64,000 nt of DNA from Faecalibacterium sp. An121 (GTDB lineage Bacteria; Bacillota; Clostridia; Oscillospirales; Ruminococcaceae), in the NCBI RefSeq assembly GCF_002160915.1, contig NZ_NFLM01000005.1:1-64000 (forward strand), read 5' to 3'. Shown piece after piece: positions 1-64,000 of this stretch. The number at the start of each line of letters is the position of its first letter. The stretch's first letter is position 1. Made by a program: the position numbers and the translations under genes. The notes below the pieces were generated by a model. That model saw only the letters and a program-made list of their open reading frames with translations. It was not told where the DNA came from and did no database searches.

Positions 1-754
1 GGCCGCGGCGGGGCGCCCGGGGCCCTCTGGGCGGCCGGGGCCCGCGGAAGTTGCTGCCCAGGCACCAGCCGAAGCAGAAGGGGAAGAAATTTCCCATCAC
101 GCTGCGGGCCACCATGATCACCGCCAGCAGAAAGATAAAGCCGAGCACGATCGCCCCAAAGGCCTCCGAGACCCGGGTCAGCAGGTCCGGTTCGGGGGCG
201 GGGGCGCTGCCGTCCCCGGTCAGGCTGACCCCGTACACATCCGCGACGGCGTCGGCCACCGCCGCAGCACAGGTTTGGACCGCGCCGTCGTAATCTTTGG
301 CGGCAAAGTCGCTCTCCATGGTCTGGGCCAGAGGGCTGGCCTGCCGCTCCACCGTGGTGTTGCGGAAGCCGTCCCCGTAGGTGAGGTAATAGTCGCCGTC
401 GGCGTAAAGGGGGGACTCCATCACCAGCAGCAGAAGGATGCCGTTATCCTGGTCCTGATTCCCGACGCCCCAGGTGTTGAAGGCCTCCAGGGCGTATTCC
501 TCGGTGGTGGCGCTGCCGGTGTAGTCCACCGTCAGCACCCCGATCTGAGCCCCCTGGCAGCTGGCTTCCAGCTGGCCGTTGAGCTGGTCGATGTACGCGG
601 CGGTGTCATCCGACAGCACATTGGCCGCGTCCACCACGCACTGATCCGCCGGCAGGTCGGGCAGGCTGACGGCGGCACAGGCAGGCGCCGCCGCCCCTGC
701 CGCCAGCACCAGGGCCAGGCCCCATGCAGCGGGCTTTTGCAGAAGTTTTTTCAT
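1..754 (-). CDS. TPM-domain (YgcG-like) membrane protein, 3' end cut by window
   Basis: About 251 residues are visible and the frame is still open at the window edge. The protein starts with a signal peptide (MKKLLQKPAAW, then an Ala/Leu-rich core ending near ACA). It continues with a TPM-type globular domain (VVDAANVLSDDTAAYIDQLN, later QIGVLTVDYTGS and DNGILLLL), a single transmembrane helix at about residues 198-217, and an Arg/Pro/Gly-rich tail. That layout matches the YgcG/DUF477 family of extracytoplasmic proteins, whose biochemical role is poorly defined. The start codon overlaps the stop of the LemA-like gene as ATGA, so the two are translationally coupled. LemA and TPM proteins commonly pair. 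Confidence 0.85.
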   Translation of the reverse strand, partial: MKKLLQKPAAWGLALVLAAGAAAPACAAVSLPDLPADQCVVDAANVLSDDTAAYIDQLNGQLEASCQGAQIGVLTVDYTGSATTEEYALEAFNTWGVGNQDQDNGILLLLVMESPLYADGDYYLTYGDGFRNTTVERQASPLAQTMESDFAAKDYDGAVQTCAAAVADAVADVYGVSLTGDGSAPAPEPDLLTRVSEAFGAIVLGFIFLLAVIMVARSVMGNFFPFCFGWCLGSNFRGPRPPRGPRAPRRG

Positions 755-1473
755 CCGAACACCTCGATCTCATCCACACCGAACAGCCCCTTGAGCACAC
801 TGGCCCAGGGCCCGCCGGTTTCATTTTGATAGTCCATCACGGCCTGGTTGTAGTGCAGGCTGCCCAGGATGGTGCCGGCACTGTTGAACAGGCCATACTG
901 GGTGCCCACCGCCCCCATATTCAGGGGGTCGTCGGCCAGGGCCTGCATCTCCCCGTACAGCAGGTCGATGGCACTGCCCAGCGCCTCGTTGGCCCGATAC
1001 ATCTCGGACATCCCGGCGCCGCCGCTGTCCAGAGCCTCCTGGCAGGCGGTAAATCCGTCCAGGGCCACCTGGGCCGCCGTCACCGCGCTGCTCTCCGCCC
1101 CCAGGCCGGGGGTGTTGAGGGCGCTGGTGATGACGTTGGCGGCGGTGTTGGCCCGCTCGGACAGTTCGTCGTTCAGGTTGTAGCCGTTGTCGCCCGGCGC
1201 GCCCACCGTGTACCAGCTTCTGGCTTCATGGTAGCGGCCCCGCAGCTTGACGCCGCCCAGGCCCGCCGCAGCCCCTGCCAGCACCGCCACTGCCAGCACC
1301 AGGGCGACGGCCCGGGTGCGCAGAGGGGCAGGCAGGGCCTTTTCCATTTTGGCCAGTTTTTTCTGCAAAGGGGTCAGAGCCGGAGCCGCAGTCTCCCGGG
1401 GAGCGCTGCGGTAACTGGAAGCGTCAAAGCCGCCGGGGGCCTGACGTCCGGGTTCAAAATCTGCATTTGCCAT
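751..1473 (-). CDS. LemA-family-like membrane protein
   Basis: This 240-residue protein has a cytoplasmic N-terminal stretch of about 50 residues and one transmembrane helix at about residues 54-72 (AVALVLAVAVLAGAAAGLGG). An extracytoplasmic helical domain follows and ends YNQAVMDYQNETGG...LKGLFGVDEIEVF. The ending resembles the YN-x-A-V-x-x-YN...LAGLFGF terminus of LemA proteins. The start lies one base past the TelA-like stop, and its own stop overlaps the TPM gene, so the three are one operon. LemA proteins are linked to envelope stress, but no enzymatic activity is known. The N-terminal extension is longer than in classical LemA. Confidence 0.72.
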   Translation of the reverse strand: MANADFEPGRQAPGGFDASSYRSAPRETAAPALTPLQKKLAKMEKALPAPLRTRAVALVLAVAVLAGAAAGLGGVKLRGRYHEARSWYTVGAPGDNGYNLNDELSERANTAANVITSALNTPGLGAESSAVTAAQVALDGFTACQEALDSGGAGMSEMYRANEALGSAIDLLYGEMQALADDPLNMGAVGTQYGLFNSAGTILGSLHYNQAVMDYQNETGGPWASVLKGLFGVDEIEVFG

Positions 1474-1474
1474 A

Positions 1475-2629
1475 TCAGCCGCGGATCTCCATCATCTTTT
1501 GTTTCAGTTCGTCCTCGATGCGGGTCAGCTCCTGCTGGGCCGCCTGGCGCTTGGCCCGGCCCTCGGTCTGGATCTTGTTCAGCTCGTCCAGCGTCTCGAT
1601 GAGGCTCTTGTTGGTCTGCTGCAGCGTCTCGATATCCACCACGCCGCGCTGGGACTCCCGGGCCGTCTCGATGGTGCCCATCTTGAGGGCCTCGGCGTTT
1701 TTCTTCAGCAGGTCGTTGGTCATGTTGGTCACCGCCCGCTCGGCCTCCATGGCCCGCTGGCTGTGGGCCAGGCCCAGAGCCAGCACCATCTGGTTCTTCC
1801 ACAGGGGGATGGTGTTGACGATGGTGGACTGGATCTTCTCGGCCATCATGGTATTGTTGTTTTGCAGCAGCCGGATCTGGGGGCCCATCTGCAGGCTGAT
1901 GTTGCGGGTCAGCTCCAGATCATAGAGCTTTTTCTCAAACCGCTCGCACTGATCGGCCAGGTCCCGGGCCGCCTGGGCGTCCTCGGGCAGGCCGCTGCGT
2001 TTGGCCTTGTCCATGGCCTGCTGCAGCTCCTGGGCCCGCACCTGCTCCAGCTTTTTCTTGCCCGCCAGGATATACATGGACAGCTCTTTGAAATAGGCCA
2101 TGTTCAGCTCGTACATCTTGTCCAGCATGGCGATGTCCTTGAGCAGCTGCACCTGGTGGCCCTCCAGCATGGCCTGGATGTTCTCCACGTTGGTCTCGGC
2201 CTTGTTGTACTTGGTCTTGAGCTGGTCCAGCTGGTTGGACTTTTTCTTGAAGAAGCCAAAGATCCCCTTTTCCTCCTCGGCGGCGTCGAAGCTCTTCAGC
2301 TCGCCGATCAGGTCGGTGATCATCTCCCCCACCTCGCCCAAGTCTTTGGTGGACACCTTGGCCAGCGCCGCCTCCGAGAAGTCGCCGATCTTCTTCTGGC
2401 TGGCCGCGCCGTATTGCAGCACCTGCTGGCTGTTGGTGATGTCGATCTTCTCGGCGAAGTCGTCCACCATCTTCTGCTCCTCGGGGGTCAGGCGCACCTC
2501 CTGCTGGGGAGGCTGGGCCGGCTGCTGCTGTTCCTCCTGGGGGACGGCCAGGTCGGCCGCGGGGTCCAGCGTCAGGGAGGGGGTGGCGGGGGCGTCGAAG
2601 TCAAAGTTCAAAGTGTTGTTGTCTGCCAT
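1475..2629 (-). CDS. TelA/KlaA-type toxic anion resistance family protein
   Basis: A 384-residue soluble, strongly helical protein. The first 70 residues are low-complexity (Pro/Gln-rich, QEEQQQPAQPPQQE). A long helical domain follows, with signatures such as YGAASQKKIGDFSEAALAKV, IFGFFKKKSNQLDQL and LARGMA-like amphipathic stretches ending in a Lys/Glu-rich coiled coil. TelA proteins were named for tellurite resistance, but in Firmicutes they act in cell-envelope stress with XpaC partners. The chosen ATG at 2629 has AAAGGA 11 nt upstream; a TTG at 2650 is open in the same frame but has no ribosome binding site. The XpaC-like gene lies 45 nt upstream. Confidence 0.85.
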   Translation of the reverse strand: MADNNTLNFDFDAPATPSLTLDPAADLAVPQEEQQQPAQPPQQEVRLTPEEQKMVDDFAEKIDITNSQQVLQYGAASQKKIGDFSEAALAKVSTKDLGEVGEMITDLIGELKSFDAAEEEKGIFGFFKKKSNQLDQLKTKYNKAETNVENIQAMLEGHQVQLLKDIAMLDKMYELNMAYFKELSMYILAGKKKLEQVRAQELQQAMDKAKRSGLPEDAQAARDLADQCERFEKKLYDLELTRNISLQMGPQIRLLQNNNTMMAEKIQSTIVNTIPLWKNQMVLALGLAHSQRAMEAERAVTNMTNDLLKKNAEALKMGTIETARESQRGVVDIETLQQTNKSLIETLDELNKIQTEGRAKRQAAQQELTRIEDELKQKMMEIRG

Positions 2630-2674
2630 ACAAGATTCGTCCTTTCTCAATGTTCATACCGCAGGTCAGGCCCT

Positions 2675-3298
2675 TTACAGGCCCTGGTTCTTCATCAGAG
2701 TCTCCAGCACCGCCAGGTCCGCCGACAGGTCCATGCTCTCCGAGGCATAGAGGGCGTCCAGCTGGTTCTCAAAGGCGGTGGCAATGGTGCCCACGTTCTT
2801 TTCCACCTGCGCCCGGACGGCAGCGGCGTTTTCGCCCCGCACCCCCTGGCGGGCCATGGCGGCGTACTGCTCCAGCACATGCACCGCGTCAGGCAGGTAA
2901 TAGTTGGCGAAGCGGCGCACCTGCTTGGCCTTGGCGGGGGCGGCCTCCACCACCTCGATGATGGAGCGGCCCGCCTTTTCCATCCGGTCCATGGCGGCGG
3001 ACAGCTCCGGGTCGGGCAGCGCGTCGTTGAGGGCGTGGAGGGTGTCCAGTTTCTGCTGGATGTCGGCCAGCATCTGGTCCACGTCCCCGCTGCCGGTGTG
3101 GAAGGGGACCTCCCGCAGGATGACCTGGGGCGGACAGACCCGCCTGGCCGCCAGGAACACGGCCGCTGCGCCGGCCAGCGCCACCGCCAATGCCCACAGT
3201 TTGTACACCGGCAGCAGCGCGCTGAGCACCAGCCCCGCCGCAGCCGCCGCATAAAATGGCAGGACGCTGGGCTTTTCGGTGCGGATGATCTTACTCAT
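2675..3298 (-). CDS. XpaC-like membrane protein (5-bromo-4-chloroindolyl phosphate hydrolysis family)
   Basis: 207 residues. A cytoplasmic start (MSKIIRTEKPS) is followed by two closely spaced transmembrane helices (about residues 13-30 and 34-51), then a soluble helical domain with VDQMLADIQQKLDTL and LPDAVHVLEQYAAMA. This is the layout of XpaC proteins, which sit next to TelA genes in Firmicutes; the historical phosphatase-related name does not imply known catalysis. Start ATG at 3298 is preceded by AAAGGAG. It is the first gene of the xpaC-telA-lemA-TPM cluster and has a plausible promoter just upstream. Confidence 0.75.
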   Translation of the reverse strand: MSKIIRTEKPSVLPFYAAAAAGLVLSALLPVYKLWALAVALAGAAAVFLAARRVCPPQVILREVPFHTGSGDVDQMLADIQQKLDTLHALNDALPDPELSAAMDRMEKAGRSIIEVVEAAPAKAKQVRRFANYYLPDAVHVLEQYAAMARQGVRGENAAAVRAQVEKNVGTIATAFENQLDALYASESMDLSADLAVLETLMKNQGL

Positions 3299-3336
3299 GG
3301 TCCTATCTCCTTTGGGGCAAAAAAGCCCTGTCAATA

Positions 3337-3396
3337 CCATAATAAAGCCTTTTGGCAAAAACGCAAGGCCTTGGGCAAAGATTTTACAGGTTGGAA
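3337..3396 (-). promoter_or_regulatory. candidate promoter of the XpaC/TelA cluster
   Basis: On the minus strand, TTGCGT and TATTAT are separated by 16 nt, about 40-80 nt upstream of the XpaC start. The region between 3300 and 3413 contains no gene and is locally AT-rich. The assignment rests on hexamer similarity alone. Confidence 0.4.
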
Positions 3397-3413
3397 ATGA
3401 TTTTACACAGCCC

Positions 3414-3899
3414 TTACAAAAGGTACGGGCCCAGAGCCTCTCCCCAGGCCTCCCGCAGCCGGGCAAGGCTCCATGCGGCGTTGGCGGGGCTTGTGCTGGG
3501 CAGGCGCGCCGCCGGTATGCCGCTGACCGGCTGCATATACCGGACATACAGCCTGTGGGCCTGGGCCCCGTTGCAGAACACCGCCCGGATGGGGGCGCGG
3601 GCCAGCAGGGCCGCGATATCCTCGGGGACGGCGTCCCGGATGGAGGCATCCGACGCGCCCTGGATGGTGCAGCTGGCCAGCACATCCCACAGGGCCAGGC
3701 CGTGGCGCAGGATGATGCCGCGCTTGGCCTCGACGTCCTCCCGCCGGGGCGCCGGCTCGCCGGTCAGGGCGGCCAGCAGCGGCCAGAACCGGTTCTGGGG
3801 GTGGCCGTAATAGAACCCCATCTCCCAGCTTTTGGGGCTGGGCCAGCTGCCCAGGATCAGCGCCCGGCTTTGCGGGCCATACACAGGGGCGAAGCTCAC
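3414..3899 (-). CDS. DNA-deoxyinosine/uracil glycosylase, UDG superfamily
   Basis: 161 residues beginning at a GTG that overlaps the stop of the upstream HAD gene (GTGA). The UDG-fold motif I region reads LILGSWPSPKSWEMGFYYGH, followed by PQNRFWPLL. C-terminal motif II is PSTSPANAAW, where many UDGs have HPS. The SPK-S start and short length suit the Firmicutes hypoxanthine-DNA glycosylase group, which removes deaminated bases in base-excision repair. It is the last gene of the YbaK-to-glycosylase operon, so its expression probably depends on coupling to the HAD gene. The exact base specificity cannot be read from sequence. Confidence 0.78.
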   Translation of the reverse strand: MSFAPVYGPQSRALILGSWPSPKSWEMGFYYGHPQNRFWPLLAALTGEPAPRREDVEAKRGIILRHGLALWDVLASCTIQGASDASIRDAVPEDIAALLARAPIRAVFCNGAQAHRLYVRYMQPVSGIPAARLPSTSPANAAWSLARLREAWGEALGPYLL

Positions 3900-4777
3900 G
3901 GGCGGAACACCCCTCCCCAGGCCGAACCCAGGTCGCAGCCGGAAGGCTCCGCCCGCGGTCCGTCGAACCACAGCTCCTCGATCAGGGCGGCCAGGCCGTC
4001 CTCCCGCACATCCCCGATGACGCGGTCGGCGGCGGCCAGGGCTGCGGGGCTGCCGTTGGCCATGCAGCAGCCCAGCCCTGCGGCCTGCAGCATCCCGATG
4101 TCGTTGTCCGAATCCCCGGCGGCCACCGCCTCCTCCAGGGACAGACCCATGGCGGCGCAGAGGCTGGCAAGGCCCGCCCCTTTATCGACGCCGTCCCGCA
4201 CCACATCGTAGCAGCACCAGCCGTTGGCGTTCCGGCCGCCCACCCGCATCATGTGCAGCTTCAGGTGGCCATATTTGCGCTGGAAGGCCTCCACCGCCTC
4301 CTCCGGACAGACCATGAAGGCCGCGTGGGGCATATCGATCAGGTGGCGGTCCTGGTCTTCCCCGTCCACACAGGCCAGCCCCGGGCTGCCCATCTGTTCG
4401 TAGCGGCTGCGCAGGGCCTCATAGCCGCAGTAGGCATAGTACCCATCCCGGAAGTTGAATTGCAGCAGGTAGTCGTAGTCCTCGCAGAAGTCCACCAGCG
4501 CGTACATCTCCTCGTTGGTGAGGGGGCGCTCATAGACGGCGGCGCCGCTGCGGTCCACCACATAGGCGCCGTTGCAGGTGATGGCGTAGTCAAAGCGGAT
4601 GGCCCCCAGCTGGCCCGGGTTTCTGACGGCGGGCCAGGCCCGCCCGGTGCTGAGGACGAACTTGCCCCCTGCGGCCTGCATCTTCCGCACGGCCGCCTCC
4701 ACTGCGGGACGGGGGCGCTTTTCCCCGAAGGGGACAAGGGTGTTGTCGTAGTCGCTGGATAAGATCTTGTATTTCAT
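3896..4777 (-). CDS. Cof-type HAD-IIB family phosphatase
   Basis: 293 residues with the complete HAD motif set: motif I DYDNTLVPF at residues 9-17 (nucleophile Asp9 and Asp11), motif II in LSTGRAW, a motif III lysine near DGVDKG, and motif IV GDSDNDIGML. The cap between motifs II and III is the large C2B type, as in Cof/YidA hydrolases that dephosphorylate sugar phosphates or cofactor intermediates. The substrate is not predictable. The 15-nt gap to tcdA and the GTGA overlap with the glycosylase place it inside the same operon. The C-terminal tail (about 25 residues) is poorly conserved in appearance. Confidence 0.85.
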   Translation of the reverse strand: MKYKILSSDYDNTLVPFGEKRPRPAVEAAVRKMQAAGGKFVLSTGRAWPAVRNPGQLGAIRFDYAITCNGAYVVDRSGAAVYERPLTNEEMYALVDFCEDYDYLLQFNFRDGYYAYCGYEALRSRYEQMGSPGLACVDGEDQDRHLIDMPHAAFMVCPEEAVEAFQRKYGHLKLHMMRVGGRNANGWCCYDVVRDGVDKGAGLASLCAAMGLSLEEAVAAGDSDNDIGMLQAAGLGCCMANGSPAALAAADRVIGDVREDGLAALIEELWFDGPRAEPSGCDLGSAWGGVFRP

Positions 4778-4792
4778 GCTATCCTCACAGTG

Positions 4793-5563
4793 TCAGTCGT
4801 TGCGGCAGCCGGTCAGGTCGCAGACCACCTGTCCGGCGATGATCAGCCCCGCCGCCGAGGGCACAAAGGCATTGGAGCCGGGCGCCCTCTTTTTGGGCGC
4901 GCCGGGCCGGGCCGGGCTGCTGTCCGGCATCCCGGCGGGCATCGCCTCCTCCGGGCGGGGGGCCATGGGCGGTTCTTTGGAATAGACCACCTTCAGATGG
5001 TCGATGCCCCGCTTGCGGCATTCGGCGCGCATCACACGCGCCAGGGGGCACACCGACGTCTCGTACAGGTCCGCCACCTCAAAGCGGGTGGGGTCCAGCT
5101 TGTTGCCCGCCCCCATCGAACAGATGACCGGCACCCCGGCCGCCCTGGCCTGCATCACCAGGGCCAGTTTGCCGCTCACCGTGTCGATGGCGTCCACCAC
5201 ATAGCTGTACTGGGAAAAATCGAACTGGTCCGCCGTCTCGGGGGTGTAAAAGACCTTGTAGGTACGCACCTGGATATCCGGGTCGATGTCCCGGACCCGG
5301 GCGGCGGCGGCGTCCACCTTGTACTGTCCCAGGGTGGAGTGGGTAGCGATGATCTGGCGGTTGAGGTTGGACAGGCAGACCTTGTCGTCGTCGATCAGGT
5401 CCAGCGCGCCCACGCCGCTGCGGGCCAGGGCTTCCACCACATAGCCGCCCACGCCGCCCACCCCGAACACCGCCACGCGGGCGGCACGCAGGCGGTCGAT
5501 GCCCTGCTGCCCCAGCAGCAGCCGGGTGCGGGAATATTGTTCTCTTGCAGTATCTGTCGTCAT
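4793..5563 (-). CDS. tcdA: tRNA threonylcarbamoyladenosine dehydratase (TcdA/CsdL, ThiF/E1-like)
   Basis: 256 residues. The E1-like ATP-binding motif GVGGVGGYVVEALARSG (residues 34-50) and the later DDDKVCLSNLNRQ adenylation segment are clear. A DAIDTVSGK segment and the Cys-containing C-terminal half follow. TcdA cyclises t6A37 to ct6A in ANN-decoding tRNAs. A Pro/Ala-rich insertion (about residues 200-228, PPMAPRPEEAMPAGMPDSS) interrupts the C-terminal half. Start ATG at 5563 overlaps the cca stop (ATGA) and has GAAGGAG upstream. Adjacency to cca and rnz makes this a tRNA-maturation operon. Confidence 0.9.
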   Translation of the reverse strand: MTTDTAREQYSRTRLLLGQQGIDRLRAARVAVFGVGGVGGYVVEALARSGVGALDLIDDDKVCLSNLNRQIIATHSTLGQYKVDAAAARVRDIDPDIQVRTYKVFYTPETADQFDFSQYSYVVDAIDTVSGKLALVMQARAAGVPVICSMGAGNKLDPTRFEVADLYETSVCPLARVMRAECRKRGIDHLKVVYSKEPPMAPRPEEAMPAGMPDSSPARPGAPKKRAPGSNAFVPSAAGLIIAGQVVCDLTGCRND

Positions 5564-6771
5564 AGGTTCTCCTTCAGCCATCCCAGCAGCGGGTCGTGCT
5601 GGTTGGGCAGTTTTTCCTCGATCACCTGCTGCAGGGCGGCTTCCAGCAGACGGCCCACCCCGGGCCCCGGCCGGACCCCCAAAGCCAGCAGGTCTTTGCC
5701 GTTCACCGCCAGCTGCCCCACACGGCAGCAGGCCCCTTCCCGTTCCAGGCGGCGCACCTCCCCGGCCAGACGGGCAAAGCCCTCGTCCCCGGTCTGTCCC
5801 CGGCGCAGCGCCAGCAGCCGGCCGGCCCGCCGTGCGTCCATCCGGGCCAGCAGGCGGCGAGCCTGAAGGCGGAGCGGTTCACCGGTCAGAGGCAGGGCGC
5901 TGTCCGCCGCCAGGGCACACACCTCCTCCCCCTGGGCCCGGGAGCACCGCAGGGCGTTCACCGCCTGCCGCGCAGCCCCGGGGCCGGCGGGAGCCAGCAG
6001 GGCCGCCAGACGGACCAGAGGGTCGGGGGGCAAAGCGTCCACCACTGCCAGCGAGGCGGCATAGCGGGCCGGCTGCCCCGCCGTATCCAGCCAGGGCAGC
6101 ACCTGTCCCAGGATCTCGGGGGGCATCCAGGAGCCGGGCTGCGGGGCCGCCAGCAGCTTGTACAGCTCCTGCCAGATCCGTTCGGCCGAGACGCAGTCCA
6201 GCCGGGCCCGCTCCGCTATGGCGGCCCTGCCGGTGGCGGGTTCGACGGCAAGCTGCTCCCGGGCGCCAAAGCGGTACAGCCGCAGGATGCGCAGCCCGTC
6301 CTCCTCAAAGCGGCGGACCGGGTCCCCCACCGCCCGCACCAGCCGGTGCACCAGCAGGTCCTCCCGGCCCCCAAAGGGATCGATCAGACCTTCGCCGGGG
6401 GCATAGGCCATGGCGTTGATGGTAAAATCCCGGCGGGCCAGATCCGCCTCCACCTCCCCCACAAAGGACACGCGGTCGGGGTGCCGCCCGTCGGAATAGC
6501 CCTCCTCCACCCGGAAGGTGGTCACTTCATACAGGCCTTCTCCCTGCCTGACGGTGACAGTGCCGTGCTGCAGCCCGGTGGGGATGCACCGCTCCGTCCC
6601 GAACAGCTCCATGGTCTGGCGGGGCCGGGCGCTGGTGCAGATGTCCCAGTCCTGGGGGGTGCGGCCTGCCAGGCTGTCCCGCACGCAGCCCCCCACCAGG
6701 TACGCCTTGTGGCCGGCCCGGCGCAGGACCTCCAGCACCTGCCCTGCCCCGGGGTCGATCCAAAGGGTCAT
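5560..6771 (-). CDS. cca: CCA tRNA nucleotidyltransferase (class II)
   Basis: 403 residues. The N-terminal polymerase-beta-like head contains LVGGCVRDSLAGRTPQDWDICT (flexible-loop and DxD metal site), RRDFTINAMAYAP and DPFGGREDL. The neck motif EEDGLRILRLYRF follows, then a helical body and tail of variable sequence. It adds or repairs the 3' CCA of tRNAs. The start overlaps the rnz stop by 4 nt and has GAGGAGG upstream. The length is typical of bacterial class II enzymes. No HD domain is apparent. Confidence 0.93.
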   Translation of the reverse strand: MTLWIDPGAGQVLEVLRRAGHKAYLVGGCVRDSLAGRTPQDWDICTSARPRQTMELFGTERCIPTGLQHGTVTVRQGEGLYEVTTFRVEEGYSDGRHPDRVSFVGEVEADLARRDFTINAMAYAPGEGLIDPFGGREDLLVHRLVRAVGDPVRRFEEDGLRILRLYRFGAREQLAVEPATGRAAIAERARLDCVSAERIWQELYKLLAAPQPGSWMPPEILGQVLPWLDTAGQPARYAASLAVVDALPPDPLVRLAALLAPAGPGAARQAVNALRCSRAQGEEVCALAADSALPLTGEPLRLQARRLLARMDARRAGRLLALRRGQTGDEGFARLAGEVRRLEREGACCRVGQLAVNGKDLLALGVRPGPGVGRLLEAALQQVIEEKLPNQHDPLLGWLKENL

Positions 6772-7682
6772 GGCTCCGCCTCCTCAAAGCGCAGGGTGAT
6801 GCTCTTGCCGTCCAGGCCGCACTCTGCCGCCGGGCAGATGGACTGCACCAGGGGCAGGAAGGCCTCCGGGTCCTCGATGCGGGGGGAATAATGGGCCAGC
6901 CACAGCCGCCGCACCCCCGCCCGGACGGCCAGCTCCGCACTCTGGCGGAAGGTGCTGTGGCCATATTTGGCGGCCTCGGAGGCCAGCTCGTCCTCCGCAT
7001 AGGTGGCATCGCAGATCAGCAGGTCGGCGTCCCGGGCGGCGGCCTCCAGGGCAGGGCAGGGGGCGGTGTCCCCTGAGAACACCACCTTGATCCCCCGCCG
7101 GGCGGGTCCGCAGACCTGCTGGGGGACCACAGGGCCTCCGGGCAGCTGCACCGCTTTTCCCTGCTGCAGCTGCTTCCAGTATTTCAGCGGCACCCCCAGG
7201 GCTCTGGCTCTTGCAGGGTCGAACCGGCCCGCCCGGGGCAGCAGGAACTGGTATCCCTGGCTTGGCACCCGGTGCCGGGTGGGGATGGCGCGCACTTCGG
7301 CCCCGCCCTCGAACCACAGCCCGTCGGACCCCATCTCGGCCGGCAGCACCTGGTAGGGCAGCGGCCCCGCCAGTACCCGCATGACGGACCAGAACTGCTC
7401 CAGACCCCGGGGGCCGGTCAGCAGCAAAGGCCGGGTGCGCCCCTGGCAGCCGATGGTCTGCAGCAGGCCGGGCAGCCCGAACACATGGTCCCCGTGGTAG
7501 TGGGTCAGGCAGATGGCCTCCAGCCGGGACAGCCCCACACCCGCCCGCATGGCGGCGGCCTGGGTGCCCTCGCCGCAGTCGAACAGCAGGCTGTGCCCCT
7601 GCCAGGACAGCAGCGCCGCCGTCAAGGCGCGCTGGGGCAGCGGCATGGTAGCCGCCGTGCCCAGCAATGTCACCGTGACCAT
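6768..7682 (-). CDS. rnz: Ribonuclease Z
   Basis: 304 residues, metallo-beta-lactamase fold. The zinc motif THYHGDH falls at about residues 60-66, with FDCGEGTQ before it, FSGDTAPCPAL in the middle (metal Asp), a HST loop (YGHSTF) and LAHYSPR near the C terminus. RNase Z cuts the 3' trailer from tRNA precursors lacking encoded CCA, which fits the immediately downstream cca gene. Both genes overlap by four bases. The start is 19 nt after the ybaK stop. Confidence 0.94.
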   Translation of the reverse strand: MVTVTLLGTAATMPLPQRALTAALLSWQGHSLLFDCGEGTQAAAMRAGVGLSRLEAICLTHYHGDHVFGLPGLLQTIGCQGRTRPLLLTGPRGLEQFWSVMRVLAGPLPYQVLPAEMGSDGLWFEGGAEVRAIPTRHRVPSQGYQFLLPRAGRFDPARARALGVPLKYWKQLQQGKAVQLPGGPVVPQQVCGPARRGIKVVFSGDTAPCPALEAAARDADLLICDATYAEDELASEAAKYGHSTFRQSAELAVRAGVRRLWLAHYSPRIEDPEAFLPLVQSICPAAECGLDGKSITLRFEEAEP

Positions 7683-7701
7683 AGGGCCCCCTCCTCTCTT
7701 A

Positions 7702-8190
7702 TCAGCCCTCTGCGGGCTGCCAGTTCTTGCAGACGTCCACCCAGGCAGTGCAGCCGGAGTACCGCTCCAGCTCGGGGATGGTCAGCTCGATGGCCGATTT
7801 GCTGCTGCCCGCCGCCGGGAACACCGTCTCGAACCGCTTGAGGGATTCATCCAGGTATACCTTGACCCCCGGGTTGACCCCAAAGGGGCACACTCCGCCC
7901 ACCGCGTGGCCCACCAGCCGGGCGGCCTCGTCGGCGGTCAGCATCTTGGCCTTGGTGCCAAACTGCTGCTTGTATTTGTGGTTGTCCACCTTGGCGTCGC
8001 CGGCGGCCACGATCAGGATGGGTCCGCCGTCCACCATAAAGGACAGGGTCTTGGCGATGCGGCAGCCCTCGCACCCCAGCGCCTGGGCGGCCAGCTCCAC
8101 CGTGGCGCTGGAGACATCGAACTCCAGAATGCGCCCATCCATGCCATAGGTCTTGAAATAGTCTCTTACACGCTCGATCGACATTGTCAT
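7702..8190 (-). CDS. YbaK/EbsC-family aminoacyl-tRNA deacylase
   Basis: 162 residues from the ATG at 8190, which has GAGGGG 5 nt upstream; a second in-frame ATG at 8184 is also possible. The YbaK/ProX fold is indicated by EGCRIAKTLSFMVDG (with the conserved Lys), ILIVAAGDAKVDNHKY and VGGVCPFGVN. Family members trans-edit Cys- or Ala-mischarged tRNA(Pro). It is the first gene of the operon running into rnz, cca and tcdA. A near-perfect GC palindrome and a TATTAT box lie just upstream. Confidence 0.88.
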   Translation of the reverse strand: MTMSIERVRDYFKTYGMDGRILEFDVSSATVELAAQALGCEGCRIAKTLSFMVDGGPILIVAAGDAKVDNHKYKQQFGTKAKMLTADEAARLVGHAVGGVCPFGVNPGVKVYLDESLKRFETVFPAAGSSKSAIELTIPELERYSGCTAWVDVCKNWQPAEG

Positions 8191-8217
8191 TACCCCTCTG
8201 CTCAAATAAAAAAAGAT

Positions 8218-8235
8218 GCGCGGCGCGCGCCGCGC
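8218..8235. repeat. perfect 18-bp GC palindrome upstream of ybaK
   Basis: GCGCGGCGCGCGCCGCGC reads the same on both strands. It lies 28-45 nt upstream of the ybaK start and just downstream of a minus-strand TATTATA box at about 8244-8250. It could be an operator or an mRNA hairpin over the ybaK leader; the sequence alone does not decide. Confidence 0.5.
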
Positions 8236-8312
8236 CCGGTTCTACTATAATAGCATACCGGGCCAAAAAACGCCAGCCGGGCGCCCCTCCCGTTTGCCGC
8301 ATCCCGCCGCGC

Positions 8313-8342
8313 TTGACTTTTGCCGGCCGCCTCTGCTATAAT
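8313..8342 (+). promoter_or_regulatory. sigma-A promoter for the first MATE gene
   Basis: TTGACT at 8313-8318 and a perfect TATAAT at 8337-8342, 18 nt apart. Transcription from about 8350 would give a leader of roughly 275 nt before the MATE ATG at 8625, much longer than needed for translation. Confidence 0.75.
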
Positions 8343-8349
8343 GGTCCCG

Positions 8350-8624
8350 GCGTGGATCTGAAATGTTCCCGGTACGGTCCGATTTTGCCCCGGACGGCCC
8401 GTTTGGCGCGCCTGCCGGCACACAGATACGCCCCGCTGCATCCAAACAGAATATGGCTCCATCGGAGGATCGTGTATCGCAATACACAATAGGGATACTG
8501 CATCCCTGATCGGATAAGATGACGAGTGCGCTCGGTTGTTGTTACGTTGTTGCAATGGCCGGGCGCTTTTTTTGCAGAGCGCTCCGCTGCGGGCCCACAG
8601 GAGAAAGGAGACTTTTCGCTTTTT
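8350..8624 (+). promoter_or_regulatory. structured 5' leader with possible attenuator before MATE gene
   Basis: The leader holds two consecutive perfect hairpins, GTGTAT-CGCA-ATACAC (about 8471-8486) and AGGGAT-ACTGC-ATCCCT (about 8490-8506). A third stem follows: GCGCTCGG pairs with CCGGGCGC, with one G-U pair and a loop of about 23 nt, and a run of seven T ends at about 8571. That last element has the form of an intrinsic terminator upstream of the coding region. It matches no riboswitch class I can name, and no gene is visible in it. Confidence 0.45.
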
Positions 8625-9968
8625 ATGGATTCTACCGCACTGTTTTCCAAAACGCCGCCCCTGAAACTGTTCTTCATCGCCTCCCTTCCGGGCGCGGTGG
8701 GCATGCTGGCCTCCTCGCTGTACCAGCTGATCGACGGCATTTTGGTGGGCAATTTTCTGGACTCCACCTCGTTTGCCGCCCTCAACCTGGCCATGCCCTT
8801 TGTCATCATCAATTTTTCCCTGGCCGACCTGGTGGGTGTGGGCTCGTCCGTGCCCATTTCGGTGGCCCTGGGCCAGAATGAACGGCAGAAAGCCAACAAC
8901 ATCTTCACCTGCGCCTGCTTTTTGATCGTGGGGGCCGGCGCGGTGATCGGCGCGGTCATGTTCGCGGCCGCCCCCTTCCTGATCGGGATGATGGGGGCAG
9001 AGGGCGAGTTTGCCACCCAGGCGGTACAGTACCTGCGCACCTACGCGCTGTGCTCTCCCTTCACCACCATCCTGTACGCTGTGGACAACTACCTGCGCAT
9101 CTCGGGGTATATCCGGGGCAGCATGGCGCTCAACATCCTGATGTCGGTGCTGTGCGTCGGCTTTGAATTCCTGTTTTTGGGCGTGTTCGGCTGGGGCATC
9201 TGGGCCGCGGCCCTGGGCTCCTCGCTGGGTATGTTCATCTGCGTGCTGCTGGCCTTCATCCCCTTTGTGCGGGGCAAAGCCCTGCTGCACTTCTGCAAAC
9301 CCCGGTTCGACCTGGACCTGCTGCGGCAGATCATCGCCTGCGGCAGCCCCAGCTTTTTGAACAACATCGCCGGACGTCTGACCTCCATCCTGATGAATCT
9401 TTTCCTGGTGCGCCTGGGAGGCGAGCTGGCGGTATCGGTGTACGGCGTGCTGATGTATGTGGACGGCTTCATCCAGCCCCTGATGTACGGTATGTGCGAC
9501 TCGCTGCAGCCCGCCGTGGGCTACAACTGGGGCGCCCGGAAATACTCCCGGGTGCGGGCCATCGAGAAATGCTGCTTCACGGCGGCGGCCGTCATCTCCC
9601 TGTTGTCGGTGGTGGTCATCCGGCTGTTCCCGGTCCAGATCACCCATCTGTTCATCACCGGGGCTGACGGAGATGCCCTGGCCCTGTCGGTGGGGGCGCT
9701 GCAGGTGTTCAGCCTGACCTACCTGACCCGTTGGCTGTCCTTCGCCACCCAGAGCTATATGCTGGCGGTGGAAAAATCCCTGGCGGCCTCCATCATCTCG
9801 GTGTCCACAGCCCTGATCTTCCCGGTGATCCTGCTGGTCGTCCTGTGGCCTTTGGGTCTGGACGGCCTGTGGATCAACTTCCCCGCCACCGCCCTGCTGG
9901 CGGCGGCGCTGGCCCTGCTGACTTTGCGCCTGAACTGGTCCAGCCTGCACCAGCCCGACGCATCGTGA
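8625..9968 (+). CDS. MATE-family multidrug/metabolite exporter
   Basis: 447 residues with about twelve hydrophobic segments in two related halves: SLPGAVGMLASSLYQLIDGILVGNF opens the first, and FLNNIAGRLTSILMNLFLVR opens the second. QPAVGYNWGARKYSRV is the conserved MATE loop after TM8. The exporter uses a Na+ or H+ gradient; the substrate is unknown. ATG at 8625 is preceded by AAAGGAG at a rather long 14-nt spacing; an upstream in-frame start at 8526 lacks a ribosome binding site and lies inside the leader. The cytidylate-kinase-like gene begins 41 nt downstream. Confidence 0.88.
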   Translation: MDSTALFSKTPPLKLFFIASLPGAVGMLASSLYQLIDGILVGNFLDSTSFAALNLAMPFVIINFSLADLVGVGSSVPISVALGQNERQKANNIFTCACFLIVGAGAVIGAVMFAAAPFLIGMMGAEGEFATQAVQYLRTYALCSPFTTILYAVDNYLRISGYIRGSMALNILMSVLCVGFEFLFLGVFGWGIWAAALGSSLGMFICVLLAFIPFVRGKALLHFCKPRFDLDLLRQIIACGSPSFLNNIAGRLTSILMNLFLVRLGGELAVSVYGVLMYVDGFIQPLMYGMCDSLQPAVGYNWGARKYSRVRAIEKCCFTAAAVISLLSVVVIRLFPVQITHLFITGADGDALALSVGALQVFSLTYLTRWLSFATQSYMLAVEKSLAASIISVSTALIFPVILLVVLWPLGLDGLWINFPATALLAAALALLTLRLNWSSLHQPDAS

Positions 9969-10009
9969 ACGTCATCCAACCCTTTGAGCCATCCGAGGAG
10001 GCAAAGCGT

Positions 10010-10630
10010 ATGAATCGCATCATCACCATCAGCCGCGAGTTTGGCAGCGGCGGGCGGGAGGTCGGCAAACGGCTGGCCGACGCTTTAGGCTGCGCCTACT
10101 ACGACAGCGAGATCGAGGCGGGCCTGGCCCGGCAGATGAACCTGGACCAGGGCTACGTCGCCCGCGCCATCGGCAACGGCATCCTCACCAGCATCCCGCT
10201 CCACTTTGGACGCACCATCTCCAGCCCTTCCCTGTATAAACAGCAGGTGGATATCCTGGTGGAAAAGCAGAAGCTGCTCAAAGAGCTGGCCGCAGCCTCC
10301 GACTGCGTCATCGTGGGCCGGGCCGCCGACGTCATCCTGAGCGGCGACGCCCCCCTCAAGCTGTTCGTCTACGCGGACATGGACCACAAGGTGGCGCGCT
10401 GCCAGCAGTATGAGGAGGCCGACCACCTGTCCTCCCCCCGCCAGCTGGAGCGGGAGATCAAACGGGTGGACGCCCGCCGGGCCCAGTACCACCGTATGTT
10501 CTCCGATATGCGCTGGGGCGACAAGACAGGCTACCACCTGTGCATCAACACCACCGGCCTGGAGATCAAGCAGCTGATCCCCCACCTGGCGGGGTACGCC
10601 AAAACCTGGTTTGAACTGCGCCGGAAGTGA
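10010..10630 (+). CDS. cytidylate-kinase-like family protein
   Basis: 206 residues starting MNRIITISREFGSGGREVGKRLA, the cytidylate-kinase-like P-loop region (GSGGREVGK, lacking a canonical GKST). It continues with CVIVGRAADVIL and LKLFVYADMDHKVAR, a lid-like basic segment, and DARRAQYHRMFS. Such proteins in gut Firmicutes resemble Cmk but are shorter and of unproven substrate; the housekeeping Cmk is usually encoded elsewhere. The ribosome binding site is GAGGAGG. A related copy is at 33074-33721 on the other strand. A strong terminator follows. Confidence 0.8.
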   Translation: MNRIITISREFGSGGREVGKRLADALGCAYYDSEIEAGLARQMNLDQGYVARAIGNGILTSIPLHFGRTISSPSLYKQQVDILVEKQKLLKELAAASDCVIVGRAADVILSGDAPLKLFVYADMDHKVARCQQYEEADHLSSPRQLEREIKRVDARRAQYHRMFSDMRWGDKTGYHLCINTTGLEIKQLIPHLAGYAKTWFELRRK

Positions 10631-10636
10631 CGCTGC

Positions 10637-10666
10637 GCCCGGGGTCCAAAAGGCCCCGGGTTTTTG
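10637..10666 (+). terminator. intrinsic terminator after cytidylate-kinase-like gene
   Basis: A GC-rich hairpin (CCCGGGGTCC / GGCCCCGGG around AAAA) is followed by TTTTTG. It starts 7 nt after the stop codon. Confidence 0.85.
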
Positions 10667-10765
10667 TTGTGGTCCCAGATATGCACAAACCGCATGGCTG
10701 CATATTCTAAGGAAGTATTTGTTTTTTGGTCTGCCCTGTGTTATAGTTGCGTTGAAAAAAACGGG

Positions 10766-10794
10766 TTGCCTGCGGGCGGCGGCTCTGGTACAAT
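10766..10794 (+). promoter_or_regulatory. promoter of ECF S-component gene
   Basis: TTGCCT at 10766-10771 and TACAAT at 10789-10794 with a 17-nt spacer, 46 nt upstream of the ATG. Confidence 0.65.
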
Positions 10795-10839
10795 AGCTCC
10801 GGCACCTGCCCCCGATCCAACCAGCTTAGTGAGGAGAGA

Positions 10840-11406
10840 ATGTCTATGCACACCAAGATCAAAAACCTGACCCTCGCAGCCCTGTTCCTGGCACTGGGCC
10901 TCGTGCTGCCCTTCTTTACCGGGCAGATCCCCCAGATCGGCAGTATGCTGCTGCCCATGCACCTGCCTGTCTTTCTGTGCGGGCTGATCTGCGGCTGGCA
11001 GTACGGCGCGGCTGTGGGCTTTGTGGTGCCCCTGCTGCGGTCGGTGCTGTTTGGTATGCCGCCCCTGTTCCCCACCGCCACTTCCATGGCCTTTGAGCTG
11101 CTGACCTACGGCCTGGTGGTGGGCCTGCTGTACAGCCGGTCCCGCTGGCAGTGCGTCCGCGCCCTCTACCGCTGCCTCATCGCCGCCATGCTGGCAGGCC
11201 GGGCCGTGTGGGGCGTGGTACAGGCGGTGCTGCTGGGCGCCACCGGCAGCAGCCTGACCATGCAGGTCTTTATGGCCAGCGCCTTCCTCAACGCCATCCC
11301 GGGCATCATCGTACAGCTCATCCTGATCCCTGTTGTGATGCTGGCTCTCAACCGCACCGGCCTGGTGCCCTTCCGCAAAAGTCAGCCCGACGCCCGCAAG
11401 GTGTGA
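10840..11406 (+). CDS. ECF transporter substrate-binding (S) component
   Basis: 188 residues, six predicted membrane segments, no signal peptide. The segment PMHLPVFLCGLICGWQYGAA and the following FVVPLLRSVLFGMPPLFP are typical of the ECF S-component group. The S component captures a vitamin and docks to the shared EcfA-A'-T module, which is not in this window. The ligand cannot be told from sequence. ATG at 10840 follows GAGGAG. It has its own promoter and a downstream bidirectional terminator. Confidence 0.8.
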   Translation: MSMHTKIKNLTLAALFLALGLVLPFFTGQIPQIGSMLLPMHLPVFLCGLICGWQYGAAVGFVVPLLRSVLFGMPPLFPTATSMAFELLTYGLVVGLLYSRSRWQCVRALYRCLIAAMLAGRAVWGVVQAVLLGATGSSLTMQVFMASAFLNAIPGIIVQLILIPVVMLALNRTGLVPFRKSQPDARKV

Positions 11407-11427
11407 TCCCTTTCCGGCGCACAAAAA

Positions 11428-11458
11428 GCCGGAGCCTTTTTAGAGGCTCCGGCCTTTT
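11428..11458. terminator. bidirectional terminator between ECF-S and LysR genes
   Basis: GCCGGAGCC and GGCTCCGGC flank an 8-nt loop, with a T-run on the plus side and five A on the left giving Us on the minus transcript. It ends the convergent genes at 11406 (+) and 11460 (-). Confidence 0.9.
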
Positions 11459-11459
11459 T

Positions 11460-12353
11460 TTATCCTTCTGCGGCCTGGCGCAGCCGCTCCAGAAACAGCT
11501 CGGCCGCCGGGGAAAACACCTGGTATTTCTTCCACACCACATTCAGCCCTGCGGCAAGCCGCGGCTGCAGGGGCCGAAAGCACAGGGCGCTTTCACAGGA
11601 GGTGTTGGCCAGCCCTTCCAGGGTGACGGCGCAGCCCACCCCCGCCTCCACCAGGATCGAGGCGTTGTAGAACAGGTTGTAGGTGGCGGCCACCTCCAGC
11701 TTGTCAAAATCCTCCCCGAACCACTCCAAAAAGGCGTTGCCCCCCGGCTGGGGGCTGATGGCCTGGCTGGACAGTAGCAAAGGCAGGCCCAGCAGATCCT
11801 GCTTTTCGAGGCTGGGCTTGGCGGCCAGCGGATGGGTCTTGGGAAGCGCCACCCCCCACACGTCCTGGGCGGGCAGGTCGAGGCAGTCGTATTTGTCGAT
11901 GTTGGCGGGCTGGATCAGGATGCCGAAATCCAGCAGGCCCTTGTCCAGCCGGTCGGTCACATCCTGGGCGTTGCCGCTGTGCAGGTGGAAGCGGATGCCG
12001 GGGTATTCGGCCCGCAGCCCGTCGATCACCCCGGCGATGAGGCGGATGGCCTGGCTCTCCCCGCCCCCGATGTACACATCCCCGCTGACGGTGTCCTCCA
12101 TCGCGGTGAACTCGGCCTCGGTCTTATCCACCATGGCCACGATCTCCTCGGCCCGCTTGCGCAGCAGCATCCCTTCGGGGGTCAGATCCACCCGGTGGCT
12201 GCGGCGTATCAGCAGGGGGTGCCCCAGGCTGTCCTCCAGGTCCTGGATCTGCCGGGACAGGGTGGGCTGGGTCAGGTGCAGGTAATTGGCGGCCCGGGTG
12301 ATGCTGCCCTCCCGGGCCACTGCCAGAAAATAGCGCAGCGTCCGTATCTCCAT
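11460..12353 (-). CDS. LysR-type transcriptional regulator
   Basis: 297 residues. The N-terminal winged helix-turn-helix is classical: MEIRTLRYFLAVAREGSITRAA, then LHLTQPTLSRQIQDLED. The periplasmic-binding-like effector domain spans about residues 90-295. The chosen ATG at 12353 has GGAGGG upstream; a longer frame to 12416 lacks a site. It is divergent from the small protein and hydrolase at 12521-13769, which it probably controls through dyads in the 160-nt intergenic region. The inducer is unknown. Confidence 0.9.
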   Translation of the reverse strand: MEIRTLRYFLAVAREGSITRAANYLHLTQPTLSRQIQDLEDSLGHPLLIRRSHRVDLTPEGMLLRKRAEEIVAMVDKTEAEFTAMEDTVSGDVYIGGGESQAIRLIAGVIDGLRAEYPGIRFHLHSGNAQDVTDRLDKGLLDFGILIQPANIDKYDCLDLPAQDVWGVALPKTHPLAAKPSLEKQDLLGLPLLLSSQAISPQPGGNAFLEWFGEDFDKLEVAATYNLFYNASILVEAGVGCAVTLEGLANTSCESALCFRPLQPRLAAGLNVVWKKYQVFSPAAELFLERLRQAAEG

Positions 12354-12405
12354 GTCATGCGCCCTCCTTTGCTGATGTTCAGATCCAGTATACACCCGAT
12401 CTGGT

Positions 12406-12474
12406 ATGCCTGCCAAGCATTTCTTGCAATAAAAAGCAAGTATTTGCTATTTCGTTCCCCTTGGCCTACAATAG
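12406..12474 (+). promoter_or_regulatory. LysR-type operators and promoter in divergent region
   Basis: Two dyads fit LysR half-site spacing: ATGC-N7-GCAT at 12406-12420 (T-N11-A type) and TTGC-N8-GCAA at 12424-12439. A TACAAT box at about 12469-12474, preceded by TTTGCT about 18 nt upstream, would serve the plus-strand gene at 12521. On the minus strand a TATACT box near 12388 would serve lysR. All are inferred from sequence shape. Confidence 0.5.
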
Positions 12475-12520
12475 ACTCAGCGGGGCGCTTCCCGGACATA
12501 TTCTGAAGGAGGCATGGCAG

Positions 12521-12757
12521 ATGAAAGCCATCACAGAGGACCGGGCCTTTCGCCTGGAGCGGAACCTGACCGACGCGGGCTGCAGCCGGGAGCTGATCGA
12601 ACAGTTTTTCCAGCTGGAGCAGAGGGGCTGCCGCTGCCGGCAATACAGGCTGCTGGCGCGGCACAAGGCCGCCCTCCTGGAGGCGCTGCACCAGCTGGAA
12701 TACCAGATCGACTGTCTGGACCACCTGGTCTATATCCTGCACAAAGAGGACGCATGA
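12521..12757 (+). CDS. small helical protein of unknown function
   Basis: 78 residues, MKAITEDRAFRLERNLTDAG..., charged and almost entirely helical. There are Cys residues in GCSRE and RGCRCRQ and a possible short coiled coil in the second half (EALHQLEYQIDCLDHLVYIL). Start ATG at 12521 sits 9 nt after GGAGG. It lies 16 nt ahead of the alpha/beta hydrolase, so the two are co-transcribed and probably LysR-controlled. I do not recognise a named family, and no function is proposed. Confidence 0.75.
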   Translation: MKAITEDRAFRLERNLTDAGCSRELIEQFFQLEQRGCRCRQYRLLARHKAALLEALHQLEYQIDCLDHLVYILHKEDA

Positions 12758-12773
12758 AACGGAGGTTTTTGCT

Positions 12774-13769
12774 ATGACAGAAGAAAAGCTGCACCTGACC
12801 GAAGAATGGGACAAGACCTTTCCCCAAAGCGCCAAGGTGGACCACCGGAAGGTGACCTTCCACAACCGGTACGGCATCACCCTGGCCGCCGACCTCTACC
12901 AGCCCAAAGACGCCCAGGGCAGGATGCCCGCCATCGCGGTCTGCGGGCCCTTTGGCGCCGTCAAAGAGCAGGCCTCCGGTCTGTATGCCCAGACCATGGC
13001 CGAGCGGGGCTTTCTGACCATCGCCTTTGATCCCTCTTTCACCGGGGAGAGCGGCGGCCAGCCCCGGTATATGGCCTCCCCTGACATCAACACCGAGGAC
13101 TTCCAGGCTGCCGTGGACTTTTTGTCGGTGCAGGACAACGTGGACCCCGACAAAATCGGCATCATCGGCATTTGCGGCTGGGGCGGCATGGCCCTGAACG
13201 CCGCCGCCCTGGACACCCGGATCAAGGCCACCGTGGCCTCCACCATGTATGACATGACGCGGGTGAACGCCAAAGGTTATTTTGACGCCGAGGACAGCGA
13301 AGCCGACCGCCACGCCAAGCGGGAGGCCCTCAACCGCCAGCGCACACAGGACTACCAAAGCGGCAGCTATGCCCTGGGCGGCGGCGTGGCGGACCCTCTG
13401 CCCGAGGATGCCCCCGCCTTTGTGAAGGACTACCACACCTACTACAAGACCCCCCGGGGCTACCATCCCCGGTCCCTCAACTCCAACGGCGGCTGGAATG
13501 TCACCGGTTGTATGTCCTTTATCAACCAGCCCATCCTGCAATACGCCAACGAGATCCGCAGCGCGGTGCTGGTCATCCACGGGGAAAAGGCGCACTCCTG
13601 CTACTTTGGCCGGGACGCCTTTGCCAACATGGTCAAGGGCAACGCCTACACGGCCAACAAGGAACTGCTGATCGTCCCAGGCGCGTCCCACATCGATCTG
13701 TACGACAACCTGGACGTCATCCCCTTTGACAAGATGGAGGCGTTCTTCTCCACCCATCTGCACGCATAA
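12774..13769 (+). CDS. alpha/beta hydrolase fold protein (DLH/YcjY-like) with atypical nucleophile elbow
   Basis: 331 residues. The fold is seen in VTFHNRYGITLAADLYQP, MPAIAVCGPFGAVKEQ, an elbow strand IGIIGICGWGGMALNAAA, and a C-terminal VIHGEKAHSCYFG...VPGASHIDLYD with a likely catalytic His. In the YcjY-like group the elbow is usually C-x-S-G-G, with Ser as nucleophile. Here the aligned residue is Trp, so either the neighbouring Cys acts or catalysis differs. The family remains uncharacterised. RBS is GGAGG; a convergent terminator follows. Confidence 0.8.
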   Translation: MTEEKLHLTEEWDKTFPQSAKVDHRKVTFHNRYGITLAADLYQPKDAQGRMPAIAVCGPFGAVKEQASGLYAQTMAERGFLTIAFDPSFTGESGGQPRYMASPDINTEDFQAAVDFLSVQDNVDPDKIGIIGICGWGGMALNAAALDTRIKATVASTMYDMTRVNAKGYFDAEDSEADRHAKREALNRQRTQDYQSGSYALGGGVADPLPEDAPAFVKDYHTYYKTPRGYHPRSLNSNGGWNVTGCMSFINQPILQYANEIRSAVLVIHGEKAHSCYFGRDAFANMVKGNAYTANKELLIVPGASHIDLYDNLDVIPFDKMEAFFSTHLHA

Positions 13770-13773
13770 AAAC

Positions 13774-13798
13774 AAGCCAGGCCCGGCGGGTCTGGCTT
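13774..13798. terminator. bidirectional terminator between hydrolase and second MATE gene
   Basis: AAGCCAG and CTGGCTT pair around GCCCGGCGGGT. The T-run is better on the minus strand (GTTTTTA), so it mainly ends the MATE transcript. Confidence 0.7.
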
Positions 13799-13816
13799 TC
13801 AGCGTATGAAACAGGT

Positions 13817-15172
13817 TCAGGTTTCGGTGTTTTCCATGGTCTGCCCGGAAAAGACTTTCCTGCGGCAGATGCCCCAGCTGACCGCTGCGGCCACCGCCTC
13901 GGTGACCCAGAAGGCGTGCCAGACGCCGCTGGCTCCCAGCACCCGGCTGAGCAGGAAGGCCGCCGGGATGATGAGCACCGCATACCGCAGCAGGGAGATG
14001 AGGAGGGAGGGACCGCCCATCCCCAGGCCTTCCAGGGCGCCGCAGGAGATCACCGACACCGACGAGATGATGAACCCGATGCTGATGATCCGCAGCGCCG
14101 TGCTGCCTGCGGCGATGGTCTCGGCATTTGTGGAGAACAGCCCGATCAGGCTGCCCGGCACCGCCCAGCACAGGACGGTGCCCGCCACCATGATGCCCGC
14201 CGACAGAGCCAGGCCGGTAAAGAAGATCCTGCGCACCCGGCCATACTCCCGGGCACCGTAGTTGTAGCCCACGATGGGGCGCATCCCCTGTACGATGCCG
14301 TTGGCGGGCAGATACAAAAAGGTCTGTAATTTGTAGTAGACCCCCAGCACCAGCACATATACCTGAGAATAGCCCGCCAGGATGATGTTCAGGCAGGAAA
14401 TGAGCAGGGAGGGCAGGGCCAGGTTCAGGGTGGCAGGCACCCCCACTGCATACATTCTTTTGGTGATGGAGCGGTCCAGCATATCCCGGCCCGGCCGGAT
14501 GCGGATGGGGATCCTGTGGGTCATATAGCACCCCAGATAGATGAGCAGACTGAGCACCTGACCGATGCCGGTGGCCAGGGCCGCGCCCTCAATGCCCATC
14601 TCCGGGAAGGGTCCCAGGCCAAAGATCAGCACCGGGTCCAGGATGATGTTGGCCACGCACCCGGACATCATGCACACCATGGTCAGCATCATCCTGCCGG
14701 TGGCCTGGAAGATCTTCTCCAGGGACATGGAGGCAGCGATCACCACCGAGAACAAAAAGGCGATGTTGGAATAGCGCACCCCCATATCCACGATGGCGGC
14801 ATCCTGGGTGAACATCCGCAGGAAAGCGGGCATCACGGCGATGCACACCACCGTCAGCACCAGCCCGTGCAGGACGTTCCATACCACGCTCTGGGCGGCG
14901 GCGGCATTGGCCTTCCGGGTCTCCTGGGCTCCCAGGTGATAGGAGATCACTGCGTTGGCCCCCACCGAAAAGCCTATGGTCACCGCATTGATCAGGTTCT
15001 GGACGGGATACACCAGCGACAGGGCGGTCATGGCGTCCTCGCTGATCCGGGCCACATAGTAGCTGTCCACGATGTTGTACAGCGACGATACCATCATGGA
15101 CAGCACCATCGGCAGCGACATGGACAGCACCAGCGGCAGGATCGGTCTTGTTTTCATAAAGCTCTGCTGCAT
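13817..15172 (-). CDS. MATE-family exporter (second)
   Basis: 451 residues, twelve hydrophobic segments. It shows SMSLPMVLSMMVSSLYNIVDSYYVARI at the start and the conserved MRPIVGYNYGAREYGRVRRIFF loop in the second half. It is only distantly similar to the MATE at 8625, so it is not a tandem duplication. ATG at 15172 was chosen because it follows GGAAG and lies within 20 nt of AAAGGAG; ATG at 15157 is an alternative. A strong promoter and a dyad lie upstream. Confidence 0.87.
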   Translation of the reverse strand: MQQSFMKTRPILPLVLSMSLPMVLSMMVSSLYNIVDSYYVARISEDAMTALSLVYPVQNLINAVTIGFSVGANAVISYHLGAQETRKANAAAAQSVVWNVLHGLVLTVVCIAVMPAFLRMFTQDAAIVDMGVRYSNIAFLFSVVIAASMSLEKIFQATGRMMLTMVCMMSGCVANIILDPVLIFGLGPFPEMGIEGAALATGIGQVLSLLIYLGCYMTHRIPIRIRPGRDMLDRSITKRMYAVGVPATLNLALPSLLISCLNIILAGYSQVYVLVLGVYYKLQTFLYLPANGIVQGMRPIVGYNYGAREYGRVRRIFFTGLALSAGIMVAGTVLCWAVPGSLIGLFSTNAETIAAGSTALRIISIGFIISSVSVISCGALEGLGMGGPSLLISLLRYAVLIIPAAFLLSRVLGASGVWHAFWVTEAVAAAVSWGICRRKVFSGQTMENTET

Positions 15173-15247
15173 AAGCGGTCTTCCGTTTTCTCCTTTCACG
15201 TTTCGCCCTCCCGCCGGGAAGGCACACATCAAAAAAAGCCATATACC

Positions 15248-15272
15248 TTCCTGTTTGATTCAGAAACAGGAA
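15248..15272. promoter_or_regulatory. 25-bp inverted repeat in MATE leader (candidate operator)
   Basis: TTCCTGTTT and AAACAGGAA, nine-base perfect arms around GATTCAG. It lies about 20-45 nt downstream of the predicted minus-strand start site, a usual place for a repressor operator or an mRNA hairpin. Confidence 0.5.
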
Positions 15273-15296
15273 AATATATAGCTCTTGGGCGTTGTT

Positions 15297-15325
15297 ATTG
15301 TAATATATCCGGGGCCGGTTGTCAA
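15297..15325 (-). promoter_or_regulatory. strong promoter of second MATE gene
   Basis: On the minus strand TTGACA (15325-15320) and TACAAT (15302-15297) are 17 nt apart, near consensus for sigma-A. Confidence 0.8.
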
Positions 15326-15412
15326 TATCCAAAATGGCCCGGGCGCGCTTTCCTTTCCCGCTTCATTGTGCTATAATCAGATCAAACTGCTATGACAAAG
15401 GAGGCCGCTCCC

Positions 15413-15484
15413 ATGCAAAAGACCATCCGCCTGCTCTATCCCGACCACCTGGCCGGAACCGTTCCGCCGTTCAACAGGCCCTGA
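15413..15484 (+). pseudogene. 23-codon remnant ORF with strong RBS
   Basis: AAAGGAGG lies 8 nt before an ATG that opens MQKTIRLLYPDHLAG and stops after 23 codons. A TATAAT box at 15372-15377 lies upstream. The first 15 residues resemble, from memory, the N terminus of arginase-superfamily proteins of Clostridia, so this may be the stub of a deleted gene whose promoter and ribosome site now serve the reductase at 15537. A genuine small peptide cannot be excluded. Confidence 0.4.
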
Positions 15485-15536
15485 GCCTGTTCTCCATACC
15501 GCTCTCTGAGCAAATCCGAAAAAAGAGGTGCAAACC

Positions 15537-16154
15537 ATGAACGTTCTCATCATCAACGGCAGCCCCCGGGTAGGGGGCAATACATCCATCGCCCTGAAGG
15601 AAATGGAGCAGGTCTTTGCCCAGGAGGGCATCGAGACCGAGACCATCCAGGTGGGCGGCAAGGACATCCGGGGCTGCATCGCCTGCGGCACCTGCTTCAC
15701 GCGGGGCAAGTGCGTCTTTGACGATCTGGTCAACCAGACGGCCCCCAAGTTTGAGGCCTGCGACGGACTGGTCATCGCATCCCCGGTCTATTATGCTTCG
15801 GCCAACGGCACCCTGATCTCTTTCCTGGACCGCCTGTTTTACAGCTGCCGCTTTGACAAGAGCATGAAGGTAGGGGCCAGCGTGGTGGTGGCCCGCCGGG
15901 GCGGCCTTTCCGCCACCTTTGACGAGCTGAACAAATACTTCACCATCGCAGGGATGCCGGTCGCCTCCAGCCAGTACTGGAACAGCGTCCATGGCCGCGC
16001 CCCCGGCGAGGCCGCCCAGGACGCCGAGGGCTTACAGACCATGCGCACCCTGGCGCGGAATATGTCCTTCCTCATCAAGAGCATCGCCCTGGGCAAGGAG
16101 AAATACGGCCTGCCCCAGAAGGAGCCCGCCCAGTTCACAAACTTCATCCGCTAA
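15537..16154 (+). CDS. NADPH-dependent FMN reductase / flavodoxin-family oxidoreductase
   Basis: 205 residues, flavodoxin-like fold. It opens MNVLIINGSPRVGGNTSIALKEM, the FMN-phosphate loop, and continues with ACGTCFTRGKCVFDDL, a Cys pair common in iron-sulfur flavoproteins of Clostridia and Methanogens. GLVIASPVYYASANGTLISFLDR is the second FMN contact. Members reduce flavins, quinones or iron. Start ATG at 15537 has AGAGGT upstream. A terminator follows. Confidence 0.85.
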   Translation: MNVLIINGSPRVGGNTSIALKEMEQVFAQEGIETETIQVGGKDIRGCIACGTCFTRGKCVFDDLVNQTAPKFEACDGLVIASPVYYASANGTLISFLDRLFYSCRFDKSMKVGASVVVARRGGLSATFDELNKYFTIAGMPVASSQYWNSVHGRAPGEAAQDAEGLQTMRTLARNMSFLIKSIALGKEKYGLPQKEPAQFTNFIR

Positions 16155-16180
16155 AGCGCGGCGCTTTTGCGGCATACTGA

Positions 16181-16207
16181 GCCCGCCCCACCCGGGGCGG
16201 GCTTTTT
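16181..16207 (+). terminator. intrinsic terminator after flavin reductase
   Basis: GCCCGCCCC-ACCC-GGGGCGGGC is followed by TTTTT. Confidence 0.92.
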
Positions 16208-16215
16208 GCCGCCGC

Positions 16216-16244
16216 TTGACAAAGGGGGCCGCTTATGCTATTGT
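16216..16244 (+). promoter_or_regulatory. promoter of dihydrouridine synthase
   Basis: TTGACA at 16216-16221 and TATTGT at 16239-16244 with a 17-nt spacer, 30 nt upstream of the ATG. Confidence 0.75.
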
Positions 16245-16274
16245 GTCGAGGAATAAGCCCAAAGGAGACATTTT

Positions 16275-17207
16275 ATGCGCTATTACGCAGCCCCCATGGA
16301 GGGCCTCACCGATCTGGTGTGGCGGCAGGCCCATCAGCGCTATTTCGGCGGGGCCGACCGCTACTACGCCCCCTTCCTCTCGCCGCCCGAAAACCGGGTG
16401 CCCGTCAAAAAGAAGATGGCCGAGCTTCTGCCCCAGGCCAATCCCGGCGCGCCTTTGATCCCCCAGCTGCTTGCAAAGGACGGCAGCTGCGCCGCCTGGA
16501 TGATCGGGGTGCTGCGGCAGATGGGCTACCGGGAGGTCAACCTGAACCTGGGCTGTCCTTCGGGCACCGTCACCGCCAAGGGCAAGGGGGCCGGGATGCT
16601 GCGGGATCTGGACGCCCTGGACCGCTTCCTGGACACCGTCTTTTCCGAGGCGGGCGGGCCCATTTCGGTCAAGACCCGCATCGGGGTGGAAAAGCCCGAG
16701 GAGTTCGGCCCCATCCTGGAGGTGTACGGCCGCTATCCCATCACTGAGCTGATCATCCATCCCCGGGTGATGCGCCAGCTCTACCGGGGCCAGGCTGACC
16801 GCGCCGCCTTTGAGGCCGCCCTGCCCGCCTGCAAAGCCCCTGTGTGCTACAACGGGGATCTGGCTTCCCCCGGGGAGCTGGCCGCCACCCAGGCCCGCTG
16901 GCCCGGCCTGTCGGGCCTGATGGCGGGCCGGGGCCTCATCGCTGACCCGGCGCTTTTCCGCAGGGCCCGGGGCGGTCCCCCTGCCTCCCGGCAGGAGCTG
17001 CAGGGGTACATGAACGACCTGTACGCCGGCTACACCGCCGCCTTTGGCAGCCCCCAGGCCGCCATCAGCCGGATGAAGGGGTTCTGGTCCTATACCATCG
17101 GCCTGTTCGAGGGGGCAGGCAAGCTGGAAAAGCAGCTGAAAAAGCTGCGCGACCCCTGGGAGTACGAGGTGGTGGCCTCCCAGATCTTTACTTTGCCCCT
17201 GCGCTAG
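16275..17207 (+). CDS. tRNA-dihydrouridine synthase family protein
   Basis: 310 residues, TIM-barrel flavoprotein. Signatures are YYAAPMEGLTDLVWR at the start, EVNLNLGCPSGTVTAKGKGAGML (with the active-site Cys), SVKTRIGVEKPEEF and VCYNGDL. Dus enzymes reduce uridine in tRNA D-loops using NADPH and FMN. The length matches short Firmicutes Dus proteins. Monocistronic, with its own promoter and a terminator hairpin shared with the convergent ireB gene. Confidence 0.9.
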   Translation: MRYYAAPMEGLTDLVWRQAHQRYFGGADRYYAPFLSPPENRVPVKKKMAELLPQANPGAPLIPQLLAKDGSCAAWMIGVLRQMGYREVNLNLGCPSGTVTAKGKGAGMLRDLDALDRFLDTVFSEAGGPISVKTRIGVEKPEEFGPILEVYGRYPITELIIHPRVMRQLYRGQADRAAFEAALPACKAPVCYNGDLASPGELAATQARWPGLSGLMAGRGLIADPALFRRARGGPPASRQELQGYMNDLYAGYTAAFGSPQAAISRMKGFWSYTIGLFEGAGKLEKQLKKLRDPWEYEVVASQIFTLPLR

Positions 17208-17212
17208 GGCAT

Positions 17213-17241
17213 AAAAAAACCACCGCCCTCTCGGGGCGGCG
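17213..17241 (-). terminator. terminator of ireB (convergent region)
   Basis: CCGCCC-TCTCG-GGGCGG hairpin, with a run of seven A on its left that becomes U on the minus transcript. Confidence 0.8.
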
Positions 17242-17259
17242 GATCGGATGCCGGTGGGG

Positions 17260-17505
17260 TCAGTCACCCAGGTAGCTGCGCAGCAGCGCCTGCAGCAAAT
17301 CGTCCCGGTCCACTTTGCGGATCAGGGAGCGCGCACCATTGTGGGTGGTGATGTAGGTGGGGTCTTCCGACAGGATATAGCCCACCAGCTGGTTGACCGG
17401 GTTATAGCCCTTTTCTTTCAGCGCAGCATAGACCTGCTGCAATATCTCGCGGATCTGCTCGTCCTTTTCATCGTGGATCGAAAAAATAGCAGTAGGTTCA
17501 CTCAT
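17260..17505 (-). CDS. IreB-family regulatory phosphoprotein
   Basis: 81 residues, [18 protein letters not shown]... with [32 protein letters not shown], the full UPF0297/DUF965 signature. In Enterococcus, IreB is a substrate of the IreK Ser/Thr kinase and negatively affects cephalosporin resistance; phosphorylation falls on N-terminal threonines. ATG at 17505 has AAGGGAG upstream. A clear promoter lies upstream at 17581-17609. Confidence 0.93.
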
Positions 17506-17580
17506 AAACAATCCACTCCCTTCTGCCTTGTGAAAACAAGGCGCTGTGCGGCTGGGGCCCGCCGCATTCATGTACCTCTT

Positions 17581-17609
17581 ATTCTACACGAATCAGGGGC
17601 AAACTTCAA
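17581..17609 (-). promoter_or_regulatory. promoter of ireB
   Basis: Minus-strand TTGAAG (17609-17604) and TAGAAT (17586-17581) with a 17-nt spacer. Confidence 0.65.
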
Positions 17610-17678
17610 GTACACGGGCAAATATTTACAAAACGGATACAAAAACAGCAGATGCAGCGCTGTTTTAAGGAGGTCATC

Positions 17679-18086
17679 ATGATCTACGGCATCGGATGCG
17701 ACCTGTGCGCCATCCCCCGGATGGAAAAAAGCCTGACCGGGCCCCATGGCGGGGCCTTTGTGCGGCGGGTGTTCGGCCCGGACGAACGGGAGGCTCTTGG
17801 CCTGTCGGAACAGACCGAGAGCCTGCCGGCCCGGCGGATAGCCAGTGCCGCCGCCAACTTTGCCGCCAAGGAAGCCTTTCTGAAAGCGGCCGGCACCGGG
17901 CTGGCCGGTCCCTTTGCCCTGGCCGAGATCCAGGCCGTGCGGCTGCCCTCGGGGGGGCCGGCCTACCGGTTTTCGGGCCGCACCGCCCAATGGGTGGCCC
18001 AGCGCCGCCTGACCGCCCATCTGACGCTGAGCCACGACGGCGGCATGGCCATGGCAGTCTGCCTGCTGGAGAGCAGCGATAACTGA
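17679..18086 (+). CDS. acpS: holo-[acyl-carrier-protein] synthase
   Basis: 135 residues. MIYGIGCDLCAIPRMEK contains the Mg-binding GxD motif, and FAAKEAFLKAAGTGL is the catalytic KEAxxKA motif. It transfers 4'-phosphopantetheine from CoA to acyl carrier protein. ATG at 17679 follows AAGGAGG. CoaBC, which makes the CoA precursor, is encoded at 57876-59069 in the same window but not linked. The downstream mazF gene is 155 nt away. Confidence 0.93.
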   Translation: MIYGIGCDLCAIPRMEKSLTGPHGGAFVRRVFGPDEREALGLSEQTESLPARRIASAAANFAAKEAFLKAAGTGLAGPFALAEIQAVRLPSGGPAYRFSGRTAQWVAQRRLTAHLTLSHDGGMAMAVCLLESSDN

Positions 18087-18241
18087 CCGGGGCCGCCGCA
18101 TAGAATGGAACAACACCCGTGCATAACCCGCGGCCGGTCGGGGCATACTTCTGGTGTCCACCAAAGGGCTGCGGGCCGCTGGCACGCCGGCACATAGAGC
18201 GGCCAAGCACCGCGCCCCCCATACTGCAAGGAGGGAGTTCC

Positions 18242-18595
18242 ATGGAGGTACACAGAGGAGAAGTTTTCTATGCCGACCTGTCGCCTGTGGTCGGCTCGGA
18301 GCAGGGCGGCGTCCGCCCTGTGCTGATCGTCCAGAACGAGATCGGCAACCGCCACAGCCCCACCGTGATCGCGGCGGCCATTACATCCCGGCTGGATAAG
18401 ACCCGCCTGCCCACCCACATCAACATCCGTGCGGCGGACACCGGCCTGGCCAAGGACAGCGTGGTACTGCTGGAGCAGATCCGCACCCTTGACAAGCACC
18501 GCCTGCGCCAGCGGGCCGGGCAGATCACCCCCGAAGACCAAAAACGGGTCAACCAGGCCCTGGACGTCAGCCTTGGGCTGGACAGCGCCACCTGA
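18242..18595 (+). CDS. PemK/MazF-type endoribonuclease toxin (NdoA-like)
   Basis: 117 residues. MEVHRGEVFYADLSPVVGSEQGGVRPVLIVQNEIGN is the MazF fold with the conserved GxxRP, followed by ITSRLDKTRLPTHI and the C-terminal VLLEQIRTLDKHRL. MazF enzymes cut mRNA at short motifs. No MazE antitoxin gene is visible in the 155 nt upstream, so the antitoxin may be encoded elsewhere, as often appears in Clostridia. Ribosome site AAGGAGGGAG. Confidence 0.9.
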   Translation: MEVHRGEVFYADLSPVVGSEQGGVRPVLIVQNEIGNRHSPTVIAAAITSRLDKTRLPTHINIRAADTGLAKDSVVLLEQIRTLDKHRLRQRAGQITPEDQKRVNQALDVSLGLDSAT

Positions 18596-18602
18596 CCCCC
18601 AA

Positions 18603-18632
18603 AATGCCCCGCCCCGCCGGCGGGGCATTTTT
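18603..18632 (+). terminator. terminator of mazF
   Basis: AATGCCCCGCC and GGCGGGGCATT form a perfect 11-bp stem followed by TTT. Confidence 0.92.
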
Positions 18633-18645
18633 GCGCCGCAAAAGC

Positions 18646-18684
18646 AGTCCTGACCGTACGCACCTGCCCGGTCGGGACTTTTTT
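18646..18684 (+). terminator. second tandem terminator
   Basis: AGTCCTGACCG pairs with CGGTCGGGACT (one T-G), followed by six T. With the preceding hairpin it insulates the peptide operon from upstream transcription. Confidence 0.85.
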
Positions 18685-18797
18685 GATGCGCCTGCCCAAA
18701 ACGCGGTTTTCCGATCCGCCTTTACCGTGCCGCCCGGAATGTTCCAAAAAATTTTTTGCACCGGCGCGGCGGCCAAAAAGCCGCTGGCGGTCAAAAA

Positions 18798-18838
18798 GTT
18801 ACCCGCAGGTAACCGTCCATTTGTTACCTCCCGGTAAC
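18798..18838. promoter_or_regulatory. tandem GTTACC-N4-GGTAAC dyads upstream of the repeat-peptide operon
   Basis: Two perfect dyads, GTTACCCGCAGGTAAC at 18798-18813 and GTTACCTCCCGGTAAC at 18823-18838, have identical six-base arms, different four-base centres and a centre spacing of 25 bp. They lie 23-63 bp upstream of the -35 box at 18861, the usual place for activator sites. I saw no copy of the motif elsewhere in the window. The cognate regulator is not encoded next to the operon. Confidence 0.7.
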
Positions 18839-18860
18839 TATGCCACAAAATTGTGCGTAC

Positions 18861-18889
18861 TTTACAGTCCGGCAAAGCGGCATTAGAAT
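18861..18889 (+). promoter_or_regulatory. promoter of the ACG-repeat peptide operon
   Basis: TTTACA at 18861-18866 and TAGAAT at 18884-18889, 17-nt spacer. Transcription would start near 18896, about 110 nt before the peptide ATG. Confidence 0.65.
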
Positions 18890-19004
18890 GGAGCCGCAAA
18901 GGGAAGCGGACGGCCCCCGCTCCCTGCATCATCGGTGACCGCGCTTTGGCGTTCACATAACGATCCCGGGCCCCCCGCGGGCCCACGACAAGGAGGAGAA
19001 CGAT

Positions 19005-19220
19005 ATGTCCTTGAAGAACCTGTTCCACAAAGAGACCGAGGGAAAGGCCGCTTCTGCCTGCGGCACCGCTTGCGGCGCCGGTGACAAGAAACCCACCGCC
19101 TGCGGCACTGCCTGCGGCGCCGGCGACAAGAAGCCCACCGCCTGCGGCACTGCCTGCGGCGCCGGTGACAAGAAGCCCACCGCCTGCGGCACTGCTTGCG
19201 GCGCCGGCGACAAGAAGTGA
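19005..19220 (+). CDS. Cys-rich repeat peptide, ACGX type, putative radical SAM substrate
   Basis: 71 residues. A 17-residue leader (MSLKNLFHKETEGKAAS) is followed by four copies of ACGTACGAGDKK joined by PT, giving eight Cys, each within ACG. The DNA repeats as 42-bp units at 19056, 19098, 19140 and 19182, with only synonymous differences between copies. AAGGAGG precedes the ATG. This matches the small Cys-rich peptides named, from memory, the ACGX system in TIGRFAMs, predicted substrates of the adjacent radical SAM/SPASM enzyme. The mature product and modification are unknown. No Cys precedes the repeat region. Confidence 0.88.
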   Translation: MSLKNLFHKETEGKAASACGTACGAGDKKPTACGTACGAGDKKPTACGTACGAGDKKPTACGTACGAGDKK

Positions 19221-19232
19221 TCTGACCCCGGG

Positions 19233-19263
19233 TCCCCGCGGTGCTTGCCCTGGCCCGCGGGGA
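19233..19263 (+). other. hairpin between precursor peptide and maturase genes
   Basis: TCCCCGCGG and CCGCGGGGA, nine-base perfect arms, with no T-run after them. Such structures between RiPP precursors and maturases usually stabilise the precursor mRNA or partly terminate, giving more peptide than enzyme. That role is inferred. Confidence 0.6.
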
Positions 19264-19312
19264 TCTTGCCTTATCCCCTGTTGGATCCCCCGCCCCGGAA
19301 GGAGAAGTTTCT

Positions 19313-20353
19313 ATGGAGTATTTCGCATTTCAATGGCATATCACAGAGGCCTGCGACCAGCGGTGCCGTCACTGCTACATCTACGCTCTGGGCAGCCACG
19401 CCAAATTCAAGGAGATGGCGCTGGAGAACATGGTGACGGTGATCGAAAACTGCAAAGCCTTCTGCGAGAAGGCCGGCCGCCTGCCCTACCTCTACATTAC
19501 AGGGGGCGACCCCATCCTGCACCCTCAGTTCTGGACGCTGCTCAAGATCCTCAAGCTCTCCGGGATCCCCTTTGCCCTGATGGGCAACCCCTTCCATCTG
19601 ACGGCGGAAGTCTGCCGCAAGCTGAAAGACTGCGGCTGCCGAAAGTACCAGCTGTCCCTGGACGGCCTGCGCGAGACCCACGACGGCATCCGGCAGCAGC
19701 CGGGTTCCTATGACGCCACCATGGCGGCCATCCCCCTGCTGCGGCAGGCCGGCATCGATGTGGCCATCATGACCACCGTCTCCCGCTGGAACGTGCAGGA
19801 CATCCCCCCGCTGGTGGACGAGGTGGTCCGGAACAAGGCCGATATCTTCGCCTTTGCACGTTACTGCCCGTCGCAGAAGGACCGGGACGTGTGCTGCTCC
19901 CCGGCGGAGTACCGCCATATGATGGAGCTGTGCTGGGAGAAATTCCAGAAATACGAGGCGGAAGGCTGCGAGACCACCTTCAACCTGAAAGACCACCTGT
20001 GGACGCTGTTTTTGTACGAGAAAGGGATCTTTGATCCCAAGGCCTACCCCGACGACGAATACGTTTACGACGGCTGCAACTGCGGCAACTGCCATATGAC
20101 CATCCTGTCCGACGGGGCGGTCTACGCCTGCCGCCGGATGGAGAGCAAGGTGGGCAATGCCCTCACCGACGATCTGTACAGCCTGTTCACCGGCCCGGCC
20201 TTTGACAAATACCGTGTATACGAAAAGTTTGAGAAGTGCTCCCGGTGCGAGCTGCTGCGGTTCTGCCGGGGCTGCCCTGCGGTGGCGGCAGGCTACCACG
20301 GCAATATGTATGCGCCCGACCCCGAGTGCTGGAAGGAGGCAGACGTCCCATGA
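19313..20353 (+). CDS. radical SAM/SPASM peptide maturase (ACGX-system type)
   Basis: 346 residues. The radical SAM cluster motif C14-x3-C18-x2-C21 lies in HITEACDQRCRHCYIY, followed by YITGGDPILHP (GGE-like motif) and YQLSLDGLRETHDGIR. The C-terminal SPASM region has Cys-rich segments CNCGNCH, VYACRR and FEKCSRCELLRFCRGCP, enough for two auxiliary iron-sulfur clusters. SPASM enzymes install thioether or C-C crosslinks in peptides. ATG at 19313 follows AAGGAG; the longer frame to 19241 runs through the hairpin. The stop overlaps the nitroreductase start (ATGA). Confidence 0.92.
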   Translation: MEYFAFQWHITEACDQRCRHCYIYALGSHAKFKEMALENMVTVIENCKAFCEKAGRLPYLYITGGDPILHPQFWTLLKILKLSGIPFALMGNPFHLTAEVCRKLKDCGCRKYQLSLDGLRETHDGIRQQPGSYDATMAAIPLLRQAGIDVAIMTTVSRWNVQDIPPLVDEVVRNKADIFAFARYCPSQKDRDVCCSPAEYRHMMELCWEKFQKYEAEGCETTFNLKDHLWTLFLYEKGIFDPKAYPDDEYVYDGCNCGNCHMTILSDGAVYACRRMESKVGNALTDDLYSLFTGPAFDKYRVYEKFEKCSRCELLRFCRGCPAVAAGYHGNMYAPDPECWKEADVP

Positions 20354-20937
20354 CGGTACAGGAAGCGATCATCCGCAGACGTTCCATTCGCAAATACCAG
20401 GCCCGGCAGGTGCCCCGGGAGGATCTGGAAGCCATCCTTGCGGCGGGGCTGTACGCCCCCAACGCAGGGGGCGGCCAGCGGTCCATCCTCTGCGCCATCC
20501 GGGATCCTGAGCTGGCCGCCCGGCTGGGCCGGCTCAACCTGGCCCGGTTCGACCGCAGCCATCTGGAGGGGAATTACGTTTCCAGCGAGCAGCCCAGCGC
20601 CATCGACGACCCGTCCATCCGCAGCGGCTTTTACGGTGCGCCCACCGTATGCGTCATCTTTGGGCCGGAGCGATTCCTGTACAGCGTGCCGGACGCTTTC
20701 TGCTGCGCCTCCAGCATGGCGCTGGCCGCCTATGAGCGGGGGATCGCCTCCTGCATCGTCGCACGGGCCGAGGAGACCTTCGACACCCCGCTGGGCCGCA
20801 GCCTGATGCAGGAATGGGACATCCCCGAAGGATATACGGCCCGCTGCTTTGTGACACTGGGCTATGTGGAAGGGCCTTATCCCCAGCCCAAACCCCGGCG
20901 CCCGGGGCGGACCAGGATCATTGAACCAAAGGAGTGA
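20350..20937 (+). CDS. nitroreductase-family flavoprotein
   Basis: 195 residues. MTVQEAIIRRRSIRKYQARQ is the classic FMN-binding Arg-rich opening of nitroreductases, followed by LYAPNAGGGQRSIL and a C-terminal FVTLGYVEG. The family reduces nitro compounds or flavins, or acts in dehydrogenation of peptides in some RiPP pathways. Its four-base overlap with the radical SAM gene means coordinated translation, so it may supply electrons or further oxidise the peptide. Which role applies cannot be decided from sequence. Confidence 0.88.
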   Translation: MTVQEAIIRRRSIRKYQARQVPREDLEAILAAGLYAPNAGGGQRSILCAIRDPELAARLGRLNLARFDRSHLEGNYVSSEQPSAIDDPSIRSGFYGAPTVCVIFGPERFLYSVPDAFCCASSMALAAYERGIASCIVARAEETFDTPLGRSLMQEWDIPEGYTARCFVTLGYVEGPYPQPKPRRPGRTRIIEPKE

Positions 20938-20942
20938 CCAAG

Positions 20943-21566
20943 ATGGACGCGCAAACCTGTCTGAAAAAACTGAGCTATGTGGGGGTGCTCGCCTTTGCCA
21001 CGGTGGATGAAACGGGCGGCCCCCAGGTGCGGAACATCAGCGCCATCCATTATGAACCGGACGCCTTGTATTTCTTCACCGCCCGGGGCAAGGACTTCTG
21101 CCGGGAGCTGCTGGCTTCCCCCAAGGTGCAGGTGCTGGGCTACACCATGTACAAAGAGATGATCCGCCTGTCGGGCACAGCCGAACCGGTGCCCGACGCA
21201 GAGCAGGCCGCATGGCGGGACCGCATCTTTGCGGAGCAGCCCTACCTGGCCAACGTCTACCCGGGGGCTACCCGGCAGATCGGCATCGTTTTCCGCATCC
21301 GGGATATGGACATCGAATATTTCAACCTGGGGGTCAGCCCCATCTTCCGCCAGAGCTACACCATCGGCGCGGGCCAGACAAAGCCCAAAGGCTACCGCGT
21401 CACCGACGCCTGCATCGGCTGCAAGCGGTGTGCGGCCCACTGCCCCCAGGGGTGCATCGACGTCACCCAAAAGCCGGCGGTCATCCGGCAGGAGCACTGC
21501 CTGCACTGCGGCGCCTGTTTTGAGGCGTGCCCGGTCGGGGCGGTGGAGAGGAGGGCGCCGCGATGA
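20943..21566 (+). CDS. pyridoxamine-phosphate-oxidase-like flavin domain fused to a 2x[4Fe-4S] ferredoxin
   Basis: 207 residues. Residues 1-140 form a PNPOx-like split barrel (YVGVLAFATVDETGGPQVRNIS, ALYFFTARGKDFCREL). Residues about 155-200 carry two ferredoxin motifs, CIGCKRCAAHCP and CLHCGACFEACP. The fusion suggests electron transfer between flavin and iron-sulfur clusters, possibly feeding the radical SAM enzyme. ATG at 20943 is chosen because AAAGGAG lies 7 nt upstream; a GTG at 20934 overlaps the previous stop. The macrodomain gene overlaps its stop as ATGA. Confidence 0.9.
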   Translation: MDAQTCLKKLSYVGVLAFATVDETGGPQVRNISAIHYEPDALYFFTARGKDFCRELLASPKVQVLGYTMYKEMIRLSGTAEPVPDAEQAAWRDRIFAEQPYLANVYPGATRQIGIVFRIRDMDIEYFNLGVSPIFRQSYTIGAGQTKPKGYRVTDACIGCKRCAAHCPQGCIDVTQKPAVIRQEHCLHCGACFEACPVGAVERRAPR

Positions 21567-22351
21567 CACAGGAGCAGCGCCTGGACATCCTTCTGGAGGC
21601 TCTGCTGCGCGAGCGGCCCGACCGCCAGGACATCCCCCGCCCCGCCGGCCCGCAGGAAAAGCGCCGGCTGCTGCGGGCCCTGATGAACGTCCGTCCGCCC
21701 TGGCCCCTCGACCCGGCCTTTCTGGAAGTGCAGGACGCCTTCCTCGCAGCCGAACGGGAGACCAAAGGGGTGGTGGAGGGAGACGCTTTGCCCGCCGCTC
21801 CGGCCGACCCGCGGCTGGCGCTCTGGCAGGGGGATATCACCCGGCTGCGGGCAGACGCCATCGTCAACGCTGCCAACAGCCATCTGCTGGGCTGTTTCGT
21901 GCCCTGTCACGGCTGCATCGACAACGCCATCCACTCGGCGGCGGGTCTGCAGCTGCGGGAAGCCTGCCGCCGCCTGATGGAGGCCCAGGGCGGCTGCGAA
22001 CCCTGCGGCCGGGCCAAGCTGACCCCCGGCTACAACCTGCCCGCCTCTTATGTGCTGCACACAGTGGGCCCCATCGTCCAGGGGCGCGTGACCGGCCGGG
22101 ACCGGGCCGCCCTGGCCGCCTGCTACCGGTCCTGCCTGGAATTGGCATCGGCCCACGGGCTGCACAGCGTGGCTTTCTGCTGCATTTCCACCGGTGAATT
22201 CCATTTTCCCAACCAGGAAGCCGCCCGCATCGCCGTCCGGACGGTGCGGCAGTACCTGGACCAGACCCACAGTTCCATCAGGAGGGTGATCTTCAATGTT
22301 TTCAAGGACATCGACGCAGACATCTACCGCAGCCTCCTTGACGCCGGTTGA
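21563..22351 (+). CDS. zinc-dependent macrodomain protein (protein-ADP-ribose hydrolase)
   Basis: 262 residues. A helical N-terminal segment of about 80 residues precedes the macro fold: LALWQGDITRLRADAIVNAANSHLLG, then GCFVPCHGCIDNAIHSAAG, in which Cys, His and Cys match the zinc ligands of SirTM-linked macrodomains, and AKLTPGYNLPASYVLHTVGP and CCISTGEFHFP. Members remove ADP-ribose placed by the partner sirtuin. It overlaps the upstream ferredoxin gene by 4 nt and the downstream sirtuin by 56 nt, strong evidence that they act together. Confidence 0.93.
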   Translation: MTQEQRLDILLEALLRERPDRQDIPRPAGPQEKRRLLRALMNVRPPWPLDPAFLEVQDAFLAAERETKGVVEGDALPAAPADPRLALWQGDITRLRADAIVNAANSHLLGCFVPCHGCIDNAIHSAAGLQLREACRRLMEAQGGCEPCGRAKLTPGYNLPASYVLHTVGPIVQGRVTGRDRAALAACYRSCLELASAHGLHSVAFCCISTGEFHFPNQEAARIAVRTVRQYLDQTHSSIRRVIFNVFKDIDADIYRSLLDAG

Positions 22352-23183
22352 GCGTCTGGCCCGTGCCCTGGACGCCGCCGACGCGGTGGTGGTCGGGGCC
22401 GGGGCCGGGCTGTCCGCCTCGGCGGGGATGACCTATGACGGCGAACGCTTCGAGCGGTTTTTCAGCGACTTCCGGCAAAAATACGGCATCCGGGATATGT
22501 ATTCGGGGGGCTTTTATCCCTTTGACACCCTGGAAGAATACTGGGCTTTCTGGAGCCGCCTGATCCTCCTCAACCGCTACCAGAAAGCGCCCCTGCCGGT
22601 ATACGATGACCTGCTGGCCCTGGTGCGGGGAAAGGATCACTTTGTCCTCACCACCAACGTGGACCACCAGTTCCAGTTGGCGGGCTTTTCCAAAGAGCGG
22701 CTGTTCTACACTCAGGGGGACTACGGCCTGTGGCAGTGCATGGAACCCTGCCATCCCAAGACATACGACAACGAGCAGGCCGTCCGGCAGATGGCCGCCG
22801 CCCAGAAGGAGATGAAGATCCCCACCGAGCTGATCCCCCGCTGCCCGGTCTGCGGCAAGCCCATGACCATGAATCTGCGGTCCGACAGCACCTTTGTACA
22901 GGACGAGGGCTGGTATGCCGCCGCCGGGCGGTATCAGGATTTTCTGCGCCGCCACAAGGGCAAACGGGTGCTGTTTCTGGAACTGGGCGTGGGCGGCAAC
23001 ACCCCCGCCATCATCAAGTACCCTTTCTGGCAGATGACCCTTCAAAACCGCAGGGCCACCTACGCCTGCATCAACCAAAACGAAGCCTACGCGCCCCCGC
23101 AGATCGCAGCCCGTTCCATCTGCATCCCCGCCGACATCGGCGACGCCCTGGCCGCCTGCCGGGAAGCATCGGGATGCGTCTGA
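22296..23183 (+). CDS. SirTM-class sirtuin, predicted protein ADP-ribosyltransferase
   Basis: 295 residues. VVVGAGAGLSASAGMTYDG is the NAD-binding loop, TTNVDHQFQLAGF replaces the deacetylase-type TQNID, and CPVCGKPM is a single Cys pair. The TTNVD form and linkage to a zinc macrodomain mark class M sirtuins, which ADP-ribosylate protein rather than deacetylate. Known SirTM operons of staphylococci and streptococci also carry GcvH-L and a lipoate ligase; neither is here. The ATG lies inside the macro gene with CAGGAGG upstream. Confidence 0.9.
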   Translation: MFSRTSTQTSTAASLTPVERLARALDAADAVVVGAGAGLSASAGMTYDGERFERFFSDFRQKYGIRDMYSGGFYPFDTLEEYWAFWSRLILLNRYQKAPLPVYDDLLALVRGKDHFVLTTNVDHQFQLAGFSKERLFYTQGDYGLWQCMEPCHPKTYDNEQAVRQMAAAQKEMKIPTELIPRCPVCGKPMTMNLRSDSTFVQDEGWYAAAGRYQDFLRRHKGKRVLFLELGVGGNTPAIIKYPFWQMTLQNRRATYACINQNEAYAPPQIAARSICIPADIGDALAACREASGCV

Positions 23184-23204
23184 AAAGTCCATATACGCCA
23201 AAAA

Positions 23205-23240
23205 GCGCCCCCGCCTTTCCCAAACGGAAAGACGGGGGCG
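23205..23240 (-). terminator. GC-rich hairpin downstream of the sirtuin
   Basis: GCGCCCCCGCCTTTCC and GGAAAGACGGGGGCG form a nearly perfect stem. The A-run lies on the left (23200-23204), so the U-tract forms only on the minus transcript. It may still act as a 3' stabiliser on the plus strand. Confidence 0.6.
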
Positions 23241-23250
23241 TCAGACTGTC

Positions 23251-23291
23251 AAAAAAGTCCTGTCCAGCCGACATGTGCGGATGGACAGGAC
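23251..23291 (-). terminator. intrinsic terminator, minus strand
   Basis: GTCCTGTCCA and TGGACAGGAC are perfect arms, with six A on the left giving Us on the minus transcript. It is the first strong stop after the truncated mutase gene and probably belonged to it. Confidence 0.75.
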
Positions 23292-23301
23292 ACATACAGG
23301 G

Positions 23302-23362
23302 AAATTTAGCGCTGAGAGTGTGCGAGGCCGCAAGGCCGAGTGCGCGGTTCAGCGCTAAATTT
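23302..23362. repeat. 61-bp cruciform repeat with perfect 14-bp arms
   Basis: AAATTTAGCGCTGA and TCAGCGCTAAATTT flank a GC-rich core that itself pairs (GGCC-GCAA-GGCC). It is not a terminator, since no T-run follows either arm directly. It adjoins the interspersed repeat at 23393 and resembles REP/MITE-like palindromic units. Confidence 0.65.
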
Positions 23363-23392
23363 TGTCCCCAGGGACTGCGAAGCTGAGGCGCG

Positions 23393-23444
23393 TCCTGCGG
23401 ACGAAACAGCCGAAGCGGAGCAGGGGCAGCGGTCTGCCTTTTGC
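23393..23444 (-). repeat. interspersed repeat, copy A
   Basis: Read on the minus strand it contains GCAAAAGGCAGACCGCTGCC, then CCTGCTCC, CTCGGCTG-like and CCGCAGG blocks. The same order recurs on the plus strand at 55391-55446. Neither copy lies in a supported gene. A further hairpin, GCGTGTCG-TTTTT-CGACACGC, lies at about 23546-23566. Confidence 0.65.
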
Positions 23445-23538
23445 AAGCCCGCTGCGACGGGCGCAGCAAAAGCAGGGAACCGCAACCACCAGGGGGAAAG
23501 AATTTCTGACCTGCGCAGCAGGCAGAAATGGGTTCCCC

Positions 23539-23898
23539 CTAAAGCGTGTCGTTTTTCGACACGCTCGTCCGCGTGCCGCAAAAACAACGCGCGGCTTTTA
23601 TCCCTGCATCATCGCAGCGGCGGCTGTCGTGGGCGATGGCCACCTTTTTGGGCAGGCCGCTGGCGTTCAGGTAGTCGGCCAGGCCCTGGGTGGCGCGGCG
23701 GATGGTGTAAATGTTCATCCGGTTGGTGCCGGCGCCGATGACCCCGCGCAGGCCGCCGGTGCCAAAGGCCAGGTCACGGTAAAAGCGGTCGGTCACCCCG
23801 TCGGGGTCGCTGCGGACCGCCTCCAGTTCTGCGGTGAGGTCCGGGTCCTCCACTGCACGGGCCAGCCAGAGGTCGAGAGTGGACTGATACTGCATCAT
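23539..23898 (-). pseudogene. truncated phosphoglucomutase/phosphomannomutase N terminus
   Basis: From ATG at 23898 (AAAGGAG upstream) the frame encodes an alpha-D-phosphohexomutase N terminus, including AFGTGGLRGVIGAGTNRMN and TQGLADYL...KKVAIAHDSR. That reaches the strand just before the family variable region, about 93 residues in. After about 23620 the similarity ends in RCDDAGIKAARCFCG and enters repeat sequence. The missing part includes the active-site serine loop, so the gene is dead. In F. prausnitzii-type mannan loci a phosphomutase sits in this position. Confidence 0.85.
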
Positions 23899-23928
23899 GA
23901 TAGCTCCTTTCAACATGATCCTGTATAT

Positions 23929-25047
23929 TCATAAGGGAAAGCGCTGCTTTCCAGACGGCAGGATACTGCGCAGCCGTTCCGTCAGCACCTGGGCGGCCTG
24001 GCGGTGGCAGGCTGCGCCGGGGTGCTGGCGTGCGCCCATGGTGTCCGGCCCGGCGGCGGGCAGGGCAAGGTAGCACATCCGGCTGTCCCCGCACTCGGCG
24101 CGGGCGCGGTCCACAGCGGCGCGCAGCACCCGGCCCATCCGCCCCTCGCCCAGCATCCCGAACGCCCACACGATCCAGGCATCCGGATTGCGGGCCCGCA
24201 CCTTTTTCAGCGCGTCCACCGCGGCCTGTTCCAGCTCGGCCAGGTGTTCGGGGGTGGGACGCTGGGCGAAGGTCCTGCCGGTCACGGGGTCAGTCCAGGG
24301 CGGGTTGCCCATGGCGCCGTCATCGTTGGTGCCAAGGTTGAGGATCACCGCGTCGGCCTTCCAGCTGTCAAAGCGGTAGGGCTGCTGCGCCCCCAACGCC
24401 TCGTTGTGCGGTCCGGCCGCCAGCCCGCAGACGGTGTCGTAGTAATCCATCACCCGTCGGCGGGGGTCGTTGTCCCAGCTGGACAGCAGACCCCAGCCGC
24501 TCTGGCTCACGATCCGCCACTCAGCCTGGAGGGCGTCGGCGGTCATCCGGGCATAGTGGTTGACCGCGCTGAAGAACGGCGCGACCCAGTCCTCCTCACA
24601 GACTGCGCCGATGGCTCCCTCCCCGCTGGTGATGCTGTTGCCCACAAACTCCAGCCGGTATGCAGGCTCCGGCAGGGGCAAAAACGTGCCCTCCTCAAAG
24701 GCCAGGGCCTCGATCAGCAAAAAGTGATCCGGGTCGTCGTGCATGGCCTGCACGTCCTTCAGCACCCGGACGTGCTTGGGCACCCCGGGGGTCATGCCCC
24801 GGAACAGGGTGACGCGGCTGCGGCCCGCCTGCACCGGGAACCGGGCGATCCATGCGCCGTTCAGCTCCACGCTGATCCAGGGTTCATATAAGGTAAAGCC
24901 TGCATCCAGGCAAAGGGCCAGCTCACTGCCGGTGAACAGGCACTCGATGCCGCAGGCGGTGTAAAAACAAGGGACGGGACCCTGGCTCACCGGCTGGCGG
25001 CCAAGCAGCCGCACGGCGGGCAGGGAACGGATCGGTGCTGCCGTCAT
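23929..25047 (-). CDS. CE2-type SGNH carbohydrate esterase
   Basis: 372 residues. An N-terminal jelly-roll-like region (LCLDAGFTLYEPWISVELNG) precedes the SGNH domain. Block I is EFVGNSITSGEG (Ser in GNS), block III contains LNLGTNDDGAMG, and the C-terminal catalytic segment is GARQHPG with its His. The layout is that of CE2 acetyl-mannan/xylan esterases, acting on acetylated manno-oligosaccharides. No signal peptide, so it is intracellular. RBS GGAGG. It diverges from lacI, sharing the operator-rich intergenic region. Unlike its neighbours it looks complete. Confidence 0.85.
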   Translation of the reverse strand: MTAAPIRSLPAVRLLGRQPVSQGPVPCFYTACGIECLFTGSELALCLDAGFTLYEPWISVELNGAWIARFPVQAGRSRVTLFRGMTPGVPKHVRVLKDVQAMHDDPDHFLLIEALAFEEGTFLPLPEPAYRLEFVGNSITSGEGAIGAVCEEDWVAPFFSAVNHYARMTADALQAEWRIVSQSGWGLLSSWDNDPRRRVMDYYDTVCGLAAGPHNEALGAQQPYRFDSWKADAVILNLGTNDDGAMGNPPWTDPVTGRTFAQRPTPEHLAELEQAAVDALKKVRARNPDAWIVWAFGMLGEGRMGRVLRAAVDRARAECGDSRMCYLALPAAGPDTMGARQHPGAACHRQAAQVLTERLRSILPSGKQRFPL

Positions 25048-25094
25048 AGAAAGCCTCCATATTTACCTAAAAAATTAGAAAATTTACTTTGCAG

Positions 25095-25120
25095 CTATAG
25101 CTTATCACATTTAGCTTATC
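25095..25120 (-). promoter_or_regulatory. direct-repeat operator in the CE2 promoter
   Basis: AGCTTATC occurs at 25099-25106 and 25113-25120 with a 14-bp period, next to TTTAGCTTATC, and just downstream of a minus-strand TTGAAA box near 25126-25131. It shares its TTAGCTWA-like core with the sites upstream of the sugar-binding-protein gene, so it is probably bound by the adjacent LacI. Confidence 0.5.
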
Positions 25121-25174
25121 GTTTCAATAGTTTTTTCTTAAATTCAATCAAAACCCAAACAAATTTAACAGCCA

Positions 25175-25220
25175 TTGACGTTGCCGCCCAGTGCTGTTAT
25201 ACTTTACTTTAACTAATAAC
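25175..25220 (+). promoter_or_regulatory. lacI promoter with autoregulatory site
   Basis: TTGACG at 25175-25180 and TATACT at 25198-25203 (17-nt spacer). TTTAACTAATAA begins about 6 nt after the -10 box, similar to the operators of the mannan operon. Confidence 0.6.
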
Positions 25221-25305
25221 TTCCGTGGTATCTTTCCTGAGAGTCCGCAGAGGCTTTGGGTCGACCGTCCATTTTCAGGTGCAAACGACAGAAAAGAGGA
25301 ATCTT

Positions 25306-26301
25306 ATGGCAAAGCGAGTGCGCATGGCGGATATTGCAGAGAAGCTGGGCATCAGCATCGTATCCGTCAGCAAAGGGCTGGCCGGCAAAGACGGCGTCAG
25401 CGAGGAAATGCGCGAGAAGATCCTGGAGACAGCCAAGGAGATGGGCTATCTCCCGCCGGCCAAGTCCACGGCGGCGCAGCGCAGCATCAACATCGGCATC
25501 CTGGTGGCCGACCGCCACTTTGGGGACAATACCTTTTATGCCAATCTCTATCGCTCCCTGGTCAGCCACTGCAACCGGCTGAAATACCAGTGTATGCTGG
25601 AGATCGTCATGCCCCATGCGGAGGACGGCTGTGTCCTGCCGCTGATTTTGGCGGGCGGCAGCGTGGACGCGCTGGTATTCATGGGCGAGTTCCATCGCAG
25701 CTACCTTGCCGCCATGCTCAAAAACAATCTTCCCTTCGTCTTTTTGGACTTCTATGACGATGTCATTGCCGGCGACAGCGTCCAGAGCGACAACGTCAGC
25801 GGCAGCTTCCAGATCACCGAACACCTGCTCCAGTCCGGCTGTCGGAAGATCGCCTTTGTGGGCAGCGTGCGGGCCACAAGCTCGATCATGGACCGGTATC
25901 TGGGCTACTGCCGCGCCCTGCTGCAGGCCGGCATCGAACCGCGGGCCGACTGGCGGCTGGAGGACCGCGACGCCGACGGCAGCTGGATCCCCCTGTGTCT
26001 GCCCAAGGAGATGCCGGACGGCTTTGTGTGCAATTGCGACGAGGTAGCCTTCAACCTGGTGGAAAAGCTCAAAAAGGAGGGCTACCGCATCCCCGAGGAT
26101 ATCGCCGTGACCGGCTACGACGACCACCGCTTCTCCACCATCTGCACCCCCCAGCTGACCAGCTACCGGGTGGACGTGGACGGGATGGCCAACGCCGCCG
26201 TGACCCTGCTGGCCCGCAAACTGAACGGCAAGACCATCCCCGCGCCCATCACCCTGGTGCCCGGCACCATCGTATACCGGGACTCCACCCTGACTAAATA
26301 A
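25306..26301 (+). CDS. LacI-family transcriptional repressor of the mannan locus
   Basis: 331 residues. The N-terminal helix-turn-helix reads MAKRVRMADIAEKLGISIVSVSKGLAGKDGVSEEMREKI, followed by a periplasmic-binding-like effector domain (GILVADRHFGD..., VAVTGYDDHRFSTI near the C terminus). Ala/Val at the hinge replace the more usual VSRALN, but the fold is clear. Position between the divergent CE2 gene and the binding-protein operon, plus shared TTAGCTAA-type sites, suggest it represses both until manno-oligosaccharides are present. A terminator follows. Confidence 0.92.
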   Translation: MAKRVRMADIAEKLGISIVSVSKGLAGKDGVSEEMREKILETAKEMGYLPPAKSTAAQRSINIGILVADRHFGDNTFYANLYRSLVSHCNRLKYQCMLEIVMPHAEDGCVLPLILAGGSVDALVFMGEFHRSYLAAMLKNNLPFVFLDFYDDVIAGDSVQSDNVSGSFQITEHLLQSGCRKIAFVGSVRATSSIMDRYLGYCRALLQAGIEPRADWRLEDRDADGSWIPLCLPKEMPDGFVCNCDEVAFNLVEKLKKEGYRIPEDIAVTGYDDHRFSTICTPQLTSYRVDVDGMANAAVTLLARKLNGKTIPAPITLVPGTIVYRDSTLTK

Positions 26302-26325
26302 ATTAACTTTTCTTTTTCCATCCAT

Positions 26326-26357
26326 GCAGGCAAACATTTGGTTTGCCTGCTTTTTTT
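26326..26357 (+). terminator. terminator of lacI
   Basis: GCAGGCAAAC-ATTTG-GTTTGCCTGC followed by seven T. Confidence 0.95.
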
Positions 26358-26394
26358 GTGCGCCTCCTCCCTGGACGTTGCAGGATAACCAAAT

Positions 26395-26469
26395 TTTAGG
26401 CTAAATTATAGGTTATTGCGCCGAATTATTAGCTTATATATTGACTTTAAGTTAGCTAAATACTATACC
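26395..26469 (+). promoter_or_regulatory. mannan operon promoter with embedded LacI-type operators
   Basis: TTGACT (26441-26446) and TATACC (26464-26469) are 17 nt apart. The palindrome TTAGCTAA at 26452-26459 sits inside the spacer, so a bound repressor would occlude RNA polymerase. A second palindrome, TTTAGGCTAAA, lies at 26395-26405, about 55 bp upstream. This regulatory region appears intact although the genes behind it are damaged. Confidence 0.65.
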
Positions 26470-26572
26470 GAGCATGCAGACAGATCGGTGCGGGCAGCCG
26501 TCCGCACCCATCACCCGGGTGGAGGGAACACGCCCTTCATCCAGCTTTTCATCCAAAAAAGGAGGACACACC

Positions 26573-27820
26573 ATGCGAAAGATCAATCGTCGTAATTTCC
26601 TGAAGGCTGCAGGCGTCCTGTCGGCTGCAGTGGCCGGCAGTCTGCTGGCCGGCTGCGGTGGTTCGGACACCGGCGCAGGAGCTGCCGCCAGCGATCTGTC
26701 CGCCTACAACGAGCTGACCGTCGGCACCGACCACACCGACCTGATCCAGGACGGAACCTTCGACGGCTATGTGGCCGAGTTCCAGAAGCTGTACCCCAAC
26801 ATCACCATCGAGTACGAGGGGATCACCGACTACGCCGGCGACATGACCACCCGTCTGACCTCGCAGGAGTGGGGCGAAGTCTGCATGATCCCCACCACCA
26901 TTCCCCTGGCCGAGCTGTCGGATTACTTCTATCCCCTGTGCAATCTGAGCGGCATCCAGGAGGACTACAACTTCGCCGCCAACCGCGCCTTTGGCGGCAA
27001 GGTGTATGGCATCCCCTCCACCGGCAACGCCCAGGGCGTCATCTACAACAAGCGCGTCTTTGAGGAGGCCGGCATCACTTCCATCCCCAAGACTCCCACC
27101 GAGTTCCTGGACGCGCTGCAGAAGATCCGGGACTACGATCCCAGCATCGACCCCCTGTACACCAACTACGCGGCCGGCTGGACCATGAGCGCATGGGACG
27201 CCTACATCGGCGGCGGCGCCACCGGCGACCCCGACTGGATGGGCATCGTCATGCCCCAGACCGTGGACCCCTTCTCTCCCGGCGTGCCCACCGGCGACCC
27301 CGAGAGCGGTCCCTACGCCGTCTACAATATCCTGTATGAGGCCGTCAAGCGCGGCCTGACCGAGGCCGACCCCACCACCACCGACTGGGAGGGCAGCAAG
27401 ACCCGCATGAACAACGGCGAGATCGGTGTCATGGTGCTGGGCAGCTGGGCCATCGTGCAGGTGCAGGATGCCGGGCCCAACCCCGATGATATCGGCTACA
27501 TGCCTTTCCCCATCACCGTCAACGGCACCCAGTACGCCAGCGCCGGCTCGGACTACTGCTACGGCATCAACCTGTACTCCAGCGATGACAACAAGCTGGC
27601 CGCCATGCTGTACATCAAGTGGCTGACCGAGTCCAGCAACTTCGCCTACGACCAGGGCGGCGTGCCCGTGCTCAAGAGCTAGGAGTACCCCGACACCCTG
27701 GCCGCCTTCGACGGCATTCAGCTGCTGGAGGACACCACCGCGCCCGACGAGATCGCAGACCTGGCCACCAACGTCCAGCAGGAGGCTGAGCTGATGCTCA
27801 ACGCCGACCAGACCCACGTG
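26573..27820 (+). pseudogene. manno-oligosaccharide-binding lipoprotein, broken
   Basis: The frame opens with a twin-arginine-like/lipoprotein signal (MRKINRRNFLKAAGV...LLAGCGG) and an ABC-type extracellular binding-protein domain (VGTDHTDLIQDGTFDGYVAEF, GNAQGVIYNKRVFEEAGI). An in-frame TAG at 27680-27682 stops it after 369 codons. The same frame continues with plausible family sequence (EYPDTLAAFDGIQLLEDTTAP...ADQTHV) until about 27820, where it abuts permease sequence in another frame. About 35-40 C-terminal residues appear lost. In intact mannan loci this protein captures imported mannooligosaccharides. Confidence 0.85.
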
Positions 27821-28317
27821 ATTTCGTGCTGGACACCCTGCTGAGCTGGGTGGGCTTCAACGTCGATACCCTTCCCTACTGGCTGCGGGATGAATCCATC
27901 AACAACATCGTCCTGGTGGCCTGCTCGCTGTGGAAATACATGGGCCAGAACATCGTCATGTTCATCGGCGCCATCGCATCGGTGGACCCCACCCTCTACG
28001 AGGCCGCTGAGATCGACGGCGCCAACTCCTGGCACCGCTTCAAGGACATCATCCTGCCTTCCATCAGCACCATCGTGGTCCTGAACCTGATCATCTCGGT
28101 GTCGGGCGCCCTGTCCGCCTTCGAGATGCCCTACGTCGTCACAGGCGGCGGCTTCAACACCTCGACCTACTTTGTCATCATGGACAAGATCGCCCACACC
28201 GACCAGAAGGTCGGCCTGGCCTCGGCCATGGCTGTGGTGCTGCTGGCCCTGATCATCTTCCTGCTGTGCCAGGACCAGATCTACAGCGGCATGGCTGCCG
28301 GTGCAGTCAAGGGCTGA
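27821..28317 (+). pseudogene. MalF/MalG-type permease remnant, doubly deleted
   Basis: Starting at FVLDTLLSWVGFNVDTLPYW the sequence is the C-terminal half of a MalF-type sugar permease, including the EAA loop (EAAEIDGANSWHRFKDIILP). After LLALIIFLL it jumps in frame to QDQIYSGMAAGAVKG, the ending typical of the MalG partner. So the N-terminal half of MalF and nearly all of MalG are missing. The first start codon in this frame is the ATG at 27826. No functional importer can be made from this piece. Confidence 0.85.
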
Positions 28318-28422
28318 TCCTTCCGCATTTCCCATTTTTTCGTTATCTCCTTCATCGAAGCCCGGCCTCCTGCCCCGCAAGGAAGCGGGAGGCCGGCGCC
28401 GGGGAGGAGCTCAGGAGGCTTT

Positions 28423-29223
28423 ATGAGCAAAACCATTCTTTACTGCGATGCCCTGCCGGGCATCCCCTGGCAGGACAAGCCCGCCGGGACCGAACTGCCG
28501 TTGTGGCGCTACACCGACAACCCCGTCATCCGCCGCAACCCCCTGCCCGGCGTGGCCCGCATCTTCAACAGCGCGGTGGTCCCCTTTGAGGAGGGTTTCA
28601 TCGGCGTGTTCCGCGGCGAGCAGACCAACGGCATCCCCTTCATCTACCTGGGCCGCAGCGCCGACGGCATCCACTGGACGTTCGACCGGGACAAGATCCC
28701 CTTTGTGAACGAAAAGGGCGAGTCCTTCATGCCGCCCTATGCTTACGATCCCCGCCTGGTCAAGGTGGAGGATACCTACTACATCATCTGGTGCCAGGAT
28801 TTCTACGGCGCTTCCATCGGCATCGCCCGGACGCAGGACTTCAAGACCTTCACCCGTGTGGAAAACCCCTTCGTCCCCTTCAACCGCAACGCGGTGCTGT
28901 TCCCCCGCAAGATCAACGGGATGTTCACCCTGCTCAGCCGCCCCTCCGACTCGGGCCATACCCCCTTCGGCGACATCTTCCTCAGCCAGAGCCCGGACAT
29001 GGAGTTCTGGGGCCGCCACCGCCATGTGATGGGCAAAAGCGGCAACTGGTGGGAGAACCTGAAGATCGGCGGCGGCGCCGCCCCCATCGAGACCAGCGAC
29101 GGCTGGCTGCTGTTCTACCACGGCGTCACCGGCACCTGCAACGGCTATGTCTACTCCATCGGCGGCGCCATCCTGGACCGCGACGAGACCAGCTGCGCAG
29201 ACCGCGAACTGGGACTGCGCTGA
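28423..29223 (+). pseudogene. GH130 mannoside phosphorylase, C-terminally deleted
   Basis: 266 residues beside the usual 330-340. The five-bladed propeller signatures are good: NPVIRRNPLPGVARIFNSAV, YDPRLVKVEDTYYIIWCQD, LKIGGGAAPIETSDGWLLFYHG and YSIGGAILDRDE. After AILDRDE the normal last blade is replaced by TSCADRELGLR and a stop. GH130 enzymes phosphorolyse beta-1,4-mannosides. Loss of the closing blade makes activity unlikely. RBS is AGGAGG, and the first blade is complete. Confidence 0.8.
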
Positions 29224-29295
29224 ATACGACAGCCCGGCGCCCGCTCCGGCTTTTGCCCGGGGCAGGCGCCTGTGTGAAAAAGGAGGGTTTTCTTC

Positions 29296-30012
29296 ATGCC
29301 ACGCATCAAGCAGGCGGCGCAGGAGATGCTGAACGACGTCATCCTGCCCTTCTGGATGTCCCTCAAAGACCCGGTCCACGGCGGCTTTTACGGCCTGGTG
29401 GACTTTGACCTCCGGGTGGACAAGACCGCCGAAAAGGGCTGCATCCTCAACAGCCGCATCCTGGACATCTACGCCACCAGGGTCTATTCCCCCGCGCTGC
29501 ACCGGCAGCTGGTCTTTTTTGACCAGTACTACCAGTCCATCATCGACCTATACAGCTACGGCCACGACATCGAGTCCAGCTGGCTGATCGACTGGGGCTG
29601 CGCCCTGCTGGGCGACGAGGCGCTGACCGCCCGGATCGCGGCCATCGACTCGGACCTGGCCCGCAGCGTGTACCGGCACGCCTACCGCGGCTCCTCCCTT
29701 CTCAACGAGTGTGAGCGCGGGGTGGACGACACCACCCGCGTCTGGTGGGTGCAGGCCGAGGCCGTGCTGGGTTTTGTAAACGAATACGAAAAATCCGGCG
29801 GGCAGGAATATGCCGCCGCTGCCGCCCAGATCTGGCACTACATCACCGACAAGCTGGTGGACAAGCGCCCCGGCGGCGAGTGGTTCTGGTCGGTGGATGA
29901 AAGCAGCCAGCCGGCCAGCCGCCAGCCCATTGTGGAACCGTGGAAATGCCCCTACCACAACGGGCGTATGTGTATGGAACTGATCAGGAGGGACCCCCAT
30001 GTCGAAGTCTGA
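29296..30012 (+). pseudogene. cellobiose/mannobiose 2-epimerase with large in-frame internal deletion
   Basis: 238 residues, against about 400 in AGE-family epimerases. The start (MPRIKQAAQEMLNDVILPFW, DPVHGGFYG) and end ([36 protein letters not shown]) are both normal. At LNSRIL-DIYATRV the sequence skips roughly 150 residues, including several helices and catalytic histidines of the (alpha/alpha)6 barrel. SYGHDIESSWL remains. The epimerase would convert mannobiose to mannosyl-glucose for the GH130 enzymes. It overlaps the next frame by 14 nt. Confidence 0.82.
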
Positions 30013-31573
30013 GCTGCACCCCGAATACCTGCGCCAGAAGGCCCTGCAAGAGGCGCTTCTGGCCCGCAAGAACCACAAGTCCGACTGGTACAACGGCATC
30101 TACGACCGGTGGGAACATCCGGTCCTCACCCGCGAGCACATCCCCCTGGAGTGGCGGTTCGACCTTGACCCCGCCGCAAACCCCTATTTTATGGAGCGGC
30201 TGGGCGTGAACGCGGTGTTCAACGCCGGCGCCATCGAGCTGGACGGCAAGTTCTATCTGGTGGCCCGGGTGGAGGGCAACGACCGCAAGAGCTTCTTTGC
30301 GGTGGCCGAGAGCAGCAGCCCGGTGGACGGCTTCCGCTTCTGGGATAAGCCCATCGAGCTGCCCGACACCTGTCCCGAGGAGACCAACGTCTACGATATG
30401 CGGCTGACCAAACACGAGGACGGCTGGATCTACGGCGTGTTCTGCTCCGAGAGCAAGGACACCTCCAACCCCGACCTGTCCGCCGCCGCGGGCCGGCAGG
30501 CGGACATCGACCTGTTCGTGCTGGACGACGGCTGGTTCAAGGGGCGCAGCGACACCACCTCCAGCCTGGGGGACTGGACCGCAGACCGGAACAAGCTGCC
30601 CGGCGGCCTGCCCGAGCTGTGCGCCAGACTGAACGATATGGACATGGAGCTGGGCCTCTGGGTCGAGCCGGAGGCAGTCAGCCCCGACAGCGACCTGTAC
30701 CGGGCCCATCCGGACTGGGCCCTCGCGGTTCCGGGACGCCGGCCTGTCCAGATCCGCCATCAGTACACCCTGGACCTCAGCCGCCCGGATGTGGTGGACG
30801 GCATCTGGCAGCAGCTGGAGCAGGTGCTGCGCAGCTGTCCCATCCGGTATCTGAAATGGGACATGAACCGCGCCCTGGCCGATGTTTACAGCACGGCCCT
30901 GCCGGCTGCACGTCAGGGGGAAGTCTACCACCGCTATGTGCTGGGTCTGTACGAGCTGCAGCGGCGTCTGGCCGAGACCTTCCCCGACCTGCTGCTGGAA
31001 AACTGCGCCGGCGGCGGCGCCCGCTTTGACTGCGGTATGCTATACTACAGCCCCCAGATCTGGTGCAGCGACAACACCGACGCCCGGGCCCGGCTGACCA
31101 TCCAATACGGCACCAGCCTGTTTTATCCCGGCTGTGTCGTGGGGGCCCACTTCTCGGCGGTGCCCAACCACTGCAGCGGCCATGTCTCCACCATCGAAGC
31201 GCGGATGGCCGCAGCCCTCTCGGGGACCTTCGGCTTTGAGCTGGACCTGACCGCCTGCACCCCGGAGGAGCTGGAAGCCCTGCGCCCCTATGTAGCCTGG
31301 TACCGGGAACATGGCGGGCTGGTGCGCAGCGGCGACCTCTACCGCCTGTGCCCGCCCGACCCCGGTTCCCTGGGCGCAGCCTGGATGATCGCCGCACCCG
31401 ACGGCAGCGAGGCCGCCGTCTTTGCGGTGGGGGATGTGCTGGGCGGCGCCCATGGGCCCGCCGGAACCAACAACCTGCCCCGTCTGCCCTTGCAGGGTCT
31501 GGACCCCGCGGCCGTCTACCAGTTCGAGGCTGAATGCGCCGCCTACCAGGCCAGCGTGGACGACTGGAACTAG
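29999..31573 (+). pseudogene. in-frame fusion: GH130 N-terminal part joined to GH36 alpha-galactosidase
   Basis: 524 codons. Residues 1 to about 158 are the first blades of a GH130 mannosylglucose phosphorylase ([37 protein letters not shown]-like). From about residue 165 the chain is the GH36 barrel: [55 protein letters not shown] (nucleophile) and [10 protein letters not shown] (acid/base). After [11 protein letters not shown] it runs in frame into SGNH-esterase sequence and ends at TAG 31571-31573. Each partner gene is missing half or more, so neither enzyme is expected to fold normally. Confidence 0.85.
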
Positions 31574-32207
31574 CGGATCGCCGCCCGCCGCGCCGCCGAC
31601 CCGGATGTGAGCTGGACCGTCCTGAACGCCGACTGCGGCCTGTATCCCTGGCCGCCGCCGGCCGGGCGCACCGGCTTCCAGCGGCCGGGCAACCTGTTTG
31701 AGAGTATGCTGCGCCGCATCTGCCCCTATGGCATCCGCGGCTTCTGGTACTACCAGGGCGAGCAGGACGAGGAGTGGCCCCGGGACTACCGGGCCGAGCT
31801 GACGCAGCTGGTCCGCTGCTGGCGGAACTGCTGGGGCGACTTTGAAGGGCCGGCGGCTCGCCCTGCTGGCGCTGGAGACGGTGTATGGCCAGCCGGTGGC
31901 GGGCCGTTCGCCCCAGCTGCTGAAGGCCCGGCGGGGTCCCGGCCCGGGACAGGTCCTGCTCCACTTTGCCCATGCCGCCGGCGGGATGCAGGTGCAGGGC
32001 GGCGGCGTACAGCTGGCTGGCGCCGACGGCATTTTTCGGGACGCCCGGGCCGTCCCGGACGGCCCCGACCGGATCCTGGCGGACTGCGGCGCCCTTCGAC
32101 ACCCCTGTGCCGTCCGCTACGCCTGGTACAATTACGGCCCCGCCGGCCTTTACGGCGGCACGGGCCTGCCCGCGGCGCCCTTCGGGCCCCAAACACTCAA
32201 CGATTGA
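31574..32207 (+). pseudogene. CE17/sialate-O-acetylesterase-like remnant with nonsense codon and frameshift
   Basis: Beyond the TAG the same frame continues RIAARRAADPDVSWTVLNAD, PYGIRGFWYYQGEQDEEWP (SGNH block with YQGE) and VRCWRNCWGD. Near 31845 it shifts +1 into LALLALETVYGQPVAGRSP... and VRYAWYNYGPAGLYGGTGLPAAPF, the usual C terminus of this family. CE17 mannan esterases remove 3-O-acetyls from mannose. Both nonsense and frameshift, and loss of the N-terminal half, make it inactive. Confidence 0.75.
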
Positions 32208-32248
32208 CCCGGGGCGCGTCCCCATACGCCCCGACGGGAAGGATTGCC

Positions 32249-32428
32249 ATGAAAAACAGACACCTGAACGATTCTCCCTTTTTCCGATTCATGAGTTTTG
32301 CCGGAGACGTGTTCCTGCTGCATCTGTGCTGGCTGCTGGGCTGTGTGCTTGTGATCACGGCCGGGGCGTCCACCACGGCGGCCTTCGCGCTGCGGCCCGC
32401 CTTTGCCCAACTGGAACAACAGCATTGA
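32249..32428 (+). pseudogene. DUF624 (YesL-like) membrane protein, N-terminal stub
   Basis: 59 residues: MKNRHLNDSPFFRFMSFAGDVFLLHLCWLLGC..., the first transmembrane helices of a DUF624 protein normally of about 200 residues. It ends abruptly at PAFAQLEQQH. These proteins accompany sugar ABC operons in Firmicutes; function is unclear. Confidence 0.7.
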
Positions 32429-32448
32429 ACGCTGGAGGATCTTGATCT

Positions 32449-32940
32449 ATGCAGCAAATCCACGCCATCAATTTCGCACCCTTCGCCCCCCGGGGGGCTT
32501 TTGCCGGCCCGGAAGCCGCCGGTGAACTGTGCCGGATGCAGGAGCTGACCGGGGCAGATACCATCATTTTCTGTCCCGGCGCGGTCCAGGCCGCCCCCTT
32601 TGTGGAGGAGATCGACTTCACCGGACGGCACACCACCTCCGACCAGGAGCTGCTCGCCATGACGCAGCTTGCCCACAGCCGGGGGATGCGTGTTTTCTGG
32701 AAGCCCACCGTCAACTGTCTGGACGGCACATGGCGGGCGCGCATCAGCTTTTTTGACCACGACGTCCCCTGCGAGACCAAATGGTCCGGCTGGTTTGCGT
32801 CCTACCAGGCATTCCAAATGCATTTTGCGGCCCTGGCCCAGAATGAAGGCATAGCGAACGCGCAGCCAATCTGCGCGGGCCCCTTGCGCCGGCAGGTGCG
32901 AGTACCAGCCTCCAGGCACAGCCCCTGCCGGGCGCCATAA
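32449..32940 (+). pseudogene. GH113-like beta-mannanase, N-terminal stub
   Basis: 163 codons. The first 134 resemble the N terminus of GH113/TIM-barrel mannanases (MQQIHAINFAPFAPRGAFAG, TGADTIIFCPGA, VFWKPTVNCLDGTWRA). From NEG onward (about 32850) the sequence becomes Arg/Pro-rich and unrelated (ANAQPICAGPLRRQVRV). The catalytic glutamates of the barrel C-terminal half are missing. It has GGAGG upstream and is followed by the operon terminator. Confidence 0.75.
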
Positions 32941-32944
32941 AATC

Positions 32945-32995
32945 GGGACGGCTGTCCGCCGCACACAAACGTGCAGCGGGCGGCCGTTCCTTTTT
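32945..32995 (+). terminator. terminator of the mannan operon
   Basis: A long stem pairs GGACGGCTGTCCGCCGCAC with GTGCAGCGGGCGGCCGTTCC (a few mismatches) around ACAAAC, followed by five T. Confidence 0.8.
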
Positions 32996-33010
32996 GCGCC
33001 CGTCCGTGCA

Positions 33011-33042
33011 AAAAAGCCCCGGAACGTTCGTTCCAGGGCTTT
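33011..33042 (-). terminator. terminator of the peptide-transport operon
   Basis: AGCCCCGGAACG-TTC-GTTCCAGGGCT with six A on the left, giving a U-run on the minus transcript. Confidence 0.88.
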
Positions 33043-33073
33043 CGCGGCGCCGGGCAGTACCGGCGTCTGAAAA

Positions 33074-33721
33074 TCACGTTGCCGCCGCAGGGGGCGTGAC
33101 CCCGAGCTTTTGGTACAGCGCGTCCTTGATGACCGCCACACAGGCCTCCCAGCCAAGGCGGCTGGGGTTCAGCGTCAGGTCGTAGTTGACGGGGTTTGTC
33201 CAGTTGCTGCCGCCGGTATGGTACTTGTAGTATGCTGCGCGGTAGCGGTCGGTCTTGGCGATGTAGGCGTCGGCCTCGCTGGCCGTGACCCCCATCCGCT
33301 GCATGATCCGTTCGCGGCAATAGGGGCGGGGCGCCTCCACATAGATGCTGAGGACATTGGTCCGGTCCCGCAGCACATAGTCGGCCGCCTTGCCCACAAT
33401 GACGCAGCTCTCGGTATCGGCCAGCTCCCGGATGATCCTGGCCTCGTACTGGTAAACGTAGTCGTCGGAGGTAAAGCGCCCGGTCTGGGGATAGGGCAGA
33501 AGCCGCTGGGGCAGCCGGTGCAGCAGCGCGCCCAGATAGCCGCGGCGCAGCTGCTCGTCGCTTTTGGCAAAATCCTGCTCCGGCTCGCCGGCCATCTGGC
33601 TGGCCAGGGTCAGGATGCGGTTTTCATAGCAGTGGATCCCCAGATCCTCCGCCAATCGGATGCCCATCTGCTTGCCGCCGGAGCCAAAGCCGCGGGCAAT
33701 GGTAATGACATACTTTTCCAT
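33074..33721 (-). CDS. cytidylate-kinase-like family protein (second copy)
   Basis: 215 residues, MEKYVITIARGFGSGGKQMGIRLAEDLGIHCYENRIL. The glycine-rich P-loop variant GSGGKQMG is as in the paralogue at 10010, followed by CVIVGKAADYVL, LSIYVEAPRPYCRERIMQRMG and the DRYRAAYYKYHTGG lid region. It lies 13 nt downstream of the amidohydrolase and is the last gene of the dpp operon. Substrate unproven; the family is distinct from essential Cmk. Confidence 0.82.
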   Translation of the reverse strand: MEKYVITIARGFGSGGKQMGIRLAEDLGIHCYENRILTLASQMAGEPEQDFAKSDEQLRRGYLGALLHRLPQRLLPYPQTGRFTSDDYVYQYEARIIRELADTESCVIVGKAADYVLRDRTNVLSIYVEAPRPYCRERIMQRMGVTASEADAYIAKTDRYRAAYYKYHTGGSNWTNPVNYDLTLNPSRLGWEACVAVIKDALYQKLGVTPPAAAT

Positions 33722-33734
33722 AAAGACACCCCTT

Positions 33735-35192
33735 TCAGCGCCTGCCCAGAGAAGAAATGGCCCGGGGCCGGACCTCCCCGGGGATGGGGAGATAGCTGCG
33801 GCCTTCCAGCGCGTCCTGCCAGGCCCGGCGGGCTTTGGCCAGCTTCTCCGGGTGCTGCATCAGCCGGATGGCGGTCTGCCCCAGGACCTTGCCGCAGTAG
33901 CACATATACTTGTGGGCCACGGAACCCTTGCCCTGGGCCACGATCTGCCAGGTGTGGCCGCCGCTGCCGGGAGCCCAGGTGGCAGTATAGATCTGCGCGG
34001 TGGGGCACTGCCAGCTCACATCCCCCACGTCGGTGGAGCCGCCCCCAACCGGAGGCACAGCCAGCGGCTGATACGGCAGAGGCTGGCCGTGGAAAGGCTC
34101 CCCCATGCGGGCCTGGACGGCGGCACGGTCCTCCGGCTTTTCCAGCCAGTTCAGGGCCCTTTGCAGGGCCTCGTTTTTGTCCGCGCCGCTGCTGGCGGTG
34201 ATGCGTTCCATAAAGCGCAGCTCCTCCCCGGTCAGGGCGGGGGCAGGGATCTGCCCGAAGGACGCGGCCAGCTCCTGTTCCAGGGGGATGTTGGGGATCA
34301 GCTCGGCGCAGGTCTTGATGAGTTCCCAGCTCACACTGGTCTCCGTCGCCATGGCCATCCCCCGGGCGATGAGGTTGACCCGCTGGAACAGCTCCTGGGC
34401 CTGTTCGGTGCGGGGAGCCCGGATGAGGTACAGCGCCGATGCATGGGACTGCACCACATTGGGGGAAAAGCCTCCGCCGTCCAGGATGGCATAGTGGATC
34501 CGGGCGTCGTCGATCATGTGTTCCCGCAAAAAGTTGACCCCCACGTTCATCAATTCCAAAGCGTCCAGCGCACTGCGGCCTTTTTCGGGGCAACCGGCCG
34601 CATGGGCGGCCACCCCCTCAAAGGTGTACAGCACCTGGATATTGGCCAAAGAGACGTTCTGCATCACATGGGTGGCCTCGGCCGGGTGCCAGCTGAGGGC
34701 ACAGTCCAGCTGCCCGAAAATGCCGCTGCGGGCCATGAAAGCCTTGCCGCTGCCCCCTTCCTCGCCGGGACAGCCATAATAGAGGACGGTGCCGGCCGCG
34801 CCGGTGCGCTGCAGGTACTGCTTGACCGCCAGGGCGGCCGCCAGCGCGCCCACCCCCAGCAGGTTGTGGCCGCAGCCGTGGCCGTTGCCCCCCGGCTCCA
34901 GGGGACAGGGTTCGGCCACGCCCGCCTTCTGGCTCAGCCCGCTCAGGGCGTCGAACTCCCCCAGCAGGCCGATGACCGGACGGCCGCTGCCGTACCGGGC
35001 GGTGAACGCCGTGGGGATATCGGCCACCCCCCGGGTGACCGCAAAGCCTTCTTTCTCCAGATAGTCCGCCAGCAGCCCGGCCGAGACGAACTCGGTGAAG
35101 GCCGTTTCGGGGTGGTCCCACACACTGTCGGCCAGGTCGCCCAGCTCCCCGGCTTTCCGGTCGATGATCTTCAGATCCTGGTATTCTTCCAT
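33735..35192 (-). CDS. M20-family amidohydrolase, AbgB-like
   Basis: 485 residues. The metal-binding region GGNGHGCGHNLLGVGALAAA (HxCGH), CPGEEGGSGKAFM and the final GSTDVGDVSWQCP match p-aminobenzoyl-glutamate hydrolase subunit B and related amidohydrolases. A lid/dimerisation insert spans about residues 190-320. It probably hydrolyses imported N-acyl amino acids or dipeptides. Seven nt separate it from the upstream M20 peptidase, so the two hydrolases and the Dpp importer form one uptake-and-cleavage operon. Confidence 0.87.
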   Translation of the reverse strand: MEEYQDLKIIDRKAGELGDLADSVWDHPETAFTEFVSAGLLADYLEKEGFAVTRGVADIPTAFTARYGSGRPVIGLLGEFDALSGLSQKAGVAEPCPLEPGGNGHGCGHNLLGVGALAAALAVKQYLQRTGAAGTVLYYGCPGEEGGSGKAFMARSGIFGQLDCALSWHPAEATHVMQNVSLANIQVLYTFEGVAAHAAGCPEKGRSALDALELMNVGVNFLREHMIDDARIHYAILDGGGFSPNVVQSHASALYLIRAPRTEQAQELFQRVNLIARGMAMATETSVSWELIKTCAELIPNIPLEQELAASFGQIPAPALTGEELRFMERITASSGADKNEALQRALNWLEKPEDRAAVQARMGEPFHGQPLPYQPLAVPPVGGGSTDVGDVSWQCPTAQIYTATWAPGSGGHTWQIVAQGKGSVAHKYMCYCGKVLGQTAIRLMQHPEKLAKARRAWQDALEGRSYLPIPGEVRPRAISSLGRR

Positions 35193-35198
35193 GGCGGT

Positions 35199-36344
35199 TC
35201 ACACCTCCTGGCCAAAATAGGGCAGAATGCAGGCAAAGGCGCAGCGGTATCCCTTGACAAGGCTGTCGATCTCCACGTATTCCTCCCGGGTGTGGGCGCC
35301 TGCGCCCTCCACCATGCCCACGCACACCGCAGGGATGCCCAGAGAAAGCGGGATGTTGCAGTCGGTGCTGCCGGCGTGGAGAGCGGGATTGACCCCGCTG
35401 TACGCTTCGATGGCAGCGCCGATGCGGCGGGCGAGGCCGGCCAGCTGTCCGGGGTCCACCGGGCCGCTGCAGGGCCGCTGGCCCAGCAGCTCCACACGGA
35501 CGGCGACTCCCTTGGCCCGGTATGCCTCCACCACCGCCTCAAAGTGGCGGCGCATCGAATCCAGGTCCCGGGCGCTGTCGCTGCGGTATTCATACAGCAT
35601 CTCCGCCTGCTGGGCGATGGTATTGACGCTGGTCCCTCCCTGGATGATGCCCACGTTGTAGGTGGTGCGGGTCTTGGTCACCGGGGGCTTGAGCTGGTAG
35701 AGTTCACCGATCATGGAGGCCAGATAGGCGATGGCGTTCCGGTTGCCAAAGCTTCCGAAACTGTGGCCCCCTTCGGTGAGGATCTCCACCCGGTAGCGCT
35801 CGCTGCCCACGGCGTCGGTGCACAGGCCCTCGAAATAGCCGTCGAAGGAGCAGAACTCCGCGATCCGGCCGGCGTAGCTTTTGCAGATCTGGCGGCTCCC
35901 CTTCAGGTTGCCCAGGCCCTCCTCGCCGGCGTTGGCCACAAAGACAAAGCCCTTGCCTCCCGCCGGCTGCAGCCCTTGGGCCAGCACATACCTGGCTGCC
36001 AGCAGCAACGCCACCAGGTTGGCGGTGTCGTCCCCAATGCCGGGGCAGAATATCCTGCCGTCCTCCACTTTCAGGGACAGGGGCGTGGTGTCAGGGAACA
36101 CCACGTCCATATGGGCCATAAAGACGGTGACGGGGTTGGAATCGGTGACGCCGATGGGGCACACCACATTGAGGGCCTGGTCAATAAAAGCCTGGGGCGC
36201 GCCGTTCTGGTGGAACCAGTCGCACACGAACTTGGCCCGCTGCTCCTCGTGGTTGCTGGGCGCAGGGATCTGTGCCAGCCGGGTCAGCAGGTCATAGCCG
36301 TATGGGCGCTCCGCCTCGATATAATCCAGGATCTCCTGTTTCAT
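35199..36344 (-). CDS. M20-family di/tripeptidase
   Basis: 381 residues. Zinc-site motifs are MAHMDVVFPD, GIGDDTANLVALLLAARY (DD), NAGEEGLGNLKG (EE) and GAGAHTREEYVEIDSL. The overall form resembles peptidase T / PepV-like enzymes. The intracellular protein has no signal peptide. It begins 22 nt after oppF-like and 7 nt before the AbgB-like gene, so it likely hydrolyses peptides brought in by the transporter. Confidence 0.87.
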   Translation of the reverse strand: MKQEILDYIEAERPYGYDLLTRLAQIPAPSNHEEQRAKFVCDWFHQNGAPQAFIDQALNVVCPIGVTDSNPVTVFMAHMDVVFPDTTPLSLKVEDGRIFCPGIGDDTANLVALLLAARYVLAQGLQPAGGKGFVFVANAGEEGLGNLKGSRQICKSYAGRIAEFCSFDGYFEGLCTDAVGSERYRVEILTEGGHSFGSFGNRNAIAYLASMIGELYQLKPPVTKTRTTYNVGIIQGGTSVNTIAQQAEMLYEYRSDSARDLDSMRRHFEAVVEAYRAKGVAVRVELLGQRPCSGPVDPGQLAGLARRIGAAIEAYSGVNPALHAGSTDCNIPLSLGIPAVCVGMVEGAGAHTREEYVEIDSLVKGYRCAFACILPYFGQEV

Positions 36345-36365
36345 GCTGGGCTCCTTTCTGATGGT

Positions 36366-37361
36366 TCAGACCTTCATGGCCTGGGGCATTTCGTATTTCA
36401 GGCAGGCCACCCGGTGCCCGGGGGCCGCCTCCAGGGTCTGGGGCGGGATCTGGCCGCAGGCCTCGGCGGCATACGGGCAGCGGGTGTGGAAGGGGCAGCC
36501 CCGGGGCGGATCGATGGGGGACGGGATCTCCCCTTTCAGGTGGATGCGGTGGGCAGAGGCATGGGGATTTGTGTCCGGCACAGCGCTCAGCAAAGCCTCG
36601 GTGTAAGGGTGCATGGGATGGGCGAACAGTTCGTCCGCGGAGGCTTCCTCCACCAGATGCCCCAGATACATCACCCCGATGCGGTCCGAGATGTAGCGCA
36701 CCACGCTGATGTCGTGGGCGATGAACAGATAGCTCAGGTCGTTTTCATCCCGCAGCTGCTTGAGCAGGTTGATGACCTGGGCCTGGATGGACACATCCAG
36801 CGCGGACACCGGCTCGTCGCATACGATCAGTTCGGGCTGCAGGATCAGCGCCCGGGCGATGCCCACCCGCTGGCGCTGCCCGCCGGAAAATTCATGGGGA
36901 TACCGGTAGAAGTGTTCCGGCCGCAGGCCCACCCGGCGCAGGGTCTCCAGGGCGGCACTCATCTGCTTGTCCCGGTCCCTCTCCCCGTGGATCTCCAGCA
37001 CCTCCATCAAGATATCGCCCACCCGCTTGTGGGGGTTCAGGCTGGTATAGGGGTCCTGGAAGATCATCTGCACCTTGCGCCGTGTGGGGCGCAGGGCTTT
37101 CATGCCGGTGTGGGTCACGTCCTGGCCCAGCAGCTCCAGTGTGCCGCCGGTGGGCTCCAGCAGGCGGATCAGGGTGCGTCCAAAGGTGGATTTGCCGCAG
37201 CCCGACTCCCCCACCAGGCCGTAGATCTCCCCCTTGCGCACCTCCAGGCTGATGCCGTCCACCGCCTTGACCTGATTCACCACCCGGCCCAGGGCGCTGC
37301 GCACCGGAAAATAGGTGCGCAGCTGCCGGGTACGGATCACAACATTTTTGGATTCATGCAT
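36366..37361 (-). CDS. oligopeptide ABC transporter ATP-binding protein (DppF/OppF-like)
   Basis: 331 residues. Walker [15 protein letters not shown], signature [15 protein letters not shown], Walker [15 protein letters not shown] and the H-loop [14 protein letters not shown] are complete. The C-terminal oligo_HPY extension contains [19 protein letters not shown], a Cys-rich segment that may bind an iron-sulfur cluster in this subfamily. It pairs with the ATPase gene ending 3 nt upstream. Confidence 0.95.
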
Positions 37362-37364
37362 GGT

Positions 37365-38354
37365 TCATTCCTCCCTGGCGCACATCCAGCAGCGCACCCA
37401 GTGGCCCGGCGCCGCTTCCTGCAGCTGGGGCATAGCGGTACGGCACCGCTCCGACACATGGGGGCAGCGCTGGGCAAAGCGGCAGCAGCCCTGAGGCACC
37501 TGATTCAGCAGAGGCACCGTCCCCTCAATGGAGTACAACGGCTTGGCACGGTCGCCGTCCAGCCGGGGGATGGAGTGGATCAGCCCCCAGGTGTAGGGGT
37601 GGCGCGGATCGTCAAAAATGGCGGCTTTGTCGGCCTGCTCCACGATCTGCCCCAGATACATCACCGCTACCCTGTCGCAGGTCTCGGCCACCACCCCCAG
37701 GTCATGGGTGATCAGCATGACGCTCATCCCCAGCTTTTGGTTCAGTTCCCGGATCAGGTCCATGATCTGGGCCTGCACCGTCACATCCAGGGCGGTGGTG
37801 GGCTCGTCGGCGATCAGCAGCTCCGGCTTGCAGGCCAGGGCAATGGCGATCATCACCCGCTGGCGCATCCCGCCCGAAAGTTCGTGGGGGTACTGCATCA
37901 CCCGGCGTTCGGGGGCGGGAATGTTGACCAGCTTGAGCAGTTCCACCGCCTTTTCCATGGCCTGCCTGCGGGCAAGGCCCTGGTGGATCATCAGGGGTTC
38001 ACAGAGCTGATCGCCCACCGTAAAGACCGGGTTCAGGCTGGAAAGGGCGTCCTGAAAGATCATCGAGATCCGGCTGCCCCGCACCTTGTGCATCTCTTTG
38101 GGCGAGAGGGCCAGCAGGTCCTCCCCGTCCAGGCGGATGCGGCCCTCATAGTGCACATCCCGTTTTTCATCGTACAGCCGCAGGATGCTCTGGCTGGTGA
38201 CGCTTTTGCCGCAGCCCGACTCTCCCACCAGCCCCAGGATCTCCCCCTGGGCCACCGAAAAGCTGACGCCGTCCACCGCCTTGAGCCACCCTTGCCGGGT
38301 GCGGAAGCTGGTGGAAAGGGAATCCACCTGCAGGGTCGTTCCTTTTTCGCTCAT
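37365..38354 (-). CDS. oligopeptide ABC transporter ATP-binding protein (DppD/OppD-like)
   Basis: 329 residues with Walker [16 protein letters not shown], signature [15 protein letters not shown], Walker [15 protein letters not shown] and H-loop [14 protein letters not shown]. The C-terminal extension has [17 protein letters not shown]. It forms the heterodimeric ATPase with the downstream gene. Confidence 0.95.
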
Positions 38355-38366
38355 AGCGCTTCCTCC

Positions 38367-39275
38367 TCAATGCGACATGGGGTCCAGCAGGTCCCGCACG
38401 CCGTCGCCAAACAGGTTGAACCCCAGCACCGCCAGCGCGGTAAAAACGCCGGGATACAGAATCAGCCACCAGGCGGTGTAGACGTAGGTGCGGCCCTGGC
38501 TGAGGATGCTGCCCCAGCTGGGCTCGGGCACCGGCACGCCCGCTCCCAGAAAGCTGAGGGCGGCCTCGCTGAGGATGGCGCTGGCAAACACAAAGGTCAT
38601 CTGCACAATGACCGGCGAAAGGGTGTTGGGCATGATGTGCTTCCACAGGATGCGGGTGGGCGAAGCCCCCAGGCATACCATGGCCTCCACATAGGTCTGC
38701 TCCCGGGCCGCGAGAGCCGAGGAACGCACCATCCGGGCCAGGCTGGGGGTGCTGACCACCATCAGGCTGATGATCACGTTGCGGACGCTGGGGCCCAGCA
38801 CCGCCATCAGGCAGATGGCCAGCAGGGTGGACGGGATCGCCTTCAGGCCGTCGCAGATCCGCATCAGCACCGCGTCCAACACCTTGTTGTAGCAGGAATA
38901 CAGGCCGATCAGCAGTCCCATGGCCCCGGCCAGCACGCTGACCGAGAAGCCCACGAACAGAGAGATGCGGGTCCCGTAGATCACCCGGGCAAACACGTCC
39001 CGGCCCAGATCGTCGGTGCCGAACCAGTGCCCGGCGCCGGGGGGCTGCAGCCGCTGGGAGACGGCGTTGGTGTAGGGGTCGGTGCCGGACAGCCCGGTGA
39101 GCAGGGGCGCCGCCAGAGCGACCAGCACCAGCAGCACCACCAGCGCAAGCCCCACCACCGAGGCGCGGTTTTTCAAAAAGGCATGGATGCGCAGGCTGCG
39201 CTGCTCCCCTTCCAGCCGCCTGCGCAGGGCCTTCAGCTCGGCCGAGCCGGCCGTATAGGTCTTTGTGGCTTCCAT
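38367..39275 (-). CDS. oligopeptide ABC transporter permease (DppC/OppC-like)
   Basis: 302 residues. A long cytoplasmic N terminus (about 40 residues) and first TM (VVGLALVVLLVLVALAAPLL) precede the GTDDLGRDVFARVIYGTRISL motif typical of DppC. The EAA loop is YVEAMVCLGASPTRILWKHIMPN. Five further membrane segments follow. The GTDxLGRD signature separates it from the DppB partner. Confidence 0.94.
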   Translation of the reverse strand: MEATKTYTAGSAELKALRRRLEGEQRSLRIHAFLKNRASVVGLALVVLLVLVALAAPLLTGLSGTDPYTNAVSQRLQPPGAGHWFGTDDLGRDVFARVIYGTRISLFVGFSVSVLAGAMGLLIGLYSCYNKVLDAVLMRICDGLKAIPSTLLAICLMAVLGPSVRNVIISLMVVSTPSLARMVRSSALAAREQTYVEAMVCLGASPTRILWKHIMPNTLSPVIVQMTFVFASAILSEAALSFLGAGVPVPEPSWGSILSQGRTYVYTAWWLILYPGVFTALAVLGFNLFGDGVRDLLDPMSH

Positions 39276-39288
39276 TCTTGTCCTCCCT

Positions 39289-40230
39289 TCAGCTGACCCG
39301 GATGCGCGGGTCGATCAGGCCGTACAGCAGGTCTGTCAGCAGGTTGATGAGCACGTTGATGAGGGCCACCAGCAGCACCACCGCCTGGATCACCTCATAG
39401 TCCCGGCGTCCTATGGAGTTGACGATGAGCTGGCCCAGCCCCGGGACCCCGAACACCGTCTCCACCACTGCGGCGCCCGACAAGGCCCCGATGAAGCTCT
39501 GCCCGATGACGGTGACGATGTTCACCAGCGCGTTGCGGAAGGCGTGCTTCCCGACCAGGGCCGCCTCGCTGACTCCCTTGGCTTTGGCCATCCGGATGTA
39601 GTCGCTGTTGAGCACCTCCAGCATACTGGAGCGGGTCATCCGCATCATCAGGGCGGTGTACATAAAGCCCAGGGCCACAGCCGGCATGGCGATGGAGCGC
39701 AAATGGGCCGCCGCGCCCCCTGACCAGGGGGTATAGCCCGACACCGGCAGCCACCGCAGCTGCACCGAGAACAGCATCATCAGCCCCAGCCCCAGCAGGA
39801 AGCTGGGCACCGATACCCCTGCCAGGGCAAACACCGACACAAAACCGTCGGCAAGGCTGCCGCGCTTGCGGGCGGCCAGCATCCCCAGGGGCAGGGCAAT
39901 GGCCAAACTGATCAGCATGGCGAACAGGGCTACGTTGATGGTGGGCAGGAAGTGCTCCCGGATCATATTGGCCACCGTGTCGCCGGTGGTGCTGGTGCCA
40001 AGGTCTCCCTGCAAAATGCCGCCGATCCAGCGGAAATACTGGATGTAGAGCGGGTCGTTCAGGCCCATCTGCTCCTCCAGGGCCGCGATGTCCTCCATCG
40101 AGGCCTCGCTGCCCAGCATGGCGGCGGCGGGGCTGCCCGGGGCAAGGTGAACCAGCGCGAACACCACAAGGGAGACGATGAACAAAATCGGCAGGACCGA
40201 AAGCAGGCGTTTTGCGATATACTTCTTCAT
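39289..40230 (-). CDS. oligopeptide ABC transporter permease (DppB/OppB-like)
   Basis: 313 residues. MKKYIAKRLLSVLPILFIVSLVVFALVHLAPGSPA is the standard DppB opening, with GDLGTSTTGDTV and the EAA loop DYIRMAKAKGVSEAALVGKHAFRNAL. ATG at 40230 has GGAGAG upstream; the longer frame to 40299 runs through the terminator hairpin and is rejected. It is the first permease after the binding protein. Confidence 0.94.
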   Translation of the reverse strand: MKKYIAKRLLSVLPILFIVSLVVFALVHLAPGSPAAAMLGSEASMEDIAALEEQMGLNDPLYIQYFRWIGGILQGDLGTSTTGDTVANMIREHFLPTINVALFAMLISLAIALPLGMLAARKRGSLADGFVSVFALAGVSVPSFLLGLGLMMLFSVQLRWLPVSGYTPWSGGAAAHLRSIAMPAVALGFMYTALMMRMTRSSMLEVLNSDYIRMAKAKGVSEAALVGKHAFRNALVNIVTVIGQSFIGALSGAAVVETVFGVPGLGQLIVNSIGRRDYEVIQAVVLLVALINVLINLLTDLLYGLIDPRIRVS

Positions 40231-40251
40231 TTCCACTCTCCTCTGAACAAA

Positions 40252-40285
40252 ACAGGGCGCCGGGCCCGGAAAAGGCAGCGCCCTG
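40252..40285 (-). terminator. partial terminator between binding protein and permease genes
   Basis: ACAGGGCGC and GCGCCCTGT, nine-base arms, followed on the minus transcript by TTTTGTTC. Its place suggests partial termination or 3' stabilisation, giving more binding protein than permease. Confidence 0.7.
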
Positions 40286-40314
40286 TTTTTCGGGGTCAAG
40301 CTGTGCTGGCAGGC

Positions 40315-41967
40315 TTACAATTCGACATAGGCGTTCCAGATGTAGACGCCGTTGCCCATATACAGCCCCTTGACCTTGTTGGTGCACGCATAGGAGACGA
40401 TATAGTGTCCCACGCTGATGCAGGGCAGGTACTGCCAGCTGTACTCCTGCAGTTCGTTCCAGATCTCCAGGGCGTCCTCCCGGACGGTGGCGTTGTTGAA
40501 CTCGTCCAGCAGCTGGGCGGTGCGCTCATCGTTGGTCCAGCCGGGATAGGTGGGTCCGAAATAGGATTTCAGGCTGGGCAGGGGCACCGCCGCAAAGCTG
40601 GTGATGTAGATGTCAAAGGCCGACGGATCGGTGCGGTAGCCGGTGAAGGTGGCCCAGTCCACCGTGGTCAGCTGGGCGTCCATCCCGATGGAGGTCAGCT
40701 CATCCTGCAGCACGAGGCCGATGTTGTTGTAGTTGTTCAGGGTGGGGGCCAGGATGGTGAAGGTCTCGCCGTTGTAGCCGGCGCTCTCCAGATAGGAGGC
40801 GGCCAGGTCGGGGTCCCGCAGGTCGTAGTATTCGCTGCCGGCGTCGGTGACCCAGTAGGCGTTCAGGTCGTCCATATAGCAGCTGCCCAGCTGGTAGTCG
40901 CTGCCAAAGGCGGCGGCCATCAGGTCATCGCAGTTGGCGACGGCGTTGACGGCGCTGCGGATATCCTGGCTGCTGGCGATGCTGCTGGGGTCCTTGTTGA
41001 ACACCATGCAGACGGTGCCGGCCTGCTCCTCCATCACCTGGTAATTGGGGTCCCCCTCCAGCATGGGTTTGTTGTCGCTGGAAATGCTGATGACGTCATA
41101 GGTGCCCGCCTGCAGCCCCGCCAGCTGGGTGGAAAGCTCGGCCACCTTGTCGTAGTAGATGGTCTTGGTGTAGGCGTGCTTGTAGCCGCCCCAGCCGTCC
41201 ATGATCTCCTCGGTGGTGCCCTGGAGGTAGTAGGGGCAGTAGTCGTCAAACCGCTCCAGCTGGACGTACTGGTCCTGCCGCCACTCTACGAACCGGTAGG
41301 GTCCGGTGCCGATGTACTGGTTCAGGTAGCCGTTCTCGTCCTCGTCGGCGCAGCAGGCGGCGGTGGTGATGATGGCAGGCTGGCTGCCGCCGGCCATCAT
41401 GTCGGGCAGGGTCAGCAGGGAGCTCTCCGCCGTGATGGTGACGGTGTTTTCGTCCACAGCCTCAAACAGGCTGTCCCCCACCATCTCGCCGGCGTTGCTG
41501 TAAGCGCCGGTCCAGCGGTTGAGACTGGCCACCACGTCATCCGCCGTCATGACGGTACCGTCGTGGAAATTGACCCCCTGCCGCAGGTGGAAGGTGAGGG
41601 TGTGGCCGTCCTCGCTCAGCTCGTAGCTCTCACACAGCTCGGGGATGACCTCCGAGTTGGCGTTCAGGGTGACCAGCTTTTCCCACACCGTGCCGGAAAA
41701 GATCTGCCGCGCCACCAGGGTGGTGGTCTTGTGCACATCGTAGCTGGCGGCCTCCTGGGAGACGGCAAAGTGAAGGGTGTCCTTGATCTGGGTGGTGTCC
41801 ACCGGGCCGGAAGCCGCCGAAGAAGCGCCGCCGGAGACTGCGGAGGCCGCCGTGGATGCGGAGTCGGAGCCGCCGCAGCCGCTCAGGACCCCCATGGCGC
41901 CGACTGCCAGGCCGGCGACGCCTGCCGCACGCAGGAAGGAACGGCGTGTGATCTTTTTCTTCATCAT
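40315..41967 (-). CDS. oligopeptide-binding lipoprotein (ABC family 5)
   Basis: 550 residues. A lipoprotein signal with RR motif (MMKKKITRRSFLRAAG...GVLSGCGG) is followed by a Ser/Ala-rich linker. The SBP_bac_5 fold shows LNANSEVIPELCESYELSEDG, TFHLRQGVNFHDGTVMTADDV and NYNNIGLVLQDELTSIG. It captures peptides outside the cell for the DppBCDF system encoded next. Ribosome site GAGGGGAG; either of two adjacent ATGs may be used. The leader contains a terminator-like hairpin. Confidence 0.93.
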   Translation of the reverse strand: MMKKKITRRSFLRAAGVAGLAVGAMGVLSGCGGSDSASTAASAVSGGASSAASGPVDTTQIKDTLHFAVSQEAASYDVHKTTTLVARQIFSGTVWEKLVTLNANSEVIPELCESYELSEDGHTLTFHLRQGVNFHDGTVMTADDVVASLNRWTGAYSNAGEMVGDSLFEAVDENTVTITAESSLLTLPDMMAGGSQPAIITTAACCADEDENGYLNQYIGTGPYRFVEWRQDQYVQLERFDDYCPYYLQGTTEEIMDGWGGYKHAYTKTIYYDKVAELSTQLAGLQAGTYDVISISSDNKPMLEGDPNYQVMEEQAGTVCMVFNKDPSSIASSQDIRSAVNAVANCDDLMAAAFGSDYQLGSCYMDDLNAYWVTDAGSEYYDLRDPDLAASYLESAGYNGETFTILAPTLNNYNNIGLVLQDELTSIGMDAQLTTVDWATFTGYRTDPSAFDIYITSFAAVPLPSLKSYFGPTYPGWTNDERTAQLLDEFNNATVREDALEIWNELQEYSWQYLPCISVGHYIVSYACTNKVKGLYMGNGVYIWNAYVEL

Positions 41968-42017
41968 GTATTACTCCCCTCTTTTGGTATGCTGTCCCAT
42001 CGGCAAAGCAAAGAAAA

Positions 42018-42059
42018 AAGGACACAGCAATGACTTTTCAACGTCATTGTTGTGTCCTT
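42018..42059 (-). promoter_or_regulatory. terminator-like hairpin in the leader of the binding-protein gene
   Basis: Seventeen-base arms (one G-U pair) around an 8-nt loop, followed on the minus strand by TTTTTTC. It lies about 50 nt upstream of the ATG and downstream of the likely promoter, so it is a candidate attenuator. No T-box sequence or other named riboswitch core is evident in the preceding 60 nt, which is GC-rich (CCCGGCGGGGC...). Confidence 0.55.
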
Positions 42060-42125
42060 GTGTTTCTCTGTGCCACCGCGGAGCGCCTTACCGGGCTGCC
42101 CCGCCGGGTTTCTTGGGTCATTTGC

Positions 42126-42156
42126 AGTTTAGCACAATGAAAAGTACAGTTTACAA
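42126..42156 (-). promoter_or_regulatory. candidate hybrid promoter at the left end of the mobile element
   Basis: An extended -10 box (TGCTAAACT, TAAACT at 42131-42126) lies in the chromosomal flank. The nearest -35-like hexamer, TTGTAA at 42156-42151, lies inside the element end with a long 19-nt spacer. The original -35 was probably displaced by insertion. Confidence 0.35.
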
Positions 42157-42199
42157 GGGACTACACAGGGTAGGTATCTGACGGGAGGGGTGCCGCCAG

Positions 42200-43711
42200 T
42201 CAGATTTTCCATGTGATGTTCAAGCTGTCGCTTGTGGCGGCTATGGTGGTGATCATCAAATCCACCACACGCCGCTTGTCATCAAAAGATACATTCTCCC
42301 AGGTATCGAGGTAGCCGGAAATCTGGCTGACCTGTTCCGGGCTGATGGCCTCCACAGTCAACTCCGCTATCCTTGCCAGAAGTTCCTGCTTGCGCCCGTC
42401 CAGTTCCGCTATCTTCACATTCACATAGGAGAACAGGACATTGTTTGCCCCCGTCAGACTGTCCACCAGCTTTTCAATCTCGCTGTCTACATGGGCAAGT
42501 TCCACTTGCAGGGCGGTGATTTTCGGGTTTGCCTTTGCCGCTTTCTTTTTTCCTGTCAGCGTCTTGTAGCTTGCCAGCTTCTTTACCATCTGCTGATAAA
42601 CAACCGCTTCCAGTTCCGAAGTGATGATTTTCCCACAGCCAGGACAGCTTTTATTGTCCAGCCGTTTCGTGCAGCGGAGATACTGTTTGCCGGAGGGATT
42701 GTAGATACTCATAAGAGCATACCCGCAATTCCCGCACTTGATTTTTCCTGCCAGCCATGTGTGGGTGGCTTTCCGGGCAGACTGGATTTTCATGTTGTTC
42801 ATCAGCTTCTTGCGGCAGGTCAGCCAGGTGTCGGAGGGGACGATACCCTCATGGGGAGCCAGTACCAGCATTTGGTCTTTTAAGTCGTTTTTCTTGCTGG
42901 CCTTTACATCTCGCCCTTGATACAGATAGCAGCCGTTCATGCCCGTAAAATCGGCAACGTCATTGACAATGACTGTACCTTGACTTTTGAAAAATTCGTA
43001 CACATCAAGGTCTGCCTGCACATAGACAGGATTGCGTAACATCTGCGCCAGCGTGGGGCGTATCAGCTCTTTGCCATGGAACAAAATCCCCTGTTCGGCA
43101 AAGTACCGGGTAATGTCCCCGTAGGAAGTTGTGGGCTGGGCGTACATCTCAAACATCAGCCGGATATTGGCCGCTTCCTCCGGGTTTACCACCAGCTTCT
43201 TTGTGTTGATACCGTCCATCTTGATAGGCTCCGTATGGAAGCCGTAAGGGGCTTTCCCGCCCATCTTAAAGCCCCGCTGACTGCGGGAGTAGTAAGCGTC
43301 CGTTACCCGCTTCTGTATCGTTTCCCGTTCAAGCTGGGCGAACACGATACAGATATTCAGCATGGCCCGTCCCATCGGCGTGGAGGTATCAAACTTTTCC
43401 GTAGAGGACACAAACTCCACATTGTACTGCTGGAACAGCTCCATCATGTTGGCAAAGTCCAGAATGGAACGGCTGATACGGTCGAGCTTGTAAACCACGA
43501 CCTTTGCAATCAAGCCCCGCTTGATGTCCCGCACCAGTTCTTGAAACTTCGGACGGTCTGTGTTCTTGCCGCTGTACCCTTTGTCTGTGTATTCCTTGCA
43601 GTTACCGCCTTTCAACTCGTATTTGCAAAATTCAATCTGGCTTTCAATGGAAATGCTGTCCTTTTTGTCTACCGATTGTCTTGCATAGATTGCGTCTATC
43701 CGATTGTTCAT
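42200..43711 (-). CDS. large serine recombinase
   Basis: 503 residues. The resolvase catalytic domain opens IDAIYARQSVDKKDSISIESQ, with the active-site Ser in ARQS, and includes VVYKLDRISRSILDF. The recombinase domain follows (GFKMGGKAPYGF), then the zinc ribbon CGNCGYALMSIYNPSGKQYLRC...CPGC and a C-terminal coiled coil. It integrates and excises the element. It lies about 50 nt inside the left end, as usual for integrases. RBS AAGGAG. Confidence 0.95.
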   Translation of the reverse strand: MNNRIDAIYARQSVDKKDSISIESQIEFCKYELKGGNCKEYTDKGYSGKNTDRPKFQELVRDIKRGLIAKVVVYKLDRISRSILDFANMMELFQQYNVEFVSSTEKFDTSTPMGRAMLNICIVFAQLERETIQKRVTDAYYSRSQRGFKMGGKAPYGFHTEPIKMDGINTKKLVVNPEEAANIRLMFEMYAQPTTSYGDITRYFAEQGILFHGKELIRPTLAQMLRNPVYVQADLDVYEFFKSQGTVIVNDVADFTGMNGCYLYQGRDVKASKKNDLKDQMLVLAPHEGIVPSDTWLTCRKKLMNNMKIQSARKATHTWLAGKIKCGNCGYALMSIYNPSGKQYLRCTKRLDNKSCPGCGKIITSELEAVVYQQMVKKLASYKTLTGKKKAAKANPKITALQVELAHVDSEIEKLVDSLTGANNVLFSYVNVKIAELDGRKQELLARIAELTVEAISPEQVSQISGYLDTWENVSFDDKRRVVDLMITTIAATSDSLNITWKI

Positions 43712-43805
43712 ATTGTCGCTCCTTTTCTTAAAAAAGAAACGGAGCTGCTGACAGTTCTATTATACCGCCAGCAGCCCCGCAAATCAATGATGGGTTTGGA
43801 AAACC

Positions 43806-44018
43806 TTATGTCCCGGCTTCCTCACTCTCCCGCTTGTCGGCGTACTTGCGGAACACCTCATAAAGCTGCTGTTCCAGTTCCCGGCGTTTGGCTGCTTCCT
43901 GTTCCGGCGTGAACACCGGGGAGAGATTTTCCAGTGTGATTTCCTTTCCCTGAAAAGTCACGATTTCGATTTCCTTTTTGTATCTGATATTACTTATAAG
44001 ATCACCTTTCCTTTCCAT
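43806..44018 (-). CDS. small charged protein encoded with the relaxase
   Basis: 70 residues, MERKGDLISNIRYKKEIEIVTFQGKEITLENLSPVF followed by a charged helix (EQEAAKRRELEQQLYEVFRKYA). It overlaps the relaxase stop by 17 nt. I do not recognise it; position suggests an accessory mobilisation or excision factor. The frame could start later. Confidence 0.6.
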   Translation of the reverse strand: MERKGDLISNIRYKKEIEIVTFQGKEITLENLSPVFTPEQEAAKRRELEQQLYEVFRKYADKRESEEAGT

Positions 44019-44946
44019 GCTGCCGCTGTTGCCGTTTCAGTTCCGCTAAAATCTCCGGCGGGATACGGTCAACCAGCCGCCGCATATCGTCCAGTTCGCT
44101 TTTTAACTTCGCCCGTTCCATCGTGTCATTCATCTTGCCTTTTTCGCTGGCCTTTGCCCTGACTTCCAGCTTTTCATTTTCCGCTAACAAGTCATTGATT
44201 GTGACCTTGTATTTTTTCAGTTGCCCGGAGAAGTTCTCCATCTGCGGAAACCACTTTTTCAGCATGGAGAGGGCTTCCTCTTTCTTCTTTCCGGCGTTCA
44301 GCGGGGTAATGCCGGAGAGAACCGCTTCAATGGCCCTCGCCTGTTTGGAGAGGTTGACCGCCTGTTTGAACAGCCGGGTGGGGATATGCTTCCGGCCCGT
44401 CTTGCTGGCGCTTTCCCCACGCTCCAGGTCGGGGTACTGCTCCACCATACAGGCGTGAAAATCGTCCTGCCACTTCGTCAGATTGGCCCGGTTGCCGATA
44501 ATTTCTTTGGCGCACAGGCGGTTGTCCTTTGTCAGCGGCACAAAGACCAAGTGCAGATGGGGCGTTTTTTCATCCATGTGTACCATAGCCGAAACGATGT
44601 TCTCCCGGCCCACCCGGTCAATGAGGAAGTCCGCCGCCCTCTGGAAGTAGGCCGCTATCTCCTTTGGGGACTTGCCCTTGAAAAACTCCGGGCTGGCGGT
44701 AATCAGCGTGTCCACAAACCGAGTGCTGTCCTTGCGGGTGCGGCATCTGGCCTGCTCGATGCGGCTCTGAATGAAATGGTAGTAGCGGCCATCCGGCTTG
44801 ACGATGTGGAAATTGTACTTGCTCCGGCTGGTGTCAATGTCCGGGTTGCTGGCGTACTGCTCCTTTTTCCGTTCATGGTGGGCTTCCAGCGGCCCCGCCG
44901 GGTGGCCCTTGTGCTTCTCAAATCGCAAAATTGCGTGTTGTGCCAT
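44002..44946 (-). CDS. MobV/Mob_Pre-family relaxase
   Basis: 314 residues. MAQHAILRFEKHKGHPAGPLEAHHER is the N-terminal motif, and SAMVHMDEKTPHLHLVFVPL is the HxDExxPHxH metal motif of pMV158-type relaxases. The C-terminal third is coiled coil. The enzyme nicks oriT and leads strand transfer, relying on a helper conjugative element. Its probable oriT is at 49595-49633, almost 5 kb away, not beside the gene as in pMV158. A structured dyad lies directly upstream. Confidence 0.93.
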   Translation of the reverse strand: MAQHAILRFEKHKGHPAGPLEAHHERKKEQYASNPDIDTSRSKYNFHIVKPDGRYYHFIQSRIEQARCRTRKDSTRFVDTLITASPEFFKGKSPKEIAAYFQRAADFLIDRVGRENIVSAMVHMDEKTPHLHLVFVPLTKDNRLCAKEIIGNRANLTKWQDDFHACMVEQYPDLERGESASKTGRKHIPTRLFKQAVNLSKQARAIEAVLSGITPLNAGKKKEEALSMLKKWFPQMENFSGQLKKYKVTINDLLAENEKLEVRAKASEKGKMNDTMERAKLKSELDDMRRLVDRIPPEILAELKRQQRQHGKER

Positions 44947-44960
44947 TGAACTCCTTTCCC

Positions 44961-45024
44961 CATTCCATTCCTTTCCGGCGGGTTTTCCCGCCGAAAATAT
45001 CTCTGATAGGATTGGAATGGAATG
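44961..45024. repeat. nested inverted repeats upstream of the relaxase gene
   Basis: CATTCCATTCC (44961-44971) pairs with GGAATGGAATG (45014-45024), enclosing CGGCGGG-TTTT-CCCGCCG (44976-44993). The structure spans the relaxase ribosome site and could control its transcription or translation. Confidence 0.6.
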
Positions 45025-45119
45025 AATGTAAATAGATGGTTTTAATCTCTGTATTTCTATATACCGTCAGATTTCCGTACTTCAAGAGGATTGATTTTCG
45101 TACTCGCCAAGTACGGTTT

Positions 45120-45515
45120 TCAGCCCTCCGGCGTACCATAACCGGATTTCTTGAAGTCGGTGTTTGGAACCGCTTCATAGGATTTCGGGTAAATGCGGTT
45201 GGGTTTTCCACAGCCCTGTTTCTGGATTTCCACCAGCCCCGCATACTGCAACTCCCGCAGGGTGTTGACCGCTTTCTGCCGCCCGCAGCGGAGCAAAGCG
45301 ACCACCTCGCAGATGGGGTAGTACAGGTAGACCCGCCCGTACTCGTCCGCCCAGCCGTTCTTCCGGGACAACTCCGCCCGGCGCAGGACAAAGGCATACA
45401 GCACCTTCGCTTCGTTGCTCAAGGGCTGGAATGTGGGTGCTTCAAAAAGGAAATTGGGGAGCCGGGTGAAACTGAACGCCTTTTCCGGCTGGTGAATATA
45501 AATCGTGTTTGTCAT
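45120..45515 (-). CDS. RepA N-terminal-domain replication initiator
   Basis: 131 residues. Winged-helix sequence LPNFLFEAPTFQPLSNEAKVLYAFVLRRAELS, VYLYYPICEVVALLRCGRQKAVNTLRELQYAGLVE is the RepA_N signature of Firmicutes plasmids. It lacks the C-terminal domain of plasmid RepA, as is common in integrated elements. It may prime replication of the excised circle. No good ribosome site was found at this ATG. Confidence 0.8.
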   Translation of the reverse strand: MTNTIYIHQPEKAFSFTRLPNFLFEAPTFQPLSNEAKVLYAFVLRRAELSRKNGWADEYGRVYLYYPICEVVALLRCGRQKAVNTLRELQYAGLVEIQKQGCGKPNRIYPKSYEAVPNTDFKKSGYGTPEG

Positions 45516-45626
45516 AGCGTGTTTTGTGGACGGTTAGAGGCCCGTTTTCCGGGGCGAATGATAAATGATACCAGCCGCCCCGGTTGAGGGCTTGCGGAGC
45601 CTTGCAAATCAAGGCTTTTCCCGCTC

Positions 45627-46040
45627 TTAACTGTCCACAGCAGACCTCCTTTTCCGTTCACTTTCTGTTTTCTGCCGCCTGTGAACTCTGGCGGCGCAGT
45701 CCGGGCAGTATTTGCCCCGGTTGGACTTCGGGACGAACACACCGCCGCACTCCGCACAGCGTTTCAAGTCCCTGTCCCGGTAAATCTCCGCTTCCAGCGT
45801 CCTGTCCAGCGGCAAGACCGCCCAGCGGAACCACTTGCAGCAGACGGAGAACGAAATCATCTGCGGACAGGCGCAGGTGTCGCCATCGTCCAGCGCAAGG
45901 CAGTTTCCGTCCTCGCAGTTGCAGCACTCCCGGCGTATCAGGCCGCTGGCTCGTCTCTTCTGGGGCGGGGTTATGCGGTAGGGGGAGCCGTCCGGCCTGT
46001 GTTCCAGCGGCGGCAGGTGTTGATAGGGTCTTTTGCTCAT
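45627..46040 (-). CDS. cysteine-rich VLP-domain protein
   Basis: 137 residues with 12 or more Cys. Clusters are RRECCNCEDGNCLALDDGDTCACPQ, CCKWFRWAVLPLD (the VLP motif that names the family) and CAECGGVFVPKSNRGKYCPDC, a zinc ribbon. These proteins are frequent in mobile elements of gut Firmicutes; function unknown, likely DNA-binding. RBS GGAGGG. Confidence 0.82.
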   Translation of the reverse strand: MSKRPYQHLPPLEHRPDGSPYRITPPQKRRASGLIRRECCNCEDGNCLALDDGDTCACPQMISFSVCCKWFRWAVLPLDRTLEAEIYRDRDLKRCAECGGVFVPKSNRGKYCPDCAARVHRRQKTESERKRRSAVDS

Positions 46041-46174
46041 GCGTCCCTCCGTTTTCTTTGGCGTGTTCTGTTTCCAAGGTGCTTGTCCATCGATGAACTA
46101 TCCCAAGTCTACACCTTTTTGACCGCCTGTGCCGTATATCCAAGAGGTAGGAAATCAGCCTGAAAAACTCCCTA

Positions 46175-46203
46175 TTTCCACGCTCTCGGATTTGTGATAT
46201 AAT
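46175..46203 (+). promoter_or_regulatory. promoter of the 87-residue ORF
   Basis: TTTCCA at 46175-46180 and TATAAT at 46198-46203 with a 17-nt spacer. Confidence 0.6.
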
Positions 46204-46268
46204 CAAAAAAAGATAAAAGACAAATTCAGGTTTCTGGTCTTCTTGCACAAAATAAAGGAGGAGCTATT

Positions 46269-46532
46269 ATGCAAATTGTTTATATTCCAAGCGAATCAAT
46301 GTCTGTTCAAGGTAAAAAAGATGAAATCTATAAAAGATATGGGAAAGACTGGAATATTAGAGAACAGGGAGGAGGTAACGGAAATTGGTTGTTGACCAGA
46401 AAAAGTGATGTGCTTGTAGATGGAAAAAGTTATCGTACTTTTGTACTTGAACACTACGGTAAATCCAAGCTGACAGCGAAGCTTGTTGATAAATTTCGTG
46501 AAGATGTAGCAAATGGTAAAATAAAACTGTAA
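46269..46532 (+). CDS. small protein of unknown function in the mobile element
   Basis: 87 residues, AT-rich codons unlike both the host and neighbouring element genes. MQIVYIPSESMSVQGKKDEIYKRYGKD..., basic C-terminal helix. The ribosome site AAAGGAGGAG and a good promoter support expression. I do not recognise a family. It precedes an XRE regulator by about 80 nt; cargo such as an inhibitor or accessory protein is possible but unproven. Confidence 0.7.
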   Translation: MQIVYIPSESMSVQGKKDEIYKRYGKDWNIREQGGGNGNWLLTRKSDVLVDGKSYRTFVLEHYGKSKLTAKLVDKFREDVANGKIKL

Positions 46533-46610
46533 ATGCCTATGCCGTTATGCTATGAGCATAGTACATAGCATAACGGCTTCTCTTTCGTTGAGCTAGCAAG
46601 GAGGGTGAAT

Positions 46611-47411
46611 ATGTCTTTATCCATACAAGAGCGATTAAAAGACCTACGTGTGGAGCGTGGCTTGACGCTGGGGCAGCTTGCGGAGCAGACCGGGCTTTCC
46701 AAGTCTGCGCTGGGCAGTTACGAAACGGAAGACTTCAAGGACATCAGCCACTATGCCCTTATCCGGCTGGCGAAGTTTTACGGTGTGACCGCTGATTATC
46801 TGCTGGGGCTGTCTGAAATGAAAAATCACCCAAACGCCGATCTTGCAGACCTGCGTTTGAGTGATGAAATGATTGACCTGCTGAAAAGCGGGAGGATAGA
46901 CAATACCCTGCTGTGTGAGCTGGCGGCGCACCCGGATTTCCCCCGGCTGATGGCTGACCTTGAAATCTATGTGAACGGAACGGCACTGAAACAGGCGCAG
47001 GGTGCAAACGCCATAGTGGACACGATGAGCGCAACTGTTATAAAAAAGCATAATCCTGGCATGAGTGATACGCAGTTAAGACAGCTTATCACCGCCCATA
47101 TTGATGAGGACGAGTTTTGCCGCTATGTGATACAACGGGACATAAACGGGATTGCCCTTGCTCTGCGGGAAACACACAAGGACGATTTTTTCAGCGTCCC
47201 AGAGGATAACCCGCTAAAAGAAATGCTGGAAACTGCTGGTGAAATCGTCAGCCAGGACAGCGACACGGAACAAGCGTACTTGGCGTTTATCTGCAAACGG
47301 CTCAAGCTGAATTTTAGGAAGCTGTCAGTAGAAGAACGGAAGTGGCTGAAAAAGATTGCGGAAAAATCCGACTTGCTGAAGAATCCAAAACCGCAGAGAG
47401 GACGAAGATAA
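46611..47411 (+). CDS. XRE-family transcriptional regulator
   Basis: 266 residues. The helix-turn-helix is MSLSIQERLKDLRVERGLTLGQLAEQTGLSKSALGSYE, followed by YYLLGLSE-like ADYLLGLSEMKNH. The long C-terminal helical domain (about 190 residues) is of the kind found on Tn916-like and IME regulators and may sense a signal for excision. ATG at 46611 has AAGGAGG upstream. Confidence 0.88.
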   Translation: MSLSIQERLKDLRVERGLTLGQLAEQTGLSKSALGSYETEDFKDISHYALIRLAKFYGVTADYLLGLSEMKNHPNADLADLRLSDEMIDLLKSGRIDNTLLCELAAHPDFPRLMADLEIYVNGTALKQAQGANAIVDTMSATVIKKHNPGMSDTQLRQLITAHIDEDEFCRYVIQRDINGIALALRETHKDDFFSVPEDNPLKEMLETAGEIVSQDSDTEQAYLAFICKRLKLNFRKLSVEERKWLKKIAEKSDLLKNPKPQRGRR

Positions 47412-47491
47412 AAAATGCCTGAACGGCGGTTCTGGTTTTTCAGAACCACCATCCAGGCATTTTGTTTAGTAATAGAAAAAGGTGCAGTTGA

Positions 47492-48712
47492 TTATTGCGT
47501 ATTGTCAATCTCTCTCAAACCGGGTAGTAAAAATACGGCAAGCGCAACGATGATAATGCCAATTCCGCAAATGACAAACCATTTCTCAACTCCCAGCCGC
47601 TCCGCCAGAGGCCCGGAAATGACAAGGCCAAACGGCATGGCGAGGGAAGCGGCGCTTGTCAGTAGAGAAAAAACTCTCCCCAGATATTCTGGTTTGACCG
47701 TTTCTTGAAAAATCGCATTTTGCACACCGTAAAATGGAGCGGAAATTCCCATAACAGTACAGCACACAACAAAGACAAGAAATGCGTCTGGCGGCAAAAG
47801 CCCGGAGAGCATATTGCTAACGCCCATCAGGAGAACGGAAAGACCGATGGTGTACCGCCGTTTCTTAAAACCGCCCCAAATGCTCAGAATGACTCCGCCA
47901 AGCAGCATACCAACCGCAAAAGCAATTTCAGCGGCAGAGGCATGGGCCGGTGTTCCTTTGAAGTATGACATACAGATGAGAGGAAAAAGCGTACTGATTG
48001 GCATATAAAAGAACATATAAATTACACCAATCCAGAGCAGAGCAAAGAGGCCCCTGTTTTGCTTTAATACCACATACCCCTCTTTCATATCCTGTAAAAA
48101 CTGTTGTCTTTTCGTTTCTGGACATAGTTCAGGCGTTGGTATGGACGAAATCGCAACAGTCACACAGGCAAGGATTGCACCCACAATATCTAACAATATA
48201 ATTGCATTAAGAGGCCAAACAGCATATAAAAACGCTGCGGCAGCTGGACTGATAATCGCACTTACTGCTTGCATGGTCTGCGTGTAACCAGCGCATTTTG
48301 TAAGTTCCTCTTTTGGCACAATCATAGGTGTTGCTGCGCTGAATGCTGGAGAATGAAAAGCAGTTCCCGCACTTCGGATTAACAGGACAACCATAATAGA
48401 CCATACGGGCAATTCCATGTAAAACGCCACCAGCGCCAGAATACCGCCAGCGGCGGCAATTATCAAATCCGCACCAATCATTACGCTTTTACGGCTGTGC
48501 CGGTCAACAAAAGCACCTGCAAACGGGCCTAAACAGGCTTGCGGCAAAAATCCAATCAGTGTTGCCGCCGTCAATATGATTGCAGAATTAGTTTTCGCAA
48601 CCAAATAAAAGATAATGGCCATTTGCAAAATACCGCTGCTAATAAAGGATATTGCTTGTCCGGCAAGAAGTGTAAAATAAGTTTTTCTCCATGAATTGTT
48701 GTTTTGGGTCAT
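47492..48712 (-). CDS. MFS efflux protein of the Mef macrolide-pump group
   Basis: 406 residues, twelve membrane segments. FTLLAGQAISFISSGILQMAIIFYLV, FAGAFVDRHSRKSVMIGADL and YMELPVWSIMVVLLIRSAGTAFHSPA resemble Mef(A)/Mef(E) macrolide exporters closely in order and in motif A. It is not identical to Mef(A), so substrate is inferred. ATG at 48712 has AAGGAGG upstream. No msr(D)-like ABC-F gene follows. The long upstream leader contains attenuator elements. Confidence 0.88.
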   Translation of the reverse strand: MTQNNNSWRKTYFTLLAGQAISFISSGILQMAIIFYLVAKTNSAIILTAATLIGFLPQACLGPFAGAFVDRHSRKSVMIGADLIIAAAGGILALVAFYMELPVWSIMVVLLIRSAGTAFHSPAFSAATPMIVPKEELTKCAGYTQTMQAVSAIISPAAAAFLYAVWPLNAIILLDIVGAILACVTVAISSIPTPELCPETKRQQFLQDMKEGYVVLKQNRGLFALLWIGVIYMFFYMPISTLFPLICMSYFKGTPAHASAAEIAFAVGMLLGGVILSIWGGFKKRRYTIGLSVLLMGVSNMLSGLLPPDAFLVFVVCCTVMGISAPFYGVQNAIFQETVKPEYLGRVFSLLTSAASLAMPFGLVISGPLAERLGVEKWFVICGIGIIIVALAVFLLPGLREIDNTQ

Positions 48713-48763
48713 AATGCGAACCTCCTTTTTTATTGCATTGTTCCTTTGTTTCTGCAATAAAAA

Positions 48764-48798
48764 GCAGGCGTTGTCCCACAGAGAGGGCAGACGCCTGC
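48764..48798 (-). terminator. attenuator-type terminator in the MFS leader
   Basis: GCAGGCGT and ACGCCTGC arms, with inner pairing of TGTCCC/GGGCAG, followed on the minus strand by TTTTTATT. It lies 52 nt before the MFS start, between promoter and gene. Confidence 0.7.
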
Positions 48799-48856
48799 AT
48801 AACAACAAAGCACGAAAAAACACCACGATACAGTTCAAAGACTGCTCGTGTCAAAC

Positions 48857-48901
48857 CTACGTGTTCCTTTGCATACGCACGCAAAAAAAGCCCACCATCA
48901 T
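48857..48901 (-). CDS. candidate leader peptide of the MFS gene
   Basis: A 14-codon frame, MMVGFFCVRMQRNT, begins 189 nt before the MFS start and ends ahead of two hairpins. Translational attenuation through such leaders is known for macrolide and related resistance genes. No strong ribosome site precedes it. An even shorter frame (GTG TGT TAA) follows a good AAGGAGG at about 48960-48968, so the real leader ORF is uncertain. Confidence 0.3.
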   Translation of the reverse strand: MMVGFFCVRMQRNT

Positions 48902-48987
48902 GTGGAAAGGTACTTCTACTTTTTATTGCTTATTAGCGTACACAAATTAACACACGTAAGCCTCCTTCCAATCTCAAACTGTCGCAC

Positions 48988-49017
48988 AGTATAACACACA
49001 TCCGATAGACTTGTCAA
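48988..49017 (-). promoter_or_regulatory. promoter of the MFS leader transcript
   Basis: TTGACA (49017-49012) and TATACT (48993-48988), 18-nt spacer, near consensus. The transcript would begin near 48980, giving a leader of about 270 nt. Confidence 0.75.
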
Positions 49018-49594
49018 CCATTTTTAACCTTGTTTTCCATCTTGTTTTTCCATCTCTTACGGGCAGTAGCAAAGCCAGGCGAGCCAGTCAACGGTCAAGA
49101 TGAACGGCGCTTTCAGCGCCGCCGTTGACAGTCTCGCCCGTCTTTGCTAATGGGTAATCAAGGCGGGAAAGCCATTTTAGGGCTTTCCCGCCCATTTCAA
49201 TTTTGGGAGAAGAAAGGCCCCAAAATGAACGAGTGCGGCCAAACACTTTTAGGGATTGGCCACCTTGTCCACCCATCCAGCGGGGCGGCGGGGAACGGTC
49301 AAGGCCGGGCGTCAGCCCATTCATTTCAGCCTTGACGGTTTCCTGCCGTCCTGCTACTTTTCCCGGAGTGTGGCCACACATCTGGTCACGGTGTCCAGAG
49401 CTTTGGGACTTTTTGTCCCATAGGCCGGGGGCGGAGGACGAGGGACGGGGGCTTTCATAATACGCCCTGTCTGCTGCTGAAATCAGCCCTTTGTTTCCGG
49501 CTTACCAGCCCCAAACAAAGCCCTGCTTTCCTGCCGCGTCAAATGCCCTTGCCCTCCCCGGCGGCAACGGTATTTTCAGGGCAACGCCGACAGA
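49018..49594. other. non-coding right part of the mobile element
   Basis: No open frame here has family resemblance or a ribosome site. It contains a perfect 12-bp hairpin (GGCGGGAAAGCC-ATTTTAG-GGCTTTCCCGCC, 49162-49192) and a GGCGCT-TTC-AGCGCC hairpin near 49110, structures of the kind used as single-strand origins or terminators. Nothing else recognisable. Confidence 0.5.
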
Positions 49595-49633
49595 GCGTAT
49601 AACACACTACACTTTGCTCCGCAAAGTCGTGTG
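49595..49633 (-). other. oriT of the MobV type
   Basis: Read on the minus strand: GCACACG, then ACTTTGC-GGA-GCAAAGT (inverted repeat), then GTAGTGTGTTATACG. The order hairpin followed by TAGTGTG/TTA is that of the pMV158 origin of transfer, nicked after TAGTGTG. By analogy the nick would be between 49603 and 49602 on the minus strand. It matches the relaxase family encoded in the same element. Confidence 0.8.
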
Positions 49634-49868
49634 CCAAATGGGGCGCTGCCCCCTTTGGAAACCCCCGCAACAAACAGGTGCTATGCACCCAGCCGGGAGC
49701 ATAGCGCCGTTTGTTGTCAGCAGCCCGTTTCACGGTCTGCGTGTAGTTCCTTGTAAACTGACCTAAGCTGCATTGTAAATAGTCAAGCTGCCAAAGATCG
49801 CAAGCTTTCTTTCAATTTTTTATCAAAACGCCACAAAACTTCATTTTATTCACTCCGAGCCGCCCTTC

Positions 49869-50801
49869 TCATATCACCCAATCGAACACAGCCAGCATGA
49901 GGGGCATGGTAACGATGGACAGCAGCGTGGACATGACGTACAGCGCGCTGGACTTGCCGGCATCCTGGCCATAGAGCTGGACCATCGAGGTGATGGTGGT
50001 GCACGCCGGGGTGATGGCCGCCAGGTACACCGTCATCAGGATGGCGCGGCCGTCGGGCAGCAGCGCCGCCATCCCCGTCGCCCACAACAGGACCAGCGCT
50101 GCCAGCGGGTAGACCACCAGCCGCAAGGCAGCGGTGAGGTAATAGCGCGGGGTGCACACCAGCTGCCGCAGGGGCGACTCGGCAATGGCCATACCGGCCA
50201 GCAGCATTCCCAAAGGCCCCATCAAAGCGCCCATGTCATCCATCGCGCCGGACAGGACGGCCGGCAAAGGGATGCGGCCGGCGTACAGCACCGCGCCCGC
50301 CGCGATGGACAGCAGGTTGACGTTGGTGAGGATGGCTTTCCAGCTCAGTGCGCCTGCCCCGCGCAGGATCATGCTTCCATGGGTCCACAGCAGCACCAGC
50401 TGCACGATGATAAAGGCACAGGAATAGATCACATACTCCTGCCCCAGCAGCGCCTGTACCAGCGGGATGACCAGCGCCCCGGCGTTGCTGTAGATGGCGG
50501 TGGCCCGCTCGATGGCGTCCAGGCCCAAAAAGCGGCGCAGCAGCCCTGTCAGCACCAGGAACAGCAGGTGGATGGCGGCGGCCGCCGCGAAGGATACGGC
50601 CAGCCCCGCGCGGATGGCGGGCGTGTCCTCGATCTGGAAGGCGTCGATGATGACGCAGGGGATCACGAGATAGACCAGGATCACCGACAGCACCTTGCTG
50701 TCGGCCGCCCGCAGCAGCCCGGCGCGGACCAGCACAAAGCCGGCCAGCAGGATCAGGAACAGCTGGGCGATCTCGTGGGCGAGCAAAAGGGAGATCTGCA
50801 T
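49869..50801 (-). CDS. AEC-family transporter
   Basis: 310 residues, about ten hydrophobic segments in two five-helix halves. AQLFLILLAGFVLVRAGLL and TAIYSNAGALVIPLVQALLG are the N-terminal and conserved SNxG...P motifs of auxin efflux carrier proteins. The second-half counterpart is MTVYLAAITPACTTITSMV. In bacteria such carriers export or exchange small organic acids such as malate. RBS GGAGG. It is separated from bglG by a terminator. The stop is 108 nt from the mobile element end, so the gene was not interrupted. Confidence 0.85.
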   Translation of the reverse strand: MQISLLLAHEIAQLFLILLAGFVLVRAGLLRAADSKVLSVILVYLVIPCVIIDAFQIEDTPAIRAGLAVSFAAAAAIHLLFLVLTGLLRRFLGLDAIERATAIYSNAGALVIPLVQALLGQEYVIYSCAFIIVQLVLLWTHGSMILRGAGALSWKAILTNVNLLSIAAGAVLYAGRIPLPAVLSGAMDDMGALMGPLGMLLAGMAIAESPLRQLVCTPRYYLTAALRLVVYPLAALVLLWATGMAALLPDGRAILMTVYLAAITPACTTITSMVQLYGQDAGKSSALYVMSTLLSIVTMPLMLAVFDWVI

Positions 50802-50822
50802 GAAAGATACCTCCGATCACAC

Positions 50823-50850
50823 AAAAGGGAGGCGCCAGGCAGCGCCTCCC
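50823..50850 (-). terminator. terminator of the beta-glucoside operon
   Basis: GGGAGGCGC-CAGGCA-GCGCCTCCC, with AAAA on the left giving Us on the minus transcript. Confidence 0.85.
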
Positions 50851-50873
50851 TTTGATGCAGGTAGTTGGACGGC

Positions 50874-51743
50874 TCAACGGGCAGGATCCTCGCCTTCCGT
50901 GTTGTCACGGGCACTTTTCGCAAGGCGGGCAATGTGCAAAGCGAGGTAGGCTGTCTCCTCGTTGGGGATGAAGATGTTGTACTTGCGCAGCAGATAGGTG
51001 CGGATCCGCTCGGCGCAGTCCGTGGCAGCGGGGTATCCCTGCTGCATCTGGCGGAACAAAAAGTCGTCGTCGCTGTCCATCAGCTTGCCCGAGAAAAACC
51101 GGTCCGCAAAAAATTGCAGGTGGCTGATGAAGCGGGTGTAGTGGATGCTCTCGGTGTCGAGATGGGTGTGCATCCGGTAGGTGACGATATTGGTCAGCTC
51201 CCCGATCAGGCGGGCAGCCTGCATGGCGTCACCTCCCGCGCCTCCGTCCATTCGGGCGTTGACGATGTGGAAGGCGATGTTCCCCGCTTCCTCCTCGGGC
51301 AGCGAGACGTTCAGCAGCTGGCAGGCCCGCTGCAGTCCCCGCAGCCCCACCTCATACTCGTGCCTGTAAAAGTGCTTCAGCTCCCACAGCACCCGGTTGG
51401 TCACCGTGATGCCCAGCCGCTGGCGCTCCACCGCAAAGTGAAGGTGATCGGTGAGCATCAGGTAGATGTGGGGAGACAGCTTGACGCCGAGGACTGCCTC
51501 CGCATCGGCAACGATGTCCTGGGTCAATTCGAGGAAAACCGGAGGGATGGAGGAAAACAGCTCGATCATGGGCTGGGCGTCCGGGTTGGACAGGGGGATG
51601 AACACCCGGTCGGAGGGCTGCCGGTCGATGACCTGGCCGGGGCGGCGGCCATAGCCGATCCCCTTGCCCAGCAGGATGGACTCCTCACCGCTGTCGTCCT
51701 GCACCAGGACAACGCTGCTGTTCAGCACCTTGCTGATCCGCAT
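50874..51743 (-). CDS. BglG/LicT-family transcriptional antiterminator
   Basis: 289 residues. The RNA-binding CAT domain is MRISKVLNSSVVLVQDDSGEESILLGKGIGYGRRPGQ, followed by two PRD domains with conserved His residues: LTDHLHFAVERQRLG and YRHEYEVGLRGL (PRD1), THLDTESIHYTRFISHLQFF and LALHIARL (PRD2). It binds the RAT of the same operon when dephosphorylated by the PTS. ATG at 51743 has AAAGGAGG; the longer frame is not used. It is the last gene of the operon. Confidence 0.94.
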   Translation of the reverse strand: MRISKVLNSSVVLVQDDSGEESILLGKGIGYGRRPGQVIDRQPSDRVFIPLSNPDAQPMIELFSSIPPVFLELTQDIVADAEAVLGVKLSPHIYLMLTDHLHFAVERQRLGITVTNRVLWELKHFYRHEYEVGLRGLQRACQLLNVSLPEEEAGNIAFHIVNARMDGGAGGDAMQAARLIGELTNIVTYRMHTHLDTESIHYTRFISHLQFFADRFFSGKLMDSDDDFLFRQMQQGYPAATDCAERIRTYLLRKYNIFIPNEETAYLALHIARLAKSARDNTEGEDPAR

Positions 51744-51783
51744 ACCGCCCGCCTCCTTTCCCGGTAAGAATCCTGTGCCGGCT

Positions 51784-55109
<3,326 letters not shown>

Positions 55110-55183
55110 AGAAAACGAACCTCCTTGTTCAAAACAGCGTTCCCCTGTCGTTTGGCCAAAACGACAAAAGAAAAAGACCCAAC

Positions 55184-55246
55184 AGAACACTGCATCCAGC
55201 CTTCCCACCTGTAAGAATGCAATGGATGGGAAAGCCCGCATGTTCC
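55184..55246 (-). terminator. BglG-controlled leader terminator
   Basis: On the minus strand, GGAACATGC...GGGCTTTCCCATCC pairs with GGTGGGAAGGCT...GCAGTGTTC, followed by GGGTCTTTTTC. A second small palindrome, TCGTTTTGGCCAAACGA, lies downstream at 55148-55164. Confidence 0.75.
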
Positions 55247-55250
55247 GTCA

Positions 55251-55280
55251 GATCCTGCCTGCATGACCAGTGACATGTCC
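55251..55280 (-). promoter_or_regulatory. ribonucleic antiterminator (RAT) for BglG/LicT
   Basis: Minus-strand GGACATGTCACTGGTCATGC, continuing AGGCAGGATC, keeps the core ACTG-N5-GCAGGCA order of LicT/BglG RATs. It immediately precedes the terminator and follows the promoter, so BglG binding would prevent termination. Confidence 0.7.
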
Positions 55281-55300
55281 AACCGGTAACTTATGGAGTC

Positions 55301-55329
55301 ATTATAGCAAAACCCCGGAGAAAACTCAA
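55301..55329 (-). promoter_or_regulatory. promoter of the beta-glucoside operon
   Basis: TTGAGT (55329-55324) and TATAAT (55306-55301), 17-nt spacer. Confidence 0.75.
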
Positions 55330-55390
55330 TCTTCAACTCCTACAAAATTAAGATGCCAATTTTGTACGTTTTTTGAATTTCAGAAGCGCC

Positions 55391-55446
55391 GCAAAAGACA
55401 GACCGCTGCCCCTGCTCCAGCTCGGCTGCTCCTGCCGCAGGCAACG
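55391..55446 (+). repeat. interspersed repeat, copy B
   Basis: GCAAAAGACAGACCGCTGCC is followed by CCTGCTCC, CTCGGCTG and CCGCAGG, the same order as copy A at 23393-23444 on the opposite strand. It lies between the PTS promoter and tRNA-Val in a gene-free stretch. Confidence 0.65.
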
Positions 55447-55520
55447 CCTCGCTTGCGCAGCAGTACAGGACGCGGACTGGGTGCGCCTCTGCGATGCCTG
55501 CGCCGATGCCTGCGCAAAAC

Positions 55521-55550
55521 AAAAACCCGGGGCCTGCGGCCTCGGGTTTT
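55521..55550 (-). terminator. terminator of tRNA-Val
   Basis: Minus strand AACCCGAGGCC-GCA-GGCCCCGGGTT, followed by TTTGTTTT. Confidence 0.85.
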
Positions 55551-55554
55551 ATTT

Positions 55555-55630
55555 TGGTGGACGGTACAGGACTCGAACCTGTGACCTCCTGCACGTCAAG
55601 CAGATGCTCTACCAGCTGAGCTAACCGTCC
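55555..55630 (-). tRNA. tRNA-Val (anticodon GAC), CCA encoded
   Basis: 76 nt fold as a standard cloverleaf: acceptor GGACGGT/ACCGTCC, D arm GCTC...GAGC, anticodon arm TCTGC-TTGACGT-GCAGG with GAC at positions 34-36, T arm ACAGG-TTCGAGT-CCTGT, discriminator A and a genomic CCA. The promoter lies at 55652-55680 and a terminator directly follows. No second tRNA is linked. Confidence 0.96.
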
Positions 55631-55651
55631 AAAGGGTCTTGCGACCTAAGT

Positions 55652-55680
55652 ATAATACCACACTTTGGGCGGAAATGCAA
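55652..55680 (-). promoter_or_regulatory. promoter of tRNA-Val
   Basis: TTGCAT (55680-55675) and TATTAT (55657-55652), 17-nt spacer. Confidence 0.75.
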
Positions 55681-55696
55681 GAGGGTTTTCAATTTT

Positions 55697-56260
55697 TCAA
55701 ATGGTGCCGGGGCGGCTGGGGTTCCAGAGGATGCTCTCCAGAGAGGTCTCCACGGTGCCATACTGGGTCTGATAGGGCAGGACCTTGTACGGGCGGAAGC
55801 CGCACTTTTCGATCACACGCCCCGAACGGGTGTTGCGTTCGAAATGCCCTGCGATGAGGAAATCCAGCTTCTTCATCTCAAACAGGTAGCGGATGACTTC
55901 CTTCACCGCCTCCGGCATCAAGCCCTGGCCCCAGCAGGGCTTGGCCAGAACATAGCCGAGCTCCCGGCCCTGGTATGGGGCCAGCTCGGGATAATTCTCC
56001 TCGTCGTACGGCTCAATGCCCAGGGACCCCACCACACGGCCCTGCCATTCCAGGGCAAAGGTCTTGTGCTGGCTGATGAACAGATCCAGGATCTTCTGCG
56101 TCTCCTCCCGGTCTTTGTGCGGCAGCCAGCCGGCCATCTGGCCCACCCCATCCACCCGGGCATAGGTATAGAAATCCTCCAGATCATCGGGGCGCCAGGG
56201 GCGCAGGAGGAGCCGGGCGGTGCGAAGTTCCACGCCCCGGATATCGACAGGCGCGTTCAT
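55697..56260 (-). CDS. GNAT-family N-acetyltransferase (RimJ/RimL type)
   Basis: 187 residues. VELRTARLLLRPWRPDDLEDFYTYA is the RimJ-like opening, followed by GSLGIEPYDEENY, the acetyl-CoA loop region ELGYVLAKPCWGQGLMPEAVKEVI and HFERNTRSGRVIEKCGF. The target is unknown. The ATG follows murC by 7 nt, with GGAGGG inside the murC end, so the two are coupled. Confidence 0.88.
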   Translation of the reverse strand: MNAPVDIRGVELRTARLLLRPWRPDDLEDFYTYARVDGVGQMAGWLPHKDREETQKILDLFISQHKTFALEWQGRVVGSLGIEPYDEENYPELAPYQGRELGYVLAKPCWGQGLMPEAVKEVIRYLFEMKKLDFLIAGHFERNTRSGRVIEKCGFRPYKVLPYQTQYGTVETSLESILWNPSRPGTI

Positions 56261-56267
56261 CGAGCGT

Positions 56268-57653
56268 TCAGCCCTCCTGCACCATCTTGCGGGCTGCCTT
56301 GTAGATGTCGCCGCAGCCCAGGGTGATCACCAGATCTCCCTCTCCTGCGTTCTGTTTGACCCAATCGGCGGCCGCGTCCAGGCTGTCCACCACCACGGCG
56401 CCGGGGATCTTGGCGGCCAGCTTCTCACTGGTGATGGAGGGGTCGTTGGGCTCGCGGCTGCCCAGGATGGGGGTCAGCACCGTCACATCGGCCATCTGGA
56501 GCACCTGCGCAAAATCATCCAGCAGCATCTTGGTGCGGCTGTATGTAAAGGGCTGGTGCACTGCGATCAGACGCTTGTAGCCCAGTTCTTTGGCGGTGGC
56601 CAGAGTGGCGCGCATCTCGGTGGGATGGTGAGCGTAGTCGTCCACCACTACGGCGCCGTTGCACTCGCCGTACACCTCAAAGCGGCGGCAGACGCCCTTG
56701 AACTGCGCCAGCGCGTCGGCACACTGCTGGACGGTCAGGCCCATCGAGCGGCAGACGCCGCACATGGCCAGGGCGTTGTAAATATTGTGGTAGCCCGGCA
56801 CAGCCAGCCTGATGTGGCCGGTGACGCCGTTGCTGGTCCACTCTTTCAGGTCGAACTCATAGAAGCCGGGACGGTACTCCTGAACGTTCACCGCCTGGTA
56901 GTCGCCGCCGTTCTTGATGCCGAAGGTGCGCACCCGGCGCTGGATGGTGTACATGACGTCCATGGTGTTCTTGTCGTCCGCGTTGGCAAAGATCATGAAC
57001 TGGGTCATCAGCGAGAAGCGTTTGAAGGCAAACTTCAGCTCGCCCATGCTGCCGTAGTAGTCCAGATGATCGTTGTCGATGTTCAGCACCACCGAGAAAT
57101 AGGGGGTCAGCTTGAGGAACGTCTCGGCATACTCGCAGGCTTCCACCACGATGTCGTCCCCTTTGCCTGCCTTGCCATAGCCGCCGATCAGCGGCAGCTT
57201 GCCGCCGATGACCGCGCTGGGGTCACGGCCGGCCAGCTCCAGGGCGGCGGTGATCATGGCGGTGGTGGTGGTCTTGCCGTGGGTGCCCGACACACAGATG
57301 CTGTTCTTGTACAGACGGCTGATGTACCCCAGCAGGACGCTGCGCTCGATGGCCGGGATGCCGTAGCTGTCCGCGGCGGCGCGCTCCACATTGTCCTTGG
57401 GGATGGCGGCGGAGTAGACGACCATGTCCGCACCGATCACGTTGTCAGCGTTGTGTCCCAAAGTCACCTGGATGCCCATTTCCCGCTCGGCCCGGATGAT
57501 GCTGCCGTCCAGCACGTCGCTGCCGGTGATCGTATAGCCCCGTGCGGCCAGGATCTGGATGAGCGGGAACATCCCGCTGCCGCCGCAGCCGATGAAATGG
57601 ATCTTGTGGACATGATCCAGCAGGCGCTGGTCATAGTTACTGAACATGGTCAT
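56268..57653 (-). CDS. murC: UDP-N-acetylmuramate--L-alanine ligase
   Basis: 461 residues. The N-terminal Rossmann part is VHKIHFIGCGGSGMFPLIQILAARG, ATP loop VSGTHGKTTTTAMIT, central DNDHLDYYGSM and C-terminal VVDDYAHHPTEMRATL. It adds the first amino acid of the peptidoglycan stem peptide in the cytoplasm. RBS GGGAGG. A perfect 10-bp hairpin lies in its upstream region at 57712-57737. Confidence 0.96.
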   Translation of the reverse strand: MTMFSNYDQRLLDHVHKIHFIGCGGSGMFPLIQILAARGYTITGSDVLDGSIIRAEREMGIQVTLGHNADNVIGADMVVYSAAIPKDNVERAAADSYGIPAIERSVLLGYISRLYKNSICVSGTHGKTTTTAMITAALELAGRDPSAVIGGKLPLIGGYGKAGKGDDIVVEACEYAETFLKLTPYFSVVLNIDNDHLDYYGSMGELKFAFKRFSLMTQFMIFANADDKNTMDVMYTIQRRVRTFGIKNGGDYQAVNVQEYRPGFYEFDLKEWTSNGVTGHIRLAVPGYHNIYNALAMCGVCRSMGLTVQQCADALAQFKGVCRRFEVYGECNGAVVVDDYAHHPTEMRATLATAKELGYKRLIAVHQPFTYSRTKMLLDDFAQVLQMADVTVLTPILGSREPNDPSITSEKLAAKIPGAVVVDSLDAAADWVKQNAGEGDLVITLGCGDIYKAARKMVQEG

Positions 57654-57711
57654 TAGGCTTTACCTCCCTATCAATGCCTCTTGATACAGCCCGACCGGCC
57701 GAAAGGCGCTT

Positions 57712-57737
57712 CTGCGCCCGGACAAAACCGGGCGCAG
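57712..57737. repeat. perfect hairpin upstream of murC
   Basis: CTGCGCCCGG-ACAAAA-CCGGGCGCAG. It has no T-run, so it is more likely an mRNA structure or operator than a terminator. Confidence 0.5.
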
Positions 57738-57840
57738 GGCGCAGTGACACATTGTTATCACTCATCATTATATATTTTTTGCAGTCCAAAATAAACAGGT
57801 CGGCCCCATTTTCGAGAAAAAGCCGGAAATCGCTTGCATT

Positions 57841-57860
57841 TTTTGTAGGATACTACAAAA
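57841..57860. repeat. TTTTGTAG-GATA-CTACAAAA palindrome between coaBC and murC
   Basis: Eight-base perfect arms around GATA, flanked by T/A runs. It could be a short bidirectional terminator after coaBC or an operator in the murC promoter region. Confidence 0.45.
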
Positions 57861-57875
57861 GCGTCCGGCCCCGTC

Positions 57876-59069
57876 TCAGCCGCGGCGGGCCAGGATCTCG
57901 TCCAGGATGGCCCCGGCCACCGCCTCCTTGCTCATCAGCGGCAGCTGCCGCACCCCGCCGTCCGGCGTAAGGAAGGTGACCAGGTTGGTGTCCACGCCGA
58001 ACCCCGCCCCGGGGTCCTTGAGGTTGTTGGCCACGATCATGTCCAGGTTCTTTTTGCGCAGCTTTTCCGCCGAGTGGGCCACCATGTCCCTGGTTTCCAT
58101 CGAGAAGCCGCAGAGGAACTGGTGGGTCTTCTGCGGCCCGATGGTGCCCAGGATGTCGGCGGTGCGCACCAGAGGGATGCTCATCTCCCCTTCCCCTTTC
58201 TTGACCTTGTCGGAGGCCACCGAGGCCGGGCGGTAATCCGCCACCGCCGCCGCCATCACCAGGATGTCGGTATCCGCAAAGCGGCCGGTCACCGCCTGGT
58301 ACATTTCCTGGGCCGACACCACCGGCACATCCTCGGCAAAGCGCACCGGGGCCAGGGCGGTGGGCCCATGGATCAGGGTGACCTGCGCGCCCCGCAGCGC
58401 GGCGGCCCGGGCCACCGCATAGCCCATCTTGCCGGTGGAATGGTTGGTCAGGCAGCGCACCGGGTCGATGGCCTCCTGGGTGGGCCCCGCCGTGACGGTG
58501 ACCCGCAGGCCCGCCAGGTCCTTGGGGGCCAGGGCCCTGTGGATGTAGTCCAGCAGCACCTCGTCGGCAGGCAGCCGCCCCTTGCCCACGTCATGGCAGG
58601 CCAGCAGGCCGCTCTCGGAAGGGATGACGGTAAAGCCGTACCGTTCCAGGGTGCGGATGTTGTCCTGGGTGATGGGGTTTTCCAGCATACCGGTGTTCAT
58701 GGCCGGGGCCACCAGTTTGGGACAGCCGGCAGCCAGCACGGTGGTGGTGAGCATATCGTCGGCGATGCCGTGGGCCATCTTGGCGATGACGTTGGCTGTG
58801 GCGGGGGCCACCAGGATGACGTCCGCCTTTTTGGCCAGCTCGATGTGGGTGACCTCGAACTTGAAATCCCGGTCAAAGGTGTCCACCATGCACTTGTGCC
58901 CGGTCAGAGTCTCGAAGGTGATGGGGGTGATGAACTGGGTGGCGTTGCGGGTCATGATGACCTCCACATCCGCCCCCTGTTTTTTGAGGGCGCTGGCCAC
59001 CCCCGCCATCTTATATGCGGCGATGCCGCCGGTGATCCCCAGCAGCACGCATTTGCCTTTCAGTTCCAT
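57876..59069 (-). CDS. coaBC: bifunctional phosphopantothenoylcysteine decarboxylase / phosphopantothenate-cysteine ligase
   Basis: 397 residues. N-terminal CoaC: VLLGITGGIAAYKMAGVASAL (flavodoxin-like), VTHIELAKKADVILVAPATANVIAKMAHGIADD and PAMNTGMLENP. C-terminal CoaB from about residue 185: RVTVTAGPTQEAIDPVRCLTNHSTGKMGYAVA and VMAAAVADYRPASVASDKVKK. It performs two steps of CoA synthesis. ATG at 59069 follows GGAGG; the longer frame upstream is not supported. Promoter at 59102-59130. Confidence 0.95.
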   Translation of the reverse strand: MELKGKCVLLGITGGIAAYKMAGVASALKKQGADVEVIMTRNATQFITPITFETLTGHKCMVDTFDRDFKFEVTHIELAKKADVILVAPATANVIAKMAHGIADDMLTTTVLAAGCPKLVAPAMNTGMLENPITQDNIRTLERYGFTVIPSESGLLACHDVGKGRLPADEVLLDYIHRALAPKDLAGLRVTVTAGPTQEAIDPVRCLTNHSTGKMGYAVARAAALRGAQVTLIHGPTALAPVRFAEDVPVVSAQEMYQAVTGRFADTDILVMAAAVADYRPASVASDKVKKGEGEMSIPLVRTADILGTIGPQKTHQFLCGFSMETRDMVAHSAEKLRKKNLDMIVANNLKDPGAGFGVDTNLVTFLTPDGGVRQLPLMSKEAVAGAILDEILARRG

Positions 59070-59101
59070 ACAGAAGACCTCCCCGTTTTTTCTTCCCTTA
59101 C

Positions 59102-59130
59102 AGTATAAACCAATCCGGCCGGGATGACAA
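59102..59130 (-). promoter_or_regulatory. promoter of coaBC
   Basis: TTGTCA (59130-59125) and TATACT (59107-59102), 17-nt spacer. Confidence 0.7.
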
Positions 59131-59167
59131 GCATGGAGCCTGCGCCCGCCCAGGGCCCCGTCCCGGT

Positions 59168-59197
59168 TTGACATTTTGCCCCGGGATATGGTATGTT
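59168..59197 (+). promoter_or_regulatory. promoter of exported hydrolase gene
   Basis: TTGACA (59168-59173) and TATGTT (59192-59197), 18-nt spacer, about 80 nt upstream of the ATG. Confidence 0.65.
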
Positions 59198-59277
59198 TAT
59201 AGAAAGAAGACGGGCCGCCCGGCAAGCGGTCCGCCCATTTCGGACAGAACGCCGTCAGGCGGGAAAGGAGCAGTGCC

Positions 59278-60645
59278 ATGGGCAGGATTTCCAGACGATC
59301 GTTCCTCAAAGGGGCCGGTATCTCCGCCCTGGCCACCGTGCTCTCGGCCTGCCAGCAGGAGGATATACCCATGTTGAGCCTAGTAGACGAGATCGGCGAA
59401 CCCGGCACCCAGATCGCCATCATTGAAGGCTGCCCCTGGGGGCCGGCGGTGCGGGGCACCATCTTGTGCCTGCCCCAGGCGGTCAAGAGCAGCTCGGTGT
59501 CGGCGGACAAGTTCACGGTGATCGAGAGCAAGGAGGTCTTTGACCCCGACACTTCCCGGCATATGCTGGCAAGCGCGCCCCGCACCGTGGTGGAGGCGGT
59601 CACCGTCACCCCCGATGGCCGGGTGACCAAGCTGTCCTCCCGGTACATCCTGCTGACCTTCCGCATCCAGCCCGATGTCGGCTGCCCCCTGTGCTACGAT
59701 CCCCTCACCGGGCAGTCCACCCGCTGCGACCCCTACCAGCTCAAGATCTTCCTCAACGCCCCCCTCAAGACCCTGGCCGGAGGCCCCATGAACGGCCTGG
59801 CCATCGACCCCAACGTCTCCCTGGCGGCCCCCTGCCTCAAAAACGTGGACTTGAACGGGGTGTTCACCGGCCCGGAAGGGCATACATTCTGCTACGCCTC
59901 CTACCAGCCCCAGCACCCCGCCGGGGAAAAGCATCCCCTGGTGGTGTGGCTGCACGGCGCAGGCGAGGGCGGCGAGGACCCTGCCGTGGTCCTGCTGGGC
60001 AACCAGGTGTCCTCCCTCTTTTCGGACGCCTTCCAGTCGGTGATGGGCGGCGCTTACATCCTGGCCCCCCAGACCCCCACCTTCTGGATGTGCTACAACG
60101 AAAACGGCGACTGGAGCGACAACCCCGGCGTCTCCTCCGTCTACCGGGAGGACCTGATGGCGCTGATCCAGAACTATGTAGCCCAAAATCCCGGCATCGA
60201 CCCCGACCGGATCATCCTGGGGGGCTGCTCCAACGGGGGCTACATGACCATGGACCTGGTCATGCACCATCCCGGCTATTTTGCCGCGGCCTATCCCATC
60301 TGTGAAGCCTATCTGGACGCAGGCATCACCGACGAGGAGCTGCACGCCATCGCTGACACCCGCCTGCCCATCTGGTTCGTCTATGCCCGGAACGATACCA
60401 CCGTCCCCCCTCAGCTGTATGCGGCTCCCACCATGGCCCGGCTGGCCGCCATGGATGCCGACCTGTATTCCACCGTGTGGCCCAGCGTCACCGACGCCAC
60501 CGGCCGGCTGACCGGCCCGGACGGCGAACCCTACCAGTACAACGGGCATTGCAGCTGGATCTACTTTTTCCAGGGCCTGTGCAAGGACGACGCCACCGGC
60601 GCCGATCTGTGGACCTGGATGTCCCGCCAGCACCGCACCATCTGA
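59278..60645 (+). CDS. exported alpha/beta hydrolase (prolyl-oligopeptidase/PHB depolymerase-like) lipoprotein
   Basis: 455 residues. A twin-arginine-like lipoprotein signal (MGRISRRSFLKGAGISALATVLSACQQ, Cys25) precedes a beta-rich domain of about 190 residues. The alpha/beta hydrolase domain has KHPLVVWLHGAGEGGED (oxyanion), IILGGCSNGGYMTMDL (nucleophile Ser in CSNGG), FVYARNDTTVPP (Asp) and GHCSWIYFFQG (His). Such secreted esterases deacylate or depolymerise polymers outside the cell; the substrate is unknown. RBS AAAGGAG. The following ABC system may take up its products, but the gap is 133 nt. Confidence 0.85.
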   Translation: MGRISRRSFLKGAGISALATVLSACQQEDIPMLSLVDEIGEPGTQIAIIEGCPWGPAVRGTILCLPQAVKSSSVSADKFTVIESKEVFDPDTSRHMLASAPRTVVEAVTVTPDGRVTKLSSRYILLTFRIQPDVGCPLCYDPLTGQSTRCDPYQLKIFLNAPLKTLAGGPMNGLAIDPNVSLAAPCLKNVDLNGVFTGPEGHTFCYASYQPQHPAGEKHPLVVWLHGAGEGGEDPAVVLLGNQVSSLFSDAFQSVMGGAYILAPQTPTFWMCYNENGDWSDNPGVSSVYREDLMALIQNYVAQNPGIDPDRIILGGCSNGGYMTMDLVMHHPGYFAAAYPICEAYLDAGITDEELHAIADTRLPIWFVYARNDTTVPPQLYAAPTMARLAAMDADLYSTVWPSVTDATGRLTGPDGEPYQYNGHCSWIYFFQGLCKDDATGADLWTWMSRQHRTI

Positions 60646-60778
60646 TCCTTTGTCCCCTGCCCGTCTGCCAGGCGTCCGCCTGCAGGCCGGCAGGGTTTTG
60701 TTTTTCCTGCACCCGGCCATATGGTACAGGCCGATGCGGCAAAGCCCCAAAACCATCTTCCAAAAGGAGGGAATCACC

Positions 60779-62236
60779 ATGTTTGCAAAACGGCTGCGGC
60801 GGCTGGCTCTGACGGCCGCGGTTTGTCTGTGCCTGGCCGGCTGCCAGGCCCCCTCTGCCGGCGGGCAGCCGGCCGGAGCCTCCAGCGCTTCCGCCCGCCC
60901 GGACGAGCCTGTCGCCCTGTCGGTCTATCTGCCGAAGCAGTATGCCGACCCAACGACCCATTACCCCATCTATGAAAAGCTGATGGATTATCAGCAAGCG
61001 CACCCGAACATTGAGCTTACCTTTGTGACGCCGGCAAGCAACGACCTGGCCGAACGGGAGGCCATCATCAACCAGCTCAACGCCGAAATCCTTTCGGGCG
61101 GCGGACCGGATCTTTTTATTATGGAGGGCCACCGCTGGACGGAAATCAACCTGTTCCCCGACATTGAGAAAGCCATGGGCAACGGGACGTTCCTGGACCT
61201 GACCGAGGCTATGGAGAAAGAGGGCCTTTCCCGGGAGGAGGATTTTTACACCGCCGTGCTGGACGCGGGTCAGTGGGAGGGACGGCAGTACATTCTGCCC
61301 CTCGGCTTTTCGGTGCCACTGATGGTCAGCGCAGCCGATGTGCTGAATGCCAGCAGTTTTGACTTGCAGCGCGCCATGCACACCATGGACACCCTGCTGA
61401 CGGAGCTGCTGCGCATCCACCAGGAGCAGTCCATTCTGGTGATCGCCAGCTTTGACGCATTGGGGGCACTGGCACAGCCGGTGCTGGATCATGAGGCGCA
61501 CGAGGTGAGGCTGGATACGGCTGCCGCCCGTCGCGCGCTGGAACTGGAGAAAGTTTTTCGGACCGGGGACATTGCCTACGGTCTCGCCCATGGATTATTC
61601 GATCCTTCCGATCCTGCGCAGGTTCAGGATGGATTTGCCCGGGGCGCGCCGTTTGCGGTCTTGAGGAAAAGCGACTTCAGTATGAATCTGCTGCGGCAGT
61701 GCCAGGCGCTGGGAATCGAAACATCGGTCATGCCGGTCCCCAACGAGGAGGGAACCGTTACGGCAGAGATCGGTTCGTATGCCATGGGCAATCGAAACAC
61801 AAAACATCCTGAGGAAGTCGCAGATCTGCTGCTTTATCTAGTCAGTGAAGAATGCCAGTCTGCGGCCGCCTATGCGGACTCTGACCTGTTCCCCATCCGA
61901 AAAGGATGTATGCAGGCTTGCTTCGATGCACAATATCGGTTCTCCGTCTACGATGCCTCGCGCGAACGAGTGACCGAGACGTACATTGCGGGACGAAAAG
62001 AGCGAAACGGCGTCCCGCTCGATGCGGCCCGGATCCGGCAGTTCGAAGCCATCTGCGATCAGATAACAGCCGCACACTACCAGACCATCTGGTATCGCGG
62101 CGTGGACTTGGGAAAGACCGAAAACGGGGAGAATGTGGCAAGTTACCTCCATATGCAGTACTGGAACGACGAGATCACCCTGGACGAACTCGTTGAGACC
62201 CTCTCCTCCAAGATGCGCCTCTATCTGGACGAATAG
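60779..62236 (+). CDS. ABC transporter substrate-binding lipoprotein (family 1-like)
   Basis: 485 residues from ATG at 60779 with AGGAGGG upstream. The lipobox is LCLAGCQAP (Cys at about 21). The mature part reads LSVYLPKQYADPTTHYPIYEKLMDYQQAHPN and NQLNAEILSGGGPDLFIMEG, a sugar-binding protein fold. It is more divergent than usual and carries an extra C-terminal region of about 110 residues after SEECQSAAAYADSDLFPIRKG. Codon use becomes less GC-rich in its second half. Permease genes follow after 9 nt. Confidence 0.88.
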   Translation: MFAKRLRRLALTAAVCLCLAGCQAPSAGGQPAGASSASARPDEPVALSVYLPKQYADPTTHYPIYEKLMDYQQAHPNIELTFVTPASNDLAEREAIINQLNAEILSGGGPDLFIMEGHRWTEINLFPDIEKAMGNGTFLDLTEAMEKEGLSREEDFYTAVLDAGQWEGRQYILPLGFSVPLMVSAADVLNASSFDLQRAMHTMDTLLTELLRIHQEQSILVIASFDALGALAQPVLDHEAHEVRLDTAAARRALELEKVFRTGDIAYGLAHGLFDPSDPAQVQDGFARGAPFAVLRKSDFSMNLLRQCQALGIETSVMPVPNEEGTVTAEIGSYAMGNRNTKHPEEVADLLLYLVSEECQSAAAYADSDLFPIRKGCMQACFDAQYRFSVYDASRERVTETYIAGRKERNGVPLDAARIRQFEAICDQITAAHYQTIWYRGVDLGKTENGENVASYLHMQYWNDEITLDELVETLSSKMRLYLDE

Positions 62237-62245
62237 GAGGCGGCC

Positions 62246-63070
62246 ATGAACAGAAACAAGATGCGGGGCTGGCTGCTGGCGCTGCCCGCCCTGATCGCCC
62301 TGGGGGTGGGGTATCTGCTCCCGCTGGCCATCGCTTTGTACAAGAGCCTTTTCGCCGGGATGAGCACAGATTTTGTGGGTCTGGAAAATTACGCCGATCT
62401 GTTCGGAAATTACGCCTTTGGCTTGGCGGCCAAAAACCTGCTGCGGCTGTGGTGCATCGCCATTCCCCTGAATTTGGTGCTGGGCGTTCTGCTGGCGGTG
62501 CTCTGCGTGGAAGCGGCAGGCCCCCGTCTGCGGCTGGCCTTCTTTTTCCCGGGTATCCTGCCGGCGGCCTGTGTGGTGATGGCGGCCGCCGAGGGAGTCA
62601 GCCTGCTGGGTTGGGAAGACACCTGGACCTTTGACGCAGCGTCGGCTTTGGTCTGGCTGGCCATCGTCCTGTGGAAAACATTGGGCTATACGGTCCTGAT
62701 CTGCGCCGCCTTTTTCGAGAGCATCCCGGCGGAGGTCACCGACGCCGCCCAATTGGACGGAGCGGGGTTCTGGCAATGCCTGCTGCGGGTGCGGCTGCCC
62801 CTCATCGGGAGGGGGCTGGTTCTGAGTGCCATTCTGGTGGTTTTCAACGGCTACCGCTGTTTCCGGGAGGCCTATCTCATCGGCGGGGAGCACCCCCACG
62901 AGGAACTGTACAGCTTGCAGCATTTTTTGCAGAACAACTTTGCCAACATGAACTACGCCCGGCTGGAAGCCGCCTCCATCCTGGTGGTGGCGGCGGTGCT
63001 GGCTGCCGGGCTGGCCATTCTGGGGATCTGGAAACGGTATCATGGGAGGACAGGCCATGCGGACAAATAG
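62246..63070 (+). CDS. ABC sugar permease (MalF-like)
   Basis: 274 residues, six membrane segments: LLALPALIALGVGYLLPLAIALYKSLF first, and the EAA loop EVTDAAQLDGAGFWQCLLRVRLPLI in the second half. It pairs with the second permease, whose start lies 14 nt inside its 3' end. RBS AGGAGG. Confidence 0.9.
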   Translation: MNRNKMRGWLLALPALIALGVGYLLPLAIALYKSLFAGMSTDFVGLENYADLFGNYAFGLAAKNLLRLWCIAIPLNLVLGVLLAVLCVEAAGPRLRLAFFFPGILPAACVVMAAAEGVSLLGWEDTWTFDAASALVWLAIVLWKTLGYTVLICAAFFESIPAEVTDAAQLDGAGFWQCLLRVRLPLIGRGLVLSAILVVFNGYRCFREAYLIGGEHPHEELYSLQHFLQNNFANMNYARLEAASILVVAAVLAAGLAILGIWKRYHGRTGHADK

Positions 63071-63797
63071 ATTTTGGCAGCTGGGCCTGGCGGCGCTGGC
63101 CGTCTGCTTCCTGGCGCCCTGCGTCCTGTTGGTCCTGCCGCTGGCGGGACAGCCGCCGGAAACGCTCTGGCAGGCGGTTTCCGCGCCGGACTATCTGCGC
63201 GCCTACCGCAATACGCTGCTGCTGGCGCTGGGCGGCGTTCTGGTCCAGACGGGCGTGGCCCTGCCCGCCGGCTGCTTTCTCGCCAGGCTGGCGCCCGGAC
63301 GGGTCCGGCAGGTATGCCTGGCGCTCTGCCTGCTGCTCATGCTGCTGCCCCAACAGGCCCTTATGCTGCCCCAGTATCTGCTGCTGCAAACGTTTGGCCT
63401 GCTGGATACCCTGGCCGGCCTGTTGCTCATGACCGCCTTTCAGCCTTGGATGGTGCTGCTGTTCTGGTTCGGCACCAGCCGCATCGACCGGGAACTTTTC
63501 GATGCGGCCGCCTGTGACGGCGCGGCGGGCCTCTCCTTCTGCCGCCGGATCTACCTGCCGCTGATGGCTCCCTATCTGGCAGCCGCGGCGCTGCTGTCCA
63601 TGGCGGAAAGCTGGAATCTGCTGGAGCAGCCCATGATCTTCCTGCAGCAGCGGGCAAACGATCCGCTGTCCATCCTTTTCTCCCGGCTGCCCGGGGCCAG
63701 CCCGGCCCAAAAACTCTTTGCCGGGGTGCTGTTTGCCCTGCCCCTGGTCATCCTGTTTGGATTGGTCGCCCGCAGCAGCCGTCCGCCCCGTGCATAA
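63057..63797 (+). CDS. ABC sugar permease (MalG-like)
   Basis: 246 residues, short for MalG (about 275). Six membrane segments; the EAA loop is ELFDAAACDGAAGLSFCRRIYLPLM. ATG at 63057 has GGGAGGA upstream and overlaps the MalF-like gene. No ATPase is linked, so a shared MsmX/MsmK-type ATPase encoded elsewhere is expected. Confidence 0.88.
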   Translation: MRTNRFWQLGLAALAVCFLAPCVLLVLPLAGQPPETLWQAVSAPDYLRAYRNTLLLALGGVLVQTGVALPAGCFLARLAPGRVRQVCLALCLLLMLLPQQALMLPQYLLLQTFGLLDTLAGLLLMTAFQPWMVLLFWFGTSRIDRELFDAAACDGAAGLSFCRRIYLPLMAPYLAAAALLSMAESWNLLEQPMIFLQQRANDPLSILFSRLPGASPAQKLFAGVLFALPLVILFGLVARSSRPPRA

Positions 63798-63872
63798 GCC
63801 CGCCGGGTCTGCGCAAAATATACGTTTTGTATAATACATAGTATCCATTACGCACCGGCTGTGCCGGGCACG

Positions 63873-63901
63873 TTGCATCCCCCTGCGGCCTGTGATACAA
63901 T
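63873..63901 (+). promoter_or_regulatory. promoter of the gene at the right window edge
   Basis: TTGCAT (63873-63878) and TACAAT (63896-63901), 17-nt spacer, about 82 nt upstream of the next ATG. Confidence 0.7.
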
Positions 63902-63982
63902 AACAGCGTATGCGGCCCCAGGCCGCCGCTGAATTTCCGGGCCGGCCTCTGCCGCCCTGCAAGCACAAGGAGCAATCAAACT

Positions 63983-64000
63983 ATGTGGATCGAACTGAAC
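63983..64000 (+). CDS. start of a further gene, cut by window
   Basis: ATG with AAGGAG 9 nt upstream and a good promoter opens MWIELN and runs off the window. Nothing can be said about function. Confidence 0.55.

Follow-up and report, generated by a model that had tools for sequence, protein, structure and literature searches.

The enzyme SbtM converts Cys or Sec to a thio(seleno)oxazole by removal of four hydrogens (PMC11002830), and its substrate family carries SGUG, in which Sec stands before Gly (PMC13188914). Thiooxazoles are also formed by the unrelated MNIO enzymes at the KCG repeats of the copper-binding captophorins (PMC12668002), so that Cys-Gly is a context shared by the SbtM substrates and the MNIO repeats. 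SirTM operons of other bacteria, which combine a lipoylated carrier, flavin oxidoreductases, a sirtuin and a macrodomain, have been described as a redox response system (PMC4518038). The ACGX system (acgA/acgM) is named in the NCBI annotation library, and our literature search found no paper describing or testing it. Here we analyzed an acgA-acgM locus in a 64,000-nucleotide stretch of Faecalibacterium sp. An121 DNA (the window). Its features are as follows.

18611..18626, forward strand: terminator-like hairpin 3' of a pemK/mazF-like gene, separating the acgA unit
18798..18813, no strand assigned: dyad 1, GTTACCCGCAGGTAAC, probable HxlR-type operator (position, pattern search)
18823..18838, no strand assigned: dyad 2, GTTACCTCCCGGTAAC, probable HxlR-type operator (position, pattern search)
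18861..18889, forward strand: promoter-like site TTTACA-N17-TAGAAT (consensus match only)
19005..19220, forward strand: acgA, ACGX-repeat precursor peptide, 71 aa (TIGR04341 match)
19005..19055, forward strand: putative leader part of AcgA, MSLKNLFHKETEGKAAS (boundary placed at the start of the first repeat)
19056..19217, forward strand: acgA repeats, four 42-bp units (the last 36 bp) with 8 ACG sites (sequence)
19313..20353, forward strand: acgM, radical SAM/SPASM maturase, 346 aa (TIGR04340)
20350..20937, forward strand: nitroreductase-family flavoprotein, PF00881 (domain match; conserved neighbour)
20934..21566, forward strand: PNPOx-like flavin domain with two 4Fe-4S motifs (domain match; conserved neighbour)
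21563..22351, forward strand: macrodomain protein-ADP-ribose hydrolase (NF003163, 341 bits, cut-off 272)
22296..23183, forward strand: Sir2-like protein, classed as SirTM from its macrodomain partner (weak Sir2 match; homologue annotated Sir2; synteny)

AcgA scored 58.1 bits against NCBIfam TIGR04341 "ACGX-repeat peptide" (acgA; cut-off 28), and the product of the gene 3' of it scored 589.7 bits against TIGR04340 "radical SAM/SPASM domain protein, ACGX system" (acgM; cut-off 400), acgM starting 92 bp past the acgA stop codon. Because of these matches, and because the Roseburia sp. 831b genes bear these names in RefSeq, acgA belongs to a predicted peptide family that is already catalogued. The preliminary description of this DNA had called it a precursor peptide, which is borne out by the precursor match above cut-off and by the adjoining maturase gene. 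Position 19005-19220 is the single acgA-type match in the organism's genome.

The peptide consists of MSLKNLFHKETEGKAAS, three copies of ACGTACGAGDKKPT and one copy of ACGTACGAGDKK. The units (19056-19097, 19098-19139, 19140-19181 and 19182-19217) start exactly 42 bases apart and differ at 1-4 of their 36 common bases, all differences being silent (ACC/ACT, GCT/GCC, GGT/GGC, AAA/AAG), and none of 20,000 shuffles of AcgA had any 12-mer occurring twice. The four ACGTACGAGDKK(PT) units noted at first reading, with silent differences only, no PT in the last unit and every Cys within ACG (8 of 8), were all found as claimed; the repeats are real, but the gene is not made of repeats alone, since a 17-residue leader precedes them. 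No signal peptide was apparent in AcgA by eye. Read-through of acgA with Sec, as for a selenobacteriocin precursor (TIGR04081), was considered and rejected, as the core sites are all Cys codons and none of the precursors examined has a repeat continuing beyond a TGA stop. A structured RNA reading of the GC-rich hairpin between acgA and acgM (19218-19316) was also dropped, its stability not being above that of shuffles (z -1.19).

Repeat number varies between close relatives, and the units are homogenised within a gene. Two loci whose acgM DNA is 93.5% identical and whose leaders are the same (L003 and L090) have 4 and 10 CG sites, another pair with 98.3% identical acgM (L040 and L041) has 8 and 5, and the group around L099-L127 ranges from 3 to 9, although these counts come partly from draft assemblies in which short-read collapse is possible in single cases. 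The units of acgA in the window share 89-96% of their bases among themselves and 75-81% with the units of the nearest relatives, the closest of which has an acgM 86.8% identical to that of the window. This pattern fits duplication, loss and homogenisation of units within the gene, as judged from sequence comparison, and agrees with the tandem duplication that the preliminary description had proposed, repeats being both gained and lost. The opposite outcome, a constant repeat number with diverged repeats, was not seen in this comparison of species-level genomes, because unit number differs and the window units are most alike among themselves. In one relative (L103, 7708-7956) acgA ends in an unrelated tail after two units, which looks like a frameshift left by the deletion of a repeat.

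The 112 loci surveyed yielded 96 different precursors, in which the number of Cys ranges from 2 to 13, the low end being soft since some extractions were incomplete. Gly follows the Cys at 524 of 562 sites and Ala precedes it at 447, the preceding residue being mostly Ala or Ser. Two unit types are found, one in which the sites come in pairs with a spacing of four residues (ACGxACGxGD) and the other with single sites (ACGxGD), joined by variable linkers such as KKPT, KPEEKPA and DDQPKPS. Gly after most Cys together with such variable linkers is what would be expected if Cys-Gly is the modification site. The leaders differ by phylum, with MALSNLFGW and MSLKNLF in Bacillota and leaders that contain HSAQ or RSAQ in Bacteroidota.

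Among 198 genomes of the same bacterial family, AcgM above cut-off was found in 13 and the precursor in 14, in the same genomes; the extra genome with a precursor (G055) has both genes broken, AcgM by a split between two frames and the precursor by a stop. This distribution bears on the idea of AcgA as a metallothionein-like chelator, left unmodified or modified only lightly, with the real substrate of AcgM elsewhere. Eight Cys in 71 aa and a family core of 12% Cys with Lys, Asp and Glu would suit a chelator, but AcgA and AcgM co-occur exclusively and are always adjacent, and metal binding does not require that Gly follow Cys so strictly; we regard this idea as quite unlikely.

In AcgM itself, the CX3CX2C motif (C14, C18, C21) and the Cys of the SPASM domain (PF13186; C255, C257, C273, C309, C312, C318, C321, C339) are invariant in 37 sequences. 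In the structure model (pLDDT 88, pTM 0.88) an N-terminal RRE fold or fused leader-binding domain is absent, the motif starting from residue 14 and a barrel strand lying at residues 3-9. After its own family, the best model for AcgM is SbtM (TIGR04082) with 189 bits, the next reaching 126. That score is under the SbtM cut-off of 350 and covers profile positions 198-503 only, AcgM being without the roughly 195-residue N-terminal part of the SbtM model. The likeness therefore means that AcgM may work like SbtM, not that it belongs to that family, and its product may differ from that of SbtM because of the failed cut-off and the missing N-terminal part. No SbtM above cut-off was found in 299 genomes of the phylum.

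By analogy with SbtM, a loss of 4 Da per Cys of AcgA is our leading prediction. A change of -2 Da, as suggested earlier, found no support, and we replace it by the -4 Da per Cys reported for SbtM, the best other model for AcgM. The computed monoisotopic mass of AcgA is 6734.10 Da at full length, 6701.85 with eight thiooxazoles and 6717.98 with two hydrogens removed per Cys; for the tryptic-type piece KPTACGTACGAGDK the computed values are 1278.57 versus 1270.51.

Many SPASM peptide maturases with Cys-rich precursors form thioether cross-links. An AcgM of the sactipeptide or ranthipeptide type would link Cys to a nearby residue and turn AcgA into a chain of small rings; the fold search with the AcgM model, which returned SuiB, anSME, SkfB and PqqE, and the regular pairing of CG sites (222 intervals of 4) are consistent with this. 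However, AcgM scored 45-46 bits with the PapB and sactipeptide models, far below the SbtM score, many relatives have single-Cys units (ACGAGD), and Gly is the one fixed residue near the motif. Thioether formation is a possible but doubtful alternative to the SbtM-like oxidation.

The gene order in the window, acgA, acgM, nitroreductase, PNPOx/4Fe-4S, macrodomain and Sir2-like, with the ends of the genes 3' of acgA and acgM overlapping or touching, is identical to that annotated in RefSeq on a Roseburia sp. 831b plasmid. We surveyed the neighbours of 101 related loci, which were counted irrespective of relatedness and only where enough flank was available, with a Pfam check. Of 86 loci, 79 have a nitroreductase, PNPOx/ferredoxin or quinone-oxidoreductase-like (zinc-binding MDR) gene no more than 900 bp downstream, and such genes are nearly absent farther from acgA/acgM. 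The acgA-acgM pair sits in a conserved operon with redox genes, a macrodomain gene and a SirTM-like sirtuin gene, although some of the acgAM loci are without the macrodomain/sirtuin pair. A metal-transport gene was not a conserved neighbour, and no MNIO (DUF692) enzyme with its partner was found among the scanned window neighbours or the conserved clusters. Directly upstream in the window lies a PemK/MazF-type toxin gene (18242-18595), after an AcpS-like gene (17652-18086); no small antitoxin gene before it was obvious in the list of open reading frames.

These neighbours also bear on the cleavage proposed in the preliminary description, by which the repeats would be cut apart into several copies of a short secreted two-Cys peptide, a bacteriocin or a signal. 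The repetitive layout with Lys-rich joints and the Lys at the end of 84 of the 96 precursors could be taken as signs of such processing, but around 94 loci we found no conserved ABC exporter, peptidase or immunity gene, the genes that do recur beside acgA/acgM encode redox enzymes and a regulator, and the linkers vary in length and sequence both between units and between species. Release of copies is left unsupported by this, and we consider it very unlikely.

The regulator is of the HxlR type. Its gene lies within 2.5 kb in 59 of 71 loci, usually divergent, with a density of 0.154 per kb near acgA/acgM versus 0.007 farther out (about 21-fold). One N-terminal Cys is kept in 59 of 59 aligned HxlR proteins at the position that matches Cys6 of YodB, a reactive residue that senses electrophiles such as quinone and diamide (PMC8063818). 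Both dyads in the window are perfect GTTACC-N4-GGTAAC and lie 5' of the promoter-like site. The pattern GTTAC-N6-GTAAC, with at most one mismatch, is 33-fold enriched upstream of acgA (22 of 97 loci, mainly of Bacillota, with little in Bacteroidota), and none of the spacings 4, 5, 7 and 8 occurs upstream of acgA in the 97 loci. In the genome of the window GTYAC-N6-GTRAC occurs at 6 places, compared with 5 for the reversed-pattern control, and 2 of the 6 are upstream of acgA. From their position, the dyads would be operators through which an HxlR protein controls acgA. No HxlR gene lies beside the window operon; HxlR proteins are encoded elsewhere in the genome, and the regulator would act from there.

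Within the genus, 31 genomes yielded AcgM in only 2, of which one has a copy 52% identical with an internal stop codon, and closer relatives lie outside the genus, in Blautia schinkii DSM 10518 (88% protein identity) and Flavonifractor sp. An10 (86%). Two genus-mates (G509 and G506) have HxlR, PNPOx-type protein, macrodomain and sirtuin genes together, without acgA/acgM. Because of these operon-only genus-mates, the sparse occurrence and the relatives elsewhere, acgAM is patchy and probably a horizontally moved cassette that has joined an operon of the HxlR-PNPOx-macrodomain-sirtuin type. In genus-mate loci L153 (4897-7576) and L154 (5679-8320) the HxlR gene is divergent to the PNPOx-type/macrodomain/sirtuin operon, again without acgA/acgM. 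Besides gut Bacillota and Bacteroidota, a methanogen plasmid has the ACGX system; on this Methanosphaera (archaeal) plasmid (L148, 3667-5019) the acgM relative is split and annotated as two genes, and its neighbours are an HTH regulator, a 4Fe-4S protein and a zinc-binding dehydrogenase. The system can travel, since it is present in four large plasmid records and, as two partial matches, on IMG/VR contigs. We also considered acgAM as mobile or viral cargo and set this aside, no dedicated element having been seen.

The best explanation, to which we give a probability of about one half, is that AcgM modifies the Cys of AcgA in an SbtM-like way and that the product is an intact intracellular thiol chain in an HxlR-controlled stress response. 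AcgM, a SPASM radical SAM enzyme with no fused leader-binding domain, would act on the Cys of each ACG site, most likely by a four-electron oxidation to 5-thiooxazole. The product would remain inside the cell as an intact multi-site chain and may serve as a thiol polymer, either sacrificial or metal-binding, in the HxlR-controlled response to electrophiles, oxidants or metals, with the flavin reductases and the macrodomain/sirtuin ADP-ribosylation pair working beside it. The number of units would set the reactive sites per chain and would change by tandem duplication and deletion. The data show directly the family membership, the co-occurrence, the operon, the dyads and the change in repeat number, from which we infer the Cys modification and its chemistry, the intracellular location and the stress role. 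A many-thiol peptide kept inside the cell and made with flavin reductases under a regulator of a thiol-sensing type fits protection against electrophiles, oxidants or metals, and the conserved neighbours suggest that AcgA shields the cell from reactive chemicals and is not an antibiotic.

The conserved operon, the regulator and the candidate operator supply a testable role for a family so far named in an annotation library, and the SbtM link supplies its specific mass prediction. If true, this explanation would join radical SAM peptide chemistry to stress protection instead of antibiotics, and anaerobes would reach thiooxazole polymers without oxygen.

Compared with the known systems, the locus is closest to ACGX itself: both window proteins are above the curated cut-offs, and order and operon are as on the Roseburia sp. 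831b plasmid, whereas the window differs by its four nearly perfect units, its two dyads and the lack of an adjoining HxlR gene. SbtA/SbtM (TIGR04081/TIGR04082) offers the closest other enzyme model, with a modified Cys or Sec that precedes Gly; in contrast, AcgM is below that cut-off and without the N-terminal 195 residues, and AcgA has no TGA/Sec and many tandem sites. The captophorins (bufferin, oxazolin, fontiphorin), made by MNIO enzymes from KCG repeats, resemble AcgA in tandem xCG sites, variable repeat number and a setting of metal or oxidative stress (PMC12668002, PMC12452194), but an MNIO-type iron enzyme acts there and a radical SAM enzyme would act on AcgA, and the bufferin and oxazolin precursors have signal peptides, unlike AcgA as judged by eye. 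AcgA is possibly an anaerobic counterpart of such thiooxazole metallophores. A bolder version of this analogy, which we hold to be unlikely, would make AcgA an oxygen-independent captophorin counterpart, an anaerobic thiooxazole polymer made by a radical SAM enzyme, induced through an HxlR electrophile sensor and substituting for lipoyl-GcvH-L as thiol carrier in macrodomain/SirTM operons, where its redox activity would be switched by reversible ADP-ribosylation. The extended SirTM-macrodomain operons (GcvH-L, LplA2, OYE, LLM) share with the window a sirtuin, a macrodomain, flavin oxidoreductases and a small thiol-bearing protein (PMC4518038); the difference is that AcgA stands in place of the lipoylated GcvH-L, and by analogy it could be the thiol carrier of the present operon layout.
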